64,000 bases of DNA, from assembly GCA_947492375.1 (NCBI GenBank), contig CANLMI010000001.1, positions 62,001 to 126,000 of the forward strand, written 5' to 3'. Position numbers and translations under genes: made by a program. How positions within the stretch are numbered: position 1 is the stretch's first letter; each line of letters starts with the position of its first letter. The notes below the pieces were generated by a model. That model was not told the DNA's origin. It saw only the letters and a list, made by a program, of their open reading frames with translations, and did no database searches. Origin of the DNA: an uncultured Kordiimonas sp. (GTDB lineage Bacteria; Pseudomonadota; Alphaproteobacteria; Sphingomonadales; Kordiimonadaceae). Positions 1 through 64,000 of this stretch are shown one piece after another.

Positions 1-69
1 TGGGTTTGGTTGCCTGCTTTGATTATTCTTTTGCTTGCGAAATTTTTAATGCCTATAATTAAAAAATAA
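1..69 (+). CDS. C-terminal end of an unidentified membrane protein (partial)
   Basis: An open frame runs in from the left edge and stops with TAA at 67-69, giving 22 residues. It reads as one hydrophobic stretch (WLPALIILLLAKFLMPII) followed by two lysines, which fits the last transmembrane helix of an inner-membrane protein. The 5' part lies outside the window, so no family can be assigned. Confidence 0.5.
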   Translation, partial: WVWLPALIILLLAKFLMPIIKK

Positions 70-99
70 TCAATATTTGGCATTCATGGGGTGGAAATT

Positions 100-519
100 A
101 TGGCAGCTAATAATAGGGTTAATGTGCGGGCGAATTTAGATCAATGGTACGCGCATGTAGAAACCCATAATCCAGCGCAGTTAGATCATATGTTGGATGA
201 CGATGTTGTTTTCCTCTCACCAGTTGTTCACACGCCGCAAGAAGGTAAAATGATCACAACAGCATACCTTGCCTCCGCAGGGGATGTGCTCGGCAGTGAT
301 GATTTTAAATATACTGGAGAATTTACCTCTGACACGGGGGCTGTTCTACAGTTTCAGACGAAAATCGATGGTATCTTTATTGAAGGCATTGATATGATTA
401 CGTGGAACGAGGCTGGAAAGATTGTGGAATTTAAGGTGATGCTGCGTCCTTTGAAGGCTGTGAATATGGTTCACGCAAAAATGGGTGAAATGCTTGCGAA
501 GATGCAGGCGCAGTCTTAA
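100..519 (+). CDS. SnoaL/NTF2-like domain protein
   Basis: This 139-residue protein has the pattern of a small cone-shaped NTF2/SnoaL fold: an N-terminal helix (NLDQWYAHVETHNPAQLDHM), then DDDVVFLSPVVH, a mid-region strand FKYTGEF, and a final strand pair ending in EFKVMLRPLKA. Such proteins are cyclases, isomerases or binding proteins, and the substrate cannot be read from sequence. The ATG at 100 is preferred over a GTG at 91 because a GGGGTGG motif sits just ahead of it. It lies 37 bp upstream of the TrmB-like gene and may be cotranscribed. Confidence 0.7.
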   Translation: MAANNRVNVRANLDQWYAHVETHNPAQLDHMLDDDVVFLSPVVHTPQEGKMITTAYLASAGDVLGSDDFKYTGEFTSDTGAVLQFQTKIDGIFIEGIDMITWNEAGKIVEFKVMLRPLKAVNMVHAKMGEMLAKMQAQS

Positions 520-556
520 TACCTGTTTATTCTATTTTATATCGAGTGATAAACAG

Positions 557-1240
557 ATGCAGGTAACGCCCAAAAATATTGAGAGCAATCAATCCGATAT
601 TCATGAAAATCTGGATGTTGTCGTGCGTAAGCACCTGAAGACGTTGTTTCAAAAGCCCTATGCTGATCATAGCAAACGCGCATTTGATGAAGTTATCCGC
701 AGACTAGACGATTTTAAGGGATGCCCGATTGTTTTTGATAGTTGCTGTGGTGTCGGTGATAGCGCCCGCGCACTTGCAAAAAAATTCCCCGGTCATGTTA
801 TCATTGGGGCGGATAAATCAGAAAAACGCCTTTCGACTGAACGTACTGATGCCGTGCCAGACAATCTTATTTTTGTTCGCACTGATTTGAATGATTTTTA
901 CCGAATGGCGGTGGATGCCGGATGGCAGTTTGACCGCCATTATATCCTGTATCCTAACCCTTGGCCCAAGTCTGAACACTTGAAGCGTCGCTGGCACGGT
1001 GCACCGGTGTTTCCGAGTATTCTAAAGCTTGGTGGGCGGCTGGAATTACGTTCAAATTGGCTGATATATCTTCTGGAGTTTCAGGCGGCGCTTAAAGTTG
1101 CTGGTATTGATGCTGACTTAACGAGGCTGGAAGTTAGTGAACCTATGACAGCCTTTGAAGCTAAATATGCATCTAGCGGCCAGTCGCTTTGGCAACTGAC
1201 CGCGATGGTTAATAATTGGGGCAAGAGTTTAGCTATCTAA
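557..1240 (+). CDS. TrmB-like SAM-dependent methyltransferase
   Basis: The protein has a Rossmann SAM-binding site (DSCCGVGDSARALAKKFP, about residues 56-73) followed by an acidic strand (IIGADKSEKRL). Its YPNPWPKSEHLKRRW motif is a close match to the signature of tRNA (guanine-N7)-methyltransferase TrmB, which methylates G46 in the variable loop of tRNA. At about 227 residues it is the usual size. A longer frame opens upstream at 485, but that part overlaps the previous gene and looks non-coding, so the ATG at 557 is used. It may be a TrmB paralogue rather than the housekeeping enzyme. Confidence 0.75.
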   Translation: MQVTPKNIESNQSDIHENLDVVVRKHLKTLFQKPYADHSKRAFDEVIRRLDDFKGCPIVFDSCCGVGDSARALAKKFPGHVIIGADKSEKRLSTERTDAVPDNLIFVRTDLNDFYRMAVDAGWQFDRHYILYPNPWPKSEHLKRRWHGAPVFPSILKLGGRLELRSNWLIYLLEFQAALKVAGIDADLTRLEVSEPMTAFEAKYASSGQSLWQLTAMVNNWGKSLAI

Positions 1241-1256
1241 GTTCAGTTATCTGGCT

Positions 1257-1631
1257 TTAGCTATCTGGGCTAACGTCTACTCTCCTGAGAGGCGTTAAAT
1301 TTTCTCTGTTTTCGTTGAAATATGCTGCGCCGCTCCACATTTCTTCATAAGAGTTCCAGTGTCCGATATATTTTAGATTTTCATTAAAAATAACGGTGAG
1401 TTCATTGTTTTCGAGCGTTGCTGATTGGCTTGGAAAAGTAAAGGTTTTGTCCTGCGCTTCTTCACTGTTCTCATCTTCTCCATTGATAATGGCATTCTGA
1501 TCAGCGGTCAGTGTGACTAAGCCATCTATTACATATGTCTGTTCGCTGGCATCGCGTGTAATATTGACGGTGAGGCTACCAACTCGGCTTTTCCATTGAC
1601 CTGAGGGTGAAGCAGAATATTGTTGGTTTCT
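1257..1631 (-). pseudogene. C-terminal remnant of a hypothetical protein, 5' end missing
   Basis: A minus-strand frame is open for 124 codons from just after an in-frame TAA (1632-1634) to the TAA at 1257-1259. It has no ATG, GTG or TTG near its 5' end. The translation looks truly coding, for example GSLTVNITRDASEQTYVIDG and NNELTVIFNENLKYIGHWNS. That suggests the beta-strand-rich C-terminal part of a larger, perhaps secreted, protein. I do not recognise the family. Its 5' end coincides with the start of the truncated DUF2975 gene on the other strand, which suggests that a deletion removed the starts of two divergent genes. Confidence 0.5.
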
Positions 1632-1635
1632 TTAT

Positions 1636-1959
1636 ATGCTTACCTTTATCAGTCGTGTTATATATTTGTATGGTTTTTATCGTTTGGGGCAGCTTTTTAG
1701 TGCCTTTGAACAGAAACAGTATTTTGCGAGCAAAACGATCCAGCATTTGACATTTTTTTCTGGCTGTTTTCTGGCATTTACGGTGCTTAGAAAAATTGTG
1801 GAAACAATATATCTTAATTTTTATGTCCTTGAACCCGGTAAGACCGAAATTACTGGTGAACATTTAGGGAGTTTGTTTGTGCCTGTACTTTTTTTCATCG
1901 TTGCTCATGTTCTCAATGAAGCGCGCAAAAATGAGGAAGAAATGGGAAACTATTTCTGA
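1636..1959 (+). CDS. DUF2975-like membrane protein, N-terminally truncated
   Basis: The 107 residues match the C-terminal two thirds of DUF2975 membrane proteins. There is a hydrophobic helix (FISRVIYLYGFYRLGQLF), a motif like 'F-x-x-x-x-V/I-x-x-L' (YFASKTIQHLTFFSG), two further helices and the closing pattern HVLNEARKNEEEM. Family members usually carry about 60 more residues with another membrane helix at the N terminus. Here a TGA at 1597-1599 closes the frame shortly upstream, so the 5' part appears lost. The stop overlaps the start of the XRE gene by one base, the standard arrangement for DUF2975/XRE pairs. Confidence 0.65.
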   Translation: MLTFISRVIYLYGFYRLGQLFSAFEQKQYFASKTIQHLTFFSGCFLAFTVLRKIVETIYLNFYVLEPGKTEITGEHLGSLFVPVLFFIVAHVLNEARKNEEEMGNYF

Positions 1960-2159
1960 TGGCAATTATCATGCGCATAGATGTTCTTCTGGCGGAGCGA
2001 AAGATGAAAGCAAAGGTTCTTGCCGAGGAACTGGGGTTGACCGAGGCACAGCTCTCAAAAATTCGAAATGGGAACATGAAAGGAATCAAGTTCGACACAC
2101 TTGATCAGCTTTGCAAGCTGTTGGATTGTGAGCCAGGTGACATTTTAAAGCGTGAATAG
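1959..2159 (+). CDS. Short XRE-family transcriptional regulator (YozG-like)
   Basis: The protein is 66 residues and almost entirely a Cro/C1 helix-turn-helix: MRIDVLLAERKMKAKVLAEE, then LTEAQLSKIRNGNMKGIKF and TLDQLCKLLDCEPGDIL. This is the standard form of the small regulator paired with DUF2975 membrane proteins, in which the membrane partner is thought to modulate it. The start ATG at 1959 overlaps the upstream stop by one base, indicating translational coupling. With the partner truncated, the pair may no longer work normally. Confidence 0.85.
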   Translation: MAIIMRIDVLLAERKMKAKVLAEELGLTEAQLSKIRNGNMKGIKFDTLDQLCKLLDCEPGDILKRE

Positions 2160-2275
2160 GCTTTATTGCCGTATTAGCCTCATATTTAAATAGATTTAAT
2201 AATATTCGAGCATAGACAGAGGCGGAAAAATCGAAGATGTTATTTGGCTGAATTTAGTAATAATAAAGGCATTTT

Positions 2276-3448
2276 ATGAAATCGTTTAATCCCCCACTTC
2301 GTACCCTTATGGGGCCCGGCCCGTCGGATGTTCACCCGAGGGTACTTGAAGCATTGGCCCGCCCAACTGTTGGTCATTTGGATCCGGCATTTCAGGGCTT
2401 AATGGAAGAGATCAAGCTTGGCCTCCGGTATGCCTTTAAAACTGAAAACTCGCTAACGTATCCGGTTTCTGCGCCTGGGTCTGCGGGGATGGAAACATGT
2501 TTTGCGAATCTTGTTGAGCCGGGAGGCGAGGTTATTGTTTGCCGCAACGGTGCCTTTGGTGGGCGAATGCTGGAAAATGTTGTTCGTGCAGGTGGTAAGG
2601 CAATTATGGTAGATTTTGACTGGGGCACCGCGATCGACCCTGACAAAGTTGAGGATGCTTTGAAGGCGAACCCCAATGCCAGCGTTCTCGCGTTTGTTCA
2701 TGCAGAAACATCAACCGGAGTGAAGGCAGATGCGAGGGCACTTGCCGACTTAGCGCGTAAATATGATTGTCTGACAATTATGGACTGTGTAACCAGCCTC
2801 GGTGGGAGTGAACTTGAACTGGATGGTTGGGGTATCGATGCCGCGTACTCTGGCTCTCAGAAATGCTTATCTGCACCACCGGGCCTCTCTCCTGTTTCGT
2901 TTTCGGCGAAAGCAGCAGATTTTGTTAAGAACCGTAAAACAAAAGTTCAAAGCTGGTTTTTAGATCTCTCGCTTGTAATGGATTACTGGGACGGCGAAGG
3001 TGGCCGCACGTATCATCATACGGCACCAGTGAATGCAATGTATGGTCTGCATGAGGCCTTGGTCCTTTTATCGGAAGAGGGGATTGAGAATGTGTGGGCA
3101 CGGCATGGGAAAATGCATCAGGCATTGGTAGCTGGCCTTGAGGCGATGGGGCTTGAAATGTTGGTAAAGAAAAAAGACCGACTGAGCCAGCTTAACACTG
3201 TAAAGGTGCCAAATGGTGTTGATGAAGCAGCAGTACGGTCGCATGTGTTGAAGCACTTCAATCTTGAAATTGGTGCTGGGTTGGGCGTGCTTGCGGGTAA
3301 AGTGTGGCGTATTGGCCTTATGGGGCATGCAGCACGTAGAGAAAATATAGCACTGTGTTTAAGTGCACTTGCGAGCGCGCTTGAAGTGCAGCAGGTTAAA
3401 GTTGATATAAATGCAAGTTATGAGGCAGTGAATAATCTGTTAAATTGA
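2276..3448 (+). CDS. Class V aminotransferase, alanine/serine-glyoxylate type
   Basis: This 390-residue protein is a PLP-dependent class V (AGXT-like) aminotransferase. The N-terminal LMGPGPSDVHPRVLEAL signature and the PLP-pocket SAPGSAGMET loop are present. The acidic residue that pairs with the pyridine ring lies in MDCVTSLGG (D170). The Schiff-base lysine is in GSQKCLSAPPGL (K196). Such enzymes transfer amino groups from alanine or serine to glyoxylate, in photorespiration-like C2 salvage or serine-cycle metabolism. No glyoxylate genes are adjacent, so the exact amino donor is open. Confidence 0.9.
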   Translation: MKSFNPPLRTLMGPGPSDVHPRVLEALARPTVGHLDPAFQGLMEEIKLGLRYAFKTENSLTYPVSAPGSAGMETCFANLVEPGGEVIVCRNGAFGGRMLENVVRAGGKAIMVDFDWGTAIDPDKVEDALKANPNASVLAFVHAETSTGVKADARALADLARKYDCLTIMDCVTSLGGSELELDGWGIDAAYSGSQKCLSAPPGLSPVSFSAKAADFVKNRKTKVQSWFLDLSLVMDYWDGEGGRTYHHTAPVNAMYGLHEALVLLSEEGIENVWARHGKMHQALVAGLEAMGLEMLVKKKDRLSQLNTVKVPNGVDEAAVRSHVLKHFNLEIGAGLGVLAGKVWRIGLMGHAARRENIALCLSALASALEVQQVKVDINASYEAVNNLLN

Positions 3449-3790
3449 TTATCGAGTTAGGATGGTTTTTCGCTAATTTGTCGTAAACAGTTGTAATATG
3501 GGCACAGTTTTGAGGTTTTGCGAATTATAAGTGTTACAGTTTTGCGAACTTTTGTGATTTCATGTTTATTAATGTGTGCATCTTTGCTATCGGACTTCTA
3601 CGACTGACTATATCTGGTCTGTTCGTTGGTAAGGTATTGGCATGTGCGTCCCAATACAAGGCAACGCCAACTTATATCGCAACCGATATTCGGTTGGATG
3701 CACAGTGAACATTATGCGACTGATCAGATATGGGGTTTGTGCGAGCACCACACCACTTCTAGAGATATATCGCGCAAAAGGACAGTTATT
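3449..3790 (+). promoter_or_regulatory. Long upstream region and probable 5' leader of the cold-shock gene
   Basis: These 342 bases hold no convincing gene. An element GTTTTGCGAA occurs twice in the AT-rich half, once with AG in place of the leading GT (about 3510-3550). A small perfect hairpin, CAACCGA-TAT-TCGGTTG, lies at 3680-3696. Cold-shock mRNAs commonly carry long structured leaders that act as thermosensors, and the position fits that. A ribosome-binding site AAAAGGA ends 8 bases before the ATG at 3791. The transcription start was not resolved. Confidence 0.35.
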
Positions 3791-4000
3791 ATGGCTAATG
3801 GAACCGTAAAATGGTTTAACCCAACTAAAGGCTTCGGCTTTATTCAACCAGAAGAAGGCGGAAATGATGTTTTCGTTCATATTTCTGCTGTTGAAGGCGC
3901 TGGTCTTTCAGGCCTGAATGACGGACAAGCAATCACTTATGATCTTGAAGAAGATCGTCGTGGTCGTATGTCTGCTGCAAACCTTAAGGTTGCTGGTTAA
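3791..4000 (+). CDS. Cold-shock protein (CspA family)
   Basis: The 69-residue protein is a single cold-shock domain with both RNA-binding motifs clear: RNP1 as KGFGFIQPE and RNP2 as DVFVHISAV. It starts MANGTVKWFNPTKG, typical of the family. Such proteins bind single-stranded RNA and DNA and melt RNA structure during cold or growth changes. The frame stays open upstream to 3626, but the AAAAGGA site and the family start both point to the ATG at 3791. A strong terminator follows at 4057-4079. Confidence 0.95.
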   Translation: MANGTVKWFNPTKGFGFIQPEEGGNDVFVHISAVEGAGLSGLNDGQAITYDLEEDRRGRMSAANLKVAG

Positions 4001-4056
4001 TACCCATTCGGTGACAAGGTCTGGCCTTGTGCCAGTCATTTCCGATTGATAAATTA

Positions 4057-4079
4057 GGGAAGCTTTGCTTCCCTTTTTT
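4057..4079 (+). terminator. Rho-independent terminator after the cold-shock gene
   Basis: GGGAAGC (4057-4063) pairs perfectly with GCTTCCC (4067-4073) across a TTT loop and is followed by six Ts (4074-4079). It lies 57 bp after the stop codon. Confidence 0.9.
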
Positions 4080-4114
4080 GTTGGCATATTATGTTTGTAA
4101 GCGCATGAGGCGCT

Positions 4115-4732
4115 TTATCCTGCCCAGTGAATGCCTTCGGGTAGCTGATAATCTGAAAGCTCGATATGTAACACCGACCTATCGGCGCTGGATTTACTTT
4201 TATTAGATGCATGTATTGTAAGAGGTTTCATGATCCAGCAATCCCCGGCGGTTGCGTTGCACAGAACGGGTTTTGATTTGTGAAGGATTTGATTGATATC
4301 GGTTTGTGATAGTGGCCCGTAATGCGCACTGTTTTTAACGCATATCATTGCGCCATTCGTTTCGTCTGTATCATTTAAATGATAGCGCAGCGTTAAGGTG
4401 TGATCTAAAACTTTTTTGGGTGCTTCGGCAAAATAGACCCCGTGCTTTTGCCGCCAGTTCAGCCACTCGTTATCATCAAACATATCTGAGACTGCAACCA
4501 CCTTGTCTTGATGCCATGGTACAGCCCAATTATTCTTGGTATTTTTGATAAACAGTGTCGCGCGCATCAAGCTTGGTTCTTCGCTAAAGTGAGCTCTTAA
4601 TGGCTTTTCTGATAGCATTTCATCGATAAAATTTTGAATTAACTCAATATGTTTATGTGCGTTTCTCAGGTTTTGAGTGATTTGATGTGTTTGAATATAT
4701 GCGTTGATTTGGTCTAACCATATATCGGGCAT
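4115..4732 (-). CDS. Phytanoyl-CoA dioxygenase (PhyH) family protein
   Basis: The 205-residue protein carries the Fe(II)/2-oxoglutarate oxygenase triad: an HxD in VPWHQDKVVAV, a distal histidine in KPLTIHASNKS, and the 2-oxoglutarate-binding arginine in DRSVLHIEL. The NGAMICVKNSAHYGPL strand-turn matches the double-stranded beta-helix core of PhyH enzymes. It would hydroxylate an unknown small substrate in the cytoplasm. It is somewhat shorter than many relatives (about 250-290 residues). It is transcribed divergently from marR, and a 15-bp palindrome abuts its start codon. Confidence 0.8.
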   Translation of the reverse strand: MPDIWLDQINAYIQTHQITQNLRNAHKHIELIQNFIDEMLSEKPLRAHFSEEPSLMRATLFIKNTKNNWAVPWHQDKVVAVSDMFDDNEWLNWRQKHGVYFAEAPKKVLDHTLTLRYHLNDTDETNGAMICVKNSAHYGPLSQTDINQILHKSKPVLCNATAGDCWIMKPLTIHASNKSKSSADRSVLHIELSDYQLPEGIHWAG

Positions 4733-4734
4733 CG

Positions 4735-4749
4735 CATTACGCCGTAATG
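4735..4749. promoter_or_regulatory. 15-bp palindrome abutting the PhyH start codon
   Basis: CATTACG-C-CGTAATG is a perfect palindrome with 7-base arms, lying 2 bases upstream of the minus-strand ATG at 4732. It could be an operator, or a hairpin masking the ribosome-binding site. Confidence 0.4.
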
Positions 4750-4866
4750 TTGGATCTGTGTAATGAGCGATGATGATAGCAATCCTTATGTCAGCTACTA
4801 TTTCATAGGGTATAGGTTGCTCTGGATTTGATCAATAGCGTATTAATCGCTTGCGTTAGATAATAT

Positions 4867-4880
4867 GTTCGTATACGAAC
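4867..4880. promoter_or_regulatory. Perfect 14-bp palindrome, candidate MarR operator
   Basis: GTTCGTATACGAAC is a perfect palindrome ending 10 bases before the marR start at 4891. MarR proteins bind such short palindromes in their own promoters, so autoregulation is the natural inference. The sequence also contains a TATACG hexamer that could serve as a -10 element. Confidence 0.6.
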
Positions 4881-4890
4881 TAAATATCTA

Positions 4891-5388
4891 ATGAAAGAGA
4901 TTAAATTGCTCCGACTGTTTCACAGTATCAATCTTGCGCACCGGGCCTTGTTTCGGGCGGCGGATCATGCCCTGAAAACACGGTATGGTATTACAGCAGC
5001 GCAGCATGGTGTTTTGCTGTTTCTTGAGAAAAACAGAGGTGTTTCTTCAATCGAGCTTGCTGAGGCCGTTGGCCTTAAACGTGCAGCAACCTCTGGGCTT
5101 GTTGATCGGATGGAAGCAAAGGGATTGATAGAGCGCCGCCCTTCAGAAACGGACAAGCGTTCGCTTGCACTCTCGTTAACTGAAAAGGGGCAGACGATAC
5201 TCATGGAAACCAAGCCAATGCTAAAGCAAGCTAATGCCGGTTTGCTAGCCGGGTTTAGTGATGAAGAGCAAAACATGATTGCCCGTGCTTTGAAAACGGT
5301 CGAGGCAAAGGCAAATACTGATACTCTCTTTGATGAAGCTCAATCAAACCACATCCAATCGGAAACGGTACATACTCAGGGAATGTAA
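4891..5388 (+). CDS. MarR family transcriptional regulator
   Basis: The 165-residue protein has the MarR winged helix: recognition region SIELAEAVGLKRAATSGLVD, then the wing with the signature RRPSETDKRSLALSLTEKG. MarR dimers repress nearby genes until a small phenolic or acyl-CoA ligand binds. Its stop overlaps the enoyl-CoA hydratase start by one base, so the two form an operon, and an acyl-CoA ligand is plausible. The likely operator is the palindrome at 4867-4880. No ordinary ribosome-binding site is visible, so the message may be leaderless or nearly so. Confidence 0.9.
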   Translation: MKEIKLLRLFHSINLAHRALFRAADHALKTRYGITAAQHGVLLFLEKNRGVSSIELAEAVGLKRAATSGLVDRMEAKGLIERRPSETDKRSLALSLTEKGQTILMETKPMLKQANAGLLAGFSDEEQNMIARALKTVEAKANTDTLFDEAQSNHIQSETVHTQGM

Positions 5389-6149
5389 TGATGACTGACT
5401 TGATTTTGACAGAAGTAGAACACCGCGTATTGAAGCTGACTTTCAATCGCCCAGATAAAAAGAACGCTATTACCCATGAAATGTATAGTGCCCTTGCTGA
5501 TGGTCTTGAGCGCGCACGTGAGGATGATGACATCAGGGCCGTTTATATAACGGGAAGTGGTGATAGTTTTACAGCCGGTAATGATTTATCTGATTTTCGT
5601 GACAATCCGCCGCTTGGCAGGGACGCACCTGTTAACAGGTTTCTGGGCGAACTTGTGAAAGCCACAAAGCCGCTTGTTGTGGCAGTGAACGGCATTGCTG
5701 TAGGTGTTGGCCTGACAATGTTGTTGCATAGTGATGTTGTTATTGCTGGCAAAAGCGCGGTTTTTTCTGCGCCTTTTGTTGATCTGGCCCTTGTACCGGA
5801 GGCTGCATCTTCACTTTTATTACCGCGTGTGATTGGAACGACAAATGCTGCCGATGTTTTCTTCACTGGGCGTAAGTTACATGCAGATGAGGCACTGACT
5901 ATGGGCTTGGTATCCCGCGTTATGACAGACGAGGAATTAAAACCCGGTGTGTTTGATATTGCGCGTTCAATCGCTGCCAAGGCACCGCAGGCTGTTAAGC
6001 TAACAAAGTCGCTTTTACGCAAGGATAGTGAAGCGATATCGGCTAGAATGTTGGAGGAGGGCGGTCACTTTAGTTCGCAGCTTCAATCAGCAGAAGTTTT
6101 GGAAGCGATTACTGCATTTATGCAAAAGCGTGAACCAAATTTCGGCTAA
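5388..6149 (+). CDS. Enoyl-CoA hydratase/isomerase family protein
   Basis: The 253-residue crotonase-fold protein begins with LTFNRPDKKNAITHEMYSAL and has the acyl-CoA-binding SFTAGNDLSDF loop. The oxyanion-hole region is VNGIAVGVGLTMLLHSDVVI. The active-site strand reads APFVDLALVPEAAS. One glutamate is present in PEAAS, but the position equivalent to the first hydratase glutamate is phenylalanine or valine. Isomerase activity is therefore more likely than classic hydration. It is cotranscribed with marR through a one-base overlap. The substrate is not evident. Confidence 0.85.
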   Translation: MMTDLILTEVEHRVLKLTFNRPDKKNAITHEMYSALADGLERAREDDDIRAVYITGSGDSFTAGNDLSDFRDNPPLGRDAPVNRFLGELVKATKPLVVAVNGIAVGVGLTMLLHSDVVIAGKSAVFSAPFVDLALVPEAASSLLLPRVIGTTNAADVFFTGRKLHADEALTMGLVSRVMTDEELKPGVFDIARSIAAKAPQAVKLTKSLLRKDSEAISARMLEEGGHFSSQLQSAEVLEAITAFMQKREPNFG

Positions 6150-6203
6150 TTTTTGCATAGTTTTTTAATTATGTTATGCTCTCTCAGGCATATTTAAAGT
6201 TAG

Positions 6204-6236
6204 AACAACATCAACTGGATAAGCGTTGATGTTGTT
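6204..6236. terminator. Strong hairpin downstream of the marR/enoyl-CoA hydratase operon
   Basis: AACAACATCAAC (6204-6215) pairs perfectly with GTTGATGTTGTT (6225-6236) across a 9-base loop. It lacks a clean T-run on either strand, so it is a weak terminator at best. It could instead act in the leader of the PAS gene that follows. Confidence 0.4.
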
Positions 6237-6284
6237 TGATCTGCTCTAAATTTGATAATGACCTGGGGGTCGAAGAGAGGTAGA

Positions 6285-6797
6285 ATGACTGATCAGGCAA
6301 GCTTGTCTTATAAACAAAAGTTTTTAGTCGACTTTTGGCTTGATCATGCCTCCCCGGAAGGGTGGGTGAATAAAGAGACTATCCGCCTCCAGGCATTGGC
6401 TAGAGTGTCGTCAAATTTGGTTCTTTTAAAATTAGAGGGCCATAATTCGTGGAGGTTTACATTAGTTGGCACATCAATTGTTGAAGAATACTGTCAGGAT
6501 TTCACTGGGTTATTAGTTGATGATATTCCTTTTCATCAATGTAGAGAGATTTATAATTCCATTATTGATTGTTGTATGAAGTTAGCTGTTCCACACGTTA
6601 TGAAGGGCGATTTCTGTTATAATCAGAATGGGTTTCTTCAAGTCAAAGATGTTGCTATTCCTGTATCTGATAATGGTCTGAATATTACGCATATTCTACT
6701 TGTATGCGATATTATCCGTGGCCAAGCTAATCGGGCGCTATACAGGCCAGATGAGCCTACAGAAACTAAACACGAAATCTTTCCTTATTTTCATTAA
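6285..6797 (+). CDS. PAS-domain (PAS_5-like) protein
   Basis: The 170-residue protein has the PAS_5 pattern: a core strand NSWRFTLVGTSIVEEYCQDFTG, the helix region CREIYNSIIDCCMKL, and C-terminal strands FLQVKDVAIPVSD and THILLVCDII. Single-domain proteins of this sort are common in alphaproteobacteria and sense small ligands, with no output domain of their own. The ATG at 6285 is favoured over one at 6252 because AGAGAGG lies 4 bases ahead. The stop codon sits within a short tandem repeat (6783-6835). Confidence 0.7.
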   Translation: MTDQASLSYKQKFLVDFWLDHASPEGWVNKETIRLQALARVSSNLVLLKLEGHNSWRFTLVGTSIVEEYCQDFTGLLVDDIPFHQCREIYNSIIDCCMKLAVPHVMKGDFCYNQNGFLQVKDVAIPVSDNGLNITHILLVCDIIRGQANRALYRPDEPTETKHEIFPYFH

Positions 6798-6835
6798 GGC
6801 CCTTATTTCATTAAGGCCCCTTATTTTACTAAGGC
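6783..6835. repeat. Three imperfect 16-18 bp tandem copies over the PAS gene stop
   Basis: The unit CCTTATTTTCATTAAGG occurs at 6783-6799, again with one T missing at 6801-6816, and as CCTTATTTTACTAAGG at 6819-6834. The TAA in the first copy is the PAS gene stop, so the duplications lie in its 3' untranslated region. The remaining bases to 7044 hold no gene I can support. Confidence 0.75.
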
Positions 6836-7044
6836 AACAGTTCTTGGTGCTGTCTGGTAGGTTAAACCAAGTCAATTGCTCTTTTCATATGAAGACAGGC
6901 AATGTCTGCTTTTCTATGCCTGAAATTTCCATATCGTACCGGATTTGGCTCCAAATAGTATTTTGAGCCATAGAAAGGATAGTTCCGCCCTAATTATAGT
7001 AAAAAGCGGAATCTTTATGATGAAAAGAGCACAATATTGATGTT

Positions 7045-8517
7045 TTACGGCGCCGCCTTAATTGGATAGCCGAGCGGTGTTCCTGAAGGGCGTGGCTCTA
7101 CAAGTAACCAATAGAGTAAATTATCAATGAATACCTTTGATTGGGTTAAGGCAATGTGTTCGTAGGGTAAGATTACAACACTGTCAAAATCTATCGGTGA
7201 TCTTAAGCGCGGCGTCCAAACCGTATCGTCGCCGTCTGCCCGTTCATCCATTAATGCAGAGTACCGTGGTACAACGCCGTCTCCTGGCGCTGTTTGAGCT
7301 GTTTCGAATTTTCCTTTTTCTGTGTCAAATTCCAAAACGCGATCGGTTGCATCTGCATCGCCTAGAACCATATTAAAGATAAGTCTCTCTGGCGGCGCTG
7401 CGGGTATGTCGAGAGCTTTATTAAAACGCTTTGCGTTCTCCAGGTGTGTTTTCAATGTGTTGCGAACTACTGCTTGCAATTCTTCAGGGTCATCGATTTC
7501 CGGGAATAATCGTTTGAATGTTTTATCCATTTTGGGATTCATTAAACCCCACTGGTGTTTCTCCCATGTTTTAATATCATAGAGAGAGCCAACTGGCGCA
7601 CCACCTTTCATGATTACAGCATTATGCCTGTCACGCGGCATTAATTCATATAGAGAAGCGAAAGAACCAAGCACCGCTTGATTGTAAAATGGCAGCAATG
7701 GCCAGCCATAGTTTTTTCCTTCGACAAGCTCATTTAGTGCCTGCGGAGAGCCAGCGTTTGGCGTGCCTATCAGCACGACACGTTCTACCCCCAAGCTGCC
7801 GGACCAATCCAGATTAGGAGCAGAGCCATCCTTAGGTAACCCCTGATCTCCGTAACGAAGCATATAGCGGGTAAGAAGCCCCCCCATTGAATGGGCGACT
7901 ATATCAACCTTAATATCGGCGTTTTTAATGCCGAATTTGCGCTCATATTCTTTTGAAACCCGCCCCCGGACTTGCTGCACGAAATCAAAGAGTTTGCTTG
8001 CATTATCGGCGTTTGACAGTCGCCAATCATAATCAAACTGATAGGCAGTGTAATGATTGTCGTCATATAGTTCGCCGTTGGCATCGCCTATTTGTTGTTC
8101 ACGGAAACCACCAGCGCCAAGTGCGTCAATAAGCTGTGCGTACGCTGCAACTTTAAGCGGGATGCCCAAAAGTTGTAATTTAACCTCGGTCAACGCGCCG
8201 TTTGGTACAACATGGCTCCAGTTTGTGAGTGAACCATCAGGGTATATATAGGGGGCGGTGATGAGTTTAAGGCCTTTGTCGGTTTGTGGGTCTGCGGCTC
8301 CGGCCACAAACGCGCCCCAAACTGGCTGGTCGGTACGAATGTCCTTTAATTTTGACCCTAGAACACCGGGGATGACGATTACAGGATTTCTGTATGGTGA
8401 TTCAGCGGCAGCAATGCGGTTGTAGGTTAAGGCAATATCAGGGTCTTTCGGGCCGCTGGCACATGCACCAAGGACTGATAGAAGCAAGAATGTAATGAGT
8501 GTTTTTGAAATTTGCAT
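7045..8517 (-). CDS. LCAT-family lipase/acyltransferase lipoprotein
   Basis: The 490-residue protein opens with a lipoprotein signal peptide ending in the lipobox LGAC (Cys19), so it is lipid-anchored outside the inner membrane. It then has the alpha/beta-hydrolase pattern of lecithin:cholesterol acyltransferase-like proteins. The oxyanion region is VIVIPGVLGSKL, followed by YQFDYDWRLSNADN, and the nucleophile elbow is VDIVAHSMGGLL with Ser210. A C-terminal histidine in LPYEHIALT is a good catalytic candidate. It probably hydrolyses or transfers acyl chains on phospholipids or other esters. It appears monocistronic. Confidence 0.85.
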   Translation of the reverse strand: MQISKTLITFLLLSVLGACASGPKDPDIALTYNRIAAAESPYRNPVIVIPGVLGSKLKDIRTDQPVWGAFVAGAADPQTDKGLKLITAPYIYPDGSLTNWSHVVPNGALTEVKLQLLGIPLKVAAYAQLIDALGAGGFREQQIGDANGELYDDNHYTAYQFDYDWRLSNADNASKLFDFVQQVRGRVSKEYERKFGIKNADIKVDIVAHSMGGLLTRYMLRYGDQGLPKDGSAPNLDWSGSLGVERVVLIGTPNAGSPQALNELVEGKNYGWPLLPFYNQAVLGSFASLYELMPRDRHNAVIMKGGAPVGSLYDIKTWEKHQWGLMNPKMDKTFKRLFPEIDDPEELQAVVRNTLKTHLENAKRFNKALDIPAAPPERLIFNMVLGDADATDRVLEFDTEKGKFETAQTAPGDGVVPRYSALMDERADGDDTVWTPRLRSPIDFDSVVILPYEHIALTQSKVFIDNLLYWLLVEPRPSGTPLGYPIKAAP

Positions 8518-8607
8518 ATCAATATTCCCCGAAATTCATAACCCTAGTAATAAGTTACTATCACTAAATTAGCTGATATTTCCAGAAATATTATGTTTCT
8601 AATTGTT

Positions 8608-8712
8608 AAAAAACTGCCTGCACGGAGGGGTGGCCGTGCAGGCTATTCTGATAATTCATGTACACAGTTTGGGGAGGGGCAGGGAGTGTACAATTTGAAT
8701 TATCAGTATTCT
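8608..8712 (-). ncRNA. Candidate trans-acting small RNA with C-rich loops
   Basis: Read on the minus strand, this stretch has a long imperfect stem: CTGATAATTCA (8696-8706 side) against TGAATTATCAG (8648-8658 side), with inner GTGTACA/TGTACAC. The 20-base loop (8666-8685) is C-rich and contains CTCCCTGCCCCTCCCC. A second perfect 10-bp stem, GCCTGCACGG/CCGTGCAGGC (8616-8643), has the loop CCACCCCT and is followed by six Us (8608-8613), an intrinsic terminator. C-rich loops able to pair with Shine-Dalgarno sequences are a hallmark of several alphaproteobacterial small RNAs. The 5' end and promoter were not resolved. The rest of 8518-8938 shows no gene. Confidence 0.5.
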
Positions 8713-8938
8713 TCGTCTTTATACAGGTGATATAATATTTTGGATTTTGTTTACAAGCGATTATGTGATCAAACAAATGTGAAGATGGCTTTCTGTTAAT
8801 CTGTCATTAAAAAATCATACTTGTAGCTAGTGTTGCAATGGCTTATCACGATTGAGAAAATGAGCGCTATGCTTTTAAGGCGAATAATAATTTGCGGGCA
8901 TGGATTAACACTTAGTATTGATAGAACATAGGGTTGTT

Positions 8939-9991
8939 ATGGATAGTATGCTTGCAGAAGAGCGAATGATGGCGCTTGAAAAATTCGTGCAAAAATCAGG
9001 TTGGGGCGAGGCTGAACTATACCCTATGAAAGGCGATGCTTCATTCAGGCGATATACACGCCTTATTATGGATGGGCAAAAAGCGCTTTTGATGGATGCA
9101 CCAAAACCGCAAGAAAATCTCGATGCATATTTGGGTATGACCGCACACCTTAAGTCATTGGGGTGTCGTGTTCCGTCAATTTTCGCCGAAGACCGGGAAG
9201 AGGGCTTTGCCCTTATAGAAGATTTCGGTGAGAGCACTTTTAAAAAATTGCTCGACGAAAGCACGGGGGATGAGACAGAGTTATATTTGAAAGCTGTTGA
9301 TGTTCTGAAGTTTTTGCACAGTCATAATGATGCAACTGCGATTTCTATTCCTTCATACACTATCGATACCATGATCAAAGAGGTTATGTTGCTGGCCGAA
9401 TGGTTCATTCCGAGTGCGCTTGGACAAAAGTTAGCTGATCAAAAATTATTGGAGTTGGAACAGGTTTGGCGGGATGCTCTTGCTGACGTTGCGCAAGACA
9501 CGAGTGTTCTGGTGTTGCGGGATTATTTTGTTGATAATTTAATGCTTGTTGAAGGGCAAAACTCGATTGAAGAATGCGCCCTTCTTGATTATCAGGATGC
9601 ATTAATTGGTTCGCCTGCCTATGATCTTGTTTCGCTGATTGAAGATGCCAGACGTGATATTGATCCGGTGGTAAGAAGAACTGTACTGGCTCATTATTTC
9701 GATGGAAACGACAGTGTAGATCGATTGAAAATGCTTGAAGCTATTAGCATCTTGGGGGCGCAGCGGCATGCCAAAGTTTTAGGTATTTTTACGCGCTTAA
9801 GCGTGCGTGATGACAAACATCAATATTTAGAGCATTTACCAAGGGTACAAAAGCTATTCGCGAGATCGCTCGCATCGCCGAAACTTTCTGCTGTACGTGA
9901 TGCGGTATACGCAGTCCTGCCTAATCTTGGTGATATTGTAATTGAGCGGCCAGAGCCCACGTTTGACGCGCTGAAACCACCTGTTGCCTAA
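8939..9991 (+). CDS. amgK: AmgK-like aminosugar/MurNAc kinase (APH fold)
   Basis: The 350-residue protein has the aminoglycoside-phosphotransferase fold. The ATP-site region is GDASFRRYTRL, the catalytic loop is VLRDYFVDNLMLV, and the metal-binding motif is LLDYQDALIGSPAYDLVSLI followed by EDARRD. This last block is typical of AmgK, which phosphorylates MurNAc and GlcNAc at C1 for peptidoglycan recycling that bypasses early steps. The usual neighbours tsaE and murU are absent here. The ATG at 8939, with AGGG ahead of it, is preferred over a TTG at 8918. Confidence 0.75.
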   Translation: MDSMLAEERMMALEKFVQKSGWGEAELYPMKGDASFRRYTRLIMDGQKALLMDAPKPQENLDAYLGMTAHLKSLGCRVPSIFAEDREEGFALIEDFGESTFKKLLDESTGDETELYLKAVDVLKFLHSHNDATAISIPSYTIDTMIKEVMLLAEWFIPSALGQKLADQKLLELEQVWRDALADVAQDTSVLVLRDYFVDNLMLVEGQNSIEECALLDYQDALIGSPAYDLVSLIEDARRDIDPVVRRTVLAHYFDGNDSVDRLKMLEAISILGAQRHAKVLGIFTRLSVRDDKHQYLEHLPRVQKLFARSLASPKLSAVRDAVYAVLPNLGDIVIERPEPTFDALKPPVA

Positions 9992-10037
9992 GCGATAGCT
10001 GAGCTATGGCTTTTCGTTCGTGCGATAAAGCTGTTCG

Positions 10038-11210
10038 TTAGTCCGGTAAGGCTGCCCAAATATATTGTTCATATGCATTTAACATATTGCGGAATGCATA
10101 AATGGCAGTTGCTTTATTACAGTTGCTCTTACCAATTGCTGTTGCCATGTCAGGGTTTTCGAATAACAGTTTAAAGTTTCGCGCCAGGGCATTGGGGGAC
10201 GAGCTTGTAATCAAGCTGGCATTTTCGCTGGAAACCATTGTTTGCATATCACCAACGTTCGGCGCAATAATTGGGATACTGGCAGCCATCGCTTCTATCA
10301 CAGAAATTGGCATTTGTTCTGTTTTGGAAGATAAGGCAAATATGTCAAATGTCGGCAGAATTCTCTCTGGTTTTTCAATGGCACCAGTAAAAACAATATG
10401 TTCGTTTAGGTTAAGCGACTTCGTCAATTGATTTAAGTCTGCCATTTCGCTGCCATCACCGACAATGACAAGTTTGACCTGTGTTTTGTCTTTTATGTTT
10501 CGCAGCGGGGCTGATTGGGAAGGATCTAATTCAAGAGTGTCGAGAAATGTTTTGAAAGCATGGATCAGGCCCGTTTGGTTTTTTTCAGGGCGGAGGGCCG
10601 CAACTGTTCCAATGATAAAATCATCCTGTTTAATTCCCCACTTTTTTATCAGGCTTTCATCCGCCGGGTTTTGAAACTGATGGATATCAATGCCATTGGC
10701 TATATGAACTAAATTTTTACTGGGAATACGCCAACTTTTTTGAGCGATTTTATAGAGTAATTTTGATGGAACAATCACTTTATCGCATTGATTATACATT
10801 AACTTGCGTAGAATCTTACGCCAGTTGATTTCTGTATCCTGCTCTTCTTTGGCAAAGCCATCCTGAATATGAAACATGGGGCAAATTGGCAGAAAGCTAT
10901 TTGCAAGGTTCCATTCAATGCTCCCCCAATTATATGTAATCATAAGGTACGGCTTGATATTCTTTAGATGTTTGCGTGCCGCCCGGATAGCACGGTACAT
11001 TGAGTTTTTGGGGAAACATATGTCTTCAGAAAAAACGACTGTATCTGATGATCCAGCCCATAGGGCTTTTGCTTCATAATTTCCGTCAAGGGCGATGATG
11101 GTATGATCAAACTCTTTTAAGCCATTTTTCAAAAGCGAAGCGGTTCTGCGCTGGGCTCCGCCAATTTCAAAAGAAGGAAAAACATGAAGAATATGTGGAC
11201 GATTAGTCAT
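10038..11210 (-). CDS. GT4-type glycosyltransferase
   Basis: This 390-residue protein has a GT-B fold. The N-terminal domain opens HVFPSFEIGGAQRRTASLL, the usual acceptor-side glycine motif. The C-terminal donor domain has VGTVAALRPEKNQTGLIHAF, LVIVGDGSEMADL and the family 4 EX7E-like motif in SSKTEQMPISVIEAMAASI, followed by PNVGDM. It transfers a sugar from a nucleotide donor to a glycan or lipid, probably for surface polysaccharide. It stands alone, so the product is unknown. Confidence 0.85.
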   Translation of the reverse strand: MTNRPHILHVFPSFEIGGAQRRTASLLKNGLKEFDHTIIALDGNYEAKALWAGSSDTVVFSEDICFPKNSMYRAIRAARKHLKNIKPYLMITYNWGSIEWNLANSFLPICPMFHIQDGFAKEEQDTEINWRKILRKLMYNQCDKVIVPSKLLYKIAQKSWRIPSKNLVHIANGIDIHQFQNPADESLIKKWGIKQDDFIIGTVAALRPEKNQTGLIHAFKTFLDTLELDPSQSAPLRNIKDKTQVKLVIVGDGSEMADLNQLTKSLNLNEHIVFTGAIEKPERILPTFDIFALSSKTEQMPISVIEAMAASIPIIAPNVGDMQTMVSSENASLITSSSPNALARNFKLLFENPDMATAIGKSNCNKATAIYAFRNMLNAYEQYIWAALPD

Positions 11211-11383
11211 GCGCGTATTTCTTAAAAAGAGTTATTGGGCTATTCATATCGCTGATAAGAGAAAATGGCTATAAATTATCTGGTAAATATCTTATCGTTC
11301 CTCAAAAGGTGAACACAGAGATGTGACAATATACATGTAATTGTTAATCAAGCGTTCACTGGTTTACAACTATGTGTGGGACC

Positions 11384-11773
11384 ATGGAAAAAGCAAAGTT
11401 GGCATATAAAATTGCTGCCCTGATTGGATGGGCGATGATAACTGATGGTGCGGTGGTGTTTACGGCCAAGGCTCATGCCTATGCCCATTCCCATTCCCAT
11501 TCCCATGTAGAGGGTATCGGTGTGTTGGTTCATGGTCAGCCAGTTGATGATGATCATGATGACGCCCTTAAGGCAATTAAACGCGGCGAAATACTGTCTT
11601 ATGATCGGATCAGGTCAATCGCTGAACGGGAACTGGGCGGCAAGATGGTTGGTGAACGTCTGCGCCGAACCAACCGCGGATGGGTTTATGAGGTTCGCGT
11701 GAGGCGCAACGACGGCAAGGTCGTCTTTGCAATAATTAATGCAGGTAGTGGCAAGATAGTTTCCAAAAGATAG
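11384..11773 (+). CDS. Secreted PepSY-domain protein with His-rich N terminus
   Basis: The 129-residue protein begins with a signal-like hydrophobic segment (YKIAALIGWAMI), then a histidine-rich stretch with alternating HSHSHSH and a DDDHDD cluster, both likely to bind metal ions. A PepSY domain fills the C terminus: DRIRSIAERELGGKMVGERL followed by WVYEVRVRRNDGKVVFAII. PepSY proteins often sit next to PhoP/PhoQ-type systems and may modulate the sensor or inhibit proteases. The gene lies 50 bp upstream of the response regulator. A start at 11372 is also possible. Confidence 0.8.
   Translation: MEKAKLAYKIAALIGWAMITDGAVVFTAKAHAYAHSHSHSHVEGIGVLVHGQPVDDDHDDALKAIKRGEILSYDRIRSIAERELGGKMVGERLRRTNRGWVYEVRVRRNDGKVVFAIINAGSGKIVSKR
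11484..11506 (+). repeat. CCCATT hexamer repeat inside the PepSY gene
   Basis: Three full copies of CCCATT and a fourth CCCAT run in frame and encode the Ser-His repeat. Hexamer arrays can change copy number by slippage without breaking the frame, so the length of the histidine-rich segment may vary between strains. Confidence 0.8.
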
Positions 11774-11823
11774 GCGTTTGCGTGGGCTGGAACGCATAAA
11801 CAAGATTGAAAGTGATAAAAGAC

Positions 11824-12486
11824 ATGCGGGTCTTGATAGTTGAAGATGACGAAACATTGGCAAAGCAAATGATGCAGAGCCTCTCTGATGTTGGGTATGC
11901 GGTTGATCATGCAGCCGACGGTGAAGAGGGGCACTTTCTGGGTGAAACTGAACCATATGATGCAGTGTTACTGGATCTTGGATTACCGATTATGGACGGT
12001 GCCAGTATTTTGAAACGTTGGCGAAGGGAAGGCAAAACAATGCCTGTTCTTATCCTGACCGCCAGAGATAGCTGGACTGATAAGGTTGAAGGCCTTGATG
12101 CTGGTGCGGATGATTATTTGACCAAGCCGTTCATCATGGAAGAGCTTTTAGCAAGGTTGCGGGCTTTAATTCGCCGTTCTGCGGGGCAAACAAGCCCGGA
12201 GTTTACCTGTGGCCCTGTTTTGCTGGATAGCCGTAACGGGCGTGTGAGTGTGAATGGTAATCCGGTTAAATTGACAGCGCAGGAATTCAAATTACTTTCG
12301 TATCTGATGCACCATGAAGGAAAGGTTATTTCCCGCACTGAATTGACTGAGCATATTTATGATCAGGATTTTGATCGGGATTCCAATACAATTGAAGTGT
12401 TTGTCAACCGGATAAGAAAGAAACTTGACGTGTCTATTATTCATACGATCCGCGGTCTTGGCTATCGCCTTGAATGGAACGAGTAG
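11824..12486 (+). CDS. OmpR/PhoP-family response regulator
   Basis: The 220-residue protein has a receiver domain with the acidic pair D8/D9, the phosphorylation site D51 in LLDLGLPIMDG and the conserved lysine in YLTKPFIMEELLARL. A winged-helix DNA-binding domain follows (KLTAQEFKLLSYLMHHEGKV and FVNRIRKKLD, ending IRGLGYRLE). The ATG at 11824 matches the family start MRVLIVEDD; a TTG at 11806 is less likely. It sits between the PepSY gene and a PhoQ-like kinase, so it is the DNA-binding output of that system. Confidence 0.93.
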   Translation: MRVLIVEDDETLAKQMMQSLSDVGYAVDHAADGEEGHFLGETEPYDAVLLDLGLPIMDGASILKRWRREGKTMPVLILTARDSWTDKVEGLDAGADDYLTKPFIMEELLARLRALIRRSAGQTSPEFTCGPVLLDSRNGRVSVNGNPVKLTAQEFKLLSYLMHHEGKVISRTELTEHIYDQDFDRDSNTIEVFVNRIRKKLDVSIIHTIRGLGYRLEWNE

Positions 12487-12567
12487 ATATCAAGATACTA
12501 TAATCGCTGAACGATATGTATCTGGATAGTGAATAGCAAAAGGGACTGTACGGTTGCGAGGTCATAA

Positions 12568-13950
12568 TTGATAAGAAATATAATACATTTCTTACGAACT
12601 GTTACAGGGCGCCTGCTTTTGGTTGCTGTTACGGGCTCTGCTCTGGCTCTTATTGTTGGCGGGGTAACGTTATCACGCGCATTTTCTGGGTATTTGCTGG
12701 ATGATGTGGATGCCAAGCTTGAGCGAGAACTTGACCTTCTAATTGGCACCAGCCAGTTAAACCGTAGCGGTGAACTGGAATTTGTTCGCCCGATAGTAGA
12801 TGATCAATTTAACAAGCCATATTCAGGCTTGTATTGGCAAATATCTGCGACTTCGATGGCGTCAAGGCGGTCACGTTCACTCTGGGATTTTGAGTTAAAG
12901 CCTGACCTGACAAAGCAAACTTTTGTGCCGGTTTATTTTGAAATGATGGGCCCTAATGATCAGCATTTGCGAACCGTTGAAGTTGATATCATTTTACCGG
13001 AAGATACAGAAAACAGTGTTTACCGCTATACCGTAGCAATTGATACGGCGAGCATTAAGTTTGCTTCTGCTCGTTTTAATCAGCTTCTTTTGGTGGCCCT
13101 TGGTGCAATCATGCTATTTGTTGTGGCAACGTATATTTTTCAGATTGCTTACGGTCTTATGCCGCTCCGGCGCCTCAGTAAAGCGCTCAGTGATGTTACA
13201 GCCGGCGATAAACTATATCTTGAGGGGGAATGGCCTGAAGATCTTGATCCGATCGCTGAGGAAGTTAATACACTGATCGATAAGAATGAAAAGCTTGTTG
13301 ATAGAGCGCGGACCCATGTTGGAAATCTGGCACATGCATTGAAAACGCCGCTCAGTGTTATTCAAAACGAAGTTGCTGGTGACACATCTGATCAGGCTCA
13401 GGTGATTATTAATAATACACGCATCATTCATAATCATGTTGATCATCATCTGAAACGTGCCCGTATTGCGGGTGCAATGGGGGGGCCGGGTGTTGATATT
13501 AAAGAGCGTGTTGAAAAATTGATCCGAGCGATTTCTACGATGTATGAAAGTAAGCTGCTCGACTTTTCGTTTACGTGTGCTGATAATTTACGATTTGACG
13601 GTGAACGAGAGGATTTCGATGAAATCCTTGGTAATGTTATCGAAAATGCCGGGAAATGGTCACGTACCTGCGTGAAGGTAACAGTTGCCCCTGTTCGGGG
13701 GGCAAAGCGCAATCGTAAAATGATTGAAATTAGAGTGGAAGATGATGGGCCGGGGGTGCCTGAGGAAAAGCAACAGAGTATTTTTGAGCGCGGCAAACGA
13801 CTTGATGAACAGGTTCCGGGAACAGGCCTCGGGCTGTCTATTGTTCAGGATATCGCTGAAATGTATGAGGGAACGGCTTCTCTTGGTGCCTCTTCAATGG
13901 GGGGGCTAATGGTTATTCTACGTCTGCCTTATAAAGAAATGATGCCCTAA
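12568..13950 (+). CDS. PhoQ-like sensor histidine kinase
   Basis: The 460-residue kinase has two membrane helices (about 14-38 and 172-196) flanking a periplasmic sensor of roughly 130 residues. A HAMP-like linker follows, then the H-box VGNLAHALKTPLSVIQNE with His256. The ATPase domain has the N box IGNVIENAGKWS or close to it, the G1 box EDDGPGVP and the G2 box GTGLGLSIVQDIAE. LAHALKTPL is typical of PhoQ relatives. It starts with TTG at 12568, with GAGG 7 bases upstream. Stimuli might be divalent cations or envelope stress, as in PhoQ, but this is inference. Confidence 0.9.
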   Translation: MIRNIIHFLRTVTGRLLLVAVTGSALALIVGGVTLSRAFSGYLLDDVDAKLERELDLLIGTSQLNRSGELEFVRPIVDDQFNKPYSGLYWQISATSMASRRSRSLWDFELKPDLTKQTFVPVYFEMMGPNDQHLRTVEVDIILPEDTENSVYRYTVAIDTASIKFASARFNQLLLVALGAIMLFVVATYIFQIAYGLMPLRRLSKALSDVTAGDKLYLEGEWPEDLDPIAEEVNTLIDKNEKLVDRARTHVGNLAHALKTPLSVIQNEVAGDTSDQAQVIINNTRIIHNHVDHHLKRARIAGAMGGPGVDIKERVEKLIRAISTMYESKLLDFSFTCADNLRFDGEREDFDEILGNVIENAGKWSRTCVKVTVAPVRGAKRNRKMIEIRVEDDGPGVPEEKQQSIFERGKRLDEQVPGTGLGLSIVQDIAEMYEGTASLGASSMGGLMVILRLPYKEMMP

Positions 13951-13963
13951 ACGATCTATTCTT

Positions 13964-14365
13964 TTATTTGGCCCCACGAAACGCGGCAATTGCCAGACAT
14001 AGCCAAGCCAGAATTAGCGTTAGGCCACCGATGGGTGTGATCCAGTGAAAGGGGCCCAGGCTTCCTTCACCCATAAATACGCGCCAATACAGGCTGCATG
14101 AAAAACCAAAGATGCCTAACTGATAAAAAATACAGGACCATTTCGCTAAAGCTTGATCGCTTGTACGTAGATAAAGCGCTGCACCGAACATTGCCAGTGT
14201 ATGAAACATGTGAAAATTGGTTGCTGTTTCAAAAAATGATCGACTGGCTTCTGATAAGGTATCAGGAAGTGCATGGGCGCCCAGAGCGCTTAATATCGTT
14301 GCGATTAGGCCATTGATTGCGGCGATCCCAATCCATAAAGAAGAACGGCGATGGTGCACTGACAT
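13964..14365 (-). CDS. DUF423 family membrane protein
   Basis: The 133-residue protein has four hydrophobic segments and the DUF423 (YgdD-like) motifs: GLIATILSALGAHALPDTL near the N terminus, then the FHMFHTLAMFGAALYL helix and FHWITPIGGLTLILAW towards the end. The family is widespread in bacteria with no settled biochemical role. It ends 13 bp from the convergent kinase gene and is transcribed alone. Confidence 0.9.
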   Translation of the reverse strand: MSVHHRRSSLWIGIAAINGLIATILSALGAHALPDTLSEASRSFFETATNFHMFHTLAMFGAALYLRTSDQALAKWSCIFYQLGIFGFSCSLYWRVFMGEGSLGPFHWITPIGGLTLILAWLCLAIAAFRGAK

Positions 14366-14490
14366 GCCTCCGGTTGATGTTCACAAGCCTGTTAAAGAGG
14401 TATTTTTTATCTCTAACCGCTTGATCCAATATTCATCATAGGATTAAGCTGCTTTCATATAGTATTTCAAGGATTTTAAGGGGTAGGGGT

Positions 14491-16350
14491 GTGAAAAAAA
14501 TTACTACAAAGATTGCTAATGCTGTGTCAGTGGCTGTTATTGTTTTATCTATAACAGCATGTGACGAAGCCCTCAGCGCGCGGGATGACCGTTCAGTTGA
14601 TGAACAGCGCTTGGCTGATATCAAGGCTCAACTTCGAGAGGATAACCGGGGCGACCGGGTAACTGGTGAATTATGGGCTACCAGAAGCGCGGTGCTGGGT
14701 AAAAATGGTATGGCGGCAACCTCGCACCCGCTTGCTAGTCAGGTTGCGATTGATATCCTCAAAGAGGGTGGAAATGCCGTTGATGCTGCCATTGCTGCGA
14801 ACGCAGCCCTTGGCCTTATGGAACCCACCGGAAATGGTATCGGTGGTGATTTGTTTGCGATTGTCTGGGATCCGAAAACTGAAAAATTATATGGTTTGAA
14901 TGCGTCGGGCAGGTCAGCAGAGAGCCGTGATCTTGAAACTATGAAGGCATCGATTAAAGCGAAGCTAGAAAGCGGTCAGGTTACAAACGGTGATGAAATA
15001 CCCAGTTGGGGCTCGTTGCCGATTTCTGTGCCGGGCACTGTCGATGGCTGGTATATGTTGCATGACCGCTTTGGCAAGAAACCGATGGCTGAAAATTTGG
15101 CGCCTACAATTAAATATGCACGCGAAGGGCACCCGGTTAGCCAAACAATTGCGTTTTATATGGAAATTTACCGCGAACGCTATGAACGCCATGCAAAGAG
15201 TGGTTTGATTGAAGAACTGGATAATTACCGCAAAACATATTTAATTGATGGTAAGGCACCAGTTGAAGGGCAACTTTTCAAAAACCCTGATCTTGCAAAT
15301 ACACTAGAGAAAATTGCGAACGGTGGCCGTGACGCTTTTTATAAAGGTGAAATAGCCGATAGGATGGATGCCTATTTTAAACGCATAGGCGGTGACCTTA
15401 GAAAGAGCGATTTTGAAAGCCATACAGGTAATTGGATTGATCCGGTTTCGGTGAATTACCGAGGGTATGATGTTTGGGAACTTCCACCCAATGGGCAAGG
15501 AATTGCCGCTCTTCAAATGCTGAATATTTTAAAAGGGTATGACATCGCCGCGATGGGATCAAATTCTGCTGATTATCTTCATGTTTCAACTGAAGCGAAG
15601 AAACTGGCCTTTGAAGACCGCGCACGGTTTTATGCTGACCCTGATTATCAGACGATCGATTTAGAATATATTCTGTCTGATGACTATGCTGATGAACGCC
15701 GCCGTTTGATCAGCATGGAAACCGCGATGCAGCAAGTTGAACATGGTGATCCAAAGTTAATTGAGGGTGATACCATTTATATGACTGTTGCTGATAAGGA
15801 CGGTATGATGGTTTCACTCATTCAATCCAATTACCGTGGTATGGGCTCTGGCCTGGTGGCGGATGGCCTTGGCTTTATCTTTCAGGATCGCGGGGCACAA
15901 TATTCATTAACTGAGGGGCATCCGAATGTTTATGCGCCGAACAAACGCCCCTTTCATACCATTATCCCGGCTTTCATGACAAAGGACGGTGAACCGATTA
16001 TGAGTTTTGGTCTTATGGGCGGTGCTATGCAGCCACAAGGGCACACCCAGATTGTTGTAAATCTGGTTGATTTTGGCATGACTGTCCAAAATGCGGGGGA
16101 TGCGGCGCGCTATCATCATAAAGGATCAACTGCAGTTACGTGGCAAGGTCGTATGCAGGACGGTGGCACGCTTGAGTTGGAGAGCGGTATGCGCGGTGAT
16201 GTTGTTGAGGAATTAATGCGGCGTGGGCACAAGGTTGAGATCACATCTGGCCCGTTTGGCGGGTATCAGGCGATCTGGCGCGATCCAAAAACAGGCGTAT
16301 ATTGGGGCGCGTCCGAAATGCGCAAAGATGGTATGGCGATAGGTTATTAG
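14491..16350 (+). CDS. Gamma-glutamyltransferase/acylase-type Ntn hydrolase, lipoprotein
   Basis: The 619-residue protein starts with a lipoprotein signal (VIVLSITACDE), so the enzyme is anchored on the periplasmic or outer side. It then has the gamma-glutamyltranspeptidase fold. The motif GGNAVDAAIAANAALGLMEP is followed by GNGIGGDLFAIV. The autocleavage threonine is T428 in GDTIYMTVADKDG, which becomes the N terminus of the small subunit. The GSGL loop and FGLMGGAMQPQGH follow. Such enzymes cleave gamma-glutamyl bonds, as in glutathione, or acylate beta-lactam side chains. It starts with GTG behind a strong AGGGG site. A strong terminator follows. Confidence 0.9.
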   Translation: MKKITTKIANAVSVAVIVLSITACDEALSARDDRSVDEQRLADIKAQLREDNRGDRVTGELWATRSAVLGKNGMAATSHPLASQVAIDILKEGGNAVDAAIAANAALGLMEPTGNGIGGDLFAIVWDPKTEKLYGLNASGRSAESRDLETMKASIKAKLESGQVTNGDEIPSWGSLPISVPGTVDGWYMLHDRFGKKPMAENLAPTIKYAREGHPVSQTIAFYMEIYRERYERHAKSGLIEELDNYRKTYLIDGKAPVEGQLFKNPDLANTLEKIANGGRDAFYKGEIADRMDAYFKRIGGDLRKSDFESHTGNWIDPVSVNYRGYDVWELPPNGQGIAALQMLNILKGYDIAAMGSNSADYLHVSTEAKKLAFEDRARFYADPDYQTIDLEYILSDDYADERRRLISMETAMQQVEHGDPKLIEGDTIYMTVADKDGMMVSLIQSNYRGMGSGLVADGLGFIFQDRGAQYSLTEGHPNVYAPNKRPFHTIIPAFMTKDGEPIMSFGLMGGAMQPQGHTQIVVNLVDFGMTVQNAGDAARYHHKGSTAVTWQGRMQDGGTLELESGMRGDVVEELMRRGHKVEITSGPFGGYQAIWRDPKTGVYWGASEMRKDGMAIGY

Positions 16351-16399
16351 ACGTACCTACCAAGCAAACTATTCAAAGCTTTCTAAGTAAATTATCCAA

Positions 16400-16432
16400 A
16401 GCTTCCAAGCGTTATGCTTGGAAGCTATTTTT
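16400..16432 (+). terminator. Rho-independent terminator after the gamma-glutamyltransferase gene
   Basis: AGCTTCCAAGC (16400-16410) pairs perfectly over 11 bases with GCTTGGAAGCT (16416-16426), followed by ATTTTT. Confidence 0.85.
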
Positions 16433-16541
16433 AAAAAGGTGTTGATGCTACACAGTGAGGAAGGGGATTTGGCCACTGTGTATAAAAACCACTTTTGAGA
16501 ATTCCTCGGGAAGAGAGTAAGAAATTCTTTGGTCATTTTCT

Positions 16542-16979
16542 CTAAGGCACCAACACAATCGGGATGCCCACGGTGTGAGCTAAACTGTTTGAAACGCTGC
16601 CAAGAACAAGGTCGCTAATGCGTGAACGCCCGCGCCTGCCTGCAAAGAACATGTCAGCCTTGTCTTTTTTTATCTGTTCGCGAATTACTTCGACGGGGTG
16701 GCCCCACAGATATTCACCAACAATCGGAACACCGCTGTCATTATAGCGTTGGATTACTGGCGCCAGAATATCATCTTTGGCTTCGCGCTCCTGTTCTTTG
16801 CGCATCTCAGGGATATAGTCATATTCCATTGCATTCATAAACTGGAAACCGGAATAGGAAATGACCGTTATAAACTTTACAGACGCCTCGGTTTGTAGGG
16901 CAAGCTTTACGGCCCATTCTGCTGCCCTATCGCTCCATTCACTGCCATCAAGGGCAACGATATAAATCGGTTTTTTCAT
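16542..16979 (-). CDS. Universal stress protein (UspA family)
   Basis: The 145-residue protein has the Usp alpha/beta fold. The N-terminal strand is IYIVALDGSEWSDRAAEWAV, and the C-terminal ATP-binding motif G-2x-G-9x-G(S/T) is in FFAGRRGRSRISDLVLGSVSN, ending HTVGIPIVLVP. ATP-binding Usp proteins accumulate under starvation and oxidative stress. The ATG at 16979 is chosen because TAGGAGA lies just ahead; the frame stays open further upstream. It is unlinked to obvious partners. Confidence 0.9.
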   Translation of the reverse strand: MKKPIYIVALDGSEWSDRAAEWAVKLALQTEASVKFITVISYSGFQFMNAMEYDYIPEMRKEQEREAKDDILAPVIQRYNDSGVPIVGEYLWGHPVEVIREQIKKDKADMFFAGRRGRSRISDLVLGSVSNSLAHTVGIPIVLVP

Positions 16980-17093
16980 AACGTGTCTCCTATCTGTGTC
17001 GATAGGAATAATGTACTGAAAGACAGCAGTTTCTTTTTTGATATAGGTCAAAAACAACCTTGACAAAGTGTCGCGGGTGGGAGCTTTAGTCTG

Positions 17094-17678
17094 TTATTTG
17101 GGGTGTAGCCAGCATTCTGCAACATGGTCATTCACCATACCAACAGCTTGCATAAAGGCATACATGATTGTTGAACCCACAAATGTCATACCGCGCTTTT
17201 TCAGGTCTTTGGATAATTTGTCACTGATCGGTGTTGTAACAGGAACATCTTCAAAACTTTGCCATGTGTTGATAATTGGGCTACCGCCTACAAACTCCCA
17301 AAGGTAGGTACTGAAATTGCCAAATTCTTCCTGAATTTTCATGAAGGCTATTGCGTTTTTTCGTGTGCTATAGATTTTGAGCTTATTGCGGATTATTGCA
17401 GGGTTTTCGCGAAGGCACTCTAATTCTTCATCAGTCATGTCTGCAACACGCTTAACATCAAATTTATGGAAGGCATCCCTATACCCTTCGCGCTTTCTTA
17501 GAATGGTTTCCCAACTCAGTCCTGCTTGTGCCCCTTCAAGGATAAGCATCTCAAACAAATGCTGATCATCATGCACGGGAACCCCCCATTCTATATCATG
17601 GTAGTTTGCATAAAACTCCTGCCCCGGCTTGTTGCCAAAACATCGTTTTTTTCCATCTGTTCCAAATGAAATTGGCAC
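17094..17678 (-). CDS. tag: DNA-3-methyladenine glycosylase I
   Basis: The 194-residue protein has all the Tag motifs. The zinc-site cysteine is in KKRCFGNKPG, then YHDIEWGVPVHDDQHLFEML, the damage-recognition segment ILEGAQAGLSWETIL, and the C-terminal FVGSTIMYAFMQAVGMVNDH with the final zinc ligands in AECWLH. It removes 3-methyladenine from alkylated DNA and starts base-excision repair. GTG at 17678 is the best start, with GGAGG ideally placed ahead of it; an in-frame TTG lies further upstream. Confidence 0.95.
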   Translation of the reverse strand: MPISFGTDGKKRCFGNKPGQEFYANYHDIEWGVPVHDDQHLFEMLILEGAQAGLSWETILRKREGYRDAFHKFDVKRVADMTDEELECLRENPAIIRNKLKIYSTRKNAIAFMKIQEEFGNFSTYLWEFVGGSPIINTWQSFEDVPVTTPISDKLSKDLKKRGMTFVGSTIMYAFMQAVGMVNDHVAECWLHPK

Positions 17679-17716
17679 TAGCACCTCCAACGTAAAAATA
17701 GAGTCTCGTATATACG

Positions 17717-18370
17717 TTATTTTTTTGGGGTTTGATAATAATGATTAAGTTCGATCACTTCCATATTCTTTTCTTCTGATCTTTTATAAATAACACGTAT
17801 GAGATCGCTTTTAGTATAAAAAAGCGGTGTTGTTGCCCAGAGCCAGTTATATTTTAGCTGCCAATTGTCAGAGTTCTTTTCTGCATAACCAGCCCATGTA
17901 AGTTGTTTCCAACCTTCTTGTGAAGGAACTTGGCGGCCAATAACAGCTGTAGAGCCAGCACGGTTGAACTTCTGTCTTAATTCTCTTCTGGTTGAAAAAC
18001 CACCTATACCACTAGTAATTATTGTGCATTTTGTTCCTGAAGGTTTTGAGGGCTTGCTGGAAATAAAATTCGATATGGCCAATATTACTAATTCCTCAGC
18101 ATAGCGGTTTTGTAAGGCGTATGCTTGTATATCTGATGTTAAATTTAGGGCTGCTTTTGCTTCCTCATTCAAAGGTAGCCAATTTTTACTATTGATAGGT
18201 TTTAGTGGCTCTTTGTTTTTAGCACTAGCGTCAAAACAGTATTTGCTGAAAATATAAGCAGGGCTCGGTAGAGAGGATGTTTTAATTTCTTCTACTTGTG
18301 CCTTAATAGTTTGGGTACAGACTAATAGTATTATGGTACTGAATATGGTTGATTCAAAAAAACGCTTCAT
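17717..18370 (-). CDS. Hypothetical secreted protein
   Basis: The 217-residue protein starts with a clear signal peptide (FFESTIFSTIILLVCTQTIKAQ), so it is exported. The mature part is mixed alpha/beta with two cysteines (about residues 45 and 114) that could form a disulfide. I do not recognise the family. It lies downstream of the DUF123 gene on the same strand with a 45-bp gap. Its AT-rich codon use differs somewhat from the P450 operon upstream. Confidence 0.6.
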   Translation of the reverse strand: MKRFFESTIFSTIILLVCTQTIKAQVEEIKTSSLPSPAYIFSKYCFDASAKNKEPLKPINSKNWLPLNEEAKAALNLTSDIQAYALQNRYAEELVILAISNFISSKPSKPSGTKCTIITSGIGGFSTRRELRQKFNRAGSTAVIGRQVPSQEGWKQLTWAGYAEKNSDNWQLKYNWLWATTPLFYTKSDLIRVIYKRSEEKNMEVIELNHYYQTPKK

Positions 18371-18415
18371 TTTTCTCTCCTAGTATAAACTACTCAATAA
18401 AAGAGAAAAGTACAA

Positions 18416-18904
18416 TTATGTATTGTTTATGGTGATGTTGCTGGATATTTGCATCAAATGGCTGATACAAAGAGTGCAATCACTACTGCCAAACCCTTTG
18501 ACCGGGAACCTTATTCTTTCACTAGATGACAGGTTTTGTACCAAGTCACACTCGTTACCATTTGGTATGGCAAGTGCTGAAATCGATTTGGCTTGTGTGG
18601 TGATATGGTCAATATGCCAGTGGATTTTTTTATCGGTTTTTAGATGACGTTTCAACCGCGATTTAATACCGCCTGATCCATAAGCATTACCGGCGTAGAG
18701 ATAGGTGCCTTTGGATAAGTTGGTAGTCTGGATTGTTCGTATTTTAGGTGTAACAGGCTGTATTAAATCAATAATCAGCACGTATGCGCCCTTATCATCC
18801 TTTAAATGATCAAGCGTATTTTGCGTCACAAAGTTCCCTGTAATATTGTGTCGTTCAAAGAGGGGTTTGAGCGCAAGGTAGGTTGGGCCATTGCTGTACG
18901 ACAT
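18416..18904 (-). CDS. DUF123 (GIY-YIG-like) domain protein
   Basis: The 162-residue protein shows the DUF123 pattern: GAYVLIIDL, then a GTYLYAGNAYGSGGIKSRLKRH block, then KKIHWHIDHIT, and a C-terminal Cys-rich end (NECDLVQNL, FGSSDCTLCISHL). DUF123 resembles a GIY-YIG nuclease core and is sometimes fused to endonuclease III, so a DNA-repair role is suspected in the family. It starts 4 bp after the GMC oxidoreductase stop and is probably cotranscribed with it, although its job seems unrelated. Confidence 0.85.
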   Translation of the reverse strand: MSYSNGPTYLALKPLFERHNITGNFVTQNTLDHLKDDKGAYVLIIDLIQPVTPKIRTIQTTNLSKGTYLYAGNAYGSGGIKSRLKRHLKTDKKIHWHIDHITTQAKSISALAIPNGNECDLVQNLSSSERIRFPVKGFGSSDCTLCISHLMQISSNITINNT

Positions 18905-18908
18905 TTTC

Positions 18909-20519
18909 TTAGTAGGTTGCCTTGATCATATCTGCGCATTTTTCAGCCACCATGATCGTTGGCGCATTGGTATTGCCGCCAATCAGGCGCGGCATAACGC
19001 TGGCGTCTGCCACGCGCAGTCCGTCAACACCGATGACTTTTAATTCAGGGTCAACAACACTGTTTGCATTATCCCTTGGCCCCATGGAACAGGTGCCAAC
19101 AGGGTGATAAATCGTCTCGGCAGCAGCGCGGATATGCCCTAAAAGAGCAGCATCATCATCGATATCCATCTTATTCCAGGGCGCTTTTTCATGCGCGATA
19201 TATTCCTGTAAGGCAGGGGCTGCAAACATGCGCCGCGCTACTTTTACACCTTCGCTTAAAATACGGATGTCTTCCGCGCTATCGAGGTAGTTTGGATCGA
19301 TCTTTGCGGCCTCTAACGGATCATTTGATTTAAGGGAAATCGTTCCCCGGCTATGGGGGCGAAGCTGGCAAATATGGATGCCCATACCATGCTCATAACC
19401 TTCTTCAAAACCATGCGGCGCGTCCGCCATGCCGAGCAGAATATGGAACTGAACATCGGGGCGCTCTAACGCAGGGTCAGTTTTAATGAATGCACCTGTT
19501 GGCAGTACGACATCAGAGAGAATACCCGGTTTTTTCATGAACCATTTGATCATTTCCATGATGCCGCGATGCGGGGCCTGATAACGCAAGAGCGATATGG
19601 GGTCCTTAAGATGCGCAGACACGAGGATATCCAGATGATCCTGCATGTTTTTACCAACGCCCATCAGTTCGTGCGCCATATCAATGCCGACTGATTGAAT
19701 ATCATTCGGATCACCAATACCGGATAACTGAAGCAGTTGTGGGCTGTTGATTGCACCGCCCGATAGAATAATCTCGTTATTCACATTGATTGTTTTGACG
19801 GTACCTTTCTGTTGTATCTCAAGCCCGCTTGCGCGCTTGCCATCAAAGATAACCCGTCGGGCCATGGTTTCAGAGAGAACGGTTAGGTTCGGGCGATTGA
19901 GTGCCTCCGATAGATAAGTGAAGGCCGTTGATTGCCTACGGCCATCACGAATTGTTTGATCGTACCAGCCCACCCCTTCTTGGTTCTTACCGTTAAAATC
20001 ATCTGTGAAGGGCAGGCCTATCTCATTGCCGGCTTTCAGGAATGCATCATTTAAAACATGTGTTGATGTGCGCTCGGATACCTTAAGAGGGCCGCCGTCT
20101 CCATGATATTCGTTGTCTTGTCGCGTGCTGCCCTCAGACTTCTTGAAATAGGGCAGAACATCATCATATGACCATCCGGTACAGCCAAGCTGTGCCCATT
20201 CGTCATAATCACGAGCGTGCCCGCGTATGTAGATCATGCCGTTGATTGAGCTTGAGCCACCCATCACTTTGCCGCGCGGCCAATATAGCTCGCGGTTATT
20301 GAGGTGCTTTTGCGGTTCGGTCCAATAATTCCAGTTCATCGGGTTTGGCGGCACTAGCTTTGAGATTAAGCCCGGCATATCGACCTTAAGCCCGCCTTTT
20401 TTCTTGCCGGCCTCAATTAGCGCGACTTTATAATCAGCGCGTTCGCTCAAGCGTGCCGCAAGCGCACACCCTGCCGAGCCGCCGCCAACAACAATAAAGT
20501 CAAAGGTATCATCAGTCAT
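18909..20519 (-). CDS. GMC-family FAD-dependent alcohol/choline dehydrogenase-like
   Basis: The 536-residue flavoprotein has the N-terminal FAD dinucleotide motif FIVVGGGSAGCALAARLSE and the GMC signature RGKVMGGSSSINGMIYIRG. The second signature is in GGAINSPQLLQLSGIG. The C-terminal catalytic histidine is in TIYHPVGTCSMG, with the following segment GGNTNAPTIMVAEK. These enzymes oxidise primary or aliphatic alcohols to aldehydes. It lies 53 bp downstream of the P450 on the same strand, suggesting that a P450-made alcohol is its substrate. The start MTDDTFDF at 20519 is preferred over one 33 bases upstream. Confidence 0.92.
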   Translation of the reverse strand: MTDDTFDFIVVGGGSAGCALAARLSERADYKVALIEAGKKKGGLKVDMPGLISKLVPPNPMNWNYWTEPQKHLNNRELYWPRGKVMGGSSSINGMIYIRGHARDYDEWAQLGCTGWSYDDVLPYFKKSEGSTRQDNEYHGDGGPLKVSERTSTHVLNDAFLKAGNEIGLPFTDDFNGKNQEGVGWYDQTIRDGRRQSTAFTYLSEALNRPNLTVLSETMARRVIFDGKRASGLEIQQKGTVKTINVNNEIILSGGAINSPQLLQLSGIGDPNDIQSVGIDMAHELMGVGKNMQDHLDILVSAHLKDPISLLRYQAPHRGIMEMIKWFMKKPGILSDVVLPTGAFIKTDPALERPDVQFHILLGMADAPHGFEEGYEHGMGIHICQLRPHSRGTISLKSNDPLEAAKIDPNYLDSAEDIRILSEGVKVARRMFAAPALQEYIAHEKAPWNKMDIDDDAALLGHIRAAAETIYHPVGTCSMGPRDNANSVVDPELKVIGVDGLRVADASVMPRLIGGNTNAPTIMVAEKCADMIKATY

Positions 20520-20572
20520 TGGTAAGGTTCCCATCGCTATCTGTTGGCCCAAAGTTATGTTGGGTATGCGGT

Positions 20573-21934
20573 TTAACTCTCAAGTTTTGTGAGGGTGACC
20601 GGAAGTCCGTCAAGGGGCTTGATGATCGGCATCAACTGAAACTTGCTCGTGTAACCAACAGGTAAATCGATAGAATAGTGCGGCAACAAATGCGCAAGGA
20701 TAACCTTGGTTTGCATGTACGCGAAATGAAGGCCAAGGCACATGTGCGCGCCGCCGCCAAACGGTATCCATGCAAAGCGATGGCGCCCCTTACTATTTTC
20801 AGGCGTGAACCGCATCGGATTGAAATCCCCGGGGCTATCCCAATAGTCACTGCTGCGGTGGGTGTAAACGGTACTGATCCCAACCGTTGTACCTTTCGGG
20901 ATGATATGACCTTTCACCTCAACATCGCGCACGGTTTCGCGTGCGATCGATGGAACGGGCGGATTAAGGCGCAGCGCTTCCTTGAACGCATATTCCAGAA
21001 GCGTCATTTGGTTCATTTTTTCATAGGGTAAGCGATCATCATTGAGGCCAAGGTCTTTGATCTCGTCCCTGATTTTATCCTGCCATTCACTATGACGTCC
21101 AATTTCATAGACAAGCGTTGTCATCGAGCTTGTGATGGTATCGTGCGCGGCCATCCAGAGGAAAATCATATGGTCAATAATTTCCTGATCAGTGAAACTG
21201 TTGCCTTCGTCGTCCTCTGCAATACATAGCTGTGTGAAAATATCATCACCGGATGATTTACGGCGCTCGGGAATTTGGCTGCCTAAAAAATCAACCATAT
21301 ATTCACGGCCTTTAACGCCCTTGTACATCAAACTACCAGGGATTGGCACACGGACAACGCCGACACTTGCCGCAACCATATCAGATAGCGCAGTGTTAAT
21401 TTTCTCACGTTCAGGGTGGTCCGCGCTTAGGCCCAGAAATACGCTCGATGCCATATCAAGCGATAGCTGCTTGATCGCAGGATAAAAGGCAAAGTGGCCT
21501 TCCTTGCCCCACGCCTTGATGCGCTCGGGCATTTCATCGTTCAGGCGTTCCATATATCCGCGCATAGGGCCAGTTTTAAAGGCAGCTGCCATAATATGGC
21601 GGTGGGCTTTGTGGTGGTCAAAATCCATTAACATCAAGCCGCGCGGGAAAAGGCGCGAAAGCCAAGGCGCCCAGCCTTTTTCGCTGGAAAAATTCTTGCC
21701 CTTATCCATCAGGACAATTTCGTTATAGTCAGGGCCCATCATCTGAACGATGTCGCGGAAGAAACTGTTGGTACGATACAGGTTACCGTATTTCTCGATC
21801 ATGCCCCGTGAAAACTTGCTGGAGTTTTTCAAAATTGTAAGCGTATGACCAATGAACGGTAGACCAGATTCGCCGGGCAAGTTTTTTAAATTTGCACTCG
21901 CCTTGAGTTGTTGTGGTTCAAGTGTATCAGCCAT
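20573..21934 (-). CDS. Cytochrome P450
   Basis: The 453-residue P450 has the heme-thiolate loop FAWIPFGGGAHMCLG with Cys399. The ExxR motif is in FKEALRLNPP, and the I-helix oxygen-activation site is in WMAAHDTITSS. The N-terminal LPGESGLPFIGH and the segment RGLMLMDFDHHKAHRHIM resemble the CYP51/CYP120/CYP26 group, which act on sterols, retinoids and terpenoids, more than small-molecule bacterial P450s. No ferredoxin or reductase gene is adjacent. With a GMC dehydrogenase following, hydroxylation then oxidation of a hydrophobic substrate is the likely sequence. Confidence 0.93.
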   Translation of the reverse strand: MADTLEPQQLKASANLKNLPGESGLPFIGHTLTILKNSSKFSRGMIEKYGNLYRTNSFFRDIVQMMGPDYNEIVLMDKGKNFSSEKGWAPWLSRLFPRGLMLMDFDHHKAHRHIMAAAFKTGPMRGYMERLNDEMPERIKAWGKEGHFAFYPAIKQLSLDMASSVFLGLSADHPEREKINTALSDMVAASVGVVRVPIPGSLMYKGVKGREYMVDFLGSQIPERRKSSGDDIFTQLCIAEDDEGNSFTDQEIIDHMIFLWMAAHDTITSSMTTLVYEIGRHSEWQDKIRDEIKDLGLNDDRLPYEKMNQMTLLEYAFKEALRLNPPVPSIARETVRDVEVKGHIIPKGTTVGISTVYTHRSSDYWDSPGDFNPMRFTPENSKGRHRFAWIPFGGGAHMCLGLHFAYMQTKVILAHLLPHYSIDLPVGYTSKFQLMPIIKPLDGLPVTLTKLES

Positions 21935-22035
21935 GCCTTACTCTCCCAAATTTTCCCTCATCCAATATCACCATAACTAAACCAATCAGTCCAGTAAATA
22001 TGTGTGGCATGTATGGAAAAATGTGTAAGGAGTGA

Positions 22036-22389
22036 TCAACTACCTTCAAAACTATAGTGCCGTTCAACCTTGGCAACACGGGTAATGTAGGCGCGGTACC
22101 AGCCGTTGCGGCCCGCATTTTGCGCGGCCATATGGTCAGCATTTGCCTTCCAGTTTTTGATGGACGTTTCATCCTGCCAGTAACTCACGGTTATGCCTGT
22201 ACCGTCCTGGTCATGGGCGCCTTCAAAACCAATAAAGCCCGGTTGTTCAGCGGCAAGCCTGACCATTTCTTCTGCTGTCTGTCCATATCCATCAAGCGGA
22301 CCATCATGCTGGATGCTCGTGAAAATAACGGCCATGTAAGGTGGGTTAGGGGCTTTTGATAAGCGTTTATCATCAATATTAATGGTCAT
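22036..22389 (-). CDS. Antibiotic biosynthesis monooxygenase (ABM) domain protein
   Basis: The 117-residue protein has the ABM ferredoxin-like fold: YMAVIFTSIQHDG, a central helix TAEEMVRLAAEQPGFIGFEG, the strand TGITVSYWQDETSIKNWK, and a late histidine in NADHMAAQNAGRNGWYRAYI. Relatives include quinol monooxygenases, heme-degrading proteins and stress proteins. It sits 24 bp after the oxoprolinase gene and 101 bp before the P450, all on the minus strand, so it is likely an auxiliary or tailoring activity of that operon. Confidence 0.85.
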   Translation of the reverse strand: MTINIDDKRLSKAPNPPYMAVIFTSIQHDGPLDGYGQTAEEMVRLAAEQPGFIGFEGAHDQDGTGITVSYWQDETSIKNWKANADHMAAQNAGRNGWYRAYITRVAKVERHYSFEGS

Positions 22390-22413
22390 GATACTTTGTC
22401 CTCACTGATAGTT

Positions 22414-25400
22414 TTACCCACCGTATCCGCCGCCGCCCGGGGTTTCAATTTTTACGCTATCGCCAGCTTTTAAAATCGCATGGTCTGCATACTTCAGTTT
22501 CTGTAAAGACCCATCTTTTTTGAGCACAGTTGTTATGCCTTTGGCGCCGTCATGGCCGCCGTTCATGCCGGGTGGGGCATAGTCGCGGTGATTGGAAAGA
22601 ATAGTCATTTCCATATCTTCGTTAAAGCGAACAACGCGGGTGACACCGTTTCCGCCTTGGTATTTACCCTTGCCGCCGCTTCCCATGCGTATACTAAATT
22701 CTTTCAGCATTACGGGATATCGCCATTCTAGTACCTCAACGTCGGTAAGGCGGCTATTGGTCATATGCGACTGGATGGCGTCCGTGCCGGTAAAGCCGTC
22801 GCCAGCGCCTGTGCCACCAGCGATCGTTTCATAATACTGATAGGTGTTATTACCAAAGGTGAAGTTATTCATTGTGCCTTGCGACGCCGCGAGTGCTTTT
22901 GCCGCGATAAAGAGCGCGTTAGTTATTACCTGACTTGTCTCCACATTGCCTGCAACAACGGCTGCGGGCGGTGTTGGGTTCAGCATACAGCCTTTTGGAA
23001 CGATCAAGTTAATCGGCTTGAGGCATCCAGCATTAAGCGGAATATCATCACCTGTTAGAACGCGGAAAACATAAAGGGTTGCGGCCTTTGTAACCGCAAG
23101 CGGCGCATTATAGTTGTTATTCTGAATGTCGCTCGTGCCCGTAAAATCGACGGTGGCCGTTCGGGCCTTTTTATCAACGGTGATTTTTACCTTTATGACA
23201 GCACCGCAGTCCATCGGGTATTCGCATTCGCCGTCGCTTAATTTGTCGATTACGCGGCGGACTGCTTCCTCGGCATTATTTTGAACATGCATCATGTAGG
23301 CGCTGACGATATCGGCGCCGAAATCATCAACCAGATGCGTTACCTGCATAACGCCGCGTTCATTCGCTGCGATCTGGGCCTTCAGGTCCGCAATATTTTG
23401 TTCAACATTGCGCGTTGGGTACGGGCCGGACTTTAAGGCTTTTATCAAGGTTTCTTCCTGAAATTCACCTTCTTTCACCAGCATGAAGTTGGTGAAACGA
23501 ATGCCTTCTTCCTCAATTGAGGTGGAGTTTGATGGCATGGACCCGGGCGTTGTGCCGCCGATATCTGCGTGGTGGCCGCGTGACGCCACATAGTATGTTG
23601 GGGTCGTATCATCAAGAAAAACGGGCGTGATAACAGTAATATCCGGCAGGTGTGTGCCACCTGCATAGGGATCGTTTAGCATATAAACATCGCCGGGTTT
23701 GATATGCTGTTTATTGCCCCGAACAACGGCTGCAACACTGTCGCCCATGCTGCCAAGGTGGACAGGCATGTGGGGGGCATTTGCGATTAGATTACCGTCT
23801 GCGTCAAATACGGCGCATGAGAAATCAAGCCGCTCTTTCACATTCACAGAGTGCGCAGTTTTGGCAAGTATTCCACCCATTTCCTCAGCAACTGACATGA
23901 AGAGATTGTTGAATACTTCGAGCAAAATCGGGTCGGCAGTGCCAGCCTCGATGTTACTGCGCGACCGTGCCTGATATCGGGATAGCTGCAGCGTATCTTT
24001 TTCGTCTACAACGGCTTGCCAGCCGGGTTCTACGAGCGTCGTGCCACCGTTCTCGGTGATGATCGCTGGGCCTTTGATAAAGTGACCGGGCTTCAGGTCA
24101 TGCCGGTTATGCACCATGGTATCACGCACATCACCGTTCATATACACGTGCTCTATACTGTCAGCTTCGGTTTTGTTGCCAGTTGCGCGTAAGCCAAGAG
24201 CTTCGGTTGCACTGCCGCCGATGGCTTCTGCCTCGATAGCTTCAGCAATAATGACTTGCCCGTCTTCGGTAAACCCGAACTGCTTTTTATGCTGCGCCTC
24301 AAATGCGGCTATCATTGATTGATAATTGCTTAGTGGTACCGTGAGCGTCGTATCAGTGCCTTGATATTTGGCACGAATTGTTTGATGGAGTGCTTGCTCT
24401 TTGATTGCTACGCCTTGGGCCGCGAGGCCATTTTGCGCCTCATGTGATACCTGCTCACTTGCCGCATTAATTGTGGTTGCATCGTCAAGCGCGCATTCAA
24501 GCGCTTGCTCCTTAATTACGCGCTGATCCGCAAGGCCCATTCCAAGCGCTGATAAGACACCAGAAAAGGGCGGTACAATAACCTTTGTCATACCAAGTGC
24601 ATCGGCGACCAAGCAGGCGTGCTGCCCGCCAGCACCGCCGAATGTCAGGAGGGCATATTTTTTGATGTCATGGCCACGTTCCACAGAAACGCGTTTGATC
24701 GCACGGGCCATATGCTCAACCGCGACAGCGAGGAAACCCTCTGCGATTCCTTCCAGCGTGAGGTGATTACCAGTTTCTGCTTTGATCGTTGTTTGCAATT
24801 TTTTAAAGCCAGCCTTGGTCGCCTCAAAATTTAAGGGCTCGGTTCCATCCTCTCCGAACACGGCAGGGAACAAGTCAGGATTTAGTTTACCAAGCATGAC
24901 ATTACAGTCCGTCACGGTAATGGGGCCGCCGCGCCCGTATGCCGCTGGCCCCGGGAAAGCGCCGGCTGACGCTGGCCCAACACGGAAACGACCATCATGA
25001 AAATCGCAGATTGACCCACCACCAGCGGCAACGGTGTGGATATCCATCATGGGAACGGTCATGCGGACACCCGCAACAATCGTGTCAAAAACGCGCTCAA
25101 ACGTGCCGCCGTAATGGCTAACGTCGGTCGATGTACCTCCCATATCGAAACCAATTAGCTTATTGGTATGGGCGCGTTCGCCCGTTTTCGCCGCACCCAC
25201 AATACCGCCAGCAGGGCCTGAAAGAACGGCATCCTTGCCTTCAAACGTGTCAGCATGCGCAAGGCCACCATTCGACTGCATGAAATAGAGCGGTGTGTTG
25301 CCGATATTGTCTTTAATCTGGTTTACATAGCGCCTGAGGATGGGGGATAGATATGCGTCTGCAACTGTTGTGTCGCCGCGCGGCACCAGCTTCATTAAGG

Positions 25401-25995
25401 GGCTGACTTTATAGCTTGCTGAAATCTGGGTAAAGCCAATTTCCTTGGCAATGGCGGCTGCTTTTTCCTCGTGCGCTGTATGCCTATATCCGTGAACAAA
25501 GGCGATAGCAACGCTTTTTATGCCAGCCTTGAAAGATGCTGTTAAGGCCGCCCTGCATGCTGTCTCATCAAACGGTGTTAAAACATCACCTTCAACGCTC
25601 AAGCGCTCTGTTTGTTCTTTCACCTCGACATATAAGGGTTCAGGCCGTGATGGTTTCACGGCGAACAGGTCATCGCGGTGCTGTTGTCCGATCAGGAGCG
25701 CGTCCTTGAAACCTTTGGTGATGAGTAAAACGGTTGGCTCGCCGCTGCGCTCAAGGAGCGCATTGGTTGCGACTGTTGTTCCCATTTTGATGGCTTCAAC
25801 CTGACCCGATGGGAAAGGGCTAGCCTCATCAACTTGCATGATCTCGCGCATCGCGAATACGGCAGCATCCTTATATCGTCCGGGGTTTTCGGATAGGAAT
25901 TTATAGCTTGTTAATTGCCCTTCAGGATGCTTTGCAATTACATCGGTAAAGGTTCCGCCACGATCAATCCAGAACTGCCATTTTTTATCTGTCAT
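22414..25995 (-). CDS. 5-oxoprolinase/hydantoinase (fused HyuA and HyuB)
   Basis: The 1193-residue protein joins both subunits of the hydantoinase/oxoprolinase family. The N-terminal HyuA part has the ATP-site motif WIDRGGTFTDVIAKHP, IGFDMGGTSTDVSHYGG, and LTFGGAGGQHACLVADALG. The C-terminal HyuB part has TAHSVNVKERLDFSCAVFD, HMPVHLGSMGD and MLNDPYAGGTHLPDITV, and ends KIETPGGGGYGG. The length equals eukaryotic-type ATP-dependent 5-oxoprolinase, which opens 5-oxoproline to glutamate. Related enzymes act on hydantoins and acetophenone, so the substrate is not certain. It is the first gene of the minus-strand P450 operon. Confidence 0.9.
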   Translation of the reverse strand: MTDKKWQFWIDRGGTFTDVIAKHPEGQLTSYKFLSENPGRYKDAAVFAMREIMQVDEASPFPSGQVEAIKMGTTVATNALLERSGEPTVLLITKGFKDALLIGQQHRDDLFAVKPSRPEPLYVEVKEQTERLSVEGDVLTPFDETACRAALTASFKAGIKSVAIAFVHGYRHTAHEEKAAAIAKEIGFTQISASYKVSPLMKLVPRGDTTVADAYLSPILRRYVNQIKDNIGNTPLYFMQSNGGLAHADTFEGKDAVLSGPAGGIVGAAKTGERAHTNKLIGFDMGGTSTDVSHYGGTFERVFDTIVAGVRMTVPMMDIHTVAAGGGSICDFHDGRFRVGPASAGAFPGPAAYGRGGPITVTDCNVMLGKLNPDLFPAVFGEDGTEPLNFEATKAGFKKLQTTIKAETGNHLTLEGIAEGFLAVAVEHMARAIKRVSVERGHDIKKYALLTFGGAGGQHACLVADALGMTKVIVPPFSGVLSALGMGLADQRVIKEQALECALDDATTINAASEQVSHEAQNGLAAQGVAIKEQALHQTIRAKYQGTDTTLTVPLSNYQSMIAAFEAQHKKQFGFTEDGQVIIAEAIEAEAIGGSATEALGLRATGNKTEADSIEHVYMNGDVRDTMVHNRHDLKPGHFIKGPAIITENGGTTLVEPGWQAVVDEKDTLQLSRYQARSRSNIEAGTADPILLEVFNNLFMSVAEEMGGILAKTAHSVNVKERLDFSCAVFDADGNLIANAPHMPVHLGSMGDSVAAVVRGNKQHIKPGDVYMLNDPYAGGTHLPDITVITPVFLDDTTPTYYVASRGHHADIGGTTPGSMPSNSTSIEEEGIRFTNFMLVKEGEFQEETLIKALKSGPYPTRNVEQNIADLKAQIAANERGVMQVTHLVDDFGADIVSAYMMHVQNNAEEAVRRVIDKLSDGECEYPMDCGAVIKVKITVDKKARTATVDFTGTSDIQNNNYNAPLAVTKAATLYVFRVLTGDDIPLNAGCLKPINLIVPKGCMLNPTPPAAVVAGNVETSQVITNALFIAAKALAASQGTMNNFTFGNNTYQYYETIAGGTGAGDGFTGTDAIQSHMTNSRLTDVEVLEWRYPVMLKEFSIRMGSGGKGKYQGGNGVTRVVRFNEDMEMTILSNHRDYAPPGMNGGHDGAKGITTVLKKDGSLQKLKYADHAILKAGDSVKIETPGGGGYGG

Positions 25996-26417
25996 TTTAT
26001 ACCTCGTATTCTGGATTGATCTGTTTTTAGAGCATGTCTTTTCGAAAACTAAAAGCTCTAAAATTGTTTGATGGTGCTGTTCACTACCTGATGACCGAAA
26101 TATGGCTGAGAGATGAGCAATATTTTAGCCTCATAACGCCATAATATTCGGCATAAACTATATATCAATTTAGGTGGCTTCTTACTGAGTTTTGAGATTT
26201 TTTACAAATTTTATCTTATTTGACTGCTGCAAAAAACTTGTTTCTGTAAGGGAGTGAATTTCTGAGGTTGTATGGCTGTAACCCGCAGATTTACTTGCCT
26301 AAATTCTTATGCGTTAGTTTGTAGAGCAAGCCTGATCACGTATTATTATGTACAACTTATTGAGGTTATAAATATATCGGTAGATGTGAGGGTGTAGCTG
26401 ACATGTCGTTCTTTTAT
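25996..26417. other. AT-rich intergenic region with a 9-bp inverted repeat
   Basis: This 420-base stretch between divergent genes holds no gene I can support. It contains the inverted repeat TTTTAGAGC (26025-26033) and GCTCTAAAA (26055-26063), with a smaller TTTTCGAAAA palindrome inside. It lies in the presumed promoter or leader of the oxoprolinase gene and could be an operator. Confidence 0.35.
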
Positions 26418-26436
26418 TGTGGTTAAATTAACCACA
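26418..26436. promoter_or_regulatory. 19-bp perfect palindrome upstream of the RTX-like gene
   Basis: TGTGGTTAAATTAACCACA has 9-base arms around a single central A and ends 26 bases before the ATG at 26463. The size, position and symmetry suggest an operator for a dimeric regulator. A leader hairpin is also possible. Confidence 0.55.
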
Positions 26437-26462
26437 GTATTGATGATATGAAAGGATTTATA

Positions 26463-27047
26463 ATGGCTTTAGAAGTTTGGAGTGATGAAGTTAACGCTGT
26501 CATAGTATTTGGGCAGGATGACGAAGTGTTTGAGGCAAGTGATCGTGCTGAATTATTTCAGTTTAGCGAAAATAGCGGTGATGATGTCATTCGCGGTTTT
26601 GATGCAGAAAATGATATAATCGATCTGGCAGACATTGATATCGATGAAGGAGAGTTAACATCTGAAATAACGGAGGAAGGGTTTCTGTTTTCCTGGGATG
26701 GAGGCAGTGTCTTATTGGAAGGGGTGTTTGAAGATGTATCCCATCTTGCTGTCATAGCAACAGACGGTGAAGATACTGATATCATTTTTACCGGCAGCGG
26801 TTCTGATACAATCATTGTATCTGATACATCGAATGCCGTAATCGTTGGCTTTGATACAGAAGAAGACAATGTTCAGATTAGTAGCGCGTCATCTGACCCG
26901 GAGGCTCTTTTGAACAGTTTAACTGTTACCGCTGATGATACTGGGGTTACTCTTGGTCTTGGGCAGGTAGATACATTCTTAATCAATGTTTCCGATACCT
27001 CGTTTATTAGTGAAATTCAGGCAGTGGATTTCAGCAGTCTTTTTTAA
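26463..27047 (+). CDS. Acidic RTX-like secreted protein with internal duplication
   Basis: The 194-residue protein is extremely rich in Asp, Glu, Ser and Gly and has almost no basic residues or cysteine. It carries motifs typical of calcium-binding type I-secreted proteins: ENSGDDVIRGFDAENDIIDL and TGSGSDTIIVSD. The two halves look duplicated: VIRGFDAENDIIDL against VIVGFDTEEDNVQI, each followed by a strand with a G-rich turn. There is no N-terminal signal peptide, which fits type I secretion, but no transporter genes are nearby. AAAGGA ahead of 26463 fixes the start. Confidence 0.65.
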   Translation: MALEVWSDEVNAVIVFGQDDEVFEASDRAELFQFSENSGDDVIRGFDAENDIIDLADIDIDEGELTSEITEEGFLFSWDGGSVLLEGVFEDVSHLAVIATDGEDTDIIFTGSGSDTIIVSDTSNAVIVGFDTEEDNVQISSASSDPEALLNSLTVTADDTGVTLGLGQVDTFLINVSDTSFISEIQAVDFSSLF

Positions 27048-27054
27048 ACGCCAA

Positions 27055-27084
27055 CATTTGTTTTAAAATAAGCATTTGTTTTAA
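27055..27084. repeat. 12-bp direct repeat after the RTX-like gene
   Basis: CATTTGTTTTAA occurs at 27055-27066 and again at 27073-27084, with a period of 18 bases. Its function is unknown. Confidence 0.7.
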
Positions 27085-27197
27085 CAAGGAGTATCTGGTT
27101 TTTTGATTTTACTACGGCGTAAGGGCCTGCGCCGATAGGTGAAATTATAGGAAGTTAAAACTGTAGGGATTGTATTAATATTCACTATACGTTTACT

Positions 27198-27317
27198 ATG
27201 GATTTGATCATACCTATCTTTTTAACAGCCATGCTTCTTAAAAGTGCGAGCTATCAGTGGGTCAATATCGATGTAATATTGGCTTTAACCTTTTCAATAT
27301 TTGTATTTCTTTCTTAA
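27198..27317 (+). CDS. Possible 39-residue membrane peptide
   Basis: An ATG at 27198 opens 39 codons ending in TAA at 27315. The peptide has two hydrophobic stretches, LIIPIFLTAMLL and VILALTFSIFVFL, separated by a short polar turn (KSASYQWVNID). That is the profile of a small membrane protein. No clear ribosome-binding site is visible and the length is compatible with chance. The rest of 27085-27360 is AT-rich without other structure. Confidence 0.22.
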   Translation: MDLIIPIFLTAMLLKSASYQWVNIDVILALTFSIFVFLS

Positions 27318-27360
27318 TTCAGCTATTCTTGGTGTGTCTTGGGGATCGGATACTTAACCA

Positions 27361-28071
27361 ATGAATAAATATATTTTGTTTGGATTGGTGTTAATCCAAC
27401 ATTTATTCTGTGTTGCTGTATTGGGTGATGAGCTCAGTTCAGATAAAGTTCGTGTCATTACTGGTGGCTACGAGGCTGAGCTTGCACGCATTAATAGAAC
27501 ACCCCTTAAAGGGCCACGAACAGATGCTGTGAAAGCTTTTGTCGATCTGGCAGCTATTCCCTATTCGATTGAAATGGTAATTTGGAATCGGGCTATGAAG
27601 CAGGTTAAAGCCGAGCCGAGAACACTAATATACCCTTTGACACGTACAGTTGAGCGCGAACACTATTTTGATTGGATCAAGGAAATTGATACCCACACTT
27701 ATCATTTGCTTGGGAAAGCCGAAGTGAGGGCCGAAATTTTATCCAAGGAAGATATCATTTCGGGAAAGTATCTCGCGATATGTGAAGCGGCAACCAGTAA
27801 CTGTGATGTCCTCAAACAGTTTGGTTTCCCTGATAGAGCGATCATTCGTGTGACAGGTCAAAATGCTCAGACCATGTTAAAGTTAATTCTTGATGGACGT
27901 GCCAGTTTTACAATGGAAGATGTTGAGTTTTATCACGCCTATGTTTCTGATAGCGACAGGGATAAGCTGGTGAAGATCGGTGATTATAGCATCACTCAAA
28001 GAGATTATCTGGCCGGATATAAAACCGAGGAAACTTTAAAGCAGCATTTGATGCGTTTTAGCGATCAATAG
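27361..28071 (+). CDS. Periplasmic solute-binding protein (SBP_bac_3-like)
   Basis: The 236-residue protein has a signal peptide (ILFGLVLIQHLFCVAVLG) and resembles the family 3 periplasmic binding fold. It has an early segment KVRVITGGYEAEL, a first-lobe arginine and tyrosine context in LIYPLTRTVEREHYFDW, and hinge-like segments followed by a second lobe (GQNAQTMLKLILDGRASFTME). No ABC permease or ATPase is nearby. Orphan binding proteins of this type are common in marine proteobacteria and may serve as sensors or unlinked transporter parts. Confidence 0.7.
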   Translation: MNKYILFGLVLIQHLFCVAVLGDELSSDKVRVITGGYEAELARINRTPLKGPRTDAVKAFVDLAAIPYSIEMVIWNRAMKQVKAEPRTLIYPLTRTVEREHYFDWIKEIDTHTYHLLGKAEVRAEILSKEDIISGKYLAICEAATSNCDVLKQFGFPDRAIIRVTGQNAQTMLKLILDGRASFTMEDVEFYHAYVSDSDRDKLVKIGDYSITQRDYLAGYKTEETLKQHLMRFSDQ

Positions 28072-28232
28072 ATAGGTGTATCTATTGATTTTCGTGTGTG
28101 TCATTTGCGAATATCAGCCTGTACTATAACCATATAGAAAGCGGTTTGAAGCAGCTTAGCATGTTGCAGGGGGCACTGTTTATAATCTCTGATACATTTC
28201 GAATTTTAATCTGGTTCAATCTGTTTGTAAGC

Positions 28233-28261
28233 CTGTCAGGATACAAGCTTGAACCTGACAG
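28233..28261. other. Hairpin between two convergent genes
   Basis: CTGTCAGG (28233-28240) pairs perfectly with CCTGACAG (28254-28261) across 13 bases. It lies between the ends of the binding-protein gene and the convergent DUF6515 gene. There is no T-run on either strand, so terminator function is doubtful. The rest of 28072-28289 shows no supportable gene. Confidence 0.4.
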
Positions 28262-28289
28262 ATGTAATACACAGAAGTATCAGAGGTGA

Positions 28290-28667
28290 TTATACAGGCC
28301 TTCTTATAACGACAAATCGTTTGCCAGCTTTTTTATAATATACGCCGTTTGATACGAAATATCTGTTCTGCTTAACACGAATAACTTTTCGGTTTGTGGG
28401 TAATAAATTCACGCTGATGCCAACTGGCGCGGTGGCTACCCGGAAATGCCCTTGATAGGGCTGATAAAATACACCTGCATGTATATAGTAGGGCGCACCT
28501 TGAAACCTTATGAAAGTATATCCCGTTGGTAAGGTAGTGAGTATTTTCGTTTTTTGAGCTTTATACGCACGCGGTTTGCTGTGGGGGTGATGGGGGGCGG
28601 CACTGGCATTCATAGATGAAATGATAATTATGGCTGTTAATATTACAGTTAGTTTGATTGATTGCAT
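28290..28667 (-). CDS. DUF6515-like small secreted protein
   Basis: The 125-residue protein has a signal peptide (LTVILTAIIIISSMNASA) and a strongly basic, Tyr/Val-rich mature part. It has two similar halves: PYYIHAGVFYQPYQGHFRVA with PVGISVNLLPTN, and RYFVSNGVYYKKAGKRFVVI with RRPV. This repeated 'YY-x-GVFY ... P-x-G' pattern matches DUF6515 periplasmic proteins of unknown role. It is monocistronic. Confidence 0.75.
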   Translation of the reverse strand: MQSIKLTVILTAIIIISSMNASAAPHHPHSKPRAYKAQKTKILTTLPTGYTFIRFQGAPYYIHAGVFYQPYQGHFRVATAPVGISVNLLPTNRKVIRVKQNRYFVSNGVYYKKAGKRFVVIRRPV

Positions 28668-28822
28668 GTCTAAACTCGCTTTATTATTTTTTATCCTGTG
28701 CCAATAGTACGTAGCGATATGAATATTCCCTTCGAATTATTTTCTGTGGATTTTAAGAAATTGTTTAATCATGCAATCCTAACAGGCTTGATATGGTGCA
28801 CCTTGAAAGGCGTAGTGGTTAG

Positions 28823-29929
28823 TTATTCACTTACAGACCAGGATATATTGAGTGGTTTGAGTGCATCAAGATATTCCTTCAGCGATAAAAGGCCCATGCA
28901 AGGCATTGCCCCACTTATATCAAGGGAACCATTAGCCAGTTTAGACGTGATAAGAATTGCAGGCATACAGGGGATGTAGGGGCCATCTCCTGCTTCGGCT
29001 ATTAATTCAAAGGTGATGTTTTTGGTGTTTCCAGAACGATCGGTTCCCAATATTTTCATGAAAAAACCGCTGTTATCACTTCCAAAGGCATCGAAAATGC
29101 GCGAAGTTTTTAGAAGAAACGGTGCAATTTTATCAAGGGAAGGAAACAGCTTTAGCCGCCTTAGCCACGTCATGGCCCATAACCCAATATGAATGAAAGG
29201 GATTTCCAGACCTGCGTAGAAACGTACAGTCTTTAAAGTGGGATACCGATCGGGAAATAACGCAAGATCAGGGATGTCGCAGTTGCCAAGCAACCGATTA
29301 CCGAGTTTTTTGAATTTGTAGCTTGTTAGGCCTTGCCAACCATATATATGGCGCATTTTGCCATTGATTTTGGTCGTAAACGGTTCACCTGCATATGATA
29401 AAACAGCTTTTGTTGTCGCGAGGCCTCTATTGGTATGCTGGGCCGTCGATATACCGTATTCTATGGCTGTAAGTTCGTCGAATTCACGTTTATAATGATC
29501 GAGCAAACTGGAAGATAAGCACGGGACCGAACTCGCGCCGCTTATAATCAATACTTTCTGCGCATGGGCGGCTTGATCAAGTGAATTTATTTGTGAAACA
29601 AAATCCCGACCGTCCGCTAGGTCTATATAATGACACTGATGCTTGATACAGGCCTCTGCCACAAAGGCGGTCTGGCCTTGAAAGGGGCCAGAGGTATGAA
29701 TGACGATATCGGGTTGTGCAGCCTTAAGGGCTTGATCTAAATCACCTTCTATATCCATTTGAAACGGGATCGGCGGGTTTGCGGCACCAAGCGATGTACA
29801 CAGTTCTTCAGCTTTAGTGCTTGAGCGGCCAGCGATGATCAACTTGATGTTGCTGTTAGTGGCCAGTTGTTTGGCTATGTAGCTGCCAAAATTACCGTAC
29901 CCACCAATTATCAGAACGCGTTTAATCAC
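28823..29929 (-). CDS. Saccharopine dehydrogenase-like NAD(P)-binding protein
   Basis: The 368-residue protein has an N-terminal Rossmann motif (VLIIGGYGNFGSYIAKQLA), then IIAGRSSTKAEELC, and the family's AQPDIVIHTSGPFQGQ with CHYIDLADGRDF. These identify the saccharopine dehydrogenase NADP-binding family. In bacteria these are often reductases on hydrophobic or lipid-linked substrates rather than lysine enzymes. It starts with GTG at 29929, overlapping the end of the DUF4166 gene, so the operon is DUF2269, DUF4166, then this gene. Confidence 0.85.
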   Translation of the reverse strand: MIKRVLIIGGYGNFGSYIAKQLATNSNIKLIIAGRSSTKAEELCTSLGAANPPIPFQMDIEGDLDQALKAAQPDIVIHTSGPFQGQTAFVAEACIKHQCHYIDLADGRDFVSQINSLDQAAHAQKVLIISGASSVPCLSSSLLDHYKREFDELTAIEYGISTAQHTNRGLATTKAVLSYAGEPFTTKINGKMRHIYGWQGLTSYKFKKLGNRLLGNCDIPDLALFPDRYPTLKTVRFYAGLEIPFIHIGLWAMTWLRRLKLFPSLDKIAPFLLKTSRIFDAFGSDNSGFFMKILGTDRSGNTKNITFELIAEAGDGPYIPCMPAILITSKLANGSLDISGAMPCMGLLSLKEYLDALKPLNISWSVSE

Positions 29930-30531
29930 TAATTGGCTCCATCTCAAACTCACCTCGGTACTCGTATATCTTGCCAAGCAACCAATGATTTATTTCAACA
30001 AACATCTTGAAACGGGTTTCGGAAACGGCCTCTTCTTCGGCATGAATATGGCCAATCAACCAAGTTAGCGGTAAGGGGATTAAGCGCCCGAATAGTTTTA
30101 TGGAAAATCCATTGTGGGAGAGGGTGACTTTGTTATTAGCCCATGAAAATTTAGATTGCCAACACAGTCCCATTTTCATTGCTTCGGTAACTTTATTATC
30201 GCCTGTTGGAATCATTTCTGAATGGAAGATATAAGGTTTATTATCTTTAAGATGAAATGTACGAACAAAATGCAGATTTCTGTTGTTTGGATCGCTTTTG
30301 AATACAACAGTTACTGGAATGTTAGCTTGGTTGGCAATTGGTATACCCCCCAAGAAGGTGTGATAAAGGGGCAAGCAGGCGCATCAGAATATGCGCTTTT
30401 ACCGACATAGTACCACGGCACGAATAGCTATCGTTTGAATAGGGTTTATTGGCGTAATGTTTATGCATAACAGGAGGGAGTTTATCCCAGTCATTGCCAA
30501 AGATTGATTTGAAAATAGGATCGTATGTCAT
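29922..30531 (-). pseudogene. DUF4166-family protein interrupted by a frameshift
   Basis: Two overlapping minus-strand frames together give one DUF4166 protein. The N-terminal part starts with ATG at 30531 (YDPIFKSIFGNDWDKLPPVM) and runs into a wrong frame after LSHLLGG. The rest continues in the next frame from GGIPIANQANIPVTVVFKSD to the stop at 29922. The frames meet at a run of six G on the coding strand (30346-30351). Five Gs would give an intact protein of about 202 residues. The start overlaps the DUF2269 stop by ATGA. Slippage, a recent mutation or a sequencing error can all explain it. Confidence 0.8.
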
Positions 30532-31007
30532 AGAGGTTTTGCGATCATTAGATAAAATATTACGATAAGCCCAATGAATGCAGGCCAGCCAAGCCAGAAC
30601 CATATTTTGAATAATTTGCCGTACTCAGGGGGCACAGGTGTGTTTGTTTGCCTACATTCAATAAGGATATTCTTAAGTTTGATCTGAATCCAGACAACCG
30701 GTAGCCAGCATAAAAGAGCAATAATATAAAGCATATAGGTTATTTTTAGCCACAGTTCCAAGGGGTCGTATCCAGCTATCCAGATAAGGGCCACGCCTGA
30801 TATTGGCTGCATAATACCTGCCGGTAATGTAAAAATATAATCGGCGATTACTGTGTTCTTTGCTGCATAAAGCCGTTCATTGATATTATCCGTAAACAGC
30901 GAACGATACATGAAAAAGGCAGTTCCCATTCCAGTTCCGAAAAGAATAGTTGCGCTTATAATATGTAGTATTTTGAATATAGTATACCAATCCATAAGTT
31001 GTATCAT
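30528..31007 (-). CDS. DUF2269-like integral membrane protein
   Basis: The 159-residue protein has four membrane helices. It opens with TIFKILHIISATILFGTGMG, the DUF2269 histidine-containing first helix, followed by AGIMQPISGVALIWI and IALLCWLPVVWIQIKLK and a closing helix GLIVIFYLMIA. The family is uncharacterised, and conserved helix histidines suggest heme or metal binding. The ATG at 31007 has AGGCGG ahead. Its stop overlaps the DUF4166 start by four bases, so it leads a three-gene operon. Confidence 0.8.
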   Translation of the reverse strand: MIQLMDWYTIFKILHIISATILFGTGMGTAFFMYRSLFTDNINERLYAAKNTVIADYIFTLPAGIMQPISGVALIWIAGYDPLELWLKITYMLYIIALLCWLPVVWIQIKLKNILIECRQTNTPVPPEYGKLFKIWFWLGWPAFIGLIVIFYLMIAKPL

Positions 31008-31142
31008 GTAACCGCCTGAAGACCTTGTCAAAAGAAATGAAAAGCGATGTGATACGCGAGCTGTTATGTCGCATGATGAGCGTTGCAGGCGCGCTTAAAT
31101 TCAGTTAATCAGGCTATGAAAATAAGGTAGAGAACAAATCTT

Positions 31143-31595
31143 ATGCAGATTTTTATTGATGCGGATGCATGCCCGGTGAAAGAAGAAGCGCTTGCCGTTG
31201 CCTATAGGTATAAGGTCAAGCTTTTCCTCGTTTCCAATCAGTGGTTAAGATTGCCGGTTGGTGATAATGTTGAAAAAATTGTTGTAAATGATGGTTTTGA
31301 CGCAGCCGATGACTGGATTGTGGAAAAAGCGGGTGAAGGTGATGTTGTTGTCACCGGGGATATTCTGCTTGCTTCACGGTGCTTAGAGAAAAAGTCCGAG
31401 GTAATTGGCCATAATGGAAAGCCGTTCACTAGCGATAATATTGGGATGGCGGTTGCGATGCGTGAATTGAAATCGCAGCTTCGTGATATGGGCGAAGATA
31501 AAGGGTACAATAAATCCTTCACAAAGGATGATCGGTCCCGTTTTTCCAGCGCTCTTAATCTTATCGTAGAAAAGGCGATTAAGTCTGACCAGTGA
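31143..31595 (+). CDS. yaiI: YaiI/YqxD family protein (UPF0178)
   Basis: The 150-residue protein is a clear UPF0178 member. It opens IFIDADACPVKEEALAVA, has an acidic PIN-like core (GDVVVTGDILLASRCLEK) and the signature GHNGKPFTSDNIGMAVAMRE, and ends with SRFSSALN. The family resembles NYN/PIN nucleases, but its activity is not established. It stands alone. Confidence 0.93.
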   Translation: MQIFIDADACPVKEEALAVAYRYKVKLFLVSNQWLRLPVGDNVEKIVVNDGFDAADDWIVEKAGEGDVVVTGDILLASRCLEKKSEVIGHNGKPFTSDNIGMAVAMRELKSQLRDMGEDKGYNKSFTKDDRSRFSSALNLIVEKAIKSDQ

Positions 31596-31681
31596 AAAGC
31601 TCCGCAAATTTACTGACGGCTATACAGATGTTTGTACAGGCAGATTTATTGGCGAAACTTTTGAGATATTAATTCTATTAA

Positions 31682-32095
31682 TTAGAAGAGTTGAGCCATA
31701 ATCATACCGATGCCGATCAGGCTGGCGAACCATGCGAGCGGTCGAACCTTTGGTACTGCTGCCAGGTAAAGCCCTGCATGAATGATGCGTGCGATTAAAA
31801 ATATCCATGCCCCCATAACTGTATAATCATTTGAAATGCCAGCGGCGTTCGCAATCAATATGGTTGGTGCAAAGAACATCATATTTTCCAGCATGTTATC
31901 CTTCAAGCGTGTTGCGCGTTTCCTGTATAGGCTAGGTTCAGGCAGGTTGTCACGCGGCCCGGCTTGTGCTTCTGCGCCGTTTTCACGGATGGCGCGCGCG
32001 GCAGGTATTACCACCAAAATAAATGTCAGAATAACACTATACAGTAGGATAGTAAGCTCGGTGGTCATTGACCCGGTTAATGATGCTAAATTCAT
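31682..32095 (-). CDS. MAPEG-family membrane protein
   Basis: The 137-residue protein has four membrane helices and the MAPEG motif between helix 2 and the end: RATRLKDNMLENMMFFAPTI, with the conserved asparagine and glutamate, then FLIARIIHAGLYLAAVPKVR. MAPEG proteins are glutathione-dependent or eicosanoid-related membrane enzymes in eukaryotes. Bacterial members are mostly untested. The ATG at 32095 is favoured by AAGGGGAG just ahead. Confidence 0.88.
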   Translation of the reverse strand: MNLASLTGSMTTELTILLYSVILTFILVVIPAARAIRENGAEAQAGPRDNLPEPSLYRKRATRLKDNMLENMMFFAPTILIANAAGISNDYTVMGAWIFLIARIIHAGLYLAAVPKVRPLAWFASLIGIGMIMAQLF

Positions 32096-32235
32096 GGTTC
32101 TCCCCTTCATTGAACGCCTAATCATATGTAAGCTTATGGTATATTTCTGAGTGTGGAAAGCGTGTAAATTTTACTGCTGTATCTCCCTTTTCTCGTTGGA
32201 GAGAAAAATGGATACTTTATTTGTTATTGTAGGCT

Positions 32236-32399
32236 AAGGAAGTGGTAGGCGAAGATATCCGTAGTTTTGTCGTTGGAAAACTGATCATGATGATAAGTCG
32301 TTGCCGGAAATGGTTTTCCTGAAGTGTTTCTGGAGGTATCGGAGCTTAAAATAGATAATGAAATAATAGAGGTTATTTTTCAGGCAACCACTGGCTGAT
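32236..32399 (+). pseudogene. Possible decayed coding remnant
   Basis: Three short plus-strand pieces in different frames read like one protein: EVVGEDIRSFVVGKLI, then DHDDKSLPEMVF, then FPEVFLEVSELKIDNEIIEV, ending FQATTG and TGA at 32397-32399. The composition looks protein-like, but there is no start codon and each piece is short. It overlaps the end of the minus-strand dipeptidase gene. I do not recognise the family, and chance is a real alternative. Confidence 0.2.
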
Positions 32400-33554
32400 G
32401 AATTTTATACTGTTGCCGCCCATGACTTTCCGAATATCTTCCGATGTAACATTAAGGGCAAGTAATTCAGCCGTTATGGCATGTAGATCATCAGCTGCGA
32501 TGCTTTCAGTGGCTCCGTCCCAGTCTGAACCGAGGGCGAGGTGATCGCTGCCAACAAGTTCAATTCCATATTTGATCATTGCGGCAATTGATTGTGGTGA
32601 TGGGTCGCAAACTGCACCGTCCCAAAAGCCAAGGGCAATAAGACCGCCCCTGCCTGCAATTTCTTTCATTAAATCGTCAGGGTAATTCCGAGGGCTGTCG
32701 CAGTAACCCTTTAGGCCAGTATGGGATATGACAACAGGGCGTTTGGTTATCGATAGCACGTCGCGGGCCATTGCTTCTGAGGCGTGTGCGAGGTCGATGA
32801 TCATTTCCCTTTCATCTAAGTGTTGGATGGCCTCTTTGCCAAAATTGCTAAGGCCGTTGCCATTTTTACCGTGCAGAGAGCCACCAAGCTCATTATCAAA
32901 GAAATGGGTAAGGCCAACCATACGGAAACCGGCATCATACATTTTGTCAATATTCTTGATATCGCCCTCAAGCGGGTGGCCACCTTCTGTGCCAAGGAGG
33001 GCTCCAATCGGTTTAACCTGTGAAGTGGAGCGATGGCGATTGATTAGAAATTCTTGCAACTCGGCTTTGGAGCGTATCCATTGCAGGCCACCATTTGATG
33101 TATTTATGGCGGTGTCGAGCCTGGTCGCTTGATAAAGGGCGCGTTCTAGCAAGCTTGTCCAGGTTCTGATTGGCCAGCCTTGGGCGATAACCAATGACGT
33201 AATGCGGTCACTGTCTGCACTATTTTCCTCATAGTTTTGGCCTTCTGGTGATTTTGTAACCGTTGTAAACATTTGAATGGCAACGTTGCCATCGTTTAAT
33301 CGTGGTATGTCTACATGCCCAAAGTCATGACGTTTTAGCGGGTCTCGGTTCCACAGGAATGTGTCGGCATGCCAATCCATGATCAGCATGTCTTTGTGAA
33401 GTGTACGCGCGTCGATTGGAACGACAAAAGGATCGTGAGGCCAGATTTTGTTTGTTGTTTTATCGATGTAGCTTGGCAAAAATAGACGTGCTGTTATGCC
33501 TGCCAGAAGGATAAAAAACCCTAGCCCTATAATCGCTTTGACAAGTTTTGACAT
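32373..33554 (-). CDS. Membrane dipeptidase (peptidase family M19)
   Basis: The 393-residue protein has an N-terminal membrane anchor (residues 5-24) and a periplasmic M19 domain. The binuclear zinc ligands are visible: H62 and D64 in MDWHADTF, E190 in LLGTEGGHPLEG, and later histidines in LTHFFDNELGG and PVVISHTGLKG. GSDHLALGSDWDG near the end completes the site. Renal-dipeptidase relatives cleave dipeptides, often with D-residues. Peptidoglycan-fragment recycling is therefore possible. Confidence 0.92.
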   Translation of the reverse strand: MSKLVKAIIGLGFFILLAGITARLFLPSYIDKTTNKIWPHDPFVVPIDARTLHKDMLIMDWHADTFLWNRDPLKRHDFGHVDIPRLNDGNVAIQMFTTVTKSPEGQNYEENSADSDRITSLVIAQGWPIRTWTSLLERALYQATRLDTAINTSNGGLQWIRSKAELQEFLINRHRSTSQVKPIGALLGTEGGHPLEGDIKNIDKMYDAGFRMVGLTHFFDNELGGSLHGKNGNGLSNFGKEAIQHLDEREMIIDLAHASEAMARDVLSITKRPVVISHTGLKGYCDSPRNYPDDLMKEIAGRGGLIALGFWDGAVCDPSPQSIAAMIKYGIELVGSDHLALGSDWDGATESIAADDLHAITAELLALNVTSEDIRKVMGGNSIKFISQWLPEK

Positions 33555-33662
33555 TCACGCCCCTTTTGAAATCTGGAACAGGCTAAAAAAGGAGTGCTCA
33601 AATTGCAAGGTTTTTGGTGTAATAGCAGCTCTATCACACCAAGGTAACTATGCTGGTGATCT

Positions 33663-35708
33663 TTATATTGTGCTTTTACTATGTTTCTGGGCCTTGGTGC
33701 TTTGTTTTTGAATAGCTTCAGCGATGCGGTAACAGAAGATAGCAATCAGGCTTTTCATACCACGTTCATCTATATAGGTATCAGGTTTGGGCCTTAGGCC
33801 GCGAATTTCTTTAAAAAGGTCTGTAGTAATTTTCCTTTTAAAGAGAATTGTACCATCACGATTGAATATAGTAAGATGGGCCTGTATCGATGTATTTGCG
33901 GATGAGGCACATAGTTTTGAATTACACGCAAGGTCACTACTGATTGCTTTAAGCCCATAATTTTGTACCTGTAGACGTTTGATATGTATGGTGTAGCGAG
34001 CATTCGTGATATCCAATTTTTTTAAATATCCACCAACTAGTATCGGTATGATTTTATCAATATCAAAGCTTTGAATGCCTTGCATATCGTCATAATCATA
34101 GAAAGGGTTAATTTTTAACCTGCGTCTTCGTAATTCACGTTTATCATAAAGTGCCTCAAGGTTTGCAATACTGTTAATATATCGACTAAGTCGTTTGCTG
34201 AAAGTAACAGTGCCTTGTATTGATGGTATTGCGTCTGAGGCGATTTGTGGCTTAGTGCGGTTTATTTCTTTTAAACCTTGGGGCAGTTGCGATGAAATAG
34301 TATCCACATAGGCTATTGCTGCCTTATGAATTTCATATGGGTGTACATCAGGGGTGTTGGGTGAATATTGTAGGGAAGTACCATTAAAGGATGCTGGATA
34401 TGTTATCGCGTTTTCTGGCGGTAACGATTGATAATCAGCCAGTGACAGGCTTGGGTAATCATACCTTGCATTGAGTATTGTTTTAGTGTTTTTGGATTTT
34501 GACTCAGCAGTATTTATAGAGTTTTGGCTGTTAATTTCGAGAATATGAAATTGATTTTCTATTTTTTGCGCTAAAACATTAATGTTTGGGACCATAAGGG
34601 CCATCAGCAATATACTGACGCTCATGGCGCTATGTTTTACAAGCGCTGTATAGCTAGGCGGGGAAAACGATGTTTTTAATATCTGGGTCACCCTTGCGCG
34701 CAAAAGTGATGTGTTTTCTGCCATCGCGGCATGCAAGCTAGCATCATGTGTTTTATAGCCTGAAATGTTTTTGGCACAGGTGTATAGCGTCTCAGCAAAA
34801 CTATATGGTTTACGAGTATAATTTACCGCCCATGTGTCTGCATTAAACTCAGCAAGTGCAACTAATCGTTTACGTGATAGCCGAAATAAAGGCTGAAAGA
34901 AAAAGACCTTTTCAATAATGCTTGTCGCCAAAAGCATGAAAGGGTCTTTGCTTGCAATATGGCCAAATTCGTGGGCAAGCAAACTTTCTAGCTGTTGGTG
35001 TGGGATATCGGAAGCTATCGCCCAGATAGGTAAACATATTTCATGATTTGATATGCAAATCGGGCTTTTGAGGGTATGAGAAAATGTTAACCTGATATGA
35101 CTTGTTAATCCGGCCTTTGCCATAATTTGTGTTGCAATTTTATGAGCTGAATTATCGGCTGGTAATTGATGGCGCTGCCCTATTGCCCTTAGGCTGAAAC
35201 GGTAATTGACACAGAATAAGAGAAGGCCGATACTTATAATAGTTATCCATGCCAGAGTGAGGATATCACCTTGGGTGATTATCGATTTCTGAGGATAATT
35301 ATCAAGCGAGGCAGGCGTGTTGGGTATATCATTGACCTGCCTCGCTCCCCCAATCAAAGATTTTTGATTGAAAGTTTCTGGTGTCGGTACTTTTTGTTGA
35401 ATGTTGTCAGGCTTAGTAACATTGCTCCCAAAGGCATTAGACTTTAGCGATTGGATGATGGGTGATGTTATTTCGGTTTGCAACTCAATCAGGTTGATTG
35501 GTGCTAGTGATAAAGGAAGTAATGTCAGGAAACATGCAATATACCCTGTCTTCCAAGCCGTTTTCTGAATAGCGGGTGTTTTAAGAAGTTGCAGTTTTTC
35601 CAGGCCCCATATCGTGCTTAATATAAGTGTACTACCAATAAAAAATTTGGCAAAAGTGGCAAGAAATATCGAACTTGTTATAAGGTCAGTAAAAATCAGA
35701 TTTTGCAT
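33663..35708 (-). CDS. BlaR1-like M56 metallopeptidase, antirepressor/sensor
   Basis: The 681-residue protein has N-terminal membrane helices, then an M56 metalloprotease domain with the zinc motif LLAHEFGHIASKDPF (H246, E247, H250) and AEFNADTWAV as the further ligand. Another helix lies near 360-380. The remaining 300 or so residues contain none of the penicillin-binding motifs seen in BlaR1 or MecR1, so the signal is probably not a beta-lactam. Its start overlaps the BlaI-type gene stop (TAATG). By analogy, it would cleave or inactivate that repressor when stimulated. Confidence 0.85.
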   Translation of the reverse strand: MQNLIFTDLITSSIFLATFAKFFIGSTLILSTIWGLEKLQLLKTPAIQKTAWKTGYIACFLTLLPLSLAPINLIELQTEITSPIIQSLKSNAFGSNVTKPDNIQQKVPTPETFNQKSLIGGARQVNDIPNTPASLDNYPQKSIITQGDILTLAWITIISIGLLLFCVNYRFSLRAIGQRHQLPADNSAHKIATQIMAKAGLTSHIRLTFSHTLKSPICISNHEICLPIWAIASDIPHQQLESLLAHEFGHIASKDPFMLLATSIIEKVFFFQPLFRLSRKRLVALAEFNADTWAVNYTRKPYSFAETLYTCAKNISGYKTHDASLHAAMAENTSLLRARVTQILKTSFSPPSYTALVKHSAMSVSILLMALMVPNINVLAQKIENQFHILEINSQNSINTAESKSKNTKTILNARYDYPSLSLADYQSLPPENAITYPASFNGTSLQYSPNTPDVHPYEIHKAAIAYVDTISSQLPQGLKEINRTKPQIASDAIPSIQGTVTFSKRLSRYINSIANLEALYDKRELRRRRLKINPFYDYDDMQGIQSFDIDKIIPILVGGYLKKLDITNARYTIHIKRLQVQNYGLKAISSDLACNSKLCASSANTSIQAHLTIFNRDGTILFKRKITTDLFKEIRGLRPKPDTYIDERGMKSLIAIFCYRIAEAIQKQSTKAQKHSKSTI

Positions 35709-36091
35709 TACTCATCCTCTGGTTTTTTATGATCATCTAAAAGGGTGCGAATATCCTTGAGGTCTGTATCACTGAAATCATTTTCACGAACCAGATGAGC
35801 TAGAAGGTCCGCCGCATTACCCTTAAATAAAGTTGATACGAGCGAAGATACCATGGTTTGCTGTACATTCTCTTCGTTAACGATAGCTTTGAAGATTCGT
35901 TGTCTGCCACGAGTTTGTGATGTAAGGGCACCTTTTTGTTCCAGTCGGGTTAATATTGTCCCGACAGTGGTGTGTGCTAAGCCGAGTTCGGCTACGTGCT
36001 GTTGAACCTCTTTAGCTGACCCTTCACCAAGTTCCCAAAGTGCTCGAATAATTTTATATTGCTGGTCGCTAAGCTTAATGCTTTTAGACAT
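35708..36091 (-). CDS. BlaI/MecI/CopY-family repressor
   Basis: The 127-residue protein has the family's winged helix: IKLSDQQYKIIRALWELGEG, SAKEVQQHVAELGLAHTTVG, then TILTRLEQKGALTSQ with RGRQRIFKAIV, followed by a dimerising C terminus. BlaI-type repressors bind TACA-N2-TGTA sites as dimers and are inactivated by an M56 partner. Two exact sites of this kind lie just upstream. Translation starts at the ATG at 36091, with GGAG ahead. It forms a coupled operon with the M56 gene. Confidence 0.93.
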   Translation of the reverse strand: MSKSIKLSDQQYKIIRALWELGEGSAKEVQQHVAELGLAHTTVGTILTRLEQKGALTSQTRGRQRIFKAIVNEENVQQTMVSSLVSTLFKGNAADLLAHLVRENDFSDTDLKDIRTLLDDHKKPEDE

Positions 36092-36106
36092 GTGCGCTCC
36101 TAACAT

Positions 36107-36140
36107 CTACATCTGTAGTAGTTATATGCTACACATGTAG
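36107..36140. promoter_or_regulatory. Two BlaI-type operators (TACA-N2-TGTA)
   Basis: CTACATCTGTAG (36107-36118) and CTACACATGTAG (36129-36140) are two palindromes with centres 22 bp apart. Each contains the TACA-N2-TGTA core known from Bla/Mec operators. They lie 15-49 bases upstream of the repressor start, implying autorepression of the pair. Confidence 0.85.
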
Positions 36141-36241
36141 TAGATTGTCAAGGCAATATACACTTTAAAGTTTTAAGATGTTGTTTTTGAAAAAAACCTT
36201 ACAGCAATTGCCGTAAGGGATATCATATTTTGTTGTCGGTT

Positions 36242-37375
36242 TTATTGCTTTTCAACAATCAGGCTGCCAATTGAATACCCTGCACCGAAGGAGCAGATGA
36301 TCCCTCTATCACCCGCTTTTAAGTCAGCCCGGTTTTCGTGAAAGGCCAGAATTGATCCAGCACCAGCAGTATTGCCATATGTATCTAATACTGTTGGCGC
36401 TTCGTGTGCTTCAGGTTCACGGCCTAACAGTTTCTTTGCCGCATACATATTCATATTGATGTTGGCTTGATGTAGCCACATGCGGGATAGGTTATCGACA
36501 GTAAAATTCAGCCCGGATAATTGACGGGTGATAAAATCGGTCACAAGCGGTAAAAGCTCTTTAAATACCTTTCGACCTTCCTGGACGAAGAACATATCAT
36601 CCCTAAACATGCTATCGTCATCCAGACGGGTCATGGGGCCATAGTTAGAGCGAATGTTATTAGAGAATTGGGTCTCTGCCATTGTATCGAGAATAAGCCA
36701 GCTCTCACGGCCTTCTTCTACAAGGTCTGCACGCTCCAGTACAACGGCGGTTGCAACATCACCAAAGATAAAATGGCTGTCACGGTCGCGGTAGTTTACC
36801 ATTGTCGAAAAGATTTCCGGGTTAATCATTAAAACGCGTTTTGCGATGCCGCTTTTGATGGCATTCACTGCGTTGATGATACCATATGTGGCTGACGAGC
36901 AGGCCATAACCATATCTATCGCTGAACCTTTGGTTCCAAGATGATGTTGGATTTCAATACCAATTGCAGGGAAAGCCCGCTGCATAACAGCGCTTGAACA
37001 TACGATTTGGTCGATGTCAGTTGCATCCAGACCTGATTGTTTTAATGCTGCCTTGGCTGCTTCAATGCCCATATGTGCTTGCAGGCACGGATCTTCGAAA
37101 GTACCATGACCACCTTCTGGCATCTTGGATATCATTCGATTTAGGTCCATTACACCTTCAACATCTACAAGGTTTCTTGATTTAATACCTGATGCTTTTT
37201 CTACAAACGCTGCGCTTGAATATTGTTTTGCAGTAACGAGGCCAGCCTCAATGTCTGCTTTATGTTCTTCATTGAATTGATCTACATGAGCATTAAAGGC
37301 TTCGACCAATTCTTCATTTGTAATTTTGTTGCCAGGAACAAATGTACCGGTTCCTGTTATTGCCACATCAACCAT
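36242..37375 (-). CDS. Beta-ketoacyl-ACP synthase III family protein
   Basis: The 377-residue thiolase-fold enzyme has the KAS III triad: C159 in IDMVMACSSATYGI, H302 in MWLHQANINMN and N335 in DTYGNTAGAGSIL. It is longer than housekeeping FabH (about 320 residues), with an extra segment near residues 30-60. It resembles the longer synthases found in gamma- and alphaproteobacteria that start or extend unusual fatty acids. It is not next to plsX or acpP, so it is not the standard fab cluster gene. Confidence 0.88.
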   Translation of the reverse strand: MVDVAITGTGTFVPGNKITNEELVEAFNAHVDQFNEEHKADIEAGLVTAKQYSSAAFVEKASGIKSRNLVDVEGVMDLNRMISKMPEGGHGTFEDPCLQAHMGIEAAKAALKQSGLDATDIDQIVCSSAVMQRAFPAIGIEIQHHLGTKGSAIDMVMACSSATYGIINAVNAIKSGIAKRVLMINPEIFSTMVNYRDRDSHFIFGDVATAVVLERADLVEEGRESWLILDTMAETQFSNNIRSNYGPMTRLDDDSMFRDDMFFVQEGRKVFKELLPLVTDFITRQLSGLNFTVDNLSRMWLHQANINMNMYAAKKLLGREPEAHEAPTVLDTYGNTAGAGSILAFHENRADLKAGDRGIICSFGAGYSIGSLIVEKQ

Positions 37376-37538
37376 TTAATCGACATCCCTTTTGTTTATG
37401 TCATCAGGCTATTGTACCATCTATGTGCAAGCATGATTCAGGCACGAACGCATAGCTATATAGGCTTTTATGCAATAGTCCAAGCCTGTTTCATGGTAAC
37501 ATTTCACTTTATTGAATGTGAGCGAGATTATTAAAAAT

Positions 37539-37566
37539 AGACTGTGCTCGGAAAAAAGACTGTGCT
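37539..37566. repeat. 10-bp direct repeat just upstream of the DjlA-like gene
   Basis: AGACTGTGCT occurs at 37539-37548 and 37557-37566, 18 bp apart and ending 11 bases before the start codon at 37578. It may be a binding site. Confidence 0.6.
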
Positions 37567-37577
37567 AACAAGCTATT

Positions 37578-38309
37578 ATGTCTATTTGGGGTAAAATAAT
37601 TGGAACAACTGCAGGAATCGCCCTGGGTGGGCCGCTTGGCGCCCTTATTGGCCTTAGTTTAGGGGCGGCGGTTGATGCTGGAATCGAGAAAACCACTGAG
37701 AGCGATGGTGCGGGCACACGAAACATCACTTTTACTATTGGTGTTATAGCGCTTGCAGCAAAAATGGCCAAAGCTGATGGCCGCGTTACTCGTGATGAAA
37801 TAGATGCCTTTAAGGCAATTTTCAGAGTACCCGCAGAGGAAATGAAGAATGTCGGGCGTGTATTTGATATGGCGCGTCAGCATACGGCTGGTTTTGAAGC
37901 CTATGCCCGTCAGGTTGAAAAAACCATGCACGGAAACAAAGGCGTATTAACGGATTTGCTGGACTCGTTATTTTATATTGCGAAAGCTGACGGCCACGTT
38001 CACCCAAAAGAGCTTGAATATATCAAGATTGTTGCCGGTATATTTGGTCTGACTGGTATTGAAATCCAATCTTTACTTGATCGTCATGTTGGGCCGGACC
38101 CTGAAAGCCCATATACTATCCTTGGTGTATCTGCCGATATCAGCGATGATGATTTGAAAAAGCGGTATCGTGCCTTGGTTAGAGAGACCCATCCGGATCG
38201 TATGATTGCAGAGGGTGTGCCGAGTGATTTTATTGCTGTGGCGACGCGCCGCGCTGCTGAGATTAATTCTGCCTATGATAAAATTATGGCGGAAAGGTCA
38301 AAAGCCTGA
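37578..38309 (+). CDS. DjlA-like TerB/J-domain co-chaperone
   Basis: The 243-residue protein has an N-terminal glycine-rich hydrophobic segment (GIALGGPLGALIGLSLGAAV), a TerB-like domain (about 48-160, including two AKADGRV/AKADGHV repeats) and a C-terminal J domain. The HPD motif is in VRETHPDRMIAEG. J-domain proteins stimulate DnaK's ATPase, and the membrane-linked N terminus fits the DjlA class. It is monocistronic. Confidence 0.9.
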   Translation: MSIWGKIIGTTAGIALGGPLGALIGLSLGAAVDAGIEKTTESDGAGTRNITFTIGVIALAAKMAKADGRVTRDEIDAFKAIFRVPAEEMKNVGRVFDMARQHTAGFEAYARQVEKTMHGNKGVLTDLLDSLFYIAKADGHVHPKELEYIKIVAGIFGLTGIEIQSLLDRHVGPDPESPYTILGVSADISDDDLKKRYRALVRETHPDRMIAEGVPSDFIAVATRRAAEINSAYDKIMAERSKA

Positions 38310-38385
38310 GATAATACTATCTATAGGTATCAGTTTTCTCTGTCAGTTCAGTCACCCAGTTTAATTACTCTTGAAAGCATTATTT

Positions 38386-39258
38386 ATGGCATTTCGCGAT
38401 ATTCTGTTGGTTATTATCGTCAATATTGCGTGGGGGTTAAATTTCATTGCAGTGTTATTTGCGGTCGAAGACTTTCCTCCGCTAATGGCTAATACGGTTC
38501 GTTTTATTAGTGTTGTAATATTTTTACTGCCTTTTTTGAAAATAATACCGGGCCGGATGAAAGATATGCTGATTATTGCCTTTGTAATGGGGGTTGTGCA
38601 TTTTGGTGCAATATTCATTGGTATGAGCAAAACTGAAGAGGTCAGTTCGATTGCAATAGTTGGTCAGCTTAGCGTGCCGTTTGCTACCTTGATGTCTGTA
38701 TTAATGCTTGGTGAAAGCGTTGGTTGGAAGCGTGTTGCAGCCATTCTCTTAAGTTTTGCTGGGGTTATTATTTTGGGGTTTGACCCTAAAGTGTTTGGAT
38801 ATATTGATGCCGTTCTCTGGATAGTTTTCTCCAGCTTTGTTTATGGTGTATCAACGGTTCTAATGCGCCGCCTCAAGGATGTTAGAGCAAATACAACACA
38901 GGCATGGATTGCAGTTGGCGGTATTGTGGGTTCCCTGACACTGTCGTTATTGTGGGAAGCCGATCATATTAACGTTATACAAACCGCCAGTATGACTGCA
39001 TGGGGCGGCGTTTTGTATAGTGCGATCGGCTCTTCTATCATTGGTCACGGGGGTGTTAATTATCTCCTTAGAAAATATGAAGTGTCTGTTGTGGCGCCGT
39101 ATTTGTTGATGACCCCATTTTTTGCCATATTAGGTGGTATAGTGTTTTTGGGAGAAGAACTAACCTGGCGGGTTGTTCTTGGCGGCGCCATGACTTTGCT
39201 GGGTGTACTTGTCGTCACACTGAGGAATAAGGCAAGAGTTGAAGAGCAACTGAATTAA
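38386..39258 (+). CDS. EamA-family (DMT superfamily) transporter
   Basis: The 290-residue protein has about ten membrane helices in two EamA repeats. Motifs include IVNIAWGLNFIAVLFAVEDFP near the start, GQLSVPFATLMSVLMLGESV at the end of the first repeat and TPFFAILGGIVFLGEELTWR at the end of the second. DMT transporters export amino acids or metabolites. The ATG at 38386 gives the family start; a TTG at 38371 also exists. Confidence 0.88.
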   Translation: MAFRDILLVIIVNIAWGLNFIAVLFAVEDFPPLMANTVRFISVVIFLLPFLKIIPGRMKDMLIIAFVMGVVHFGAIFIGMSKTEEVSSIAIVGQLSVPFATLMSVLMLGESVGWKRVAAILLSFAGVIILGFDPKVFGYIDAVLWIVFSSFVYGVSTVLMRRLKDVRANTTQAWIAVGGIVGSLTLSLLWEADHINVIQTASMTAWGGVLYSAIGSSIIGHGGVNYLLRKYEVSVVAPYLLMTPFFAILGGIVFLGEELTWRVVLGGAMTLLGVLVVTLRNKARVEEQLN

Positions 39259-39302
39259 TAGTTTGACCGTAATCATATATACAAAATTCATTGAAGATAA
39301 TC

Positions 39303-40058
39303 ATGATTATTCAACAATATTTATCGCCTAATTATAATGACCGGCCGGTGGGAATTGTGCCGGATATGGTTGTGCTTCATTATACAGGAATGCAGTCTGC
39401 CAGTGTTGCCTTGGCGCGTTTGTGTGATCCGGTCTCTGAAGTTTCTGCCCATTATATGATTGATGAAACCGGTAATATTCTGGAACTTGTCCACCCGAGT
39501 AAACGTGCGTGGCATGCTGGAATTTCTTCTTGGGCTGGCCGTGAGAATCTAAATCATTATTCAATTGGAATTGAGCTTGTTAATCCGGGCCATGAGTTTG
39601 GTTATACTAACTTTCCTGGGGAACAGCTTGCAAGTTTGCTCGATCTCTTGAAGCAATTAGCGCAGGATTTTGATATAAAACGCTCTATGTATGTAGGGCA
39701 CAGTGATATCGCACCGGATCGCAAAGAAGACCCTGGTGAAAAATTCCCGTGGCAAATGCTGGCGCATAAAGGATTTGGTATTTATTGCAACAAAGATGGC
39801 TCAGGTCATGAAACTATTTTGAGTGATCAGATGGCCAATGATGAAATGCTGCGGCAGAAAATAGTTCAGTTGCAAAATAATCTGCAATTTGTCGGGTATA
39901 AACTTGAAAAAAACGGGCTGTATGATCAGCAGACAAAAGCATGTGTTACGGCATTTCAACGGCATTGGCGTCAAAATTATGTGACGGGCGTATATGATAC
40001 TGGCACTGACATGGTACTTAATGATATAATGTATCAATATAATATTATGAGCGACTGA
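39303..40058 (+). CDS. N-acetylmuramoyl-L-alanine amidase (amidase_2) with peptidoglycan-binding domain
   Basis: The 251-residue enzyme has an amidase_2 catalytic domain: H26 in MVVLHYTGMQSA, a conserved HYMIDETGNILELV core, AWHAGISSWAGRENLNHYSI, and the final zinc ligands in YVGHSDIAPDRKEDPGEKFP. A small peptidoglycan-binding_1 domain follows (about 180-245, LQFVGYKLEKNGLYDQQTKA). AmiD and AmpD-type enzymes release peptides from murein during recycling. No signal peptide is evident, suggesting cytoplasmic AmpD-like action on anhydro-muropeptides. Confidence 0.9.
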   Translation: MIIQQYLSPNYNDRPVGIVPDMVVLHYTGMQSASVALARLCDPVSEVSAHYMIDETGNILELVHPSKRAWHAGISSWAGRENLNHYSIGIELVNPGHEFGYTNFPGEQLASLLDLLKQLAQDFDIKRSMYVGHSDIAPDRKEDPGEKFPWQMLAHKGFGIYCNKDGSGHETILSDQMANDEMLRQKIVQLQNNLQFVGYKLEKNGLYDQQTKACVTAFQRHWRQNYVTGVYDTGTDMVLNDIMYQYNIMSD

Positions 40059-40135
40059 GTATTCAAACATCCTGTCATTAATAAGTATGGTGATAGAATG
40101 TTTGAATGAAGCTTCACGTTTGTGGGACGAGGATA

Positions 40136-41341
40136 ATGAAAAAAATATTTTTGACAGCAGTATCAAGCTTAAGCCTTTTGACTACAACGGCTTTAAGCGC
40201 GCAAAACGGCGTTGCATCTAGCCATAAACCCAATGAATTTACCGTGGCATGTTTAAAAGAGTTATCGCGTGACTGCGCGATATCTGCGTCAATGCAGACG
40301 GTTATCGCGGAAGAGCTTGGGCTTGAGCGTGCAAAAGTGTTGATTGGTGTTGCACGTTCGTTGATCGCGATTAACGATACCGAGCGCGCAATCCAAACAC
40401 TTAATCTAGCGTTGGAAGAAGCTAGAAGTGTGCGCCTAACGCTAATAACGCGTGAGAAAATCAAGGAAATTGCCCCTTTGTTAGCAAAGGCCGGAGAATT
40501 GGGTTCTGCGCTTGAGCTTATACAAGAATTACAGATTGATTCTGTACGTGATCGCACGTTAGAGGCGATAGCAGAGGCGGTTGCAGCTAAAGGTAATCTC
40601 GATAGTGTTATGCAGGTAACTGCAAATATGAAAAACCGGATCCGTGCCTTTTGGAAAAATGCATCAGCCTATATCACCGTACCGGTTGATCAATTATCTC
40701 AAAGTGACATAGCGGCATTTGAAGAGCAGGTGCGGTTGCTCGAGAAACCTGAAGCAAAATACCGTGGTATTATTTATTTGGCAGTTATCGCCAGCAGGAT
40801 GGGGGATATAACACGCCGCGATGCGCTTCTTTTGGAAGCAGAAGATTTATTTCCCGCTGTTGTTGGGATAAGCCAGCGTGCAAGGGCTGCTTTACAGCGG
40901 CTTCAGGCGATGAATTCAGCAGGCCTGGAGCCTGAATTGGTGCAGGCGTCTTATGAATTTGCCAAATTGCACGGGTCGCGCCTGCGTGGTAGCGAAGTTG
41001 CAGACTTTGCCAAGGCTATTGGGGCTGTTGAGGCAGATATAGGTCTTACGGTTGAGGCCGTTAATCGATTACCTGTTTTTCAAACACCTGAGCAAAAAGC
41101 AGAGTATCTATCAGGTCTTGTCGGAAATGCCGCCGAAGGGCTTGCCCTTGCATATGTCGCCTCATTAGAGGAACTTGCCGTGATTGAGGGCGTGTATGAA
41201 CGTGACCTAGCGCGTCTGTCATTACTTGAGGGGGCGATTGCCAACAAGTCGCCTGATCTCGCCGTTCCTATTATTGAAGCATTGGAAGACGATGATAATC
41301 AGGCGCTTGGTTTGGCTTTGTTAGCAGCAATTATTGAATGA
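40136..41341 (+). CDS. Exported helical-repeat protein of unknown function
   Basis: The 401-residue protein has a signal peptide (IFLTAVSSLSLLTTTALSA) and an otherwise fully helical, leucine/alanine-rich mature part. Regular 30-40 residue units such as ERAIQTLNLALEEARSV and KAGELGSALELIQELQID suggest TPR- or Sel1-like repeats, hence a scaffold. A start at 40136, behind GAGGATA, is preferred. Its stop lies 2 bp from the convergent RND gene stop. I know no specific family. Confidence 0.65.
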   Translation: MKKIFLTAVSSLSLLTTTALSAQNGVASSHKPNEFTVACLKELSRDCAISASMQTVIAEELGLERAKVLIGVARSLIAINDTERAIQTLNLALEEARSVRLTLITREKIKEIAPLLAKAGELGSALELIQELQIDSVRDRTLEAIAEAVAAKGNLDSVMQVTANMKNRIRAFWKNASAYITVPVDQLSQSDIAAFEEQVRLLEKPEAKYRGIIYLAVIASRMGDITRRDALLLEAEDLFPAVVGISQRARAALQRLQAMNSAGLEPELVQASYEFAKLHGSRLRGSEVADFAKAIGAVEADIGLTVEAVNRLPVFQTPEQKAEYLSGLVGNAAEGLALAYVASLEELAVIEGVYERDLARLSLLEGAIANKSPDLAVPIIEALEDDDNQALGLALLAAIIE

Positions 41342-41343
41342 TT

Positions 41344-44300
41344 CTATATCGCCTTTTGGGTTTGAGGGCTTGCTAAGGCTGATGCGTTATGAGGTTCCGC
41401 ACTACCACGCGGTGCAGAAACTGGGCGCTTACGCGTCAGCCATATGAAGGCTGCCGGTGCGAAATAGAAACTTACGATCATTGATAGAAAAGCACCGCCC
41501 GCGATGGCAACCGCAAAAGGAGGCCAGAAGGCACCGCCCGCCAAAATAAGCGGCATGAAACCACCAACCGTTGTTAAAGTTGTTGAGAAAATATGACGGC
41601 CCGTTTTCATAACACCGTGCACAACAGCGTCAGCATCGCCGCCTCGCGCAGCCTCAATACCACGCAGTTCCGATAGGATGACAATAGCTGCATTGATTGC
41701 GAGGCCGACAAGGCCCATCAGGCCAAAAATAACAACAAAACTGAGCGGGTAGTTGAAAAGCCATAATGAGAATAATCCCAACCCACCAGCTTGAACTGCG
41801 GCTGCAAAAGTCACAATTGCCATCCTGAAACTGTTGAATGTCAACACAATTGCAAGGATCATCATAACAACGAGCATGCCAGCAGTGCCGAATAGTTTTC
41901 CAACGGCTTCGTTGCGTTTTTCGCTCTCACCGCCAAACTGAATTTTATATCCGGGAGGTACTGTAAAATTGCGGGCCGCAATACGTTCCTGAAGGGCCTT
42001 GAAGCCGACCTCTGGTAAAACACCAAACTCCAGATAGGCTTGCACCTTGTTCATGCGCTCATTGTTGAAATGGGATATGGAACCCACTTTGGTGCCAAGT
42101 TCCACATCGGCAACCGCTGATACGGGTATATCGGCGAATGACTGATCTTGTTCCAATTCCTGATTGATGCCGATTAGGTTCATGTCTGCAATTGAAGAAA
42201 TATCCTGTCGGCGTGCACGTTCAGCGATTAGACGAATAGGAACCTGTTGTGTTTCCTCAATCAGGAATGATGTGGTGATACCGTTTGTGAGCGCTTGAAG
42301 CTGGCTTTCAACATCACTTAACGTCAGGCCTGTTGTCGAAACATCATCTTCGCGGGCGTTTACGGTGATCTGTGGGCGCCCCGGCTTAAGAGATGTGCGC
42401 GTGTGCGTGACATTTGGTATTGTTGCTACAATTTCCCTTATTTCGTCTCCTAATTCCTGTAATACGGCGAGGTCAGGGCCAAGCACACGAACCTCTAAGG
42501 GAGCTTGAATTGGGGGGCCGCTTCCAAACTCGCGTACTATAATCATTGCCTCTGGTACAAGGAATGATAGGTCGTCTTGCAGGGTCGGAATAAGCTCTGG
42601 AATATCGTCGAAATGGCCTACGGTTACGATCGCTTCAGCCGCACTAACAACGCGGTCGTTAGAGGCTATCATGCTGTAATAAAATTTTGCAGGCCGTGTC
42701 CCGATAAACCAATGTGCATTTTCAATGACTGGGTAATTAGCAAGCTTGGCATGAATATGTTCTACAGCGCCGCGTGTTTCCTCAATAGAGGATTGGGCTG
42801 GCATGGAAACCTGAATTCGGAACTGGTTTCTATCGCTAACAGGGAAGAATTGCTCTGTTAGTTGGCCGGCAAGCGCAAAACCCAAGAGGGGAATACCCAT
42901 TGCGATTACCATCGACCTCAGGGGGCGTTTGACTGACCATTGCAGTGATGCCTCAAACCAGCGAGCGAGTGCGCCCCCTTTAATGCCATCACGCCACCAT
43001 ACGCGGCCTTCAGGCTTGGATGCTATTGTGTTGTCATCAGGTTTTCGCCCTTCAACAACACGCCCTGCGACTGCGGAAATAATAGTGAACGCAATAACAT
43101 ATGATGCAACAAGCGAAGCAATGACAGCAGCAGGCACACCTATGAGGAAATCACCAGCATTACCGGGCATCAATATCAACGGCATAAAGGCGATAATGGT
43201 TGTAAGGGTACTGCCCATCAAGGGAAGCCACAGTTTTCGGACCGTCATGGCAACTGACCGTGAACGCCCAATCCCTTTCAAACGTAGTTGTTGTATTTCG
43301 TCTGTTATAACGATTGCATTATCAACCATTATTCCAAGAGCGACGATTAATCCGATAACCAGAACTTGCTCGATACGCATACCAAAAAGATGGGTAATTG
43401 CGAGCGCAGCCAAAAGGGTAAGCGGCAGTATCGACGCTGATACAATGGACGCACGCCAGCCAAGTGATACAAATAGGACAACAAGAACAACAAGCGCACC
43501 AACAGCAAGGTTGGACATTAAGTTATTCAGTCGTTCGTCCGCATATAAACGTTGGTCAAAGATACGCTCCAGTTTGATTGAAGCTGGAAGCGTTTCACGG
43601 GTAGTTTCCAAAAGTTTGCCAATATCTTCGGACCATGCGTCGATGCGCGAGTCTTCAAACATACGGGCTGCAACAACTACACCGTATGTACCGTTGATAT
43701 AGGTCAGGTTACTTGGTGGATTTTCAAAAGAACGTTCAACTTTGGCAACGTCACCAATACGTAAACTCGCGCCCTCAGGGTCAAGGCCCAAGGGAATGCG
43801 CCTGATCCGTGCGAGGCTATCAAGTGCGCCTGATACCTCGACAACCAGACGGTTGTTAGCGCCTGTTACAACACCCGCAGAACCACGAGCGTCAGAACCG
43901 CGGATGCGAGCTGCCACATCAGCCATTGTAAGGCCTCTGGAGGCAAGCTCTCTATCATCAATAGAAATGCGAATTTCTTCATTGGGTAGCCCGAGTAAGT
44001 CGACAAAGTCAGTGCCGCTCAGGTTGCGCATTTTACTTTCTAACTCAGAGGCATGCCGGCCAAGAATAGCATAGTTTATGGGGCTTTCGCTCTCCCACGT
44101 TAAGGCAATGATTGCCGAATGGGCGTAAATCTGTGTATCTGACAAATCAGGCACTGAGGAGCCAGCAGGCAGGTCATTGACTTCTGCTACCTTGTCGCGC
44201 AGGCGCGCCGTAATGGGTTTGGCGTTATTTACCCTGTCTTCCAACTCGACGGTTACAACAGAAATACCGGCAGATGATGTGCTGCTGACTTCTTTAACCT

Positions 44301-44520
44301 CTGGAATTTCGCGGACTTTGCGTTCCAGTTTTTCTGTAATTTCGGCTTCGACCCGTTCGGCAGATGCGCCGGGGTAGAATGTTTTTACTTGCACGACGCG
44401 GCTTGCCATATGGGGGTCTTCGAGGCGCGGCATATTATTAAAGGCATTGAAGCCGGCAACAATGATCAATAATAGAAGCAACCAAACTGCCCGTGGGTGG
44501 TTATAGAGTGAACCTTTCAT
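41344..44520 (-). CDS. RND efflux transporter permease
   Basis: The 1058-residue inner-membrane protein has the RND pattern: one helix near the N terminus, a large periplasmic porter loop, then a helix block containing VLVIGLIVALGIMVDNAIVI with the proton-relay aspartate pair region. The halves repeat this, the second having GLMGLVGLAINAAIVILSEL. The N terminus (PRLEDPHMASRVVQVKTFYP) is typical of HAE1-like or metal/organic exporters. It is proton driven and works with the adaptor 11 bp upstream. No outer-membrane channel is encoded here. Confidence 0.93.
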   Translation of the reverse strand: MKGSLYNHPRAVWLLLLLIIVAGFNAFNNMPRLEDPHMASRVVQVKTFYPGASAERVEAEITEKLERKVREIPEVKEVSSTSSAGISVVTVELEDRVNNAKPITARLRDKVAEVNDLPAGSSVPDLSDTQIYAHSAIIALTWESESPINYAILGRHASELESKMRNLSGTDFVDLLGLPNEEIRISIDDRELASRGLTMADVAARIRGSDARGSAGVVTGANNRLVVEVSGALDSLARIRRIPLGLDPEGASLRIGDVAKVERSFENPPSNLTYINGTYGVVVAARMFEDSRIDAWSEDIGKLLETTRETLPASIKLERIFDQRLYADERLNNLMSNLAVGALVVLVVLFVSLGWRASIVSASILPLTLLAALAITHLFGMRIEQVLVIGLIVALGIMVDNAIVITDEIQQLRLKGIGRSRSVAMTVRKLWLPLMGSTLTTIIAFMPLILMPGNAGDFLIGVPAAVIASLVASYVIAFTIISAVAGRVVEGRKPDDNTIASKPEGRVWWRDGIKGGALARWFEASLQWSVKRPLRSMVIAMGIPLLGFALAGQLTEQFFPVSDRNQFRIQVSMPAQSSIEETRGAVEHIHAKLANYPVIENAHWFIGTRPAKFYYSMIASNDRVVSAAEAIVTVGHFDDIPELIPTLQDDLSFLVPEAMIIVREFGSGPPIQAPLEVRVLGPDLAVLQELGDEIREIVATIPNVTHTRTSLKPGRPQITVNAREDDVSTTGLTLSDVESQLQALTNGITTSFLIEETQQVPIRLIAERARRQDISSIADMNLIGINQELEQDQSFADIPVSAVADVELGTKVGSISHFNNERMNKVQAYLEFGVLPEVGFKALQERIAARNFTVPPGYKIQFGGESEKRNEAVGKLFGTAGMLVVMMILAIVLTFNSFRMAIVTFAAAVQAGGLGLFSLWLFNYPLSFVVIFGLMGLVGLAINAAIVILSELRGIEAARGGDADAVVHGVMKTGRHIFSTTLTTVGGFMPLILAGGAFWPPFAVAIAGGAFLSMIVSFYFAPAAFIWLTRKRPVSAPRGSAEPHNASALASPQTQKAI

Positions 44521-44531
44521 GATATTTACTC

Positions 44532-45698
44532 CTATCCGCGCGGTGAGATAGTTTCAATGGATTGAACGCGTTGTCCGGGTGCTAACTTATCAATGCCGTC
44601 TGCAATAATTACATCGCCGGCCTTGATTGTGCCCGAGACGAAAACGCTGTTGCCGTCGCTATATTGTATCTGCACATTTTCAAAGCGTACTTTAGGGCCA
44701 TCAGGTCCTTCGAAAACCTTATATACACGCCATAATCCGCGTACATCAGCGGAGAGGGCGCGGAGCGGCAACCACGCCCCTGAAGTTTCCTGCCAGTCAT
44801 CTACGACAGCATTAATAAGTTCGCCGCGGGATGTGGTATTTGTCGGTAGATCAAAAGACACCATCATCGTACGTGTTGTGCCTGTTATGACTGGAACAAC
44901 GGACCGCATGCGTGCGTTAATAATAGGGCGGCGGGCGCCGTCACGCAGCGCGAACTTGGCACCATTTTTTATGGCTTTGGCATATTCTGGCGGCATGCCG
45001 ATGCGTGCTTCCATCCTGCTATCTTCTGATAATTCAAGGACGGCAAGGCCTGCGTTCGCGATTGTCCCTTCATCGAGCATTCTTGCCGTGATTGTGCCAG
45101 AGAAGGGGGCTGTGATTGATGCGCGTTTAATATCTACATCAAGTGACCGCAAGGATGCATTCAAACGTGCCAGACGTGCTTTGAGCGAAATTGCATTCGC
45201 TTCTGCTTCATCCAGCCGCTGCGCAGAGGCATGACCCTGTTTAAATGTATCGCTGACACGCTTGAGTGTTCTGTTAGCGAGTTCGAGATTAGCTGTAACC
45301 TCATCTTTTTCAGCAAGTAATTCACCGCGGCGCGCGTCCAAAACTGATGTATCCAGTTCTGCAAGTTTATCACCTTTTTTTACAAAGCTACCCATGTCGA
45401 CATAAACAGTTTTTAACGTACCGTTTAGTTCAAAGGCGAGAGGGCTGACGCGGCCAGCTACTGCACGGCCTGTAAATGTACGTTTTGCGTAATACCCATT
45501 TTCCATTTTGATGTTGACCGTGCGCACTGGCAACTCTCTTGTCGTATTGGAGAGAGAGGAGGATTGAGCTGTCAGGCGCACGGTCAGGGGAATACTTATG
45601 GCAGCAATGACCGTAATCAGCCCGATAAGTTTGATGACTTGGGCCTTTCCGGGCTGATTTACCCCGAATACTGATGATACTATTTTTTTGTTTACCAT
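44532..45698 (-). CDS. RND efflux periplasmic adaptor (membrane fusion protein)
   Basis: The 388-residue protein has one N-terminal membrane helix (LIGLITVIAAISIPLTVRLT), a lipoyl/hairpin region (LNGTLKTVYVDMGSFVKKGD, then a long coiled coil around 120-175), a beta-barrel and a membrane-proximal domain. Motifs such as ITAPFSGTITARMLDEGTI are diagnostic. It bridges the permease to an outer-membrane channel. It is transcribed divergently from tetR, with operator-like repeats between. Confidence 0.93.
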   Translation of the reverse strand: MVNKKIVSSVFGVNQPGKAQVIKLIGLITVIAAISIPLTVRLTAQSSSLSNTTRELPVRTVNIKMENGYYAKRTFTGRAVAGRVSPLAFELNGTLKTVYVDMGSFVKKGDKLAELDTSVLDARRGELLAEKDEVTANLELANRTLKRVSDTFKQGHASAQRLDEAEANAISLKARLARLNASLRSLDVDIKRASITAPFSGTITARMLDEGTIANAGLAVLELSEDSRMEARIGMPPEYAKAIKNGAKFALRDGARRPIINARMRSVVPVITGTTRTMMVSFDLPTNTTSRGELINAVVDDWQETSGAWLPLRALSADVRGLWRVYKVFEGPDGPKVRFENVQIQYSDGNSVFVSGTIKAGDVIIADGIDKLAPGQRVQSIETISPRG

Positions 45699-45828
45699 AA
45701 CATGGTCTCGCTGTTGATCCCGATAACAGATGCAAACTTATAAGGTATTCATACTATTAATACGAGTATTGTTATTATTTTGTTAAATATCGTGTTTATA
45801 TGAGCTTGATACGTACAAAATCTATTTA

Positions 45829-45889
45829 TGGACTGTTTCGTCTAATAAATATAATTTTTTTGTAGACTGTCAAGTCTATTAAATGTAAT
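45829..45889. promoter_or_regulatory. Repeated operator-like element between the efflux and tetR genes
   Basis: A 27-base unit occurs at 45829-45855 and again at 45863-45889, with 21 of 27 positions identical. Each contains GACTGT-N3-GTCTA; the second copy is a clear inverted repeat, TAGACT-GTCA-AGTCTA (45863-45878). The first carries TATAAT and the second TGTAAT at the same place. This is a natural TetR binding region controlling both directions. Confidence 0.6.
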
Positions 45890-46057
45890 TTCTCTATAAT
45901 TTGATGTATATCAGCTATTCATATTTGCTTGTTTTCTGAATGCCCTTGCAATTATGTAAGACCATTGGATATTTTTATACAATATGAGCTAGCATACAGC
46001 TATGAATTATTGGGGGGACCAAGCATAGCTTGGCAGTAAGACAAAAAGGAATTGTGT

Positions 46058-46717
46058 GTGCCTGATAACGCCCTTGCTTTTGAAGATCATTCCATAACTT
46101 GCAAGCCATCTCGTGGTCGTCCGAGGAGCGATGAAAAAAACACTGCAATACTAAGCGCGGCCAGCCAGTTATTTATGGAAAATGGTTTTGATGGTACCAG
46201 TATGGATGAGGTTGCGAAGCGAGCAGGGGTCTCTAAGCAAACCGTTTACAGCCATTTTGCCAACAAAGAACAGCTTTTTAGCGCATCAATCCGCTGTAAA
46301 ATTGAAGAATATTTCCCCGAACGTGCCTTGCAAGGTGTGCCAGACCATACGCTGGAAGAAGATTTGAGAGCTGTATGCCGGACGCATTGTGATCTGTTGG
46401 TAAGCGATGACGCTATTGCAATGTTCAGGGTTTTGACGGGTGCTGCTGCAAAAAGCTCTAATTTGGCAAAAATATTCTGGGAAGCAGGCCCTGCTGAGAT
46501 GTTATCAAAATTGGTGGACTTTGTTCAGTCGTGGGTTGATCGGGGCGAGTTAGATATTGAAAAACCCGAACGGGCAGCGATGCAATTGATCTCGCTTTTA
46601 AAAGGCGGTGTGCATTTTAAATTATCGATTGGGTTGATTGATCATGTGAGCGACGCTGATATTGACGCCCATGTTGATGACTGTGTTACGGCGTTTCTCA
46701 AGCTCTATAAGGCTTAA
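46058..46717 (+). CDS. TetR/AcrR-family repressor
   Basis: The 219-residue protein has a basic N-terminal lead, then the TetR helix-turn-helix: NTAILSAASQLFMENGFDGT and SMDEVAKRAGVSKQTVYSHF with ANKEQLF. The C-terminal half is a ligand-binding helical domain. Divergent placement from an RND pump predicts that it represses the pump and responds to its substrates. GTG at 46058 is chosen, with AAGGA 7 bases upstream. Confidence 0.9.
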   Translation: MPDNALAFEDHSITCKPSRGRPRSDEKNTAILSAASQLFMENGFDGTSMDEVAKRAGVSKQTVYSHFANKEQLFSASIRCKIEEYFPERALQGVPDHTLEEDLRAVCRTHCDLLVSDDAIAMFRVLTGAAAKSSNLAKIFWEAGPAEMLSKLVDFVQSWVDRGELDIEKPERAAMQLISLLKGGVHFKLSIGLIDHVSDADIDAHVDDCVTAFLKLYKA

Positions 46718-46772
46718 TATAATACGGTAAATACTTATCTATGGTTGATGAAGCTTCTGCGCTGTGATTTAT

Positions 46773-47249
46773 TTATAAATCTTTGGCGTTTAAAAGGTAG
46801 GTGTTGAAGTTAGTAACGCGTATTTTTTTACCGTGCTGTGAAAAACTATATCCTTCGGCCTCAAGATATGCCTTTTGAGTTTCCGGTCCTCCGGGTGCTT
46901 TTGGATTGAGACTGCCGTCATTTTTCAGTACGCGCCACCAGGGTGCTCGGTCTTGGATGCCTAGTACAAGCATTTCCTCTGAGGCTGTTGAGGCGACATT
47001 GACAAAAATACCCGTCGATAATGGGCAAGTGACATCAGTATTATATTTAATTGAGAGCTTTTCCCGAAGAGTATCAAGTGTGATTAATTTACCTTTGGGT
47101 ACACCTGCAATCAGAGAATAAACTTCCTTTGGGGTTGAAACAACCATGCTGGAGCCTGCTGGAGCCCATTTAACGCCCTCGGGAAGGGCATCAATAATCT
47201 TAATCTTCCTGTTCTCGGAAATTTTGTCGATAGCGCTCTTTGAGGGCAT
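46773..47249 (-). CDS. MGMT-family protein lacking the active cysteine (alkyltransferase-like)
   Basis: The 158-residue protein resembles the DNA-binding C-terminal domain of O6-methylguanine methyltransferase: EVYSLIAGVPKGKLITLDTL, then QDRAPWWRVLKNDGSLNP and YLEAEGYSF. The catalytic PCHRV motif is replaced by PWWRV, so it cannot transfer the methyl group. This is the pattern of alkyltransferase-like (ATL) proteins, which bind O6-alkylguanine and recruit nucleotide excision repair. The start ATG at 47249 has AAGGA ahead. The N-terminal extension of about 35 residues is unusual. Confidence 0.75.
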   Translation of the reverse strand: MPSKSAIDKISENRKIKIIDALPEGVKWAPAGSSMVVSTPKEVYSLIAGVPKGKLITLDTLREKLSIKYNTDVTCPLSTGIFVNVASTASEEMLVLGIQDRAPWWRVLKNDGSLNPKAPGGPETQKAYLEAEGYSFSQHGKKIRVTNFNTYLLNAKDL

Positions 47250-47307
47250 TTTATATTCCTTGTGATGCCCTTATGATGTGCAAAGACTGTTTCGTTTTTC
47301 AGGTTGG

Positions 47308-47532
47308 CTAGTCGCTGCCGTCCTCGGATTCGAGATTATTTCCTTTGCGCTCTTCCGGTAGATAACGAGCATTTGCGCTGTCGCCTGCTAAACCCTCGTC
47401 GAGGTCAGCAATCTGTAGTTTGGTTTCTGGCCCAAGGGTTGTGTCGAAGATGATTTCTTCACTATCTCCGCCGCCAAATATACTACAGGCCCCAAGAGCC
47501 AAAAAAGCGGGCGCTAAGAATATTTTCTTCAT
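47308..47532 (-). CDS. Small lipoprotein
   Basis: The 74-residue protein opens with a lipoprotein signal (KKIFLAPAFLALGAC) ending in the lipobox LGAC. The mature part is short and acidic (GDSEEIIFDTTLGP, ending ESEDGSD) with no recognisable domain. AAGGAT lies ahead of the start. It is probably membrane anchored. Some alphaproteobacteria have similar short lipoproteins of unknown role. Confidence 0.7.
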   Translation of the reverse strand: MKKIFLAPAFLALGACSIFGGGDSEEIIFDTTLGPETKLQIADLDEGLAGDSANARYLPEERKGNNLESEDGSD

Positions 47533-47692
47533 TTCGTATCCTTATTTTCGCAAGTATTTTGATATAGCGTATGCATATGTCAAAATTTTGGCGACTGTGC
47601 CTGATTTTTATCACACAATCAATAACGATTAAGCAGTTATTCCATATCGGTTGCAACTTCAACTTGACGGTTGGGGTTGTTAATGCTTCAAG

Positions 47693-48090
47693 GGGCATGC
47701 AGATGGCTGGATGGTCGCCGCTCGAAAGTAGAGGGGAGGAAAGTCCGGGCTTCATGGAAACACGGTGCCAGTTAATGGCTGGCGAGGGTAACCTCAGGGA
47801 AAGTGCCACAGAAAGCAAACCGCCAATCTGGTAGCCTTTGGCTATCGTTGGTAAGGATGAAAGGGTGCGGTAAGAGCGCACCGCGCTTCTGGTAACAGAG
47901 GCGGCAAGGTAAACCCCACCGGAAGCAAAACCAATAGGGATGGTTGCCTTTAATGGCAGGTGCGTTTCCACGCTATCGTCCGGGTAGGTTGCTTGAGCTT
48001 GCTGGCAACAGTAAGTCTAGATGAATGATCATCAATGCGTTTGAATGGAAGCGTTGAACAGGACCCGGCTTATAGGCCATCTGCCCTAAT
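47693..48090 (+). ncRNA. rnpB: RNase P RNA (bacterial type A)
   Basis: The conserved core is unmistakable: GAGGAAAGTCCGGGC near the 5' end, AGTGCCACAGAAA, GGTAAACCCCACCGG and the 3' CCCGGCTTATAGGCC. The terminal helix P1 is formed by GCAGATGGC (47699-47707) and GCCATCTGC (48076-48084). It is the catalytic RNA that removes tRNA 5' leaders, with the RnpA protein encoded elsewhere. Weak TTCAAC (47658) and TAATGC (47681) elements could be its promoter, 17 bases apart. Ends are estimated from P1. Confidence 0.95.
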
Positions 48091-48118
48091 TTACCTAAGC
48101 ACAAATTTACGTACAGTG

Positions 48119-48150
48119 CTTATTACCAAGGATTTGGGCTTGGTAATAAG
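48119..48150. terminator. 12-bp hairpin downstream of rnpB
   Basis: CTTATTACCAAG (48119-48130) pairs perfectly with CTTGGTAATAAG (48139-48150) across an 8-base loop. There is no T-run. A competing stem, TAAGCAC (48096-48102) with GTGCTTA (48116-48122), shares bases with it. It lies between rnpB and the convergent sulfotransferase gene and may terminate or help process either. Confidence 0.45.
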
Positions 48151-48173
48151 GCTAGGCTTATTCTCAAGTCGGT

Positions 48174-49361
48174 TTATTTGCGGCCTTTGAAATAAGCCTC
48201 ATTTTCGGTACTGAGGGACCCTTTGTTGTTGATATGAAGGCCCATACGATCGATCATATTACGTTTAAACTCTGTTATGCGGTCGACCAGCCCTGTGATC
48301 TCTTCATAAGGGGTGTCATATGGAACGGTTTTGATCGTTTCTGGTGCTTTTATTTCAAGAAAACGAACGAGATTGTCCATAACATTCTCGTTTGCATCTC
48401 TAAACTCTTCCAGAGTAATCATTTTAACGGCTGGAAGCTTATTAAAGAAGCCCTCCAGACGTGCCTCAGTATCCATATTCTCGAGCATAAAACGCCAAGC
48501 TGCTTCATTATTCACTTTTCGGGTTTTACAAAATGTTCCTTTTTGCTGCGGCGGCATATGCCAAATAGATCGCATGTGCCGCTCTGCAATCAATGCCTGG
48601 ATAGCTGTTTGGGCAAGTTTATCGCGGCGGCAAAAATATATAACTTTTATCCCGGCCTTGCTGATGAACTTACGCAATTGTTTGAAAGAAAAATTACTTC
48701 TGAAGAGCATTTGATTGAGAACATCGCTTTGCAAATGAATAAACATATGCTCGTCGCATTCCTGATATAGTTGCGCAGACTTTAGAAAACGGGAAACCTG
48801 AAAATGCTCGCTATATTCAATCATGTTTTTGAATGGTTTGTTAAAAATGTGCGGCGCTTTGCCGAACCCGTTTTCTTCAAGTGATTGTAGGAAATATTCG
48901 CAATCACTGGCGGGTGAAGAGATAACCAATGTAACATTTTTGAATGTTTCAAGAAGGGGTTTTTCTTTATAATTCAACTGAATGTCAGGTAAATTGAAGG
49001 GATGGCGGCTGTTGCCAGGTATTATATTATAAAGCGTCGAATATACCTCGATATCAGGGAAGCGGGCTCGAATGTCTTTTACAAGCCGGGCCTCATTTTT
49101 CTTTACGAGAACAATGACCCGTTTGTAGCCCTCTTTGCTAATAGCTTCGATAGCTTGGTCACGGTGAATATATGGTATTGTAAGACTATCAATTTCTTTC
49201 TTCATCAGATCAATGAAATCTTGCTCTGACACCAGACATGCGTTTTCCCCAGCGGTACTCAGTAGCCGCCCCCAACTCCAGAAACGAAGCGACTGAAGCA
49301 GGCGTTTAAGCTGCATTTGTGGTTCAACGGTTTCTATAAGCTGTCTGGTTAAATTTGTCAT
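48174..49361 (-). CDS. Stf0-type sulfotransferase
   Basis: The 395-residue protein has sulfotransferase features in its C-terminal half. The Stf0-like segment AGIKVIYFCRRDKLAQTAIQ (arginine and DK-x-x-Q) is followed by IWHMPP, and the helix segment WRFMLENMDTEARLEGFF is also present. A mid-protein strand, KNVTLVISSPASDCEYFL, fits the 5'-phosphosulfate-binding region. Stf0 enzymes transfer sulfate from PAPS to glycans or trehalose. In this family the N-terminal third is less conserved. It is followed, on the same strand, by nothing before rnpB. Confidence 0.65.
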   Translation of the reverse strand: MTNLTRQLIETVEPQMQLKRLLQSLRFWSWGRLLSTAGENACLVSEQDFIDLMKKEIDSLTIPYIHRDQAIEAISKEGYKRVIVLVKKNEARLVKDIRARFPDIEVYSTLYNIIPGNSRHPFNLPDIQLNYKEKPLLETFKNVTLVISSPASDCEYFLQSLEENGFGKAPHIFNKPFKNMIEYSEHFQVSRFLKSAQLYQECDEHMFIHLQSDVLNQMLFRSNFSFKQLRKFISKAGIKVIYFCRRDKLAQTAIQALIAERHMRSIWHMPPQQKGTFCKTRKVNNEAAWRFMLENMDTEARLEGFFNKLPAVKMITLEEFRDANENVMDNLVRFLEIKAPETIKTVPYDTPYEEITGLVDRITEFKRNMIDRMGLHINNKGSLSTENEAYFKGRK

Positions 49362-49473
49362 TAGGGCTCAATTCATAAACGTTAAGGTCTCGGTGGCAAG
49401 ACTTTCATGCTATTCTTATAATCATGCTTGAGGCTGTATGGAAAACAATTTCTATTCAGTTTGATCGTTCACG

Positions 49474-51399
49474 CTACATTTCAAAGGCAGCGATGGGGGT
49501 GCGCCATGTTTCACCGTAGCGGGCGAGTAAAACAGCTTCAGGGTCTTTTGGTGCAGCTAACATGTGCCCTTTGAATGAAATCTCGCCCAGTGGCAGGAAG
49601 ATATCGACAGGGGCGCTATCAAGTTTCATATAGCTGGTTGGCCATATAATTTCGTTATTGATGTTACCGAGTACGAAAAGATCGATCGTTATTTTTTTGA
49701 TACGGCAATGGATTAAAGGTGTTGCTGTATTTGCAAAGCTACATTTAATGCCATAGTCTTTTAACTGCGCGAGGATAGCTCGTGCTTTTACTTTTAGATC
49801 GTCAATATTATCAGCATCAATAATAACAGCCAGATCAATATCATCATCGTGCGCGATAAAGTCTTTTTCTCTTATTGCCCCTAATAGCGTACCATACATT
49901 AAAAACGGTGCTAGGCCGTTTGCTTGGAAAGCATCGATCAAAGACGTCATGTGTTCCATTATTTTATCGATATTTTGATATTTCAAAGAAACCTGAAGGC
50001 CGTGTTTAGTCAGTGTTAGAGGCTTTGCATATTTAACAAAAGGTGTTGCTTCGATTGTGCCACGCTCGAATGCTTCAAGCAATTCAGGCTGTCTTCTTAT
50101 TGAAGCAACAATTTGCCGAATGGGGGCAACTTGTCTGTAAAGGGTTAACAGCTTACCCATAAGTCTGATTGATTTTGGTATCCAGTTGATACCATTTGAT
50201 AGCTCTGTGAATGATAATGCTTTCATTATATTCATGTATGCCGTGCCGCTATCAAAGACAGTTTCCCATTTTTCATTGTCTTTGCTGATCATAATTCTAT
50301 GGCACACGGTTGATCCTGAATAGCTTCGGTCAGGATTCCAGATACGAATACTCTTGATAGAGAAGATATTCTTTATGTCTACTGTTGTGCCGTGCCAGGG
50401 AGTGATTAACCCAAACCGATAATGTTCTGCATTTTCATAGGCAGGCTTAAAGTTTTTAAGCTTTTTTTGATCAAGCCAGAAAGTTTTGACCTGAGGGCCA
50501 TTATTGTCTTCATACTCAATTTCTATTCCACCGATATCAGCAGCAAATTTGCCGTATATTTCCAGCCGGATATGTCTCGCTTGCTTATCTTGAAGGTCTA
50601 TTTGCCTTGCATCAGGGCGTTTACCGCCAAAGTCTAGGTGCAGGTCTGTAAATTGGTAAAGAATATCAAGATATTTATCATTTAGCGTGATGAGTGCTTG
50701 TTCGCAGCCTTCCGGCGTGTTGGGCGTATGATGGAAATACTCGAATACAGTTTTTAACCAGTTTTCAATATCAGCTTGCAGCTCTGTATTGGCTGTTTCA
50801 TATAAGCCTTTTAACCCGTCATGAAAATAGGTGATGATTTCGCTTGTGAAGGCGGATTTGTTTGCTCTGCTCTGGGCATCATAAATCAGGTCTTCTTCAC
50901 CAAAGCGGGTTGTCGCATAGACCTTGAGGCTGTTTGCGCGGTGGCCAAATTCGTCCATTCGATTGTAGAAAAAGATCTGATTGACAAAACATTCTGCTGG
51001 AAAAGATGCTTCCCACCACGGTGATTGTTCGGCTTCTGTGTGGACATTAAGCGAATATCGCGCGCCTTTCACGCCTTTATTTGCATTTTGAAATATATGA
51101 TTTGTGCCAGAGCTTTGTGTGCATTCAGCATGCTCATTCAATAGCCGTGAAGGCGAGTTTTTTTTGTAAGAGCCGGCAAAGACAATATATGAAAAGTTTA
51201 GGCTTGTAGGTTCTTCATTATCTAATTCAAATCGGAATTTTGCGTATTTTTTTGTTATTGGGATATAAAGCGGACGAAATTTCCCTGACAGGCCCGAAAA
51301 TACTTCCGGAAAATAATGGGGCGCAGTATCTGGGTTTAGAAGTTTTTCAACGAGGGTAGCTTCAACTTCTTCGAAAATATCGCGGTCGTTTAAAGACAT
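49474..51399 (-). CDS. LicD/fukutin-like nucleotidyltransferase-fold protein with discoidin-like domains
   Basis: The 641-residue protein ends in a LicD-type phosphotransferase domain (about 490-640) with MYGTLLGAIREKDFIAHDDD and IDLAVI, the metal-binding DxD region, and IHCRIKKITIDLFV. The first 350 or so residues contain two beta-rich stretches resembling discoidin-like carbohydrate-binding modules (ARYSLNVHTEAEQSPWWEAS and IWNPDRSYSGSTVCHRI). LicD proteins add phosphocholine or other phosphodiesters to glycans. The adjacent divergent TagD homologue suggests glycerol-phosphate instead. Confidence 0.8.
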   Translation of the reverse strand: MSLNDRDIFEEVEATLVEKLLNPDTAPHYFPEVFSGLSGKFRPLYIPITKKYAKFRFELDNEEPTSLNFSYIVFAGSYKKNSPSRLLNEHAECTQSSGTNHIFQNANKGVKGARYSLNVHTEAEQSPWWEASFPAECFVNQIFFYNRMDEFGHRANSLKVYATTRFGEEDLIYDAQSRANKSAFTSEIITYFHDGLKGLYETANTELQADIENWLKTVFEYFHHTPNTPEGCEQALITLNDKYLDILYQFTDLHLDFGGKRPDARQIDLQDKQARHIRLEIYGKFAADIGGIEIEYEDNNGPQVKTFWLDQKKLKNFKPAYENAEHYRFGLITPWHGTTVDIKNIFSIKSIRIWNPDRSYSGSTVCHRIMISKDNEKWETVFDSGTAYMNIMKALSFTELSNGINWIPKSIRLMGKLLTLYRQVAPIRQIVASIRRQPELLEAFERGTIEATPFVKYAKPLTLTKHGLQVSLKYQNIDKIMEHMTSLIDAFQANGLAPFLMYGTLLGAIREKDFIAHDDDIDLAVIIDADNIDDLKVKARAILAQLKDYGIKCSFANTATPLIHCRIKKITIDLFVLGNINNEIIWPTSYMKLDSAPVDIFLPLGEISFKGHMLAAPKDPEAVLLARYGETWRTPIAAFEM

Positions 51400-51583
51400 A
51401 ATACGGAAAATATTCCTTTTGGGCTATATGCCGGGTTTTTATTTGTGAAAATAGCGAATAGCAATTAAACACATTGGCTGGCTATATAGAGAAAATGCAG
51501 TAAATATTCAATTTCAAACTTTTCTGGAAAGAAAATACTAACCCCATAGTTGTGGGTGTACAGGATTTGGCGGGATATAACAG

Positions 51584-51976
51584 ATGAAACGAATTATCAC
51601 TTTTGGCACATATGACCTTTTACATGTTGGCCATATTCGTATTTTAGAACGCGCGGCAAAATTGGGCGATTATTTAATTGTCGGGGTTTCCAGTGATGAA
51701 TTGAATATTGCCAAAAAGGGCAGAGCGCCTGTTTATTCGACGGCGGACCGGGTGGAGATCATTCAGAGTATACGTTGTGTTGATAAGGTTTTTGTCGAGC
51801 ATTCGCTTGAAGACAAAGGCAAATACATTCAGGAAGCCGGGGCAGATATTCTCGTGATGGGGGATGATTGGGCTGGAAAGTTTGATGAATTTAAAGATAT
51901 TTGCGAGGTGATGTATTTGCCGAGAACAGAGGGAATTTCAACAACTCATTATATCGAAACGATTAGTGAACGTTGA
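51584..51976 (+). CDS. tagD: Glycerol-3-phosphate cytidylyltransferase
   Basis: The 130-residue protein has all the family marks: ITFGTYDLLHVGHIRILERA with the HVGH active-site histidines at 14 and 17, RVEIIQSIRCVDKVF, and the substrate loop in EGISTTHYIETI. TagD makes CDP-glycerol from CTP and glycerol-3-phosphate for glycerol-phosphate polymers. It faces the LicD-like gene across a short divergent region and presumably supplies its donor. The gene length is standard. Confidence 0.93.
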   Translation: MKRIITFGTYDLLHVGHIRILERAAKLGDYLIVGVSSDELNIAKKGRAPVYSTADRVEIIQSIRCVDKVFVEHSLEDKGKYIQEAGADILVMGDDWAGKFDEFKDICEVMYLPRTEGISTTHYIETISER

Positions 51977-52026
51977 ACAAGGTTTGAGATTAACTGAGTA
52001 AAATATAGTAATTCTAGGGAAAATTC

Positions 52027-54489
52027 TTGATGATACCTAAGCAACTTATAATAGGATTAATGGCGTTAGTAAGTCTTTCAATATCTGGAGCAAGTCAGGC
52101 TGATTTCGCAGATGCCGTTCAAGGTTTGGAAAAACGCGCTGGATTGATTGAGACGTATGTTGATGTGTCAAAATCAAGAATTCTCCTCAATTTGGATGCT
52201 CCTGATTCTAAAGGTGTTGCAGGTCGTTATATTTATGCAGGGTATTTGACTGGTGGGTTAGGCTCTAATCCTGTAGGGCTTGATCGAAGCGTACCGACAG
52301 GAAGTGAGATTATTGTCTTCAAACGGGTTGGCGATAAGGTTATGGCCTTTTTTGAAAATACAGCTTTTCGAGCTAGTGCTGATAATCCCACAGAAAAGCG
52401 CGCGGTCGAAACCAGCTTTGCCCAATCAATTATTTGGTCAACAGCTATTCTTGAAACCAGCGCAGACGGTAAGCTTTTGGTTGATGCAACCAAGCTCTTT
52501 ATGCGGGATAGTGTTGATGTAGTAGCTAGTTTGGCTGCACGTGGGCAGGGTAAATTTAGCCTTGCTGTTGACCGGTCGTATATAGATACAAATGCCGCGC
52601 ATGTATTTCCGGTTAATATGGAAATTGATGCGTATCTTACATTTTCAGGGCGTAATCCGGGCGGTGAAGTGCGGACCACTACGCCTGTCCCAAACAGTGT
52701 AACTCTGATTGCGCATACGACATTGATGAAGCTGCCGGAAGATGGTTATGAAGTCAGAATGAATGACGATAGGGCGGGTGTGATCAATACGCCGTTTGTT
52801 GACATGTCAGCGCCGCTCGACGGTGATACGGTTGTTCGTTTCGCACGTCGTTTTCGCCTTCAAAAAGATGAAAAAGGCAAAGTCATCAAGCCGATTGTTT
52901 TCTATGTGGATAACGGTGCGCCCGAACCGATCAGAAGTGCCCTTGTCGAAGGGGGAAACTGGTGGGCGACTGCATTTGAGAAAGCAGGATTTCCGGGTGG
53001 GTACCGTGTGGAGGTACTGCCCGAGGGGGTTCACCCGCTTGATGCGCGCTATAATGTTGTAAACTGGGTACATCGGGCCACACGGGGTTGGTCATATGGT
53101 GCGGCCCTGCATGACCCCCGAACAGGTGAAACACTCCGCGGTGTTGTGCTATTAGGGTCGCTGCGGGTTCGTCAGGACATTAAGATATTTGAAGCGCTTG
53201 CAGGGGCAGAAAAAACCGGAACGGGTGAGGTGGATGATCCTGTACAGATGGCGCTTGCGCGTATCAGGCAACTTTCTGCGCATGAAATCGGCCATGCTCT
53301 TGGTTTCTCGCATAATATGGCGGCGAGCACGTACGGCAAGCGTGCGAGTGTGATGGACTATCCGGCCCCTAATGTGATTGCGGACAAAGATGGATCGTTG
53401 GATTTTTCCGATGTGTACGGCGTCGGTGTCGGGGGCTGGGATGATTGGGTGACTAATTTTCTGTACGGTGATTATGTAGGTAGTGAGCGAGAGTATCAGG
53501 CTAAATTAATCCGTGACGCAGATGAAAAAGGGTTGTTGTTTGTATCAGACCCAGACTCCCGCTCTGTTGGTTCAGGTCACCCTAAAGGGGCGGTTTGGGA
53601 TAATGGAACCGACCCTGTGGCCAGCCTTAGGAATGTTCTTGAGGTGCGACGGATTGGGTTAGATAAATTTGGTTCAGGCAATTTGCGTGATGGGGAAACC
53701 TATCAAGCGCTTCAGACAAAATTTGTGCCGTTATATCTGTATCACCGCTATCAACTTGCGGCGGCAGTTAAATCGCTTGGCGGTGTTGATTTTGAATATC
53801 GACATCAAGGCGATGGCCGTGGAGAACCAAGATTTGTACCAGTTGAAAAGCAATTGGAAGCACTTGATGTGATATTGTCGTCAATTGCTCCAGAGACGCT
53901 TGCAATAAGTGATGATGTTTTGAAAGTCTTATCACCGCTCGGGTTTGCCAATGGTGATCCGCAGTTTAACCGTGAAGTATTCAAGGGGCGTGCAGGGCCG
54001 CAATTTGACAGTGTGAACGCTGTGCGTGTTGCGAGTGATATGGTGCTTTCGGCCATTTTTAATCCGCGCCGTGCCGCACGTTTGTTCGAACAGGGTGTTC
54101 GGCAGAAAGGGCATCCGGGCTTGGACGGGGTGATTAATCGCACTCTTGCTGTTTTTAAAGCGCGTAACAAAACAAAGGATGTAAGCCATAAACTTATACA
54201 AAGTGTGGTTTATGAGCGATTGGTCGAGCAATTGATCAAATTGATGGATGATCCCTCTGCGACTTTGCCAGTTCGCGACGTTGCCTATAATGCGCTTGAT
54301 GGGATGAAGGCCAGTTTGACTTTCAAGCGCCTCAGTTACGGCGATGCTATCCATAAGCGGATTGATAACGCGCTTGCACGAGCGAACACACCTGCGCTTA
54401 ACCCGCCGGCGAAACCTTCTGTACCGCCTGGTAGCCCAATTGGAGAGACATGCTGGCACTGTGATACAGCGGAACTATTTAGTCAGTAG
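52027..54489 (+). CDS. Zinc-dependent (metzincin-type) exported metalloprotease, DUF5117-like
   Basis: The 820-residue protein has a signal peptide (IGLMALVSLSISGASQA) and a zinc motif HEIGHALGFSHNMAAS at H419-H429, matching HExxHxxGxxH of metzincins. This is followed by SVMDYPAPNV, the Met-turn (MDYP). The architecture, with a large N-terminal DUF5117-like domain and a C-terminal helical DUF, matches the outer-membrane or periplasmic zinc proteases common in Proteobacteria. The substrate is unknown. It sits just upstream of the dcw cluster but ends with its own terminator. Confidence 0.85.
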   Translation: MMIPKQLIIGLMALVSLSISGASQADFADAVQGLEKRAGLIETYVDVSKSRILLNLDAPDSKGVAGRYIYAGYLTGGLGSNPVGLDRSVPTGSEIIVFKRVGDKVMAFFENTAFRASADNPTEKRAVETSFAQSIIWSTAILETSADGKLLVDATKLFMRDSVDVVASLAARGQGKFSLAVDRSYIDTNAAHVFPVNMEIDAYLTFSGRNPGGEVRTTTPVPNSVTLIAHTTLMKLPEDGYEVRMNDDRAGVINTPFVDMSAPLDGDTVVRFARRFRLQKDEKGKVIKPIVFYVDNGAPEPIRSALVEGGNWWATAFEKAGFPGGYRVEVLPEGVHPLDARYNVVNWVHRATRGWSYGAALHDPRTGETLRGVVLLGSLRVRQDIKIFEALAGAEKTGTGEVDDPVQMALARIRQLSAHEIGHALGFSHNMAASTYGKRASVMDYPAPNVIADKDGSLDFSDVYGVGVGGWDDWVTNFLYGDYVGSEREYQAKLIRDADEKGLLFVSDPDSRSVGSGHPKGAVWDNGTDPVASLRNVLEVRRIGLDKFGSGNLRDGETYQALQTKFVPLYLYHRYQLAAAVKSLGGVDFEYRHQGDGRGEPRFVPVEKQLEALDVILSSIAPETLAISDDVLKVLSPLGFANGDPQFNREVFKGRAGPQFDSVNAVRVASDMVLSAIFNPRRAARLFEQGVRQKGHPGLDGVINRTLAVFKARNKTKDVSHKLIQSVVYERLVEQLIKLMDDPSATLPVRDVAYNALDGMKASLTFKRLSYGDAIHKRIDNALARANTPALNPPAKPSVPPGSPIGETCWHCDTAELFSQ

Positions 54490-54560
54490 TCACTGTGGTT
54501 CATACAGGTCGTGGTACGGCAAATTAAGATCGTTTTTGGATCTTTATTTGAGACTCGATT

Positions 54561-54585
54561 TGGGAAAATATGGGAAAAAATGGAA
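54561..54585 (+). promoter_or_regulatory. MraZ-box-like array, plus strand
   Basis: TGGGA, TGGGA and TGGAA begin at 54561, 54571 and 54581, exactly 10 bp apart with 5-base spacers, which is the known MraZ operator pattern. The array lies between the protease stop and its terminator, about 345 bp before mraZ. A TTGAGA (54548-54553) precedes it. Confidence 0.5.
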
Positions 54586-54611
54586 AAAGAGGGCTTTTTG
54601 CCCTCTTTTTT
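54584..54611 (+). terminator. Rho-independent terminator before the dcw cluster
   Basis: AAAAAGAGGGC (54584-54594) and GCCCTCTTTTTT (54600-54611) form a stem with loop TTTTT and a T-rich tail. It ends the protease transcript and, if read from upstream boxes, could attenuate mraZ. Confidence 0.9.
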
Positions 54612-54764
54612 GTGTTTTTAGGGAGTATTTTTTATTGACGTAAATGAGTTTCTTTTTGAGCAAACTGTGAGAACAAAGGAAAAACATAGTAATGTAAGGG
54701 GTTGTTCTGTAACAAATATTGCGAATTTTAAGGGAGGGTTTTGACGCTACTGTAATAAAGTGTT

Positions 54765-54809
54765 TACCATATAAAACCATTGTATCCCATAAATAACCAT
54801 GTTATCCCA
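54765..54809 (-). promoter_or_regulatory. Five-unit MraZ-box-like array close to mraZ
   Basis: On the minus strand the motif TGGGA or TGGTN recurs at exact 10-bp steps. On the plus strand it reads TACCA (54765), AACCA (54775), TCCCA (54785), AACCA (54795) and TCCCA (54805). Two of the five match TGGGA perfectly. A TTGACG (54741-54746) lies just upstream. The array ends 96 bases before the mraZ start. Repression by MraZ is inferred. Confidence 0.5.
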
Positions 54810-54905
54810 AATATATTCAGATGACGGTCTGAATGCCTTTTCGCGATTCCATATTAATGAGCAATCCGGAATGCGCGGGGTAGGGAATAAGATTTCTTGG
54901 GGAAC

Positions 54906-55433
54906 ATGGTCGTGGCGACATTTTTGTCCACATCTACGAATAAGGTTGATAAGAAGGGTAGGGTTTCTGTCCCTGCATCTTTCCGCACTGCAGCCGCTAC
55001 CCCAGCATTTAATGGTGTTGTTGTTCGTATTCCTCTGGATGATAAGCCTTATATCGAAGGCGAAGATATTACTTATACCGAAGCTTTCGCAGACGACCTT
55101 CATGACAATTTCGATCTTGATGATGAAGAACAAATGGCAATGGCAACCGAGTATCTTGCCAGTGCTGAGCAATTGCAGTTTGACCCTGAGGGGCGTGTAA
55201 CATTGCCTGCATATCTCCGTGATTATGCTGGTATTGGAACGCATGCTGTGTTTGTTGGCCTTGGCAAAAAGTTCCAGATATGGGAACCAAAGGCATTTGA
55301 AGAGCATAAGGCTCATCAGCGTGAGCTTGCTCGTCAAGCCAGAAGCAAAATGAAATCTATGCGCCGGCCAAGGGGCGGGCTTAAAGCTGCCCGGGATGAT
55401 GATAATCCCGGCGGAAACGGGGAGCGGTCATGA
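54906..55433 (+). CDS. mraZ: Transcriptional regulator MraZ
   Basis: The 175-residue protein has two SpoVT/AbrB-like MraZ repeats: FLSTSTNKVDKKGRVSVPAS near the N terminus and LQFDPEGRVTLPAYLRDYAG in the second half, ending HAVFVGLGKKFQIWEP. MraZ forms ring-shaped oligomers and represses its own dcw operon through TGGGA repeats. A longer start (TTG 54897) is possible, but ATG 54906 behind TTGGGGAA is favoured. It is translationally coupled to rsmH (ATGA overlap). The C terminus is longer and more basic than in E. coli. Confidence 0.95.
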   Translation: MVVATFLSTSTNKVDKKGRVSVPASFRTAAATPAFNGVVVRIPLDDKPYIEGEDITYTEAFADDLHDNFDLDDEEQMAMATEYLASAEQLQFDPEGRVTLPAYLRDYAGIGTHAVFVGLGKKFQIWEPKAFEEHKAHQRELARQARSKMKSMRRPRGGLKAARDDDNPGGNGERS

Positions 55434-56428
55434 ACGCGCTCCCATATGCATCAGAGATTAATAGCAAACATATCCCCGTTCTTTTGAACGAAGTCATCAC
55501 GGCAATATCTCCCAAAGATGGTGAGGTGTATGTCGATGGCACTTTTGGGGCAGGTGGATATACGCGTGCAGTTCTTAATGCTGCAAATTGTACAGTAATT
55601 GCCATTGACCGTGACCCGGATGCTATCAAGCGCGCTGAGGCGTTTAAGGCAGAATTTGGTAGCCGTTTCATCATTCTCGAAGGGTGTTTCGGTGATATGG
55701 AACGATTACTGGCTGAGGCGGATGTTGCCAAAGTTGATGGTATCATGCTGGATATTGGTGTTTCCAGTTTTCAACTTGATGAAGCCGAGCGTGGTTTTTC
55801 TTTTCAGAAAGATGGGCCGCTCGATATGACGATGGCTCAGGGTGGTGAAAACGCTGCGGATGTGGTCAATGACTATTCTGAGGGCGAGATTGCTGACATC
55901 ATCTATAAATACGGCGATGAGCCAAAATCAAGGCATATTGCCAAAGCAATTGTAGAACGCCGTGAAGAGCAGCCGTTTGAACGTACGCTAGAACTTGCTG
56001 ATTTGATTGAAAAGGTTGTCGGGCGACCACGGCCTAAAAAGGGCAAGAAAGTAACGCACCCAGCAACCAAAAGTTTTCAGGCGCTTCGTGTTTATGTGAA
56101 TGATGAGTTGGGCGAGTTAGAGCGCGCGCTGGGTTCAAGCGAGCACCTTTTGAAGGAAAATGGCCGTTTGGTTGTGGTGTCCTTCCATTCCCTAGAGGAT
56201 GGAATGGTGAAGCAATTTATGGCTGAACGCAGTGGCCGGATTGCAGGTGGTAGCCGGCATGCACCAATTCAGGTGAACGATACTGCTCCGTCTACATTTA
56301 TGCTGAAGAAAAAAGGTGCTGTTAAGCCGTCAAAAGAAGAGTTAGGGCGCAACGCAAGGGCGCGGTCTTCACGCTTGAGGTTGGCTTTTAGGACAAATGT
56401 TTCTGTAGGCGGAGAGGGCGTGGTATGA
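55430..56428 (+). CDS. rsmH: 16S rRNA (cytosine-N4) methyltransferase RsmH
   Basis: The 332-residue protein opens HIPVLLNEVITAISPKDGEV and has the SAM-binding site GTFGAGGYTRAVL. Further motifs are the AIDRDPDAI strand, DGIMLDIGVSSFQLDEAERG, ATKSFQALRVYVNDELGEL and VVSFHSLEDGMVKQF. It methylates N4 of C1402 in 16S rRNA. It overlaps mraZ and ftsL by ATGA at both ends, the usual dcw order. Confidence 0.97.
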   Translation: MNALPYASEINSKHIPVLLNEVITAISPKDGEVYVDGTFGAGGYTRAVLNAANCTVIAIDRDPDAIKRAEAFKAEFGSRFIILEGCFGDMERLLAEADVAKVDGIMLDIGVSSFQLDEAERGFSFQKDGPLDMTMAQGGENAADVVNDYSEGEIADIIYKYGDEPKSRHIAKAIVERREEQPFERTLELADLIEKVVGRPRPKKGKKVTHPATKSFQALRVYVNDELGELERALGSSEHLLKENGRLVVVSFHSLEDGMVKQFMAERSGRIAGGSRHAPIQVNDTAPSTFMLKKKGAVKPSKEELGRNARARSSRLRLAFRTNVSVGGEGVV

Positions 56429-56868
56429 GACGGTATATCCCATTACTGGCCGCAGGAGTTGCCTTGTTATCTGGTGCCGCTGTATTGCAATTAAAATACG
56501 CAGTTCAGGAACAGTCTTCACAAGTTAAATCAATCGCCCGGCAAATTCACCTTGATCAAGAGGCAATACGAGTGTTGAAGGCAGAGTGGTCTTATAAAAC
56601 CACTCCTTCAATGTTACAGGATCGGTCGCTTAGGTTTTTGGCGTTAATGCCACCGCACTCTGAACAGATTATTGTTAGCCCAGGTGTTATCCCGTTTCGC
56701 TTGAATGTTGATGATGAAGTTGCGCCAGACCCCGGCGTTCTTTTGACAACAGGGCCCGTTAAGCCTCGGGCTAAAAAGAAGCGTGATAGTCGTGGGTTCA
56801 GGTTACAGATTAGCGAAAAAATAAAACATAAAATTGAGCAGAACGCTCAGGTGGGAGAAGCATTATGA
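56425..56868 (+). CDS. ftsL: Cell division protein FtsL
   Basis: The 147-residue protein has one N-terminal membrane helix (IPLLAAGVALLSGAAVL), a coiled-coil segment (QEQSSQVKSIARQIHLDQEA) and the alphaproteobacterial FtsL motif IRVLKAEWSYKTTPSMLQDR with SLRFLALMP. It is a small bitopic divisome component that links to FtsB/FtsQ. Sequence conservation is low, so placement between rsmH and ftsI is the main support. It overlaps both neighbours by four bases. Confidence 0.85.
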   Translation: MRRYIPLLAAGVALLSGAAVLQLKYAVQEQSSQVKSIARQIHLDQEAIRVLKAEWSYKTTPSMLQDRSLRFLALMPPHSEQIIVSPGVIPFRLNVDDEVAPDPGVLLTTGPVKPRAKKKRDSRGFRLQISEKIKHKIEQNAQVGEAL

Positions 56869-58613
56869 CCATGCTTGCAACGTCTTTGGCAAAATCTTCG
56901 AACGGGCGTGGTTCCGCGATTGGTGCAAAGGCAAATCCTTATTGTCTGGATACCGCGGATATTTGTCAGAATGCAATGTCAAAGGCGCGTTCGCGTCTGT
57001 TGATGGGGATTGCAGCCTTTTTTCTCTCTTTTGTGCTTATGGGGGCCAGAACAATAGAGCTTGGCTTTTCAGAACCTATGGCTAAACGCCCGGTGGCTCA
57101 TCAGGTTGTTGTTGAACCTGTTGAGTTTGCGCGTGCTGATATTGTTGATCGTAATGGTGAAATTTTAGCGACAAATCTGGAAACTTCCTCTTTGTATGCA
57201 AATCCAAGAATGATCGAAGATGTAGATTTGGCTACACGCAAGTTGATTGAAATTCTGCCGGACTTATCAGAAGCTGATGTGCGTAATAAGCTTGCCAGTG
57301 GCCGTAAATTTGTTTGGTTGAAGCGTAAATTAACCCCGCGCGAGAAGTGGGAAGTGAATGCACTCGGTATCCCTGCCTTTCAATTCGAGCGCGAGGAAGA
57401 GCGTATCTACCCACACGGCAGGCTTGCTTCCCATGTTTTGGGGTATGTGGATGTGGATGGTAACGGGCTTGGCGGTGTTGAGCATTTCTTTGATGCTCGA
57501 CTTAATGAAGCCTCGCAGCGTCATGAACCTATCCGGCTTTCGCTTGATATCCGGGTTCAGTATGCCTTGGCAGACGAACTTGAGGCTGCAATGCGTGCAC
57601 ATGAAGCAAAGGGCGCAGCAGGTCTTGTGATGGATGTTAATACCGGTGAGGTTGTCGCTATGGCGTCATTACCGGATTATGATCCTAATAACATGCGCGG
57701 TGTTGGTGATCTGGAGCGTTTTAACCGGGTTACTAAAGGCGTTTATGAATTAGGTTCAACGTTCAAAACATTTACTTTTGCGGCTGCAATGGACCATGAT
57801 GTTATTGATTTTGAAGATGAATATGACGCCACAAAGCCACTGCGTATATCGCGGTTCTGGATTCGTGATGATCACCCTAAGGCGCGGGTCTTGACTGTTC
57901 CTGAAGTATTCGCATTTTCGTCAAATATCGGTACTGCACAAATCGCCCTCGATCTTGGTACGGACCAACAAAAAGAATTTTTGACAGACTTAGGCCTTCT
58001 GGAGCCGAGTAATCTTGAATTAACTGAGGTTGGTGCACCAATTTATCCAGCTAATTGGCGTAAGGTTTCAACGATGACAATCTCATATGGGCACGGGATT
58101 GCGGTGAGCCCTGTTCAGTTGGCAAGTGGTATTGCCACAATGGTGAACGGAGGAAGGCATATTCCTGCCACACTGATCCATAAAAACTCTGATTGGGTTG
58201 ATGGACGGCAGGTGATTAAGCCGTCTACGAGCCAGAAAATACGCCAGCTTTTACGCTTGGCGGTAACAAAGGGTACTGGCGGTAATGCAAATGCAGTTGG
58301 TTACCGGGTTGGTGGAAAAACAGGTACGGCGGAGAAGGCAGAGGCTGGTGGGTATAATCGTAAGGCTCTTATCTCTTCTTTTATTGGTGCCTTTCCTATG
58401 GATAACCCACGGTATGTCGTGTTCGCTTTACTGGATGAACCAAAAGGAACACGGGAAACCCACGGTTTCGCATCTGGGGGTTGGACTGCTGCACCGGTCG
58501 TGAAAAACGTGATTATGCGGGCGGCTCCGCTTCTTGGTGTATCGCCCGTTGAAGAAGATGAAGGATTGTATCACCGCGTAGCGATGATGATTGCAGACAA
58601 AAAGAAACGATAG
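56865..58613 (+). CDS. ftsI: Septal peptidoglycan transpeptidase FtsI (PBP3)
   Basis: The 582-residue protein has a membrane helix (LLMGIAAFFLSFVLMGARTI), a pedestal domain (ADIVDRNGEILATNLETSSL) and a class B transpeptidase domain with S298-T-F-K301 in ELGSTFKTF, S352-S-N354 in FAFSSNIGT and K485-T-G in VGGKTGTAEKA. It cross-links septal murein in the divisome. The cytoplasmic N-terminal tail of about 43 residues is longer than usual. The start overlaps ftsL by ATGA. Confidence 0.96.
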   Translation: MTMLATSLAKSSNGRGSAIGAKANPYCLDTADICQNAMSKARSRLLMGIAAFFLSFVLMGARTIELGFSEPMAKRPVAHQVVVEPVEFARADIVDRNGEILATNLETSSLYANPRMIEDVDLATRKLIEILPDLSEADVRNKLASGRKFVWLKRKLTPREKWEVNALGIPAFQFEREEERIYPHGRLASHVLGYVDVDGNGLGGVEHFFDARLNEASQRHEPIRLSLDIRVQYALADELEAAMRAHEAKGAAGLVMDVNTGEVVAMASLPDYDPNNMRGVGDLERFNRVTKGVYELGSTFKTFTFAAAMDHDVIDFEDEYDATKPLRISRFWIRDDHPKARVLTVPEVFAFSSNIGTAQIALDLGTDQQKEFLTDLGLLEPSNLELTEVGAPIYPANWRKVSTMTISYGHGIAVSPVQLASGIATMVNGGRHIPATLIHKNSDWVDGRQVIKPSTSQKIRQLLRLAVTKGTGGNANAVGYRVGGKTGTAEKAEAGGYNRKALISSFIGAFPMDNPRYVVFALLDEPKGTRETHGFASGGWTAAPVVKNVIMRAAPLLGVSPVEEDEGLYHRVAMMIADKKKR

Positions 58614-58620
58614 GTAAAAA

Positions 58621-60078
58621 ATGGTAGCTCTCGGGGAAATGTTAGGCTTGCAAGGCGGTTATGCAGAGGTTGAAATCTCTGGCATGACGGCTGATAGCCG
58701 CGCGGTTTCACGGGGTGATATTTTTGCGGCCTTACCTGGCACCAGTGTCGATGGTCGTGATTTTATATCGGACGCTATCGCCAATGGTGCAAGTGCGATT
58801 TTAACGACACCTGCTTTTGATTATGATTATGGTGAAATTCCGGTCATTGAAGATGTTAACCCACGCCGCAAATATGCTGAACTCGCGGCAAGATTTTATA
58901 AAGATCAGCCAAAAAAACAAATAGCTGTCACCGGGACAAACGGGAAAACATCTGTTGCAGACTTTACACGACAAATATGGGCCTATGCGGGTTTGAAATC
59001 TGCCAGCATTGGCACAGTTGGTGTACAGTCTGACGTTATGAATTTACCAGGAGGGTTAACGACGCCAGATCCAATGTTACTTCATCGGTTGCTGAATGAG
59101 TTAAACCAAAAAGGTGTTGAATATACAGCACTGGAAGCATCAAGTCATGGTTTGGAACAACACCGGATTGATGGATTAAATTTAAATGCAGCAGCCTTTA
59201 CAAATCTGACACGTGACCATCTGGATTATCACGGTAACGAGCTGAACTATTTTTACGCCAAGGCACGATTGTTCGGCGACCTGTTAAGGCCGGGTGCAAC
59301 GGCTGTTATCAATGTGAATGATAAGTGGGGTCATGTTTTAGAGGATATAGTTTGGGGACGAGGCTTAAACTGTATCACTGTAGGCGATAGTGATCAGGCT
59401 AGCATTCAGGTGGTAGAACACGGTCTGCGTAATAAGGGGCAATCGGCAACAGTTAAATATGAAGGCAAAACTTTCGCTGTTGATCTGCCGCTTGTGGGTA
59501 AATTTCAGCTAGATAATGCCTTATTGGCGGCAGGGCTTGCAATCTCTACAGGCATCGAAGCGCGCTTGGCCTTTGAGGCACTGAAGTCGCTTAAAGGCGT
59601 GCCCGGACGGATGGAGCTTATCGGAGAAAATGCCCTTGGTGGCAGTGTGTATGTTGATTATGCGCATACGCCTGATGGTTTGAAAACTGTGCTTGAAGCA
59701 GCGCGTGCGCACATGCCGAGGGAACTGCATGTGATTTTTGGCTGCGGCGGCGACCGCGACAAAGGAAAACGCCCTCAAATGGGGAAAATAGCGGCGCATC
59801 ATGCAGACAGAATTTATGTCACAGATGATAATCCGCGAAGTGAAGACGCCAGCAGTATTCGGCGCGAAATCCTTGCTGAATGTCCGGGTGCTACCGAATT
59901 TGATGATCGGGCGACGGCGATAACACGGGCAATTGAGGAATTACAGGCGGGCGATATGTTAATCGTCGCCGGGAAAGGCCACGAAGAAGGCCAGACTTTA
60001 AAAAATGAGACTATTGAATTCTCAGACATTGGGACGGTTCGGGAAATTCTCAGGAGAGGGGAAAGCCATGCAGGTTGA
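58621..60078 (+). CDS. murE: UDP-MurNAc-tripeptide synthetase MurE (meso-DAP type)
   Basis: The 485-residue ligase has the ATP-binding GTNGKTS motif (105-111) and MTADSRAVSRGDIFAALPG in the N-terminal UDP-binding domain. ASSHGLEQHRIDGL and FTNLTRDHLDYHG follow. The C-terminal DDNPRSED is the signature that selects meso-diaminopimelate over lysine. It adds DAP to UDP-MurNAc-dipeptide in the cytoplasm. It follows ftsI after 7 bp and overlaps murF by 11 bases. Confidence 0.97.
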   Translation: MVALGEMLGLQGGYAEVEISGMTADSRAVSRGDIFAALPGTSVDGRDFISDAIANGASAILTTPAFDYDYGEIPVIEDVNPRRKYAELAARFYKDQPKKQIAVTGTNGKTSVADFTRQIWAYAGLKSASIGTVGVQSDVMNLPGGLTTPDPMLLHRLLNELNQKGVEYTALEASSHGLEQHRIDGLNLNAAAFTNLTRDHLDYHGNELNYFYAKARLFGDLLRPGATAVINVNDKWGHVLEDIVWGRGLNCITVGDSDQASIQVVEHGLRNKGQSATVKYEGKTFAVDLPLVGKFQLDNALLAAGLAISTGIEARLAFEALKSLKGVPGRMELIGENALGGSVYVDYAHTPDGLKTVLEAARAHMPRELHVIFGCGGDRDKGKRPQMGKIAAHHADRIYVTDDNPRSEDASSIRREILAECPGATEFDDRATAITRAIEELQAGDMLIVAGKGHEEGQTLKNETIEFSDIGTVREILRRGESHAG

Positions 60079-61540
60079 AGAGCCGCTTTGGACATCCAGT
60101 GAATTAAGTGCAGTAAGCGACGCTATTTGTAGTCGGCCATGGTTTGCTGATGCAGTTCAAACTGATAGTCGGGAAGTTTTACCAGGAGACCTCTTTATCG
60201 CGCTTTCTGGTGCTCAGTTTAATGGACATGATTTTGTGAAAGAAGCGCTTGCTCGTGGTGCCGCTGCTGCATTGGTTTGCGAGCGCCCAAAGGAAGTTTC
60301 GCCAACAGATACACGTTTGATCAAGGTTGAAGATACTCTGATCGCTTTGGCTGATATGGCGCGGTATGCACGCTCTCGTGCGCCTATGAAAACCATTGCT
60401 GTTACAGGAAGTGCAGGAAAAACAAGTGTGGTTCAAGCGCTTAGGAAAGCGCTTAGCAAAGTTGGACCAACGCACTCTTCAATCAAGAGTTTCAACAATC
60501 ATATCGGTGTACCACTATCTTTGTCGCGCATTCCGCGCTCAACCCGGTATGGTATTTTTGAGTTGGGCATGAACAGGCCGGGTGAGATTGCTAACCGTAG
60601 TGTGCTTGTGCAGCCCGATGTAGCGATCATTACAAATGTTGGCGCCGCACACCGTGGTAATTTTCAAACGTTAGAGGATATCGCACGCGAAAAGGCCTCC
60701 ATTTTTGAAGGTTTAAAAAAGGGCGGTACAGCAATCATCAATATTGATCATCCGTATGCTAAAATACTTAAATCGATGGCTTTTGAGTTGAATGTAAAGC
60801 TTGTCACAGTATCGCTTGATAAAGACGCTGGCGCCGATATCTATCCGGTTCAGATGACGGAGCGGTTTGATTGCACGTGTATGACTGTGAAAGTAGGCGA
60901 TGCAATGATTACCTACAAAATTTCGCAGCCAGGAACCGAGTGGGCAATGAATAGCCTTTTGGTGCTTGCCGGTGCACAGGCTGTGGAAGCAGATCTGGGT
61001 GAGACAGTGTTGGCATTAGCGTCATTGGAAGCTGAACCCGGTCGAGGGCAAATGCATCTGGTTGATATGGGCGACGGTAACTACACCATGATTGATGATA
61101 GTTATAACGCTAATGTTGCCAGTCTTGAAGCCGCTCTTAAACGGACTGCTATGGTACCGCTTGCACCGCATTCCCGAAGGTTTGCTGTTCTCGCTGATAT
61201 GCAGGAACTGGGACAGGAAAGCGAAATGCTTCACTTTTCATTAGCGAAACAGCTTAGAAAAGCAGGAATACATAAGGTTTTTGCAGTTGGCCCTATGATG
61301 GAAAAACTTGCGCGGCACGCTGATATAGCATGCGAAGCTTTTGAGAGTAATGAAGGGTTATCAGATCGGATTGTGAATAGTTTGCAAGACGGCGATGTCG
61401 TGCTCATTAAAGGCGCAAATAGTGCTGGGCTTGGTGAAACAGTCAGTCAATTACTTCGTATGGGGGCGGAAAGCTATGCTTTTCAATCTTTCGGGCGGCC
61501 TTATGGTAGCCTGTTTGGTGAAAAATTGGTGGCAGAATAA
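60068..61540 (+). CDS. murF: UDP-MurNAc-tripeptide-D-Ala-D-Ala ligase MurF
   Basis: The 490-residue ligase has the N-terminal UDP-binding motif [16 protein letters not shown], the P-loop [32 protein letters not shown] and [11 protein letters not shown] with NVGAAH, and [15 protein letters not shown] near the C-terminal domain. It adds D-Ala-D-Ala to complete the pentapeptide. The ATG at 60068, after GGAGAGGGGAAA, lies inside the end of murE, as in many dcw clusters. Confidence 0.97.
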
Positions 61541-61551
61541 GGGATAAGAAT

Positions 61552-62628
61552 ATGCTGTACCATTTATTGTCACCATATGCGTCTGAATATGGAATTCTGA
61601 ATCTTTTCAATTATTTGACTTTTCGCTCAGGCGGGGCAGTTATTACAGCATTGATCATATGTTTTGTTTTTGGCCCGTCGATCATTAACTGGCTTAAGTC
61701 AAAACAAAAAAAGGGTCAGCCAATCCGTGATGATGGCCCGGAGAGCCATATCATTGCAAAGGCAGGCACGCCGACAATGGGCGGGTTTATGATCCTGTTG
61801 GGGCTTGGCTTATCTATTCTGTTATGGTCAGACCTTACCAATCCTTATATTTGGGCTGTTGCCATTGTTACTTTGTCGTTTGGGGCTATTGGGTTTGTTG
61901 ATGATTATATGAAGGTCACAAAGGCATCCCCAAAGGGTGTGCCCGGTAAGATAAAATTCATTGTTGAATGGGGTGTGGCTGGTGTTGTTGCATGGTGGCT
62001 CGGTGAATTGACGGGGCAAACAATAGCGATACCATTTTTGAAACAGGTTGAAGTTAATATCGGGCTTTTCTATATCCCGTTTGCTGCTTTTATTATGGTT
62101 GGTGCCTCAAATTCAGTGAACCTTACTGATGGTTTGGACGGCTTGGCGATTGTACCGGTTATCATTGCGGTTAGTGCTTTTGGGTTTATCGCTTATATGG
62201 TTGGTAACGCAGTTTACAGCGAATATTTGGGGGTGGTTCCTGTGCCGGGAGCAGGTGAACTTGCGATTGTTGCAGGTGCCATGATTGGTGCGGGGCTCGG
62301 GTTTTTGTGGTTTAACGCGCCGCCTGCAATGGTATTTATGGGTGATACTGGCTCATTGGCCTTGGGGGGGACGCTGGGCACGATGGCTGTTATCACCAAG
62401 CATGAGATTGTTTTAGGTATTATTGGCGGCCTGTTTGCGCTTGAAACAATTTCCGTAATTGTTCAGGTCGCAAGCTTTAAACTGACGGGAAAACGTGTTT
62501 TCCGCATGGCTCCCCTCCATCATCATTATGAGAAAAAGGGGTGGGCTGAACCAACGATTGTTATCCGCTTCTGGATCATTGCTGTCATGCTTGCGCTGGT
62601 TGGCCTTGCAACACTTAAACTGCGCTAA
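61552..62628 (+). CDS. mraY: Phospho-MurNAc-pentapeptide translocase MraY
   Basis: The 358-residue membrane enzyme has about ten helices and the family motifs: [15 protein letters not shown], the aspartate-rich [39 protein letters not shown] and the C-terminal HHHYEKKGW loop. It attaches phospho-MurNAc-pentapeptide to undecaprenyl phosphate, giving lipid I. AAGGGA precedes the start. Confidence 0.98.
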
Positions 62629-62639
62629 AAGGTGTTGGA

Positions 62640-63998
62640 TTGATTAAAGCACAGACATATAAAGGAAAAACAATTGGTGTTTTTGGCTTGGCGCGAACAG
62701 GTGTTGCTGCTGTTGAGGCATTAATGGCATCTGGCGCTGACGTGCGGGCATGGGATGATAATCCCGGCCGTAATGCTGCTGTATCTTTTGATACATGCAA
62801 TCTACATAATGCTGACTTTGAAGAATTGGATGCATTGTTGTTGGCACCGGGGGTGCCATTCACTCATCCAGAACCCCATGGCTTGGTTAAAAAGGCAAAA
62901 CAAACTGGCGTAGAGATAATAAGCGATTTTGATGTTTTTGAAGGCGGGCGACATGATCTGCCACAGCATCAAACTGTTGCAATCACCGGGACGAACGGAA
63001 AATCTACGACTACTGCGCTGATTGCCCATATGGTCAATGGATGTGGGCGCTCGGCTATTATGGGGGGAAATATTGGAACGGGGGTGTTAGCGCTTGATCC
63101 TCTTCCTGCGGGCGGTGTTTATGTTTTTGAAATGTCATCGTTTCAGCTTGATATCACATCAAAATTCAAACCTGATATTTCCGTGTTCTTGAATATCAGC
63201 CCGGACCATTTGGATCGCCACGGTGATATGGCAGCGTATGCGCGCGCCAAGGGGCGAATTTTTGATATTCAGGACGAAACCGGTAAAGCTGTCATCAGTG
63301 TTGATGATCAAGCTTCTAAAAATTTTGCTACTCAGCACGCAGAACGTACTTTGCCATTTTCAGTAAAATCAAATGTAGATTACGGCGTATATGCTCAAAA
63401 TAGCATGCTTTATGATTGCCTTGGTGAATGTGAAGTTGCCTATGATTTAGGCGGCGCAAAGGCTCTTGTTGGTGAACATAACCATCAAAACGCAGTTGCA
63501 GCCTATGCGGTAGGTAAGCTTCTTGGATTTGACGGCGCTGCGATTATTGAGGCGTTTAATAGTTTTCCCGGTCTTGAGCACCGACAGGAAACAGTTGCTG
63601 ACATTGCGGGTGTTATGTTTGTCAATGATAGTAAGGGGACTAACCCTGATGCTGCCGCACGTGCGCTTGATGCGTTTGATAATATTCACTGGATTGCCGG
63701 CGGGCGTGCAAAGGGTGAAATGGGAACCACTTTAACCTGCCATGTTGCTGGTGTTAAACGGGCATATTTGATTGGTGAAAGCGCACAGGAAATAGCCGAT
63801 CTTTTGAGTGAAAAAATTCCTTATAGTATTTTTAGTTCGCTTAAAAGTGCGGTCGATGCCGCGAAACATGAGGCTGTTGCAGGTGATGTGGTGCTTTTAT
63901 CGCCGGCCTGTACAGCATTTGATCAATTCGACAGCTTTGTAGAACGAGGGAATGTTTTTAAGTCCATTGTTGAAGAGTATGGGGAGCTAAGCCAATGA
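62640..63998 (+). CDS. murD: UDP-MurNAc-L-alanine-D-glutamate ligase MurD
   Basis: The 452-residue ligase starts with an N-terminal Rossmann-type segment (IGVFGLARTGVAAVEALMAS), has the P-loop VAITGTNGKSTTTALIAHMV, EMSSFQLDITSKFKPDISVF with LNISPDHLDRHGDM, and the C-terminal VNDSKGTNPDAAARALDAF with SPACTAFDQF. It adds D-glutamate to UDP-MurNAc-L-alanine. A TTG start at 62640 with AAAGGTG upstream is used. Its stop TGA lies within ATGATG at the window end, where the next dcw gene begins. Confidence 0.97.
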   Translation: MIKAQTYKGKTIGVFGLARTGVAAVEALMASGADVRAWDDNPGRNAAVSFDTCNLHNADFEELDALLLAPGVPFTHPEPHGLVKKAKQTGVEIISDFDVFEGGRHDLPQHQTVAITGTNGKSTTTALIAHMVNGCGRSAIMGGNIGTGVLALDPLPAGGVYVFEMSSFQLDITSKFKPDISVFLNISPDHLDRHGDMAAYARAKGRIFDIQDETGKAVISVDDQASKNFATQHAERTLPFSVKSNVDYGVYAQNSMLYDCLGECEVAYDLGGAKALVGEHNHQNAVAAYAVGKLLGFDGAAIIEAFNSFPGLEHRQETVADIAGVMFVNDSKGTNPDAAARALDAFDNIHWIAGGRAKGEMGTTLTCHVAGVKRAYLIGESAQEIADLLSEKIPYSIFSSLKSAVDAAKHEAVAGDVVLLSPACTAFDQFDSFVERGNVFKSIVEEYGELSQ

Positions 63999-64000
63999 TG
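63995..64000 (+). CDS. Probable start of the next dcw gene (ftsW expected), partial
   Basis: ATGATG at 63995-64000 overlaps the murD stop. From dcw gene order, ftsW would begin here, but only two codons are visible, so this rests on synteny alone. Confidence 0.3.

Follow-up and report, generated by a model that had tools for sequence, protein, structure and literature searches.

The window analysed here is a 64-kb stretch of Kordiimonas DNA, and the candidate sRNA sits in the 433 bp that separate an LCAT-like lipase gene on the minus strand from a divergent AmgK-like kinase gene on the plus strand. The features of the locus are given below, where "sister" denotes the other genome of the genus.

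7045-8517, minus strand: LCAT-like lipase, the downstream neighbour (Pfam LCAT, E 4.5e-14)
8608-8613, minus strand: UUUUUU tract of the intrinsic terminator, read from the sequence; UUUUU in sister
8608-8722, minus strand: predicted sRNA of ~115 nt; 5′ end placed from the candidate -10, 3′ end at the U-tract
8616-8643, minus strand: hairpin 2, the terminator stem; loop CCACCCCU at 8626-8633
8624-8630, minus strand: CCCCUCC of loop 2; identical in sister
8648-8706, minus strand: hairpin 1, from the fold; loop at 8666-8685, reading CUCCCUGCCCCUCCCC(AAACU)
8671-8690, minus strand: core of loop 1, UACACUCCCUGCCCCUCCCC; 20/20 identical in sister
8729-8734, minus strand: candidate -10 TATATC, predicted; CATATC in sister
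8751-8756, minus strand: candidate -35 TTGTAA, a weak match to consensus; TTGAAC in sister
8768-8782, minus strand: candidate CenR box TCACATTTGTTTGAT, binding predicted; identical in sister
8951-9991, plus strand: AmgK-like N-acetylmuramate kinase, the divergent neighbour (Pfam APH, E 3.8e-24)

The kinase matches the NCBIfam AmgK model with an E-value of 9.7e-59, which lies under that model's curated cut-off. The start codon of the lipase (8517) is found ~90 nt past the sRNA terminator. The 433-bp gap is too small for a further gene, and the next minus-strand gene past the kinase is located at 10038-11210. Because the kinase gene intervenes on the opposite strand, the terminator ends no upstream minus-strand gene; it would therefore close its own short transcript or else a lipase leader subject to attenuation. 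The window also encodes MraY, for which the best plasmid-borne matches are in Tistrella, Methylobacterium, Shinella, and Sphingomonas, in keeping with an alphaproteobacterial origin.

Read on the minus strand from 8706 to 8608, the sequence folds into hairpins 1 and 2 in series, with AG and UUUUUU after the second stem. Two stable minus-strand stem-loops with C-rich loops and six Us had been reported in the preliminary description, and sequence and fold place all of them where it had put them. The minimum free energy of a 121-nt stretch was −41.7 kcal/mol compared to −16.1 ± 2.7 in dinucleotide shuffles (z −9.4), and 0 of 200 shuffles was as low. When all 120-nt stretches on both strands of the window were ranked for anomalous stability with correction for GC, the sRNA stretch came first, and four others of the top-ranked stretches reached z values of −3.7 to −5.1 only. 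On the plus strand, the sRNA stretch folds with a z of −5.2 and carries no U-tract. A terminator scan revealed a single site in the region, corresponding to hairpin 2 and the U-tract, with 0.3 expected. The motif CCCCTCC occurs just twice on the minus strand of the window, in loops 1 and 2. The copy in loop 1 is predicted to be 99-100% unpaired in both species, and the final two to three bases of the copy in loop 2 fall within the stem. A 56-aa frame with a TTG start is present at the sRNA stretch, yet loop 1 carries a 2-nt indel between the two species, which disfavours a shared coding frame and agrees with the earlier view that no protein reading is plausible here. Elsewhere in the window, a long near-perfect inverted repeat (GACCGUGCGCxCUGGCA...; z −4.6) is seen at 45511-45630 on the plus strand, immediately beyond the 3′ end or the start of adjacent ORFs, and a strong hairpin region (z −5.1) at 6151-6270 on the plus strand directly follows an enoyl-CoA hydratase-like ORF, where it may represent a terminator or another structured RNA.

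A DNA search of 60 related genomes gave a match in one only, the other genome of the genus (L002, 1497-1606, minus strand; 79% identity, E 7e-22). The sister copy is syntenic, lying between the lipase and amgK orthologues, and its RNA folds with a z of −7.9. Alignment of the two species showed that UACACUCCCUGCCCCUCCCC is identical at 20 of 20 bases and the CCCCUCC of loop 2 at 7 of 7, while stem 1 differs by three compensatory double changes and two one-sided changes with no broken pair; this covariation is drawn from two sequences and three pairs. Compensatory stem changes with unaltered loops, for which the preliminary description had proposed a search of related genomes, are present, and stems and loops are kept in this one congener. 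The DNA from the terminator to the lipase start can barely be aligned between the species. Since the loops are fixed while the stem drifts, the loops would be the working parts. Watson-Crick compensation by itself separates neither RNA hairpins from DNA hairpins nor one strand from the other; a minus-strand RNA is favoured because the U-tract, found on the minus strand only, is kept in both species and because the minus-strand fold is much stronger.

Conservation did not extend to any other genus searched. The 28 other genomes of the family yielded no credible copy, and the element is absent upstream of lipase homologues (72-78% identity) from the family's other genera; likewise, amgK homologues in other genera have no syntenic copy upstream. 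We built a covariance model from the two sequences and ran it on samples of the order (299 genomes) and the class (385); all it matched outside the genus were terminator-like structures that lack the C-rich first loop. None of 84,980 species genomes contains the exact 19-mer of loop 1, although this collection may omit records very close to the window, and the 19-mer was found in neither viral contigs nor plasmids. A search for the loop pattern in 101 relatives returned four matches outside the genus, all of them within long open frames or unrelated folds. In another family of the class (L133, 1501-1599, minus strand), a terminator GCCUGCAAGG...CCUUGCAGGC with the loop ACACCCC resembles hairpin 2 and was taken as a chance likeness. 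A scan against the covariance models of Rfam 15, which the preliminary description had proposed, returned no family for either species at or above the gathering threshold, and no credible family at loose thresholds, where only sub-threshold chance matches appeared. The sole match in the window at the gathering threshold is the class A RNase P RNA (47699-48088, plus strand; bit score 310.7). By the searches made, the candidate sRNA is single-copy and, as far as the sequence collections show, restricted to the genus.

Upstream of the predicted sRNA, the candidate -35 and -10 are spaced by 16 nt in both species and lie at the same distance from it; both hexamers match the consensus weakly, and a promoter scan reported neither. 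The candidate CenR box is found 11 nt upstream of the candidate -35, is co-directional with the sRNA, and is pseudo-palindromic, reading TCAAACAAATGTGAA at 8769-8783 on the plus strand. The 15-mer TCACATTTGTTTGAT has exactly two copies in each genome of the genus, the second between ribA and a response regulator gene (L116 and L113, near 1500), and these second copies are orthologous in the two genomes, which is the position expected of autoregulation. Using a weight matrix built from 31 published R. sphaeroides CenR sites, we obtained a score of 15.35 for the box, in the upper part of the training range and ranking 3 of 127,972 window positions with a matrix whose training genome is GC-rich. 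The top match to this matrix in the window (39984, minus strand) falls within a coding sequence and was not considered further. In other genera, the best-scoring CenR-like site ahead of amgK reached 12.3, and none was convincing.

The response regulator beside ribA shares 63.6% identity, across 97% of its length, with the product of a Cereibacter azotoformans gene, and ribA and the exodeoxyribonuclease III gene (xth) are neighbours of both. Directly upstream of the Cereibacter gene we found ACACGAGCGCGTGAG with zero mismatches, which is the site published for cenR (RSP_0847), an autoregulated gene of Rhodobacter sphaeroides (PMC9275681). The phosphorylated Asp is residue 56 in the Cereibacter protein and in R. 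sphaeroides CenR, and residue 55 in the Kordiimonas protein. The identity, the shared ribA and xth neighbours, the published site upstream of the Cereibacter gene, and the Asp position together identify the regulator as CenR. Published CenR sites are found immediately ahead of the -35 and are mostly oriented along transcription, and the published CenKR regulon includes cenR itself and the putative aminoglycoside phosphotransferase gene RSP_1465 (PMC9275681), which may or may not be an amgK. On the amgK side, a conserved ATCATACTTGT block at 8816-8821 on the plus strand, 33-34 nt from the box, is possibly the -10 region of amgK. The pseudo-palindromic symmetry makes the box fit the direction of amgK as well. 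The distance from the box to the -10-like CATACT on this side is 33-34 nt versus 32 nt from the box to CTATAT at cenR, a spacing that resembles the cenR promoter, and the candidate box could serve amgK alone. The box may thus serve the sRNA, amgK, or both. We know of no sRNA reported in the CenKR regulon; the term "sRNA" is absent from the text of the paper describing that regulon (PMC9275681). The proposed link to CenR is the new part of the picture.

The main rival explanation is that the element forms a cis-acting leader of the lipase gene, transcribed from the same promoter, attenuated at the terminator ~90 nt before the start codon, and passed by regulated read-through. Such a leader would share the strand of the lipase and have its terminator 90 nt upstream of the ORF, and synteny is seen in both species. 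However, no antiterminator was found: the prefix still folds into hairpin 1, and upstream sequence can form with the terminator arm a helix of at most 6-7 bp including G-U pairs, versus an intact stem 1. Homologues of the lipase with 72-78% identity in other genera also lack a leader of this kind, conservation is poor in the stretch from the terminator to the start codon, and the exposed and invariant C-rich loops would be left without a role. We consider a lipase leader unlikely. Transcription in the other direction, which would make the element part of the amgK 5′ leader with G-rich, GGA-bearing loops acting for example as a protein-binding or sponge element, appears very improbable. Only the minus strand forms the U-tract and terminator, its fold is far stronger (z −9.4 versus −5.2), and such a leader would need to start in the lipase promoter region, even though the plus-strand fold is significant in its own right, its loops would present GGGGAGGGG and GGAGGGG, and Watson-Crick compensation is blind to strand.

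It is also very unlikely that the element acts at the DNA level, as binding palindromes or as a transcription barrier between the divergent genes, with no regulatory RNA. The palindromic arms are perfect, a terminator can insulate divergent promoters, and pairing in RNA and in DNA leaves an identical compensatory signal; but proteins that bind palindromes would fix the arms, whereas here the loop is conserved and the arms change by compensation. A transcript with no function in trans, a stable by-product of divergent promoter activity, would be compatible with an occurrence in one genus and with targets that are putative. We regard this as extremely improbable, given that the loop bases are identical at 20/20 and 7/7 positions while the surrounding intergenic DNA diverges. 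The sRNA reading of the two-hairpin element is probable, and we consider it likely that the minus strand of this locus encodes a ~115-nt trans-acting anti-Shine-Dalgarno sRNA, probably tied to the CenKR envelope regulon.

The type of sRNA suggested by the preliminary description, with loops complementary to Shine-Dalgarno sequences, is borne out by the structure, the stand-alone terminator, and the identical loops over a covarying stem. The kinship with cuckoo and alpha-r RNAs that it had also proposed is not: there is no Rfam match, neither the cuckoo loop CCUCCUCCC (on either strand) nor the alpha-R8 core UUUCCUCCCU occurs in the window, the element is single-copy by the searches made, and its neighbours are others. 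What the candidate shares with these groups is a working principle. In the cuckoo RNAs (CcsR, SmelA075/SmelA099; PMC3927594, PMC10253847), as in the candidate, the hairpin loops repeat an anti-Shine-Dalgarno motif while the stems vary; however, their loop motif is CCUCCUCCC rather than CCCCUCC, they are often, though not obligatorily, linked to DUF1127 genes (CIN1 locus) instead of being flanked by LCAT-like and AmgK-like genes, and R. sphaeroides carries four tandem copies as opposed to the one copy here between lipase and amgK. The alpha-R8 RNAs (SisA-D, MmgR; PMC12559287) are likewise alphaproteobacterial and combine a terminator with an anti-Shine-Dalgarno stretch, but their core UUUCCUCCCU is single-stranded and follows a weak hairpin, whereas the motif here lies in the loops of strong hairpins, and most copies adjoin an N-formylglutamate amidohydrolase gene, unlike the present one. 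GsrN of Caulobacter (PMC5869019) resembles the candidate by description, being ~100 nt long with an exposed C-rich loop; it binds G-rich mRNA sites and is stabilised by Hfq, but requires SigT, the general stress sigma factor, and needs only its 5′ loop. The nearest parallel in logic is ChvR of Caulobacter crescentus (PMC6237742), a single sRNA with a very narrow species range that is controlled by the envelope-related two-component system ChvIG and uses two stem-loops on its target, one TonB-dependent receptor; in our case the regulator would be CenR and the targets are predicted. Anti-Shine-Dalgarno sRNAs thus seem to have arisen time and again in alphaproteobacteria without being related in sequence.

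In the mechanism that we infer, the minus strand would be transcribed from near 8722 and transcription would end at hairpin 2 and the six Us. Stem 1 would serve as a holder whose sequence is free to drift as long as pairing holds, and the two exposed CCCCUCC loops would base-pair with target mRNAs at their G-rich ribosome-binding sites (core GGAGGGG), preventing the start of translation, probably with the help of Hfq, which is encoded in both genus genomes. The CenR box suggests that the sRNA would belong to the CenK-CenR cell-envelope regulon. Of the working models, blocking of translation through such loop pairing is the best supported, as with cuckoo RNAs, GsrN, and SisA (PMC3927594, PMC5869019, PMC12559287). 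The full chain, in which CenR switches on the sRNA and the two CCCCUCC loops repress translation of a set of mRNAs, is put forward here as a tentative and somewhat doubtful proposal. If true, the CenKR envelope system, which is essential in Caulobacter and Rhodobacter, would gain a post-transcriptional repressing arm comparable to the sRNAs of sigma-E or ChvIG. The locus in any case adds a well-supported sRNA candidate for a poorly studied alphaproteobacterial genus.

The search for predicted targets centred on GGAGGGG, the complement of CCCCUCC and a strong ribosome-binding site. When the two genus genomes were searched for long, near-perfect complements of loop 1, matches stayed at chance level, and no 16S rRNA was found by Rfam search of the two assemblies. 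GGAGGGG is located 3-9 nt before an ATG at 25 and 19 places in the two genomes, compared to 16 and 5 for the reversed control. A TonB-dependent receptor gene of the window's genome (G000 C2:302401; L082 near 1501, plus strand) has GGAGGGG before its ATG, and its orthologue was not among the sister matches. In two orthologous pairs, encoding an acyl-CoA dehydrogenase and a CpaB-like protein, GGAGGGG before the ATG is kept in both species. These two sites, which may reflect ordinary conservation of ribosome-binding sites only, are taken as leads, and the loop duplexes predicted there are of about −17 to −20 kcal/mol.
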